Source of the DNA: an uncultured Aquincola sp.
GTDB lineage: Bacteria > Pseudomonadota > Gammaproteobacteria > Burkholderiales > Burkholderiaceae
Length of the DNA stretch: 23,039 nucleotides
Direction: 5' to 3'
Assembly (NCBI GenBank): GCA_937883885.1
Contig: CAKZXL010000749.1
Coordinates: forward strand, 1-23,039
The notes under the pieces are model-generated. The model had not been told where the DNA came from. It did not search any database and saw nothing but the letters and a program-made list of their open reading frames with translations. Both the position numbers and the translations under genes were made by a program. This document shows positions 1 to 23,039 of the stretch, in pieces (position 1 is the stretch's first letter; the number at the start of each line of letters is the position of its first letter).

Positions 1-830
1 GGGCCGGCACTGTGGCCGACGATGGTGGCACCGGCCTTGACGATGCTCACCGCATAACCTTCGCCGCGGTTGCGGATGGCCAGGTACGGCAGGAAGAACT
101 GGTCGATCAGCCGGTCGGTGGTGGCAGTGTCGCCGGCGGCCAGCGCGTTGTAGAAGTCCATCGCCGTGCGCGGGATGAAGTTGAAGACGGCCGACGAATA
201 CACCGGCACGCCCAGCGCGGCATAGGCCGCGGCATACACCTCGGCGGTGGGCAGGCCGCCCAGGTAGGCCACGCGGTCGCCCAGCGCGCGGCGCACGCCC
301 ACCATCTTCTCGATGTCGCCCACGCCGTCCTTGTAGCCGATCATGTTCGGGCAGGCGTCCACCAGGCGCTGCAGCGTCTCGGGCGCATAACGGGCCGCGC
401 CGCGGTTGTAGATGATCACACCGATCTTCACGCTGTCGCACACCGCCTTGGCATGCTGGAACAGGCCCTCCTGCGTGGCTTCGGTCAGGTAGTGCGGCAG
501 CAGCAGGATGCCCTGCGCGCCGGCACGCTCGGCCTCTTGCGCATAACGCACCGCCAGCGTGGTGCCGCCGCCGGCACCGGCGACGATGGGCACCTGGCCG
601 CGGCAGGTCTCGCTGGCCACCTTGATGACCTGGCTGAACTCCACCGGCTCCAGCGAGAAGAACTCACCCGTGCCGCCGGCCGCGAACAGCACCGTGGCGC
701 CATAAGGCATCAACCATTCCAGCCGCTGGGCATAACCCCGCGGGTCGAACTTCAGGTCGGCGCCGAAGTCGGTCAGCGGAAAGGACAGCAGACCCGACGA
801 CATGGCTTGCTTGAGTTCCTGGGGGCTCAT
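1..830 (-). CDS. kdgD: 5-dehydro-4-deoxyglucarate dehydratase, 3' end outside window
   Basis: Cytoplasmic enzyme of the DapA/N-acetylneuraminate-lyase superfamily. It decarboxylates and dehydrates 5-dehydro-4-deoxy-D-glucarate to 2,5-dioxopentanoate in galactarate/glucarate breakdown. I translated the minus strand from ATG 830. It has an SD-like GGAG about 5 bases upstream and gives 276 residues before the window edge; the family is usually a little over 300, so only the C-terminus is missing. Visible signatures are GGTGEFF near residues 52-58, the catalytic Tyr in IIYNRG (Y141) and the Schiff-base Lys in GYKDG (K167). These match KdgD better than DapA. It is divergent from the Bug-garD pair, with 175 bases between them, and garD makes its substrate, which supports the assignment strongly. 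The reading frame shows no defects. Confidence 0.93.
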
Positions 831-856
831 GGGTTCTCCGGTGCACAACGAGTTTT

Positions 857-878
857 GTTGTCGGTCATCGTACAACAT
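857..878. promoter_or_regulatory. candidate operator (left copy), GTTGTC...GTACAAC
   Basis: The segment begins GTTGTC and ends TCGTACAACAT (868-878). The latter 11 bases recur inverted as ATGTTGTACGA at 975-985 in the same divergent intergenic region. GTnGTACnAC-like palindromes are typical of GntR/FadR-type repressors that control sugar-acid genes. No such regulator is encoded in the window, so the identity of the binder is inference. Confidence 0.5.
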
Positions 879-896
879 AAGCCGCCGAAAGCTCAA
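867..896 (-). promoter_or_regulatory. candidate promoter of the kdgD-type gene
   Basis: Read on the minus strand, TTGAGC (891-896) and TACGAT (867-872) are separated by 18 bases. Each matches four of six sigma-70 consensus positions. The -10 box lies inside the left operator-like sequence (857-878), as expected for repression. Prediction from sequence only. Confidence 0.4.
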
Positions 897-947
897 GGGC
901 CAAGGCCATCCGTATTACTGCTTACGCACGAAACAGGGCCATCCCGC

Positions 948-976
948 TTGACGCGCCTCGGGTCGGCGCGCAACAT
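948..976 (+). promoter_or_regulatory. weak candidate promoter of the Bug-garD operon
   Basis: TTGACG (948-953) is a good -35 box. The hexamer 17 bases downstream, CAACAT (971-976), matches the -10 consensus at only three positions. It abuts the right operator copy, so repressor binding would cover the start region. Confidence 0.3.
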
Positions 977-989
977 GTTGTACGACAAC
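975..989. promoter_or_regulatory. candidate operator (right copy), GTTGT-ACG-ACAAC
   Basis: GTTGTACGACAAC at 977-989 is a perfect 5-bp inverted repeat around a 3-bp spacer. With the two preceding bases it contains the inverted copy of the left site. It lies 20-30 bases before the Bug start codon. The two copies bracket the divergent promoters, which fits one regulator controlling both transcription units. Confidence 0.55.
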
Positions 990-1005
990 TGACCAGTTCG
1001 GAGAC

Positions 1006-1989
1006 ATGATGGCTGTTCTTTCCCTCTCCCGCACCGCCTGCCTGGCGATCCTGGCCGCTGCCGTGGCCCTGCCCGCCCTGGCCCAGGACGACTGGCCGGC
1101 CAAGCCCATCCGGCTGGTGGTGCCGTTTGCGGCCGGCGGCACGTCCGACGTGCTCGCACGTGCGCTGGGCGCGCAACTGCAGACCTCGCTCAAGCAGACG
1201 GTCATCATCGACAACAAGGCCGGGGCCGGCGGCGTGATCGGCGCCGACAGCGTGGCCAAGTCGCCGGCCGACGGCTACACCCTGCTGCTGGGCACCATCG
1301 CCACCCACGCCATCAACCCGGCGCTGCTGCCCAAGATCCCCTACAACGCGGCCAAGGACTTTGCGCCGGTGATGCTGCTGGGCAGCATCAGCAACGTGCT
1401 GCTGGTGGGCCCCGACCAGCCCTTCAAGAACGTGAAGGACGTGGTGGCCGCAGCCAAGGCCAAGCCGGGATCGCTGCAGTTCGCCTCGGCCGGCCAGGGC
1501 ACCTCGCAGCACCTGTCGGGCGAAACCTTCAAGCTGCTGGCCGGCGTGGAAATCACCCACGTGCCCTACAAGGGCAGCGCCCCCGCCATCCAGGACGTGA
1601 TGGGCGGCCAGGTGCCGATGAGCTTCGAGACCGCGCTGGTGGCGCTGCCGCAGATCAAGGCCGGCAAGGTCAAGGCGCTGGCCGTGACCAGCGCCAAACG
1701 CAGCGCCGTGCTGCCCGAAGTGCCCACGATGCAGGAGGCCGGCATCGCCGGCTTCGACGTGGCCAGCTGGCAGGCGCTGTATGCGCCGGCGGGCACGCCG
1801 CCGGCCATCGTCAACAAGCTCAATGCCGAGCTGGCCAAGATCATTGCCCAGCCCGAGATGAAGGCCCGCATGGACGGCCTGGGCCTGGAATACTCGCCCA
1901 ACACCGCCGAGCAGTTCGCTGCCTTCCAGCGCACCGAGCAGGCCAAGTGGGCCAAGATCGTCAAGGACGGCAACGTCAAGGTTGACTAG
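1006..1989 (+). CDS. Bug/TctC-family periplasmic binding protein (probable aldarate uptake)
   Basis: Extracytoplasmic solute-binding protein of the tripartite tricarboxylate transporter (TTT/Bug) family. A Sec signal peptide with hydrophobic core [14 protein letters not shown] is probably cleaved after residue 26. The mature protein starts [15 protein letters not shown], followed by [11 protein letters not shown], the usual Bug N-terminus and ligand loop. Length (327) is normal for the family. Two ATGs lie in tandem at 1006 and 1009; the GGAG at 1000-1003 is better spaced for 1009, so the true start may be one codon later. No TctA/TctB membrane subunits are in the window. Its position directly before garD, and divergent from kdgD, suggests that it binds galactarate, glucarate or a related acid; the ligand is inference. 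Confidence 0.92.
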
Positions 1990-1996
1990 ACAAGTG
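1982..1996 (+). repeat. 15-bp sequence repeated inverted at 15060-15074 (copy 1)
   Basis: TTGACTAGACAAGTG spans the stop codon of the Bug gene and the possible start codons of garD. Its exact reverse complement lies downstream of the first DUF4148 gene. The core is almost palindromic (CTTG-TCTAGT-CAAG). It could be a regulator site or coincidence. Confidence 0.35.
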
Positions 1997-3589
1997 ACAC
2001 CCGAAACATCATCGGCGGCGCGGCCGCCGCTGCTTATCTCGATGCACCCGCGCGACAACGTCGCCATCGTGGCCAACGACGGCGGCCTTCCGCCGGGCAC
2101 GGTGCTGCCCTCGGGTCTGGTGCTGCGCGACCAGGTGCCGCAAGGCCACAAGGTGGCGCTGGTGGATCTGGCCGAAGGCGACGCGGTGCGCCGCTACGAC
2201 GTGGCCATCGGCTATGCCGCCCAGCCCATCGAGGCCGGCCGCTGGGTGCACGAGCGCCTGCTGCGCATGCCCGACGCCCGCTCGCTGGACGACCTGCCGA
2301 TGGCCACCGTGCAGCCCGAGCCGCAGCCGCCGCTGGAAGGCTTTACCTTCCAGGGCTATCGCAACCCCGATGGCTCGGTGGGCACGCGCAACATCCTGGC
2401 CATCACGCAGACGGTGCAGTGCGTGGCCGGCGTCACCGACTTCGCGGTGCAGCGCATCAAGGCCGAGCTGCTGCCGCGCTACCCGAACGTGGACGACGTG
2501 GTGGCGCTGGAACACGGCTATGGCTGCGGCGTGGCCATCGACGCACCCGATGCGGTCATTCCCATCCGCACGCTGCGCAACATCAGCCTCAACCCCAACT
2601 TCGGTGGCGAGGTGATGGTGGTGAGCCTGGGCTGCGAGAAGCTGCAGCCCGAGCGGCTGCTGCCGCCCGGCAGCATCGCGCTGGTGGACGAGCGCAACGT
2701 GGCCGACATCGGCACCACGGCCGAGCCGCGGCTGGACGTGACCTGCCTGCAGGACGAGGCGCACGTCGGCTTCATGTCGATGATCGATGCGGTGATGCGC
2801 CAGGCCGAGCTGCACCTGGAACGCCTGAACCGCCGCCGCCGCGAGACCGTGCCCGCCAGCGAGCTGGTGGTGGGCGTGCAGTGCGGCGGCAGCGATGCCT
2901 TCTCGGGCGTCACCGCCAACCCGGCGGTGGGTTACTGCACCGACCTGCTGGTGCGCGCCGGTGCCACGGTGATGTTCTCGGAAGTGACCGAGGTGCGCGA
3001 CGGCATCGCCCAGCTCACCGCCCGCGCCACCACGCCCGAGGTGGCCGAGGCCATGGTGCGCGAGATGGCCTGGTACGACGCCTACCTGGCCCGCGGCCGG
3101 GTGGACCGCAGCGCCAACACCACGCCGGGCAACAAGAAGGGCGGCCTGTCCAACATCGTCGAAAAGGCGATGGGCTCCATCGTCAAGAGCGGCAGCGCGC
3201 CGATCTCGGGCGTGGTGTCACCGGGCGACAAGGCCACCAGCCGCGGCCTGCTGTACGCCGCCACACCGGCCAGCGACTTCATCTGCGGCACGCTGCAGAT
3301 GGCCGCCGGCATGAATCTGCATGTGTTCACCACCGGCCGCGGCACACCCTACGGCCTGGCCCAGGTGCCGGTGATCAAGGTGGCCACCCGCAGCGACCTG
3401 GCGCGGCGCTGGCACGACCTGATGGACGTGGACGCCGGCCGCATCGCCACCGGCGACAAAACCATCGAGGAGGTGGGCTGGGAGCTGTTCCACCTGATGC
3501 TGGACGTGGCCAGCGGCCGCAAGACCTGGGCCGAGCACTGGAAGCTGCACAACGCGCTGGTGCTGTTCAACCCGGCGCCGGTGACCTGA
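1994..3589 (+). CDS. garD: galactarate dehydratase
   Basis: UxaA/GarD-family iron-dependent dehydratase. It converts meso-galactarate to 5-dehydro-4-deoxy-D-glucarate, the substrate of the divergent kdgD product. The 531 residues are close to E. coli GarD (about 523). An N-terminal SAF-like part contains [13 protein letters not shown]. The catalytic part has GTRNILAIT near residue 130, [10 protein letters not shown] (C178), [11 protein letters not shown] (C214) and [12 protein letters not shown] (C297), all characteristic GarD blocks. Three starts are possible: TTG 1982, which overlaps the Bug stop codon, GTG 1994 and ATG 2042. I chose GTG because TTG leaves no room after the AAGG at 1978-1981, and ATG cuts close to the conserved core. 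It is translationally close-coupled to the Bug gene. Function is very likely; the start is uncertain. Confidence 0.93.
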
Positions 3590-3616
3590 GCGGCCTGCCC
3601 GGCGCCGGCCGCCGGG

Positions 3617-4925
3617 TCAGGCGACGCGGAACACCGCCACCGCCTGCACCAGCTGCTGGGCCTGGGTGCGCAGGCTCTCGGAGGCGGCGGCGCTTTCTTC
3701 CACCAGCGCGGCGTTCTGCTGCGTGGCCTGGTCCATCTGCGTCACCGCCTGGCCTACCTGGTTCACGCCGGCCGACTGCTCGTTGCTGGCCGAGCTGATC
3801 TCGGCCACGATGTCCGTCACCCGCTGGATGGCGGTCACCACGTCTTGCATGGTCTGGCCGGCTTCGCCCACCAGCGCGCTGCCCTGCTCCACCCGCTCCA
3901 CGCTGGTGGCGATCAAGCCCTTGATCTGCCGCGCCGCTTCGGCGCTGCGCTGGGCCAGGCTGCGCACTTCACCCGCCACCACCGCAAAGCCGCGGCCCTG
4001 CTCGCCGGCACGGGCGGCTTCCACGGCCGCATTCAGCGCCAGGATGTTGGTCTGGAACGCGATGCCGTCGATGGTGCCGATGATGTCGGCGATCTGCTGC
4101 GACGAGTCGTCGATGCTGCGCATGGTGTCGACCACGCGCCCCACCACGCTGCCGCCCTGCTGCGCCACCTGCGAAGCCCGCAAGGCCAGCTGGTTGGCCT
4201 GCTGGGCGTTGTCGGCGTTCTGCCGCACGGTGCTGGACAGCTCGTCCATCGAAGCCGCGGTCTGCTGCAGCGCGCTGGCCTGCTGCTCGGTGCGGGCGCT
4301 GAGGTCGCTGTTGCCCGCCGCGATCTGCGCACTGGCGGTGGCCACGCCATCGGCGCCGTGGCGCACGCCGGTGGCAATGCCGCGCAGGTTGGCCTGCATG
4401 GCGCCCAGCGCCGCCAGCAGGCGTCCCAGCTCGTCCTTGCCGCCATCGGGCATGGGCCGGCTCAGGTCGCCTTCGGCCATGCGGCCGGCTTCTTCCACCG
4501 CCTGAGAGGCCTTGCGCGACAAGGCGCCCGACACCGCCCAGGCCACGCCCAGACCCAGCAGCACCATCAAGGCCAGGCCCGACAGCGAGGCCACCCGCGC
4601 GGTGGCATAGGCCGAAGCGCTGGCCTCGGCACTGGCCTTGCTGCCATCGGCGTTGAGTTGCACCAGGCTTTCCAGGGCCTTGAGCACCTCTTCGTACGAA
4701 GCCGAACCGGCGGCGTTCATCGTCGCCGGAGATCAACGCCTGATAGGCCTTGGCCTGCTGGTCGATGCGCGCCGACAGCTCACCGATCTGGCGCACGTAG
4801 TCTTCGACGGCTTTCGGGTCTTCAGCCCCCAGCACCATGCGCAGGCGCGCCACGCGGTAGGCCATCGCATCGCTGCGCACGTCGCCCAGGGCCTGGATGC
4901 TGGGCAGCCAGTTCGTGTACTTCTT
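3617..4925 (-). pseudogene. methyl-accepting chemotaxis protein, 5'-truncated and frameshifted
   Basis: Remains of a transmembrane chemoreceptor. The 3' part (4720-3617 reading leftward) encodes a TM helix (VASLSGLALMVLLGLGV), a HAMP region and a full cytoplasmic signalling domain with tip IIGTIDGIAFQTNILALN, ending AVAVFRVA. The 5' part lies in another frame (about 4925-4725) and encodes NWLPSIQALGDVRSDAMAYR and later YQALISGDDE, typical of 4HB_MCP sensor domains. At about 4715-4725 the frames switch. The stretch usually found between LISxDDE and the following helix is also missing, so a small deletion with frameshift is likely. No first TM helix or plausible start exists upstream, because the second Bug gene begins there. 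A product from ATG 4720 would keep one TM helix plus the signalling domain, so residual function cannot be excluded. A sequencing error would not explain the missing 5' end. Confidence 0.8.
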
Positions 4926-4991
4926 TCCAGCGGCGCTACGGCGGGCGGTGACCGGACTTGAATGTGTAACGCCAGGCTCGGTCGCGCCGCC

Positions 4992-6014
4992 TCAGTCCGG
5001 CTTGATGCGCGCCCGCGCGATCACCGGCTGCCAGCGCCGCTGCTCTTCGGCGATGAAGCGTGCGAACTCCTGCGGGCTGCTGCCCACGGCAATGGCCGAG
5101 TCGTTGGACAGCCGCTCCAGCGCGGCAGGCTCCTTCACCGCACGGGCGGCGGCCGCGGCCAGCTTGTCCGCATACGCGGGCTGCAGGTTGGCCGGGGCCA
5201 TCAGGCCGTACCACTGCGTCATCTCGAAGCCGGGAAAGCCCTGCTCGGCCACCGTGGGCACATCGGGCAGCTGCGGGATGCGCTGCGTGGTGCCGGTGGC
5301 AATGCAGCGCAGCTTGCCCGTCTTGATGAACTGCAGGATGGCCGGGGCGCCCACCGCCGCCGCGTCCAGCCGGCCGGCGATCAGGTCGGTGAGCTGCGGG
5401 CCGGTGCCGCGGTAGGGCACGTGCAGCACGAAGGTGCCGGTGGCCGCCTTCAGGTACTCGAAGGCCAGGTGCCCGGCGCTGCCGTTGCCGGCCGAGCCGT
5501 AGTTCAGCCGCCCCGGCTTGCTGCGCGCCAGCGCCACGAAGTCCTGCAGGTTCTTCACCGGCAGGTCGGGGTGCACCACGTACAGGCTGGGCACCTTGGC
5601 CAGCAGCGAGATGGGGCGGAAGTCGCGCACCGGGTCGTAGGGCAGCTTGGCAAAGATGTAGGGGTTGACCGCCAGCGTGCCGATGTGGCCCAGCACCAGC
5701 GTGTGCTGGTCGTCGGCCCGCGCCACTTCGGCCATGGCCACGTTGCCGGCGCCACCGGGCTTGTTGTCCACGTACACCGACTGGCCCAGGCTCTTGCTCA
5801 GCTCGGCCGCGGTGGCACGGGCCACGATCTCGGAGCTGCCGCCGGGCGCGAACGGCACCACCAGCCGCACCGCATGGCTGGGCCAGGCCGCCTGCGCACG
5901 CACCGCTGCAGGCAGGCAGAAGGACGCGCCGGTGCCGGCAGCCAGCTGTAACCATTGGCGGCGCCGCAGGCCGGCCGCGAACGGGGGAAGGATCAAGGGG
6001 CGGGGGATGCTCAT
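4992..6014 (-). CDS. Bug/TctC-family periplasmic binding protein, orphan
   Basis: Second TTT-family solute-binding protein, 340 residues from ATG 6014. The N-terminus carries RRRQWLQLAAG at residues 17-27, a twin-arginine-like motif followed by a short hydrophobic stretch and a possible cleavage site at VRAQA (38-42). This suggests Tat export, where the first Bug protein has an ordinary Sec peptide. The mature part begins AWPSHAVRLVVPFAPGGSSEIVAR, the diagnostic Bug start. It has no membrane subunits or catabolic genes beside it, which is usual for the many orphan Bug genes of Burkholderiales, so the ligand is unknown. No clear SD precedes ATG 6014. The frame stays open upstream, but those residues (LQAATLWP) do not look like a signal peptide. 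Divergent from the TPS transporter gene, with a 116-base gap in which I see no clear promoter. Confidence 0.9.
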   Translation of the reverse strand: MSIPRPLILPPFAAGLRRRQWLQLAAGTGASFCLPAAVRAQAAWPSHAVRLVVPFAPGGSSEIVARATAAELSKSLGQSVYVDNKPGGAGNVAMAEVARADDQHTLVLGHIGTLAVNPYIFAKLPYDPVRDFRPISLLAKVPSLYVVHPDLPVKNLQDFVALARSKPGRLNYGSAGNGSAGHLAFEYLKAATGTFVLHVPYRGTGPQLTDLIAGRLDAAAVGAPAILQFIKTGKLRCIATGTTQRIPQLPDVPTVAEQGFPGFEMTQWYGLMAPANLQPAYADKLAAAAARAVKEPAALERLSNDSAIAVGSSPQEFARFIAEEQRRWQPVIARARIKPD

Positions 6015-6130
6015 GGGCCAGAGGGTAGCGGCTTGCAGTACCGCCACGCCCAGGCACTTGTCGGGATGCCCGCGGCCACGGGGCAGGCGTATCCTCGGCC
6101 GCCCCGCTTGCACGGGCACGAAAGGACGGC

Positions 6131-7789
6131 ATGAACGCTTCTTCGGACCGCCGGTGGCGGTGGCAGTGCATCCCGCTGATCGGCTGCCTGGCGGCCACGG
6201 CACCGGCCTGGCCCCAGGCCACGCCGCTGGTGGCGCCCGACGCACCGGCCGAAGCACCCGCCAGCCGCCCCGAAGGCCCGCGCCTGCGCGTGACCGGCTT
6301 CCAGGTGCAGGGCAACACCTTGCTGCCGGCCGAGCAGGTGCAGGCCGCGCTGGCGCCCCATGCCGGCCAGCGCACTGCGGAAGAACTGCAACGCGCCGCC
6401 GCCACGCTGCAGGCCTTGTATGCCCAGGCCGGTTATGGCGGCGTGGTGGCCTTCGTGGCGCCGCAGTCGGCCGCTGATGGCGTCGTCACCATCACCGTGG
6501 TGGAAGGCCGGCTGGCGCAGGTGGCGGTGAGCGGCCAGCGCCAGTTCAGCGAAGCCAACGTGCGGGCCAGCCTGCCCGCGCTGGCCGAGGGCCAGACACC
6601 GCGGCTGAACCAGCTGGACGCCCAGGTGAGCATGGCCAACGAGAACCCGGCCAAGCAGCTGCAGGTGTTGCTGCAGCCCGGCGCCGGCCCCGGCCAGACC
6701 GATGCCCGCGTGACCGTGGCCGAGCAGCCGGTGCAGCGCTGGACGGCCACGCTGGACAACCGCGGCAACCACCGCACCGGCCAGCTGCGCGCCAGCCTGG
6801 GCTGGCAGCACGCCAACCTGAGCGACCGCGACGACGCGCTCACGCTCAATGCCCAGACCGCGCCCGACAAGCCCAGTGCGGTGAAGGTGCTCAGCGGCAG
6901 CTACCGGCTGCCGCTGTATGCGCAGCGCAGCTTCTTCGATGCCTACGCCGCCTGGTCCGACGTGGACGGCGGCACCACCAGCACCCTGGCCGGTGCGCTG
7001 AGTTTTGCCGGCCGTGGCCGCCTGGCCGGCGTGCGCGGCACGCTGCTGCTGCCCCGCTGGGGCGAAGCCGACCAGCGGCTGGCCCTGGCGCTGGACTACC
7101 GCGCCTACCTCAACAGCTGCGAGATCGCCGGCCTGCCGCCGGGCGCCTGCGGCCCGGCGGGCGAAAGCGTGTCGGTGCAACCGCTGTCGCTGGAGTACTC
7201 GGTGCAGCGGCCGGGGGCGGTGGCCCTGGGCCTGGCCATCGGCCTGCACCACAACCTGCAGCTGGGCGGCGGCCATGCACGCAGCAGCCAGTTCGAGGCG
7301 GTGCGCGCCGGCGCCGAGCCGCACTTCACCGCACTGCGCGGCACGGTGTTCGTCGGCGGTCAGCCGCTGGAAGGCTGGGACCTGCAGCTGCGCGCGGCCG
7401 GCCAGTTCACCGACGATGCGATGGTGCCGGGCGAGCAGTTCGGCATCGGCGGCGTGGCCTCGGTGCGCGGCTACCGCGAACGTGAGCTGGCCGGCGACCG
7501 CGGCCTGCAGGCCACGCTGGAGCTGGCAGGCCCCGAGCTGCTGCGCAGCGGTGGCAGCGCCACGCTGCGTGCGCTGGGCTTCTTCGACGCCGGCTGGGTG
7601 GCCAACCGCGCCGGCCTGCCCTGCGAAGGCAACCGCGACGAATGCAGCCTGCGCGCGGCCGGCCTGGGCCTGCGTGGCAGCGTGGGCCGCTGGCAGGCGC
7701 AGCTGTACCTGGCGCAGGCCTTCAAGGCCGCCCCGCAGACCGACCGCCACGACTGGCGCGCCCACGTGGCCGTGAGCACCAGTTTCTGA
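6131..7789 (+). CDS. two-partner secretion outer-membrane transporter (FhaC/ShlB/HecB family)
   Basis: TpsB-type Omp85-superfamily transporter that moves one TpsA exoprotein across the outer membrane. 552 residues. Signal peptide to about residue 30 (TAPAWPQA). First POTRA about 51-125 (RLRVTGFQVQGNTLLPAEQV), second about 127-199. The 16-strand barrel region runs to the C-terminus, with VRGYRERE at 445-452, the conserved loop-6 motif, then ALGFFDAGW, and a terminal aromatic residue (TSF) as in outer-membrane barrels. ATG 6131 follows AAAGGA with good spacing. Two close cysteine pairs, C330/C340 and C498/C505, lie in segments that look like surface loops and may form disulfides. The gene ends 31 bases before the exoprotein gene, so the two form a TPS operon and this is almost certainly its dedicated transporter. 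Confidence 0.95.
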   Translation: MNASSDRRWRWQCIPLIGCLAATAPAWPQATPLVAPDAPAEAPASRPEGPRLRVTGFQVQGNTLLPAEQVQAALAPHAGQRTAEELQRAAATLQALYAQAGYGGVVAFVAPQSAADGVVTITVVEGRLAQVAVSGQRQFSEANVRASLPALAEGQTPRLNQLDAQVSMANENPAKQLQVLLQPGAGPGQTDARVTVAEQPVQRWTATLDNRGNHRTGQLRASLGWQHANLSDRDDALTLNAQTAPDKPSAVKVLSGSYRLPLYAQRSFFDAYAAWSDVDGGTTSTLAGALSFAGRGRLAGVRGTLLLPRWGEADQRLALALDYRAYLNSCEIAGLPPGACGPAGESVSVQPLSLEYSVQRPGAVALGLAIGLHHNLQLGGGHARSSQFEAVRAGAEPHFTALRGTVFVGGQPLEGWDLQLRAAGQFTDDAMVPGEQFGIGGVASVRGYRERELAGDRGLQATLELAGPELLRSGGSATLRALGFFDAGWVANRAGLPCEGNRDECSLRAAGLGLRGSVGRWQAQLYLAQAFKAAPQTDRHDWRAHVAVSTSF

Positions 7790-7808
7790 GCGCCCCCGCA
7801 TGCACGAC

Positions 7809-7815
7809 GAGGTGA
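7809..7815 (+). promoter_or_regulatory. ribosome binding site deciding the TpsA start
   Basis: GAGGTGA at 7809-7815 is a long anti-SD match and sits 5 bases before ATG 7821. An in-frame ATG at 7800 lies upstream of it and has no SD, so 7821 is the preferred start. Confidence 0.65.
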
Positions 7816-7820
7816 CGACG

Positions 7821-10800
7821 ATGCGAAGCAGCTTGATCCGCGACACGGCCCGTCGGCCGCAACCCCATCCACTGGCCGCCGCGCTGGCCCTGTGCCTGGC
7901 CGGCCCGGCCGCGCTGCAGGCCCAGGCGCTGCCCGGCGGGCTGCAGGTGGTGCAGGGCCAGGCCACGGTGGACACGGCCGGTGCCCGCATGACCATCACC
8001 AACAGCCCCAACGCCATCCTCAACTGGCGGTCGTTTTCCATCGGGGCGCAGCAGTCGGTGCACTTCAACCAGGCCAGCAGCGCCAGCCAGGTGCTCAACC
8101 GGGTCACGGGCACCGACCCCTCGTCCATCCTGGGCAGCCTGTCGAGCAACGGCCAGGTGTGGCTGCTCAACCCGCACGGCGTGCTGTTCGGCGCCGGCGC
8201 GCGGGTGGACGTGGCGGGGCTGGTGGTGTCCACGCTCAACCTGCCGGATGCCGACTTCCTGGCCGGCCGCTACCGGCTGGGCCCGGCGGCCCAGGCGCTG
8301 GCCGGTGAGGGCCGCATCGTCAACCAGGGTGAGCTGCGCACGGCCTCGGGCGGGCGGGTGGCGCTGCTGGCCTCGGCCGCGGGCATGGCCAACGAAGGGC
8401 TGATCGAGGCGCCCGGCGGCCAGGTGCTGCTGGCCGCGGGCCAGCAGATCGAGCTGGTGGACACGCAGGCGCCGAACCTGGCCTTGCGCGTGATCGCGCC
8501 GGCCGGCGAGGCGCTGAACCTGGGCCGCGTGATTGCGCCCGCGGGGCGCATCGACGTGCAGGCCGCCATCGTCAACCAGCAGGGCGTGATGCGGGCCGAC
8601 GCGCTGGCCGTGGGCCCGGGCGGCGAACTGGTGCTGCAGGCCACGCAGCAGCTGACCCTGGCGGCCGGCAGCCAGACCACCGCCCGCGGCGGCACCGAGG
8701 CCGGCCGCGGCGGGCGCATCACGCTGGATGCGGGCGCCCAGGGCACGGCGCTGGTGGCCGGCACGGCCGACGTGACCGCACCGCAAGGCCAAGGCGGCAC
8801 GCTGCAGCTGCTGGGCCGGCAGGTGGGCGTGCTGGACGGCGGCGTGCTGGATGCATCGGGCCGCAGCGGTGGCGGGCAGGTGCTGGTGGGCGGCGGCGCC
8901 CAGGGCGCCGACCCCAGCCTGCGCAATGCCCAGGCCGCCTACGTCGGCCCGCGCGCCACGCTGGCCGCCGATGCCACCGGCCTGGGCGATGGCGGGCAAG
9001 TGGTGGTGTGGGCAGACCAGGCCACGCGGGCCTATGGCCGCTTCAGCGCGCTGGGCGGGCCGCTGGGCGGCGATGGCGGCCTGGTGGAAACCTCGGGCGG
9101 CTGGCTGGACGCAAGGCCCGCCACCGTGGCCGTGCAGGCGCCGCGCGGGCGCGCAGGCACCTGGCTGCTGGACCCCAACGACATCACCATCGTGGCCAGC
9201 GGCAGCGACACCAACATCAGCCCCGGCCCCGACTTCACCAGCACCAGCGATGGGGCGCAGATCAACGCAGCCACCATCGTCAGCGCACTGCAGGCGGGCA
9301 ACAACGTCAGCATCACCACCGGCACCGGCACGCCGGACAGCGAGGCGGGCGACATCCGCATGCAGTCGGTGGACATCCTGCCCACGCTGTCCACGCCGGT
9401 GTCGTTGACGCTCAATGCGCACAACCACATCCAGCTGGACAGCAGCCGCATCGAGGCCAGCGGCGCGGCGCTGGGCATCACGCTCAATGCCGCCAAGGAC
9501 GGCGGCACCGGCGCCATCGCGCTGTCGGGCAGCACGCTCAACAGCAACGGCGGCAACATCGTGCTGGGCGGTGGCGGCATCGCCAGCGGGCCGCAGGGCA
9601 CGGCCGGCTTCAGCGCCGCGGTGGGCGCCGACCCTGACTTTGCGAACGGCATCTGGCTGCGCAACGGCAGCGCGCTGCGGGCGGGCAACGGCAGCATCAC
9701 CCTGCGCGGCGCCACGGTGCAGGAAGGCAGCCTCAACGCCGGCGTGCTGGTGGACGACAACAGCACCCTGCAGGCCCGCGACATCGTGGTGCAGGGCTGG
9801 AGCAACGGCGGCCTGCTGCGCACCGGCGTGCACCTGTCCAGCGGCACCCTCACCGCCACCCATTCGCTGCGGGTGGAAGGCACCGCGCTGGCCGCCACCG
9901 ACCCTGGCGGCAGCAACCCCTCCAACCCCAGCCTGGTGGCGGGCGTGCGGGTGGAAGACGCACAGCTCGTCGTGCAGCCGCCCGCCCCCGACCCCACCGC
10001 CTCGCTCACGGTGGTGGGCACGGCCACGGTGTCGGGCAGCGCCTCTTCAGGCGGGCGCGCCGTCAGCGGTTTCGGCGTGAGCCTGCTGCGCAGCTCCTCA
10101 AGCCCGGGCAGCGCCCAGCTGCTGGCCCGCAACGGCGCCAGCGTGTCGGTGGAAGGCACGCTCAACTCGGCCGATGGCGGCTATGCCCTGCTGCTGGCCT
10201 CGACCGACTACGGCGGCGACATCATCGACGCGGCGGGCGCCTCGTCGCTGACGATCGCGGCCAGCGGCGCCGGCCAGCGGCTGGGGCTGAGCGGCGGCAA
10301 CATCGTCACGCCCAACGGCGGGCCGGCCACCATCAGCTCGGCCGGCAGCATCGACCTGGTGGACGGCTCCAACGGCTTTTCCGCCTCCATCAACGGCAAC
10401 GCCAGCAGCCTGTTGATGCAGGCGCAGGACGACCTGCTGATCACCGGCGGCAGCGCCGTCAACTTCAGCGGCAGCAACACGGCGGTCACGCTGGCTTCCA
10501 GCGCGGGCAGCATCGGCCTCAGCGGCGCGCCCTTCGTGGCCAGCGGCGGCACGGTGCGGCTGCTGGCGGCGCAGGTATCGATCGCCGGCAGCAGCACCCT
10601 CAGCAGCGACGCCAGCGGCGATGCGCTGGTGGTGGCCGGCAGCGGCGGCGGCAATGTGCAGACCTTTGCGCACACCGCCGCCAGCCCGGCCTTCAACACG
10701 CCCAACGGCCGCTGGCTGGTGTACGCCACCAGCCCCGACGACGCCGGCTTCGACCCCGGCGCACTGGTGCACGACTTCCGCCAGTACGACGCGGTGTACG

Positions 10801-13262
10801 GCAACGCGCCCACCGTGCAGGGCAGCGGCAACGGGCTGCTGTTTTCGGTGGCGCCCACGCTGGCGCTGAGCGGCGCGGTGAGCAAGGTGTACGACGGCAA
10901 CACCACGGTGCAGGTGTCGGCCGCCGAGGTGCAGGCCGGCACCGGCGCGCTCACCGGCGACACCGTGACCGTCGGCTCCGGCGCAGGCACCTATGCCGAT
11001 GCGCATGTGGGCAGCAACAAGGCCGTGACGGTGAATGCCGCGCTGGTGACGGCCACCGACGAAGACGGCAAGCCGGTGTACGGCTACCGGCTGGGCACGG
11101 TCACCGGCAACATCACCCCGCGCAGCCTGACCGTGGGCAGCCTGCAGGTGGCCGACAAGGTGTACGACGGCCAGACCACCGCCAGCGTGAGCAGCAGCAG
11201 CGGCCTGGTGGGCCTGGTGGCCGGCGAAAGCCTGCAGCTGCGGCTCGACGGCCGCTTCAGCGATGCCAACGTGGGCACCGGCAAGCCGGTGGCCATCACC
11301 CTCGGCCTGGCCGATGGGGCCGGCGGCAGCGGCCTGGCCAGCGACTACGTGCTGGGCACCACCAGCGCCAGCGGCAGCGCCGCCATCACGCCGCGGCCGC
11401 TCAGCCTCACCGCGGTGGCCGACGGCAAGCTGTACGACGGCAGCGATGCCGCCACGGTGCGGCTGGCGGCCGTCAACGGCCTGGTCAATGGCGAGCAGCT
11501 CACGCTGGGCGTCAGCGGCCGCTTCGCCGATGCCAATGCGGGCACCGGCAAGGCCGTGCAGGTGGCGGTGAGCGCGGCCGACGGCAGCGGCGGCCAGGTG
11601 GCCAACTACCAGCTGCCCGCCACGCTGGCCACCAGCGCCGACATCGGCCAGCGCACCCTCACCTACAACGCCACACCGGTGAGCGTGGCCGCGGGCAGCG
11701 CCTTGCCGGCCTTCAGCGGCCAGGTGGGCGGCTTCATCGAGGGCGAGAACCTGGCCAATGCCACCACCGGCACGCTGCGCTTCAGCAGCCCCGCGACCAC
11801 GGCTTCGCCGGCCGGCCGCTATGCCATCGAAGGCGGCGGGCTGGCGGCGCTGAACTACCGCTTCGAGCAGGCGGCCGGCAACGCCACCGCGTTGACGCTG
11901 CTGCCCGTGGCGGCCCCGCCGCCACCGCCGCCGCCCCCCACCCCGCCGGTGGACACGGTGGTGCCGCTGCAGCAGTCCACCCCGGTGGAATTGGCCGTGG
12001 CCCTGGCCACGCTGCTGCCCGAGCCGGTGCTGCCCGCACCGTTGGCCAACCGCGCACTTGACGCCACCCAGGCACTGGCGCCGGCCACCGCCGGCGGCGG
12101 CAGCAGCCCGCGCTTTGGCACCGTGCCGGTGGGCAGCCTGTCGCAAGACGCGCTGGCCGCCTTGCTGGCCTCGCGCGACCGCCTCAAGCAGCAGATCTTT
12201 GCGCAGGCGCTGGCCGAGCTGGCGGCCCGGCCACAGGCCGCCGATGTGCCCGCATGCGCCACGCCCGAGCAGGCCGAGACGGGCCTGTGCATGATCACCG
12301 TCAAGCAGCGCGACGAGGTGCGCGCGGCGCGCGAGGCGCGGCTGCAGCAGGCCCCCGCCAACGATGCAGCGGCCGCCCCCGCGCCGGCCCCGGCGCCCGC
12401 TTCACCGGCGGCCACGCCGGGGGCCCCGGTGGCCCCGCCGGCACCCTCCGCGCCGCCGGTGGCTGCCGCCTTGCCGGCGGTGACGCCGCCGCTCTTTCCC
12501 ATCCGCGCTGCGGTGCGCAGTGCCGCACTGCCGCAGATACAGCGCAAGCTGGCGGTGCTGATCGGCACCGACCGCTATGCCGACACCCGCATCCCGCAGC
12601 TGGACAACGCCGCCAGCGACGCCAGCGCCGTGGCCGCGCTGCTGCAATCGACGCTGGGCTACGAAACGCTGGTGATTGAAAACGGCAGCAAGGACACGGT
12701 GATGCGCACGCTGAACCGGCTGGCCACCGAAGTGGGGCCCAACGACTCGGTGGTGCTGTACTACGCCGGCCATGGCGCGGTGGTGCCCACCACCGGCGAG
12801 GGCTACTGGCAGCCGGCCGATGCCGATGCCACGCGACCCGAGACCTGGATCAGCAATGCCGACATCGGCCGCGCGGTGGAACGGCTGGGCGCCACGCAGG
12901 TGGCCTTGATCTCGGACAGCTGCTACTCGGGTACGCTGGTGTCCGATGCCCGCATCCGCGCCACCACCGCGGCGCTGGACCCCGGCCAGGTGCTGTCGCG
13001 CCGCACGGCGGTGGTGATGTCCTCGGGCGGCAACGAGCCGGTGTTCGACGCCGGCAAGGAAGGCCACAGCACCTTCGCCTGGAACCTGATGCGCACGCTG
13101 CAGCAGGTGCCCACCTGGCAGCCCGGCGGCAACGTGTTCGAGCGCGTGCGCTTCGCGGTGGCCCGCGAGCTGCCGCAGCGGCCGCAGTACGGCGCGTTCT
13201 CCAACAGCGGCTATGCGGCCGGGGCGGACTACCTGTTCGAGAAGCGCGAGCTCACGCGCTGA
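7821..13262 (+). CDS. TPS exoprotein (filamentous-haemagglutinin type) with YDG repeats and C-terminal caspase domain
   Basis: Predicted secreted protein of 1813 residues, the cargo of the transporter encoded just upstream. In order: signal peptide to about A36 (AALQAQA); TPS/haemagglutination-activity domain (about 37-270) with ILNWRSFSIG, the NPxG motif as NPHG (117-120) and GVLFGAGARVDVAGLV; a Gly/Ser/Ala-rich beta-helix-like region with VETSGGWLDA (about 422) and TWLLDPNDITI (447); three YDG domains beginning K1022, K1113 and K1203; an MBG-like domain from about 1280; a polyproline linker (about 1365-1378); a charged segment with C1479 and C1490; a Pro/Ala linker (about 1514-1557). The C-terminal C14 caspase domain (1575-1813) has LAVLIGTDRY, YYAGHGA (H1651) and SDSCYSG (D1699, C1701), so the dyad is intact. 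D1699, two residues before the Cys, suggests metacaspase-like preference for Arg/Lys. No frameshift is visible. Surface location and protease activity are inferred. Confidence 0.93.
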   Translation: MRSSLIRDTARRPQPHPLAAALALCLAGPAALQAQALPGGLQVVQGQATVDTAGARMTITNSPNAILNWRSFSIGAQQSVHFNQASSASQVLNRVTGTDPSSILGSLSSNGQVWLLNPHGVLFGAGARVDVAGLVVSTLNLPDADFLAGRYRLGPAAQALAGEGRIVNQGELRTASGGRVALLASAAGMANEGLIEAPGGQVLLAAGQQIELVDTQAPNLALRVIAPAGEALNLGRVIAPAGRIDVQAAIVNQQGVMRADALAVGPGGELVLQATQQLTLAAGSQTTARGGTEAGRGGRITLDAGAQGTALVAGTADVTAPQGQGGTLQLLGRQVGVLDGGVLDASGRSGGGQVLVGGGAQGADPSLRNAQAAYVGPRATLAADATGLGDGGQVVVWADQATRAYGRFSALGGPLGGDGGLVETSGGWLDARPATVAVQAPRGRAGTWLLDPNDITIVASGSDTNISPGPDFTSTSDGAQINAATIVSALQAGNNVSITTGTGTPDSEAGDIRMQSVDILPTLSTPVSLTLNAHNHIQLDSSRIEASGAALGITLNAAKDGGTGAIALSGSTLNSNGGNIVLGGGGIASGPQGTAGFSAAVGADPDFANGIWLRNGSALRAGNGSITLRGATVQEGSLNAGVLVDDNSTLQARDIVVQGWSNGGLLRTGVHLSSGTLTATHSLRVEGTALAATDPGGSNPSNPSLVAGVRVEDAQLVVQPPAPDPTASLTVVGTATVSGSASSGGRAVSGFGVSLLRSSSSPGSAQLLARNGASVSVEGTLNSADGGYALLLASTDYGGDIIDAAGASSLTIAASGAGQRLGLSGGNIVTPNGGPATISSAGSIDLVDGSNGFSASINGNASSLLMQAQDDLLITGGSAVNFSGSNTAVTLASSAGSIGLSGAPFVASGGTVRLLAAQVSIAGSSTLSSDASGDALVVAGSGGGNVQTFAHTAASPAFNTPNGRWLVYATSPDDAGFDPGALVHDFRQYDAVYGNAPTVQGSGNGLLFSVAPTLALSGAVSKVYDGNTTVQVSAAEVQAGTGALTGDTVTVGSGAGTYADAHVGSNKAVTVNAALVTATDEDGKPVYGYRLGTVTGNITPRSLTVGSLQVADKVYDGQTTASVSSSSGLVGLVAGESLQLRLDGRFSDANVGTGKPVAITLGLADGAGGSGLASDYVLGTTSASGSAAITPRPLSLTAVADGKLYDGSDAATVRLAAVNGLVNGEQLTLGVSGRFADANAGTGKAVQVAVSAADGSGGQVANYQLPATLATSADIGQRTLTYNATPVSVAAGSALPAFSGQVGGFIEGENLANATTGTLRFSSPATTASPAGRYAIEGGGLAALNYRFEQAAGNATALTLLPVAAPPPPPPPPTPPVDTVVPLQQSTPVELAVALATLLPEPVLPAPLANRALDATQALAPATAGGGSSPRFGTVPVGSLSQDALAALLASRDRLKQQIFAQALAELAARPQAADVPACATPEQAETGLCMITVKQRDEVRAAREARLQQAPANDAAAAPAPAPAPASPAATPGAPVAPPAPSAPPVAAALPAVTPPLFPIRAAVRSAALPQIQRKLAVLIGTDRYADTRIPQLDNAASDASAVAALLQSTLGYETLVIENGSKDTVMRTLNRLATEVGPNDSVVLYYAGHGAVVPTTGEGYWQPADADATRPETWISNADIGRAVERLGATQVALISDSCYSGTLVSDARIRATTAALDPGQVLSRRTAVVMSSGGNEPVFDAGKEGHSTFAWNLMRTLQQVPTWQPGGNVFERVRFAVARELPQRPQYGAFSNSGYAAGADYLFEKRELTR
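10884..11640 (+). repeat. three tandem YDG-domain repeats within the TPS exoprotein
   Basis: Units start at K(V/L)YDG: residues 1022, 1113 and 1203, giving periods of 91 and 90. Shared landmarks are the YDG turn, an F/Y-A/S-D-A-(N/H)-(V/A)-G turn about 45 residues on, and closing strands ending in ITPR(S/P)L in the first two units. YDG units are common stalk modules of bacterial surface proteins and may space the caspase domain from the cell. Confidence 0.8.
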
Positions 13263-13268
13263 CCCTCC

Positions 13269-13850
13269 TCACCGGTTGGTGACGATGGTCACGCGGCGGT
13301 TCTCAGGCGCCTCAGGGCGGGCAGGGTCCACCAGCTCAGTGGCGCCCTTGCCCTGCGGGGCCAGCCGCTCGGGCAGCACGCCGCGCACGTTCACCAGGTA
13401 GTCCACCACCGACTGCGCGCGCTGCTGCGACAGCTTCATGTTGCGGTCGGCCTGGCCGCGCGGGTCGGCATGGCCTTCGACCCGGAAGCCGAAGCCGGCC
13501 AGCTTGTCCGACTGCAGCGCGTTGGCCACCGTGTCCAGCGTGGCCTTGGCATCGGCCGTCAGCTCGGCCGAGTCGGTGGGAAAGGTGATCAGCAGCGACG
13601 CCTTGCCCGGTGCCGCCGGCTTGTTGCTGGGCGGGCGCACCGCGGGCCGGAAGCCGCGGGTCTTGGCATCGGCCGGCGGCTCGGGCGGCTCGATGGCCAA
13701 TGCATCGACCAGCGCCGATTCGGTCACGTCGCCGCTGCGCAGCATGGGTTCGGGGGCCGAGGCGCCGGCCGCGGGCTGTGCGCCCGCCAGCAGCGTGCTG
13801 CCGGCCAGGGCCGCCATGCACAGCAGGCGGGCCAGAAGGTGTGGAGTCAT
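13269..13850 (-). CDS. OmpA-family peptidoglycan-binding periplasmic protein
   Basis: 193 residues with an N-terminal signal peptide (LLCMAALAGSTLLAGA, cleavage about residue 24) and no lipobox cysteine. A low-complexity Pro/Ala-rich segment (30-84) follows, then an OmpA C-terminal domain (about 85-193). Its EGHADPRG...NMKLSQQRA block carries the residues that bind diaminopimelate in the family (D129, N137, R144). It would anchor non-covalently to the cell wall. There is no barrel or TM domain. ATG 13850 has an AGGGG about 8 bases upstream on the minus strand. It converges on the caspase exoprotein gene with only 6 bases between stop codons, so pairing with it is possible but unproven. The linker contains KTRGFRP (63-69), a basic segment of the type metacaspase-like enzymes could cut; that is speculation. 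Confidence 0.88.
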   Translation of the reverse strand: MTPHLLARLLCMAALAGSTLLAGAQPAAGASAPEPMLRSGDVTESALVDALAIEPPEPPADAKTRGFRPAVRPPSNKPAAPGKASLLITFPTDSAELTADAKATLDTVANALQSDKLAGFGFRVEGHADPRGQADRNMKLSQQRAQSVVDYLVNVRGVLPERLAPQGKGATELVDPARPEAPENRRVTIVTNR

Positions 13851-13915
13851 GAAGCATCCCCTGCGGCCCGCGGCCCGAGCCCCGGCGGGGCCGGCAGCGT
13901 GCCAGGAGGTCGAGT

Positions 13916-14524
13916 TTAGTCAGCCGCCCAACCGGGATTCAGGCGCTGCCACAGCACATGGTCGCGCCAGTCGCCATCGATCATCAGGTACTGCGGCGCC
14001 AGCCCGATGCGGGTGAAGCCCAGGCGCTGGATCAGCGCCAGGCTGCGCTCGTTCTCGGGCCGGATGGCGGCTTCGATGCGGTGCAGCCGGCCACGCGGCG
14101 AGAACATCTCGGCCAAGGCCACGGCCAGCGCCGCGGCCATCACGCCCCGGCCTTCCAGGCCCTGGTCCACCGAGTAGCCCAGCGAGGCGCTTTGAAAGGG
14201 CCCGCGCGACACGTTCGAGAAGTGGATGCTGCCCACCACGCGCGAGGCGTCCTGCAGCTCCACCAGCCAGTAGCGGTAGGCCGTGCCCATGCCGAAGGCC
14301 AGCGTGCTTTGCATCAAGCGCTCGGCCTGCACCGCGGCACTGTCGAAGCCGGGCGGTGATGGCGGGTCCCAGCGGCTGAAGTGCGCGCAGTTGCGGCGGT
14401 AGTAGTCGGCCACCGCCGCGGCCTGCACGAAGGGGGACGACACCAGCTCCACATGCGGCGTGGACAAGCGCACCAACGGGCCTTGGGGGCTGCTGCTGAT
14501 GGCCGGGATGGGAGGTGCTTGCAT
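13916..14524 (-). CDS. GNAT N-acetyltransferase, RimJ/RimL type
   Basis: Acetyl-CoA-dependent N-acetyltransferase of the GNAT superfamily, close to RimJ, which acetylates the N-terminal Ala of ribosomal protein S5 in E. coli. About 202 residues. Visible family blocks are RYWLVELQDASRVVGSIHF, the beta4-alpha3 acetyl-CoA loop GYSVDQGLEGRGVM (Q/RxxGxG/A type), RIEAAIRPENERSLALIQRLGF and the closing YLMIDGDWRDHVLWQRL, which is typical of RimJ. Start is uncertain: ATG 14524 is used here, while GTG 14539 adds five residues; neither has a clear SD. It lies alone between the OmpA-like gene (65-base gap) and the DUF4148 promoter. Whether the substrate is S5 or another protein or small molecule cannot be told. 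Confidence 0.85.
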   Translation of the reverse strand: MQAPPIPAISSSPQGPLVRLSTPHVELVSSPFVQAAAVADYYRRNCAHFSRWDPPSPPGFDSAAVQAERLMQSTLAFGMGTAYRYWLVELQDASRVVGSIHFSNVSRGPFQSASLGYSVDQGLEGRGVMAAALAVALAEMFSPRGRLHRIEAAIRPENERSLALIQRLGFTRIGLAPQYLMIDGDWRDHVLWQRLNPGWAAD

Positions 14525-14579
14525 CGTGCGGATTGTCACGCAGCACCCGGGCCCGAAGGGCCTTTATTGATCAAAAGCG

Positions 14580-14633
14580 CAATGGCGCATTGGCGTTCAA
14601 GTGCTGTTTCAAAAGCACCCCGCTGCCTACAGT
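14580..14633 (+). promoter_or_regulatory. conserved promoter module, copy 1
   Basis: Inverted repeat CAATG-GCG-CATTG at 14580-14592 and -10-like TACAGT at 14628-14633, start to start 48 bases. TGTTTC lies at the -35 position with a 17-bp spacer. A block continuing as CTGCCTACAGT and then CATCGAC is shared with the second copy. The repeat is centred about 45 bases upstream of the -10 box centre, as for an activator site. Confidence 0.65.
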
Positions 14634-14722
14634 TCATCCCATCGACAGGGCCACAACGACAGCGCAGTGCCCCCGCCGACGAAACCGACTCGACAACATA
14701 TCCACTTGAAGGAATCGTCATC

Positions 14723-15055
14723 TTGAACACCAAGACCCGCATCGCCTCCGCCCTGGCCGCTTCCATGTTCGCCCTGCTGGCTGCAGGCACCGCCAACGCC
14801 CAGGTCTATGGCGACACCGGCGGCTACAACGTGCCGGAACTGCAAGCCAAGAGCACCAAGACCCGCGCCCAGGTGCAGGCCGAGCTGGCCCAGGCCCGGG
14901 CCAACGGCGAGCTGTCGACGCATGCCGAAGGTTATGACTTCGCGGCCCGCCAGGCCACCGCTTCCACCAAGACCCGCGAGGAAGTGCGCGCCGAAGCCGC
15001 CAAGGCCCTGAAGTCGGGCGAAGCCTCGGCCTTCGGCAACTACACCCGCGGCTGA
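14723..15055 (+). CDS. exported DUF4148 protein, paralogue 1
   Basis: 110-residue protein with a Sec signal peptide (IASALAASMFALLAAGTANA, cleavage after A26), so probably periplasmic. The mature part contains two copies of a short helical motif: STKTRAQVQAELAQARANGEL (about 44-64) and STKTREEVRAEAAKAL (81-96), the DUF4148 signature (PF13663). Function of the family is unknown. It starts at TTG 14723, preceded by AAGGAA with an 8-base gap; the aligned residues of the two paralogues begin at GTG and ATG, which supports this start. An upstream in-frame extension exists but is not needed. First of three tandem paralogues. A block of about 85 bases from its ANAQVYGDTGGYN codons on is nearly identical to paralogue 2, so duplication or conversion was recent. 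Confidence 0.85.
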   Translation: MNTKTRIASALAASMFALLAAGTANAQVYGDTGGYNVPELQAKSTKTRAQVQAELAQARANGELSTHAEGYDFAARQATASTKTREEVRAEAAKALKSGEASAFGNYTRG

Positions 15056-15059
15056 GCCT

Positions 15060-15074
15060 CACTTGTCTAGTCAA
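15060..15074 (-). repeat. 15-bp sequence repeated inverted from 1982-1996 (copy 2)
   Basis: CACTTGTCTAGTCAA is the exact reverse complement of 1982-1996. It begins 4 bases after the stop codon of DUF4148 paralogue 1 and 24 bases before the second promoter module. The core CTTG-TCTAGT-CAAG is a near-perfect palindrome, which resembles sites of HutC-type GntR regulators. Confidence 0.35.
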
Positions 15075-15098
15075 GCACGGCGACTGTTTCGATTTGCG

Positions 15099-15152
15099 CA
15101 ATGACGCATTGACCGCTCAGCGCTTTTTCTCAACGGCCGCCCTGCCTACAGT
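15099..15152 (+). promoter_or_regulatory. conserved promoter module, copy 2
   Basis: CAATG-ACG-CATTG at 15099-15111 and TACAGT at 15147-15152, again 48 bases start to start. TTTTTC is at the -35 position. The preceding GCG and the following CTGCCTACAGT...CATCGAC match copy 1 although the spacer sequence differs, which marks the ends as conserved. Confidence 0.65.
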
Positions 15153-15195
15153 CCACCTCATCGACGGCGCTGCCGCCGACTCTCGGAGATAGAAC

Positions 15196-15531
15196 GTGAA
15201 CACCAAGACCCGCATCGCTTCCACCCTGGCCGCTTCCCTGATCGCCCTGCTGGGCTCGGCTGCCGCCAACGCCCAGGTCTACGGCGACACCGGTGGCTAC
15301 AACGTGCCGGAACTGCAAGCCAAGAGCACCAAGACCCGCGCCCAGGTGCAGGCCGAGCTGCAACATGCCCGCGCCAACGGCGAACTGCGCACCACCGCCG
15401 ACGGTTACGGCATCGTGGAAAGCAGCGCCCCGACGCAATCGGCCAAGAGCCGCGACGAAGTGCGCGCTGAAGTCATCCAGGCCATCCGCAGCGGCGCTCA
15501 CCTGAGCATGGGCGACCAAAGCCGCGGCTGA
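15196..15531 (+). CDS. exported DUF4148 protein, paralogue 2
   Basis: 111 residues starting at GTG 15196, preceded by GGAGAT. Signal peptide (ASTLAASLIALLGSAAANA) cleaved before QVYGDTGGYNVPELQ, which is identical to paralogue 1. First motif STKTRAQVQAELQHARANGEL; the second has diverged to SAKSRDEVRAEVIQAIRSG. The end, MGDQSRG, resembles the NYTRG and LYSRG ends of the other two. Probably a small periplasmic protein of unknown role. It has its own copy of the conserved promoter module and a strong terminator 40 bases after its stop codon, so it is likely transcribed independently of paralogue 3. Confidence 0.85.
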   Translation: MNTKTRIASTLAASLIALLGSAAANAQVYGDTGGYNVPELQAKSTKTRAQVQAELQHARANGELRTTADGYGIVESSAPTQSAKSRDEVRAEVIQAIRSGAHLSMGDQSRG

Positions 15532-15568
15532 TCGACCGGGGCTGCGGCCCCGCGCAAGCCAGCCACAC

Positions 15569-15598
15569 AACGCCGCACGGCCTGCCGTGCGGCGTTTT
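15569..15598 (+). terminator. rho-independent terminator after DUF4148 paralogue 2
   Basis: CGCCGCACGG (15571-15580) and CCGTGCGGCG (15585-15594) form a perfect 10-bp stem, extendable by two A-T pairs, around a CCTG loop. TTTT follows. Placed downstream of paralogue 2 and before the third promoter module. Confidence 0.85.
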
Positions 15599-15641
15599 GC
15601 GTTCTTGCGTGGCACGGCGCCACGGACTGTTCGCCTTCCTG

Positions 15642-15695
15642 CAACAACCCATTCGGCCACCCGCCCTTTATCCGGCCCACTGCCTTGCCTAAAGT
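15642..15695 (+). promoter_or_regulatory. conserved promoter module, copy 3 (degenerate operator)
   Basis: CAACAACCCATTC (15642-15654) matches the operator of copies 1 and 2 at 9 of 13 positions. It again lies exactly 48 bases (start to start) before a -10-like TAAAGT (15690-15695), with TTTATC at the -35 position. TGCCTAAAGT...ATCCCATC matches the other downstream blocks. The palindrome is largely lost, so response to the same regulator may be weaker. Confidence 0.5.
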
Positions 15696-15723
15696 TGATC
15701 CCATCAACCAAACAGGAGCCGAC

Positions 15724-16059
15724 ATGAACACCAAGCACCTCATCTCCGCTGCGCTGGCCGCCTCGTTCGCGCTGCTGGCCGGCGCCGCTCACGCGCAGGA
15801 CCACCTGGGCGACGACTACGGCTACGCACTGACCCAGCAGAAGTTCCAGTCCACCAAGACCCGCGCCCAGGTGCAGGCCGAGCTGGCCCAGGCCCGCGCC
15901 AACGGCGAGCTGCGCACCGACGCCGACGGCTACGGCTACCTGCAGCAACGCGCCACCGCCTCCACCAAGACCCGCGACGAAGTGCGCGCCGAAACCATCC
16001 GCGCGATGAAGAACGGCAGCCTGAGCCAGGGCAATGCCACGCTCTATTCACGCGGTTGA
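15724..16059 (+). CDS. exported DUF4148 protein, paralogue 3
   Basis: 111 residues from ATG 15724, preceded by AGGAG with a 5-base gap. Signal peptide (ISAALAASFALLAGAAHA) then QDHLGDDYGY. Two DUF4148 motifs are well kept: STKTRAQVQAELAQARANGEL and STKTRDEVRAETIRAM, ending TLYSRG. It is more divergent from paralogues 1 and 2 in the mature N-terminus. Periplasmic, role unknown. The small exported-protein gene at 16070 starts 10 bases after its stop codon, so the two probably share a transcript. Confidence 0.86.
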   Translation: MNTKHLISAALAASFALLAGAAHAQDHLGDDYGYALTQQKFQSTKTRAQVQAELAQARANGELRTDADGYGYLQQRATASTKTRDEVRAETIRAMKNGSLSQGNATLYSRG

Positions 16060-16069
16060 AAGACCTCTC

Positions 16070-16339
16070 ATGAAAACCGCCCTCATCTTTGCCGTCGGCA
16101 CCCTGGGCTTTGCCGCCAGCGTGGCCTGGGCCGCCGACGTGCCGGCGCGCGCCGACCTCGCGCCGCAGCCCGCGCGCCTGAGCGCACCTGCCGATGCCAG
16201 GCCGGCCGCCCGGCCGCTGCGTGCACCGGCCGCACCCGCCGCCCGCACCCAGCCGGTGGACCAGCGCACGCCGGCCACGCCCGGCAGCACTGCGCCCGAC
16301 ACGCTGTGCGCCTGCACCGGCGGCGATCACTTCGCCTGA
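16070..16339 (+). CDS. small exported Pro/Ala-rich protein, unknown function
   Basis: 89 residues, ATG 16070. Predicted signal peptide MKTALIFAVGTLGFAASVAW with cleavage near AWA-A (about residue 21-22). The rest is low-complexity, rich in Pro, Ala and Arg (RPAARPLRAPAAPAARTQP). The tail LCACTGGDHFA has two cysteines two residues apart. I recognise no family. Only a weak AAAGA precedes the start, but the 10-base gap after the third DUF4148 gene suggests coupled translation. The opposite strand also has an open frame here, but the signal peptide and the spacing favour this one. The CxC tail could bind metal or a redox partner; that is a guess. Confidence 0.6.
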   Translation: MKTALIFAVGTLGFAASVAWAADVPARADLAPQPARLSAPADARPAARPLRAPAAPAARTQPVDQRTPATPGSTAPDTLCACTGGDHFA

Positions 16340-16378
16340 CGCCGGCAAGGGCCGGCTGACAGCGGCAAGAATCAGGGC

Positions 16379-17335
16379 ATGCATGCTTTGATGTCCCTGC
16401 TGGTCGACCATGGGTTGTGGCTGGTCTTCTTCGTCACCCTGGCCGCGCGCGCCGGTGTGCCGGTGCCGGCCGCGCCGCTGCTGGTGATGGCCGGCGGGGT
16501 CTCGATGGCGCCCTGGCTGCCCACCGCGGCCGCCTGGCTGCTGGCGCTGGGTGTGGCGGTGCTGGCCAACCTGGCCGGCGATGCGGTGTGGTTCGCCGCC
16601 GGCCGCCGTTATGGCCACCGGGTGATGGGCCTGCTGTGCCGGCTGTCGCTGTCGCCCGACTCCTGCGTGCGGCAAAGCGAATCGCTGATGTCGCGCTGGG
16701 GCGGCAGCGCGCTGCTGGCCGCCAAGTTCGTGCCCGGCGTGTCGGTGGTGGCCGCGCCGATGGCCGGCGCGCTGGGCATGTCGGTGCCGCGCTTCGTGGC
16801 CTTTGACCTGCTGGCCGGCGCCGTCTGGTCGGCGCTGTTCCTGGGGCTGGGCGCGCTGTTCAGCCAGCAGGTGGACGCGGTGCTGGTGTACCTGGCCGAT
16901 GCCGGCCTGGTGGCGGCGGTGGTGGTGCTGGGCGGCGCGGCCGCGTTCGCCGGCTGGCGCTGGTGGCGCCGCCGCCGCTTCCTGAAGTCGCTGGCCATGG
17001 TGCGCATCAGCGTCGATGAGCTGCATGCCTTGATGGGCGCGGCCGCCGGCAGCCCAGAGGCCCCGCTGGTGATTGACGTGCGATCGGGCACCGCCAACCA
17101 GCTCGACCCGCGGGTGATTCCCGGTGCGCAACGGATGGCGCTGCCCGACATCACCGGCCTGGCCGCCGGGCTGCCGCGCGACCGCGACATCGTCCTGTAT
17201 TGCAACTGCCCCAACGAAGCCTCGGCTGCGGTGGCGGCGCAGCGGCTGGCGGGCAAGGGCTTCACCCGCGTGCGGCCGCTGGCCGGCGGGCTGGAAGCCT
17301 GGGCCGCCGCAGGCCACCCGGTGGCCCTGGCCTGA
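16379..17335 (+). CDS. DedA-family membrane protein fused to a rhodanese domain
   Basis: 318-residue inner-membrane protein. Residues 1-195 are a DedA/SNARE-associated domain: hydrophobic helices around 10-40 and 48-75, the conserved KFVPGVSVVAAPMAG block (116-130), and helices near 140-160 and 170-193. A basic WRWWRRRRF patch (193-201) then leads to a cytoplasmic rhodanese domain (about 208-318). It has VIDVRS at 231-236 and the active-site loop YCNCPNEAS, with catalytic Cys probably C275 and a second Cys at C277. DedA proteins are implicated in lipid scrambling and membrane homeostasis; rhodaneses transfer sulfane sulfur. The CxCPxE loop is the form I know from DedA-rhodanese fusions. The start is ATG 16379; ATG 16391 is also possible. 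Confidence 0.88.
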   Translation: MHALMSLLVDHGLWLVFFVTLAARAGVPVPAAPLLVMAGGVSMAPWLPTAAAWLLALGVAVLANLAGDAVWFAAGRRYGHRVMGLLCRLSLSPDSCVRQSESLMSRWGGSALLAAKFVPGVSVVAAPMAGALGMSVPRFVAFDLLAGAVWSALFLGLGALFSQQVDAVLVYLADAGLVAAVVVLGGAAAFAGWRWWRRRRFLKSLAMVRISVDELHALMGAAAGSPEAPLVIDVRSGTANQLDPRVIPGAQRMALPDITGLAAGLPRDRDIVLYCNCPNEASAAVAAQRLAGKGFTRVRPLAGGLEAWAAAGHPVALA

Positions 17336-17416
17336 ACCCCGGGCTCGCGGCCCGCCGGCCGCGCCACTGCTGCATTGCACAATCCATCTCCAGTCACCAG
17401 CACCGGGGGAAGCCGC

Positions 17417-18187
17417 ATGCGCCGAGTCGTGTTCAACCAGAAGGGGGGCGTGGGCAAGTCCACGATCACCTGCAACCTGGCCGCCATCGGCGCGCAACAG
17501 GGGCTGCGCACGCTGGTGGTCGACCTGGATTCGCAGGGCAACACCACCCACTACCTGATGGGCGATGCCGCCACCCAGGGCCTGGGCGATGGTGCGGCCG
17601 AGTTCTTCGAGCAGACGCTGAAGTTCACGGTGCGCCCGCCGGCCACCACCGACTTCATCGTGGCCACGCCCTGGGAGCACCTGAGCCTGATGCCGGCCAG
17701 CGCCCACCTGGACGAACTGCACGGCAAGCTGGAGTCGCGCTACAAGATCTACAAGCTGCGCGATGCGCTGGCCGAGCTGACCGACGAGTTCGACGCCATC
17801 TGGATCGACACGCCGCCGGCGCTGAACTTCTACACCCGCTCGGCGCTGATCGCGGCCGAGCGCTGCCTGATCCCGTTCGACTGCGACGACTTCTCGCGCC
17901 GCGCGCTGTACGGCCTGATGGAGACGGTGCAGGAGATCCAGGCCGACCACAACCCGGGCCTGCAGGTCGAGGGCATCGTGGTCAACCAGTTCCAGCCCCG
18001 CGCCAGCCTGCCCCAGCGCACCGTGCAGGAACTGATCGACGAAGGCCTGCCGGTGCTGCAGCCCTACCTGAGCGCCAGCGTGAAGATCAAGGAATCGCAC
18101 GAGCTGGCCCGCCCGATGGTGCACCTGGACCCGCGCCACAAGCTGACGCAGGAGTTCGTGGCGCTGCATGGGGCGTTGGAGGCGTAG
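17417..18187 (+). CDS. ParA-family P-loop ATPase, orphan
   Basis: Cytoplasmic deviant-Walker ATPase of the ParA/MinD/Soj group, 256 residues. The start is ATG 17417, preceded by GGGGGA with a 6-base gap; a longer TTG start at 17375 lacks support. Deviant Walker A: NQKGGVGKST (7-16, K9 and K14). Walker A': VVDLDSQGN. Walker B: IWIDTPPAL. Such proteins dimerise on ATP and position DNA or protein cargo. There is no ParB gene or parS-like cluster next to it, and the neighbours (DedA-rhodanese upstream, hicAB downstream) are unrelated, so a chromosome-segregation role is not implied. It could position another complex, or be a remnant of a plasmid or genomic island. Confidence 0.88.
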   Translation: MRRVVFNQKGGVGKSTITCNLAAIGAQQGLRTLVVDLDSQGNTTHYLMGDAATQGLGDGAAEFFEQTLKFTVRPPATTDFIVATPWEHLSLMPASAHLDELHGKLESRYKIYKLRDALAELTDEFDAIWIDTPPALNFYTRSALIAAERCLIPFDCDDFSRRALYGLMETVQEIQADHNPGLQVEGIVVNQFQPRASLPQRTVQELIDEGLPVLQPYLSASVKIKESHELARPMVHLDPRHKLTQEFVALHGALEA

Positions 18188-18203
18188 CCAGCGCACCGAG
18201 CGC

Positions 18204-18222
18204 TAGCACTTCATGCTATCGT
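18204..18222 (+). promoter_or_regulatory. candidate hicAB promoter/operator with extended -10
   Basis: TAGCA (18204-18208) and TGCTA (18214-18218) form an inverted repeat with a 5-base spacer. It overlaps an extended -10 box, TG-C-TATCGT (18214-18222). A HicB-type ribbon-helix-helix repressor binding here would block the promoter. No good -35 box is visible. Confidence 0.45.
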
Positions 18223-18229
18223 TTGGACG

Positions 18230-18484
18230 GTGAACGCCCGACACCGAAAGACGTTGTCCGCCGTCTTCGCCAAGCCCACGTCGGCATCGATCGTGTTTGC
18301 GGACATCGAGGCCCTGGTCAAAGCCTTGGGCGGCAAGGTGACCGAGCGGGAAGGATCACGCGTCAGGATCGAGTTGGCTGGCCAACAGTGGCGCTGCCAC
18401 CGGCCACACCCCGGCAAGGAAGCCAAGCGCTACCAGGTGGAAGAAGCCCGCGAGTTTTTCGAGCAAGCAGGAGTACGTCCATGA
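18230..18484 (+). CDS. hicA: HicA-family toxin (mRNA interferase)
   Basis: 84 residues from GTG 18230 (MNARHRKTL...). HicA toxins have a double-stranded-RNA-binding-like fold and cleave mRNA, using a histidine. The sequence follows the long HicA variant: HRKTLSAVFAKP, then SIVFADIEALVKALGGKV, GSRVRIELAGQ and the HRPHPGKEAKRYQV block, ending FFEQAGVRP. The stop codon overlaps the start of hicB by ATGA, the usual toxin-first order. The start codon lies only about 8 bases after the predicted -10 box, so translation may be from a leaderless or near-leaderless message. No residue loss suggesting inactivation is apparent. Confidence 0.9.
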   Translation: MNARHRKTLSAVFAKPTSASIVFADIEALVKALGGKVTEREGSRVRIELAGQQWRCHRPHPGKEAKRYQVEEAREFFEQAGVRP

Positions 18485-18813
18485 ACACGATGACCCACGG
18501 CGGTTACACGGCGCGCATCGAGTTCGATGAGCGCGACAACCTCTTCGTCGGCCGCATCCTCGGCCTGCGCAGCATCATCAGCTTTCACGGCGAAACGGTG
18601 ACGCAATTGCGCCGCGAATTCGCCAGCGCGGTCAAGGACTACCTGCAGGACTGCGCCGAACAGGGCGTGGAGCCCGAGAAGCCCGCCTCGGGCAAGCTGC
18701 TGCTGCGCGTGCCGCCCGAAATGCACAGCCGCGCCCTGGTGGCCGCCCAGGCCAAGGGCAAGAGCCTGAACCAATGGGCCACCGAAGCCCTGCGCGATGC
18801 GCTGGAGCACTGA
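18481..18813 (+). CDS. hicB: HicB-family antitoxin
   Basis: 110 residues from ATG 18481, overlapping hicA by 4 bases. N-terminal HicB partial RNase-H-like fold (about 8-65): YTARIEFDERDNLFVGRILGL, then ISFHGETVTQLRREFASAVKDYL. C-terminal ribbon-helix-helix DNA-binding domain (about 72-110): KLLLRVPPEMHSRALVAAQ, then SLNQWATEAL. It should neutralise HicA by direct binding and repress the hicAB promoter, for which the inverted repeat at 18204-18218 is the best candidate site. Length is standard for RHH-type HicB. Confidence 0.92.
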   Translation: MNTMTHGGYTARIEFDERDNLFVGRILGLRSIISFHGETVTQLRREFASAVKDYLQDCAEQGVEPEKPASGKLLLRVPPEMHSRALVAAQAKGKSLNQWATEALRDALEH

Positions 18814-18820
18814 CCATCCC

Positions 18821-19156
18821 GTGTACACCTCCACCTTCACCTTCCTGCCCGGCGACTACGACGAGGCCTTCCATGCGCTGGACCGGGTGATCGCAGAAGT
18901 GGCGCGGTCGATCCCCGGCTACCTGGGCGAAGAGGCCTGGGACAACGCGGCGACCGGGCTGGTGTCCAACGTGTACTACTGGGCATCGATGGAGGCGCTG
19001 CAGACGCTGATGCAGCACCCCGCGCACCTGCAAGCCAAGCAGGCGCAATCGCAGTGGCTCAAGGGCTACCAGGTGGTCATCGCCCAGGTGCTGGGCAGCT
19101 ACGGCGACGGGCGCATCGCGCATCCACTGGCGGGTCGCGAGGGGCCGGGCCGCTGA
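18821..19156 (+). CDS. antibiotic-biosynthesis-monooxygenase (ABM) fold protein
   Basis: 111 residues from GTG 18821, 7 bases after the hicB stop. MYTSTFTF opens a ferredoxin-like beta strand; then DEAFHALDRVIAEVARSIPGYLGEEAWDN, VSNVYYWASMEALQTLMQHPAHLQAKQ and YQVVIAQVLGSYGDG follow, as in small cytoplasmic ABM/dimeric alpha-beta barrel proteins. Members act as cofactorless monooxygenases, haem-degrading enzymes or unknown housekeeping proteins; nothing here says which. ATG 18797 would add eight unlikely residues overlapping hicB. It may ride on the hicAB transcript. It converges on the MtfA-type gene with 13 bases between. Confidence 0.82.
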   Translation: MYTSTFTFLPGDYDEAFHALDRVIAEVARSIPGYLGEEAWDNAATGLVSNVYYWASMEALQTLMQHPAHLQAKQAQSQWLKGYQVVIAQVLGSYGDGRIAHPLAGREGPGR

Positions 19157-19169
19157 TCGGCCCCACCCC

Positions 19170-19988
19170 CTACCACCCCGCCGGATCGACCTGGTAGTAG
19201 CCGCGCAGCTCCTGGTACAGCGCCGGGTGTTCGGCGGCCAGGCGCCGGGCCTGTTCGAAGAACACCTCGGTGGCCACCGCGAAGAACTCGGCGGGGTCTG
19301 TGGCGCCGTAGGGGTCGAACAAGGTGGGCTCGCCTGCGGCCAGGCGCTGGCGCAACTGGCCGAAGGCCTCGCCCAGCACCCGCGACCAGCGCTCGTAGTG
19401 GCGGCGGCCGCTCAGCGGCGGCGCGCCGTTGGCGGTGCCGGTGATCTGGTCGAGCTGGTGCGCAAACTCGTGGATCACCACGTTGTGGCCGTCGTCGGGG
19501 TCGGCCGCGCCCTGCAGCGCATCGGCCCACGACAGCAGCACCTGCCCTTGCGACCACGATTCGCCCGACAGCACCCGCCGGTCATCGTGCTGCACGCCGG
19601 CACCGCCGGGCCGCACGCGGTCGACCACGAAGGCGCCGGGGTACAGCAACACCTGCCGCAGCTCGGTGAAGGCCGCGCGCGGCCGGTTGAGCAGCAGCAG
19701 GCTGGCCTGCGCCGCGATGGTCACGCGCATCTCGTCCGTGACCGCCAGCCCTTGGCAGCCGATGATGGGCACCTCGGCCAGGAAGACCTGGATGCGCTGC
19801 TTGAGCTGCAGCTGCAGGTCGGCCGGCAGCCGCCGCACCAGCGGCACGCGCCGCCGCAGGATGCGGCGCCAGGCCGCCGGAAACGGCTGCGCCCGCCAGC
19901 GGCGGCGGCGCTGTTCGCGCCACCACGGCTGGCCCAGGAACCCCGCCGCCAGCAGCAGGCCCACCAGGGCCAGGAAGGTCATGCCCAT
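19170..19988 (-). CDS. mtfA: MtfA-type zinc-dependent peptidase (M90 family)
   Basis: 272 residues. A hydrophobic start (MTFLALVGLLLAAGFLG) suggests a membrane anchor, followed by a basic stretch. The peptidase core has VTDEMRVTIAAQASLLLLN, the zinc site VIHEFAHQLDQ (H173, E174, H177) and DPAEFFAVATEVFFE, which should supply the third zinc ligand (E234 or E241). This is the pattern of MtfA, whose E. coli member binds the glucose-PTS repressor Mlc; no Mlc or PTS gene is in the window. Start ATG 19988 or 19982; SD weak. It lies 19 bases downstream of the outer-membrane factor on the same strand, so it may be transcribed with the efflux genes. Confidence 0.9.
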   Translation of the reverse strand: MGMTFLALVGLLLAAGFLGQPWWREQRRRRWRAQPFPAAWRRILRRRVPLVRRLPADLQLQLKQRIQVFLAEVPIIGCQGLAVTDEMRVTIAAQASLLLLNRPRAAFTELRQVLLYPGAFVVDRVRPGGAGVQHDDRRVLSGESWSQGQVLLSWADALQGAADPDDGHNVVIHEFAHQLDQITGTANGAPPLSGRRHYERWSRVLGEAFGQLRQRLAAGEPTLFDPYGATDPAEFFAVATEVFFEQARRLAAEHPALYQELRGYYQVDPAGW

Positions 19989-20007
19989 AGAGTGCCCAGT
20001 GTGCGCG

Positions 20008-21423
20008 TCAAGCGCCCGCCCCTTCCCAGCTGCCGCCCAAAGCCCTCACCAGGCCGACGGTGGCCTGGTACTGCGCGGCCCGCACCTGCAGCGCCTGGCG
20101 GCGGTTGCGCAATTCGGTGCGCTGCGCATCCAGCAGGTCGAGCTGGCTGATGTAACCGTTGCGCCAGCGCGTGCCCGACAAGGCCGTGGCCCGGCTGGCC
20201 GAGGCCACCGCGCGCGCCTGCGCCTCGGCCTGGTCGGCCAGCAGTCGCAGCGCGGCCAGCTGGTCTTCGACGTCGCGGAAGGCCACCAGCACCTGTTCGC
20301 GGTAGCCGGCCAGCGCGCCGTCCAGCTCGGCCCGGGCGCTGTCGATGCCGGCCTGGCGGCGGCCGCCGTCGAACAGGGGCATGGACAGCAGCGCGCCCAC
20401 GCCCCAGCTGCGCATCGACCACTTGAAGAGGTCGCCCAGGTCGGAAGAGGCCTGCCCCGCACTGCCGGTGAGCGACACGCTGGGGAACCAGGCGGCCTGC
20501 GCCACGCCCACCCGCGCCTGCGCGGCCAGCATGCTGCGCTGGGCGGCGGCCACGTCGGGCCGGCGCTGCAGCACGGTGCTGGGCACGCCGGGCGGCACCA
20601 CCGGCAGCGCCGCCGTCCAGCCCTGCGGCGGCAGGCTGAAGGTGGAAGCCGGCTCACCGACCAGCACCGCCAGCGCATGTTCCAGCGTGGCGCGGCGCTG
20701 GTCCAGCGCCAGCGCCTCGGCCTCGGTGGCGGCCACCTCGGCGCGCACACGCACCACGTCCAGCTCGGCGATGTCACCGGCCTGCTGGCGCGCTTCGGTC
20801 AGGCGCAAGGTGTCGCGGTAGGCGGCCACGGTGTCGCGCACCAGGGCGCGCTCCTCGTCCAGCGTGCGCAGGGCCAGGTAGGTCTGCGCGGTTTCGGCCT
20901 GCACCAGCAATCGCGCGCTTTGCAGCAGCGCGGCGCGCGATTGCGCATCCAGCTCGGCGGCCTGGCTGGCGCGTGACAGGCGGCCGAACAGGTCGACCTC
21001 GTACTGCAGGTTCAGCCCCACGCTGGCCACGGTGTTGGCCGGGCCGTTGTTGGTCAGGCCCGCCTGACGCGACACGCCGGCCTGCGCGCCCACCTGCGGC
21101 GAACGGGCACTGTCGGTCTGGCGGGCCAGCGCCCGCGCCTGCTGCAGCCGCGCCGCCGCCTGCTGGATGCTGGTGTTCTGCTCGGCGGCCTGGGCCACCC
21201 AGCGGTCCAGCTCGGCATCGCCGAAGCTCTTCCACCATTCACCGCGCGGCTGCGCATCGGCCGGCCGGGCCTGGGCCCAGCGGCCATCGGTTTCCTTGAA
21301 GGCGGCGGGCGTGGCCGGCAGCAGCCGGTCTTCCACCGGCGGCAGCGGCGTGGCGCAGCCGGCGATCACCAGCGCGGCCACCAGCGGCAGCAGGCGCTGC
21401 GCGAATTGCATGCTCTTGTTCAT
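20008..21423 (-). CDS. RND efflux outer-membrane lipoprotein (NodT/OprM family)
   Basis: TolC-like outer-membrane channel of a tripartite efflux pump, 471 residues. Type II signal peptide with lipobox VIAGC (lipidated C23). Two repeats of the OEP domain are seen: the first around EWWKSFGDAELDRWVAQA to LQYEVDLFGRLSRA, the second around VPSTVLQRRPDVAAAQ to LSMPLFDGGRRQAGI. This PDxxxA...F/W-P pattern is diagnostic of NodT-type factors. ATG 21423 has an AGGAG 6 bases upstream. It follows the RND permease by 21 bases on the same strand, so permease and channel are one operon. The adaptor (membrane fusion) gene must lie outside the window, upstream of the permease. Confidence 0.95.
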   Translation of the reverse strand: MNKSMQFAQRLLPLVAALVIAGCATPLPPVEDRLLPATPAAFKETDGRWAQARPADAQPRGEWWKSFGDAELDRWVAQAAEQNTSIQQAAARLQQARALARQTDSARSPQVGAQAGVSRQAGLTNNGPANTVASVGLNLQYEVDLFGRLSRASQAAELDAQSRAALLQSARLLVQAETAQTYLALRTLDEERALVRDTVAAYRDTLRLTEARQQAGDIAELDVVRVRAEVAATEAEALALDQRRATLEHALAVLVGEPASTFSLPPQGWTAALPVVPPGVPSTVLQRRPDVAAAQRSMLAAQARVGVAQAAWFPSVSLTGSAGQASSDLGDLFKWSMRSWGVGALLSMPLFDGGRRQAGIDSARAELDGALAGYREQVLVAFRDVEDQLAALRLLADQAEAQARAVASASRATALSGTRWRNGYISQLDLLDAQRTELRNRRQALQVRAAQYQATVGLVRALGGSWEGAGA

Positions 21424-21444
21424 GTCGTGCTCCTAGTCGCGCGC

Positions 21445-23039
21445 TCAGGCGTCATGCGGGTGGCGGGGCGCGGCCGGGTGCGGCTGCAGGCCGCCGCCGC
21501 CGGGGTGGGCGGGCGCGGTGGCAAAGGCTTCCAGGTGCGGCACCTCGCCATGCAGCTTCAGCGGCCGGTTGCCGGTGAGCTGGCGCAGCAGCACATAGAA
21601 CACCGGCGTGAGGAAGAGGCCGAAGGCCGTGACGCCGATCATCCCGGCGAACACCGCCACGCCCATGGCGCTGCGCATCTCGGCCCCCGCGCCGGTGGAC
21701 AGCACCAGCGGCAGCACACCCATCACGAAGGCCAGCGAGGTCATCAGGATGGGGCGCAGCCGCAGGCGGCTGGCCTCGATGGCGGCCTGCAGCGGCGTGC
21801 GGCCAGCAAACTCCAGCTCACGCGCGAACTCCACGATCAGGATCGCGTTCTTCGCGCTCAGCCCCACCAGCACCACCAGGCCGATCTGCGTGAACACGTT
21901 GTTGTCACCGCCCGAGAGCCACACGCCCGTCATCGCAGCCAGCAGGCCCATGGGCACGATGAGGATGATGGCCAGCGGCAGCGTCAGGCTCTCGTACTGC
22001 GCGGCCAGCACCAGGAACACCAGCAGGATGGCCAGCGGGAACACGATGACCGCGGAGTTGCCGGCCAGGATCTCCTGGTAGGTCAGCTCGGTCCACTCGA
22101 AGCCGATGCCGGGCGGCAGCGTTTCCTTGGCGATGCGCTCGATGGCTTGCCGCGCCTGACCCGACGAATAACCCGGGGCCGGGCCGCCGTTGATGTCGGC
22201 CGACAGAAAGCCGTTGTAACGCATCGCCCGCTCGGGACCGAAGCTGGGCTGCACCTTCAGCAGCGCCGCCAGCGGCACCATCTCGCCGCTGGCCGAGCGC
22301 ACCTTCAGCAGCCCGATGTCGTCGGGCCGCGCGCGGTGGGCAGCATCGGCCTGCACCCGCACCGAGTACGTGCGGCCGAAGCGGTTGAAGTCGTTCACGT
22401 ACAGGCTGCCCAGGTAGATCTGCAGCGTGTCGAACACGTCGGTCACCGCCACGCCCAGCTGGCGCGCCTTGGTGCGGTCGATGTCGGCATACAGCTGCGG
22501 CACGTTGACCTGGTAGCTGCTGAACATGCCGGCCAGCTCGGGGGTCTGGTAGGCCTTGGCCATGAAGGCCTTGGTGGCCGCGTCCAGCGCCTCGTAGCCC
22601 AGCGAGGCGCGGTCTTCCAGCTGCAGCTTGAAGCCGCCCGTGGTGCCCAGCCCCTGCACCGGCGGCGGCGGGAACATCACGATGAAGGCGTCTTCGATCT
22701 GCGCGAACTGCTGGTTCAAGGCCCCCGCGATGGCGCCGGCACTCAGCGCCGCGCTGGTGCGCTCTTCAAACGGCTTGAGGCTGACGAACACCACGCCCGA
22801 GTTGGAGCTGTTGGTGAAGCCGTTGATCGACAGGCCCGGGAACGCGATGGCGTGCTCGACGCCCGGCTGCTTGAGCGTGAGCTCGCCCATGCGGCGGATG
22901 ACCTCGTCGGTGCGGTCCAGCGTGGCGCCGTCGGGCAGCTGGGCAAAGCCGATCAGGTACTGCTTGTCCTGCGCCGGCACGAAGCCGCTGGGCACCGCCT
23001 TGAAAAGGCCGAAGGTCACGGCCACCAGCGCCAGGTACA
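21445..23039 (-). CDS. RND multidrug efflux permease (HAE-1 type, MexF/OqxB-like), 5' end outside window
   Basis: C-terminal half of an inner-membrane proton-driven efflux permease; about 531 of some 1050 residues are here. The visible start is FKAVPSGFVPAQDKQYLIGFAQLPDG, the beginning of the second periplasmic loop. Porter-domain blocks follow (INGFTNSSNSGVVFVSLKPF; GTTGGFKLQLEDR). The last TM set includes VFPLAILLVFLVLAAQYESL, GLVVLVGLSAKNAILIVEFA and MGVAVFAGMIGVTAFGLFL. INGFTNSSNSG with PAQDKQYL resembles the MexF/BpeF/OqxB branch. The tail is unusual in its His, Pro and Gly content (HPGGGGLQPHPAAPRHPHDA). The frame stays open to the window end. Substrates cannot be read from the sequence. 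Confidence 0.93.
   Translation of the reverse strand, partial: YLALVAVTFGLFKAVPSGFVPAQDKQYLIGFAQLPDGATLDRTDEVIRRMGELTLKQPGVEHAIAFPGLSINGFTNSSNSGVVFVSLKPFEERTSAALSAGAIAGALNQQFAQIEDAFIVMFPPPPVQGLGTTGGFKLQLEDRASLGYEALDAATKAFMAKAYQTPELAGMFSSYQVNVPQLYADIDRTKARQLGVAVTDVFDTLQIYLGSLYVNDFNRFGRTYSVRVQADAAHRARPDDIGLLKVRSASGEMVPLAALLKVQPSFGPERAMRYNGFLSADINGGPAPGYSSGQARQAIERIAKETLPPGIGFEWTELTYQEILAGNSAVIVFPLAILLVFLVLAAQYESLTLPLAIILIVPMGLLAAMTGVWLSGGDNNVFTQIGLVVLVGLSAKNAILIVEFARELEFAGRTPLQAAIEASRLRLRPILMTSLAFVMGVLPLVLSTGAGAEMRSAMGVAVFAGMIGVTAFGLFLTPVFYVLLRQLTGNRPLKLHGEVPHLEAFATAPAHPGGGGLQPHPAAPRHPHDA

Follow-up and report, generated by a model that had tools for sequence, protein, structure and literature searches.

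A two-partner secretion adhesin that ends in a caspase domain behind an invariant cysteine pair, with a proposed periplasmic role

Where does a caspase domain end up when it forms the C-terminus of a two-partner secretion (TPS) exoprotein, and what would it do there? The question is raised by a gene in the window, the whole stretch of 23,039 nucleotides that was analysed, in which the first-pass annotation had seen one frame with a signal peptide, a TPS secretion domain, a repeat stalk and a caspase domain, preceded by the gene of the paired transporter. Translation and Pfam bore out the frame and its domains (Table 1), the signal peptide being called by eye, and the gene upstream indeed encodes a POTRA_2/ShlB protein. 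An in-frame ATG lies at 7800, and a start there would add seven residues. The matches to TPS, YDG (E 8.5e-37), MBG_2 (E 1.2e-10) and Peptidase_C14 were all above the Pfam gathering scores; of the NCBIfam models, adhes_NPXG was above its cut-off and caspase_w_EACC1 (NF047832) below it (83.4 bits vs 140). Selection differed along the protein, with dN/dS values of 0.25 and 0.09 for the TPS domain, 0.27 and 0.06 for a helical module with a pair of cysteines, and 0.36-0.71 for the fast-evolving stalk. Of 24 related loci with a visible TPS domain, 23 had an adjacent FhaC gene (upstream in 22, downstream in one), and the sequence of the last, L003, does not extend upstream. Membership of these families suggests that the fusion protein is exported via TpsB, its FhaC-type pore. 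The TPS operon adjoins a probable sugar-acid uptake locus (1006-6257) with genes for a TctC-type receptor (1006-1989, +), a galactarate dehydratase (1982-3589, +), a chemoreceptor (3617-4720, -) and a second TctC-type receptor (4992-6257, -); genes for an RND efflux transporter (ACR_tran) and an outer-membrane efflux protein are found at 20008-23037 (-).

Table 1 Features of the TPS-caspase locus in the window
Feature	Position	Strand	Basis
FhaC/ShlB-type outer-membrane transporter gene (TpsB)	6131..7789	+	552 aa, POTRA_2 + ShlB (Pfam)
TPS adhesin-caspase fusion gene	7821..13262	+	1813 aa, translation without internal stop
N-terminal signal-peptide region, residues 1-36	7821..7928	+	by eye in translation
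TPS secretion domain, residues 34-212	7920..8456	+	Pfam PF05860, E 2.4e-30
Stalk, middle region	8601..11930	+	YDG repeats in three stretches, best 1190-1267; MBG_2 1280-1354 (Pfam)
Helical Cys-pair ("hook") module, residues 1431-1498	12111..12314	+	alignment of 121 tails; confidently modelled
C1479, first hook cysteine	12255..12257	+	121/121 aligned tails
C1490, second hook cysteine (C-X10-C)	12288..12290	+	121/121 aligned tails
Pro/Ala-rich linker	12315..12503	+	lower model confidence, without helices or strands
Conserved basic junction before the caspase, residues 1562-1576	12504..12548	+	alignment of 121 tails
Peptidase_C14 caspase domain, residues 1575-1790	12543..13190	+	Pfam E 1.2e-16; AlphaFold2 model, fold comparison
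Catalytic H1651, in YYAGHG	12771..12773	+	121/121 aligned tails
Catalytic C1701, in DSCYSG	12921..12923	+	121/121 aligned tails
OmpA-family gene, convergent	13269..13850	-	193 aa, Pfam; signal peptide by eye

The caspase part of the protein was used as query in a search that admits only proteins of 0.55-1.75 times the query length; it gave 482 proteins at E <= 0.001, and 120 of these (1000-3105 aa) were listed. At least 103 of the 120 matches listed had precomputed TPS, YDG and C14 domains in a single protein, as counted by eye, and because of these the architecture is neither a chance product nor a frameshift artefact; the worry that a frameshift might separate the domains was not borne out. 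A fused homologue with 96% identity over the caspase part sits on a contig of 3.8 Mb, and another match, P0002, shows no difference from the query in the part searched. Named hosts among the matches listed include Aquincola, Roseateles, Ideonella, Piscinibacter, Paucibacter, Leptothrix and Pseudorhodoferax, and the source names read "YDG domain-containing", "filamentous hemagglutinin family" and, in a few cases, "caspase family". The reverse check, with the TPS region as query, gave 1244 hits. Of the 120 listed, 111 had a caspase (110 as a precomputed C14 domain, P0007 by our own profile), and in the other nine Pfam matched nothing else at the C-terminus; most of them look incomplete or enter another frame. 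Scanning genome contigs turned up 99 relatives, of which 79 loci were kept, and extended the range to other betaproteobacteria and to Desulfobulbaceae. The module is patchy: it occurs in four genomes out of the 150 of the order and in 14 out of the 250 of the family (G001 belongs to both sets). Since our own TPS profile misses distant TPS domains, absence by that profile alone was not counted; for the counts of Cys pairs and OmpA genes and for the tree, a locus was called TPS-type if it had a TPS match or a caspase score above 300 bits. In the Cys-pair count, L045, L057 (which ends before any TPS domain would appear) and L095 were assigned to this type by hand and L096 formed its own class. 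At L002, a separate Peptidase_C14 gene (20995-22533) lies about 6 kb downstream of the fused TPS-caspase.

The caspase domain itself is intact. H1651 and C1701 were found where the first-pass annotation had placed them, and the loss of the dyad among homologues, which it had held to be a sign against its reading, was not seen: all 160 proteins having the caspase domain keep both residues. Pfam, the alignment, an AlphaFold2 model and fold comparison together gave the caspase fold and the His/Cys dyad of Peptidase_C14, and the model of the tail reached a pTM of 0.88 over 384 residues. PADLOC matched one general caspase model. In metacaspases, the Asp of the C-x-N-D motif confers specificity for Arg or Lys at P1; its equivalent, D1600, was present in 121/121 aligned tails. 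With dyad and fold in place, the domain is predicted to be a working cysteine protease of the Arg/Lys type.

The fusion protein has only four cysteines, one in the signal peptide, the catalytic C1701 and, between them, C1479 and C1490, which are as invariant as the catalytic dyad. C-X10-C was also found in 39/39 further proteins beyond the 121 aligned tails, and a Cys pair with a spacing of 6-10 was present in all 95 locus sequences of full extent. In the AlphaFold2 model, DSSP assigned isolated bridge residues (49 and 62) which flank the two cysteines (model residues 50 and 61), matching what a closed Cys loop would need. Compared with hook-anchored TPS proteins, the pair of the fusion is invariant, is not terminal and is common to stand-alone caspases, and its disulfide is a predicted one. 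A module search with a single sequence was weak (7 hits) and was replaced by alignment A2; in 400 genome searches the module was always accompanied by a caspase (20/20 matches) and was never found without one. The Cys pair was also considered as a general TPS anchor. Nineteen caspase-less TPS tails were taken from 8 carrier genomes and 13 were read, L142, L143, L146, L151, L153 and L155 being left out because frame or end was unsure; this idea was dropped, since only three of the 13 (L147, L148 and L154) ended in a Cys pair, and at L147 and L148 a caspase gene lies directly next to the tail. Basic residues are conserved behind the module, at the junction to the caspase (R1562 in 111/121, K/R at 1566 in 89/121, R1575 in 120/121 and K1576 in 121/121 tails), and a cut there, between hook and caspase, would free the caspase and not the adhesin. 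To release the adhesin, a cut would have to fall before the hook, and no invariant basic site was found there among the 121 tails. The best candidate for a cut, position 1411, is Arg in 77/121 and Gly in 34/121; the idea of a single Arg cut site, whose motif [RK]-x(1-2)-[LFVI]-D occurs in 78/121, was rejected as a general one and the site kept only as a candidate.

A similar module occurs outside TPS proteins. In Rhodocyclales and others, proteins of 330-470 aa consist of a signal peptide (by eye), a Cys module of this kind, a linker and the caspase, and the Cys pair was present in 35/35 such stand-alone caspases of full extent; most of L043-L079 are of this kind. A FhaC gene was seen at one of their loci only (L035). 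Many of the loci carry a CHASE2 cyclase, an autotransporter-type barrel and a weak alpha/beta-hydrolase match, and some carry FecR or OmpA. At least two basic residues precede the first caspase strand in 26 of the 27 stand-alone junctions read. All 35 stand-alone rows group on one side of a branch of the caspase tree (88/91), and two TPS-type rows join them (97/99); the grouping is compatible with loss of the TPS part, but the branches of these two rows are long and the root is unsure. The module in stand-alone caspases is the strongest evidence against a reading of it as a TPS anchor and nothing else. At L104 (6425-8386, -), in genome G245, FhaC is directly followed by a protein with a signal peptide, a Pro-rich stretch, the Cys module and the caspase; this relative has no TPS domain by Pfam and no stalk. 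Second caspase-like genes near a stand-alone caspase were observed at L060 (11225-14212), L052 (2325-5333) and L069 (11835-14870); the first is a WD40-caspase by Pfam, the other two gave only weak hits with our own caspase profile.

A third form has the two parts in separate genes. In G001 and G161, exoprotein frames of 3207 and 5123 codons end in C-X8-C, and their stop codons overlap the start of a separate caspase gene. The G001 caspase was searched against 200 genomes of the family and gave matches in 13 of them at E <= 1e-20; ten matches, including the query's own, were below 1e-100, and the following counts cover these ten. At 10/10 loci (8/8 beyond the first two) the last 25 residues of the frame directly upstream contain a Cys pair, with a spacing of 4-9. 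Five loci (G001, G161, G231, G339 and G180) were long enough to show a TPS domain in the exoprotein, and FhaC lies upstream in the five split loci of sufficient length. The catalytic Cys motif of the split caspases is DACR in 10/10; the GHG motif and a twin-arginine-like (Tat-like) signal were read by eye in 9/10, the nine read being all but G339. Split and fused caspases are only distantly alike, with a very long branch in the tree, and the Cys pair of the split exoproteins differs in sequence from the fused module. The split systems are those of L147, L148, L158-L167 and L177-L186, most of them with a stretch like 'VRTENVAVRLRAGVIAEVGPGRPAT' before the Cys pair. Because the fused form and 10/10 split loci show a Cys pair and then a caspase, an exoprotein with a near-terminal Cys pair is, as far as gene order and predicted signals tell, accompanied by an exported caspase in two gene arrangements.

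The one recurrent neighbour is an OmpA-family gene. In the window, 6 bp separate it from the fusion gene, and the two are on opposite strands. Counting TPS-type loci with 1.5 kb of DNA downstream, 43 with the window, 18 have such a gene no more than 1 kb downstream; everywhere except in the window and L001 it is on the strand of the caspase. Among the 250 genomes of the family, a close OmpA relative was present in 11/14 carriers vs 9/236 others (Fisher p 1e-11, kinship ignored), and in G203, one of the nine, a caspase lies beside OmpA on a cut contig. The OmpA protein of the window has the motif TRGFRP between signal peptide and OmpA domain, and TR[GSA][FIL][RK] was found in all 20 OmpA sequences no more than 1 kb from a caspase (18 loci, two with a pair). 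The TRGF motif was considered as a caspase substrate but is weak as such, because the Arg is a feature of the OmpA family itself: among 13 OmpA loci that lack a caspase in the stretch covered, eight have a TRS version, and one, G001, with a caspase 2 kb away, has TRGF.

Tethered TPS adhesins offer a precedent for an explanation. As described in PMC11898600 and PMC7616799, a cysteine hook keeps CdrA, which has MBG2 repeats, in CdrB, and the periplasmic protease LapG cuts it near its C-terminus; HMW1 and HxuA have, according to PMC5422565, a C-terminal disulfide anchor which is expected to remain periplasmic and locks the protein in the pore. We propose, with a probability of roughly 0.4, that the fusion protein is a fibrillar TPS adhesin which carries its own processing protease in the periplasm, where it would control processing or retention. 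The TPS domain and the YDG/MBG stalk would be threaded out through the FhaC-type pore encoded upstream until the Cys-pair module stops the chain by a periplasmic disulfide loop and keeps the adhesin in the pore, in the manner of HMW1, HxuA and CdrA; the caspase domain, which follows the Cys pair, would remain in the periplasm. There it would most likely process the chain near the anchor, in cis or in a neighbouring molecule, and so set the residence of the adhesin on the cell, which is the job of LapG for CdrA. A periplasmic caspase behind a hook anchor is probable, because the Cys pair precedes the caspase as in the analogous hooks and because the split relatives pair a Cys-ended exoprotein with a separately exported caspase. 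Given this topology, control of processing or retention is still the favoured function but is held less firmly, because the conserved basic residues come after the hook and no site before it is invariant. The caspase is hardly a simple replacement of LapG: LapG (PF06035) was found in 8/17 carrier genomes, the two nearest included, so that the two are not exclusive. Of the three functions that the first-pass annotation had offered (surface protease, contact-dependent effector and self-processing adhesin), the last fits best, cleavage being a prediction.

Since the module is also present in stand-alone caspases and never without a caspase, it may be a regulatory domain instead of an anchor. The module would then be a prodomain of a zymogen tail that frees itself at the basic junction, the substrates would be other envelope proteins and the adhesin would be mainly a carrier or sensor. 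The 20/20 and 35/35 counts, the conserved R1575 and K1576 together with the basic residues of the stand-alone junctions, and the company of many stand-alone caspases (cyclase, barrel, putative hydrolase) speak for this, and the pTM over the whole tail suggests that module and caspase may pack together. This is the main rival of the preferred reading but rather less likely, since the split exoprotein itself ends in a Cys pair, of different sequence, although its caspase is a separate protein, and since the tree grouping of stand-alone and two TPS-type rows, root unsure, is compatible with TPS loss. Quite improbable, in our view, is that the whole chain including the caspase crosses the outer membrane and acts outside, as had been suggested; nothing in the last 320 residues forbids export, and a TPS system does export a protease, LepA (PMC5422565), but the invariant Cys pair, the only cysteines between the signal peptide and the catalytic Cys, is expected to form a disulfide before passage, and in the split relatives the caspase is exported on its own, by a signal that looks Tat-like by eye. 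The first-pass annotation was thus right about a TPS exoprotein with an intact caspase and an FhaC-type partner, and probably incomplete in having the caspase exported through the outer membrane, since the Cys pair and these relatives point to a caspase that stays behind in the periplasm.

The periplasmic C-terminus of CdiA is delivered into a touched cell, and the caspase, at the C-terminus of a TPS protein, might be a toxin delivered in the same way. C-terminal-most caspase domains have been proposed as toxins in polymorphic systems (PMC3482391), but the T5SS row of the table there gives HINT only as protease. The effector reading fits the locus poorly and is very improbable: a variable C-terminal domain on a conserved shaft, as in polymorphic and CDI toxins, was not seen among the 120 TPS-region matches listed, of which 111 keep the caspase and nine have no replacement Pfam domain; it is the stalk and not the C-terminus that evolves fastest; the fusion protein has no pre-toxin (VENN-type) Pfam match at E <= 0.001; no immunity gene was recognised among the neighbours conserved across loci, the recurrent one being the OmpA-family gene; and the split systems have exoprotein and caspase as separate proteins. 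It is also improbable, though conceivable, that the fibre is a receptor and that the hook senses when it binds or is lost; a periplasmic caspase would then be activated and would cut envelope proteins, perhaps the OmpA-family partner among them, so that adhesion drives dispersal or death of the cell. If true, this outside-in signalling would amount, in broad terms, to a bacterial surface receptor coupled to a caspase, and the fused, split and stand-alone forms would be one family of envelope caspases.

With the tethered adhesin and its periplasmic caspase as the preferred reading, the novelty lies in a widespread, strictly conserved caspase whose link to a known machine, a tethered surface adhesin, is made either by fusion or by gene adjacency. 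To our knowledge, the substrates of bacterial caspase homologues are mostly unknown; the tie to the adhesin narrows the candidate substrates to a few and shows where to search for them. In abstracts, these homologues are mostly discussed with cell death and stress. The 2012 survey of 671 prokaryotic caspase homologues gives WD40, TPR, Sel1, FGE-sulfatase and others as partners, and its text, figures apart, contains no haemagg-, hemagg- or adhesin term. Since it predicts a membrane location for 98 and an extracellular one for 30 sequences, secreted or membrane-bound caspase homologues are not new as such. Neither the fused nor the split TPS-caspase arrangement was named in the titles and abstracts found by literature search; within these and the survey text, the parts are known and the arrangement, in both forms, is new.

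Among known systems, prokaryotic metacaspases and orthocaspases (Peptidase_C14) share the fold, the His/Cys dyad and the C-x-N-D Asp with the domain described here. The polymorphic-toxin caspases resemble it in being part of large secreted proteins, with a proposed role as processing peptidase or C-terminal toxin, but the routes given for them in PMC3482391 are T7SS, PVC, TcdB/TcaC and T2SS. HMW1 and HxuA have, according to PMC5422565, a C-terminal region whose disulfide locks the protein in its pore from the periplasmic side, as is proposed for the fusion, in which, however, about 320 residues including the caspase follow the Cys pair. Judged by its features, a close likeness is to CdrA/CdrB and LapG of Pseudomonas, a TPS biofilm adhesin: both have a TPS exoprotein, a paired pore, a Cys pair near the C-terminus and MBG-type extension repeats, found here as YDG in three stretches and MBG_2, and both would have a periplasmic protease beside the anchor, which for the fusion is proposed by analogy. 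LapG, however, is a separate Peptidase_C93 protein, whereas the fusion carries a caspase behind the Cys pair of its own chain.
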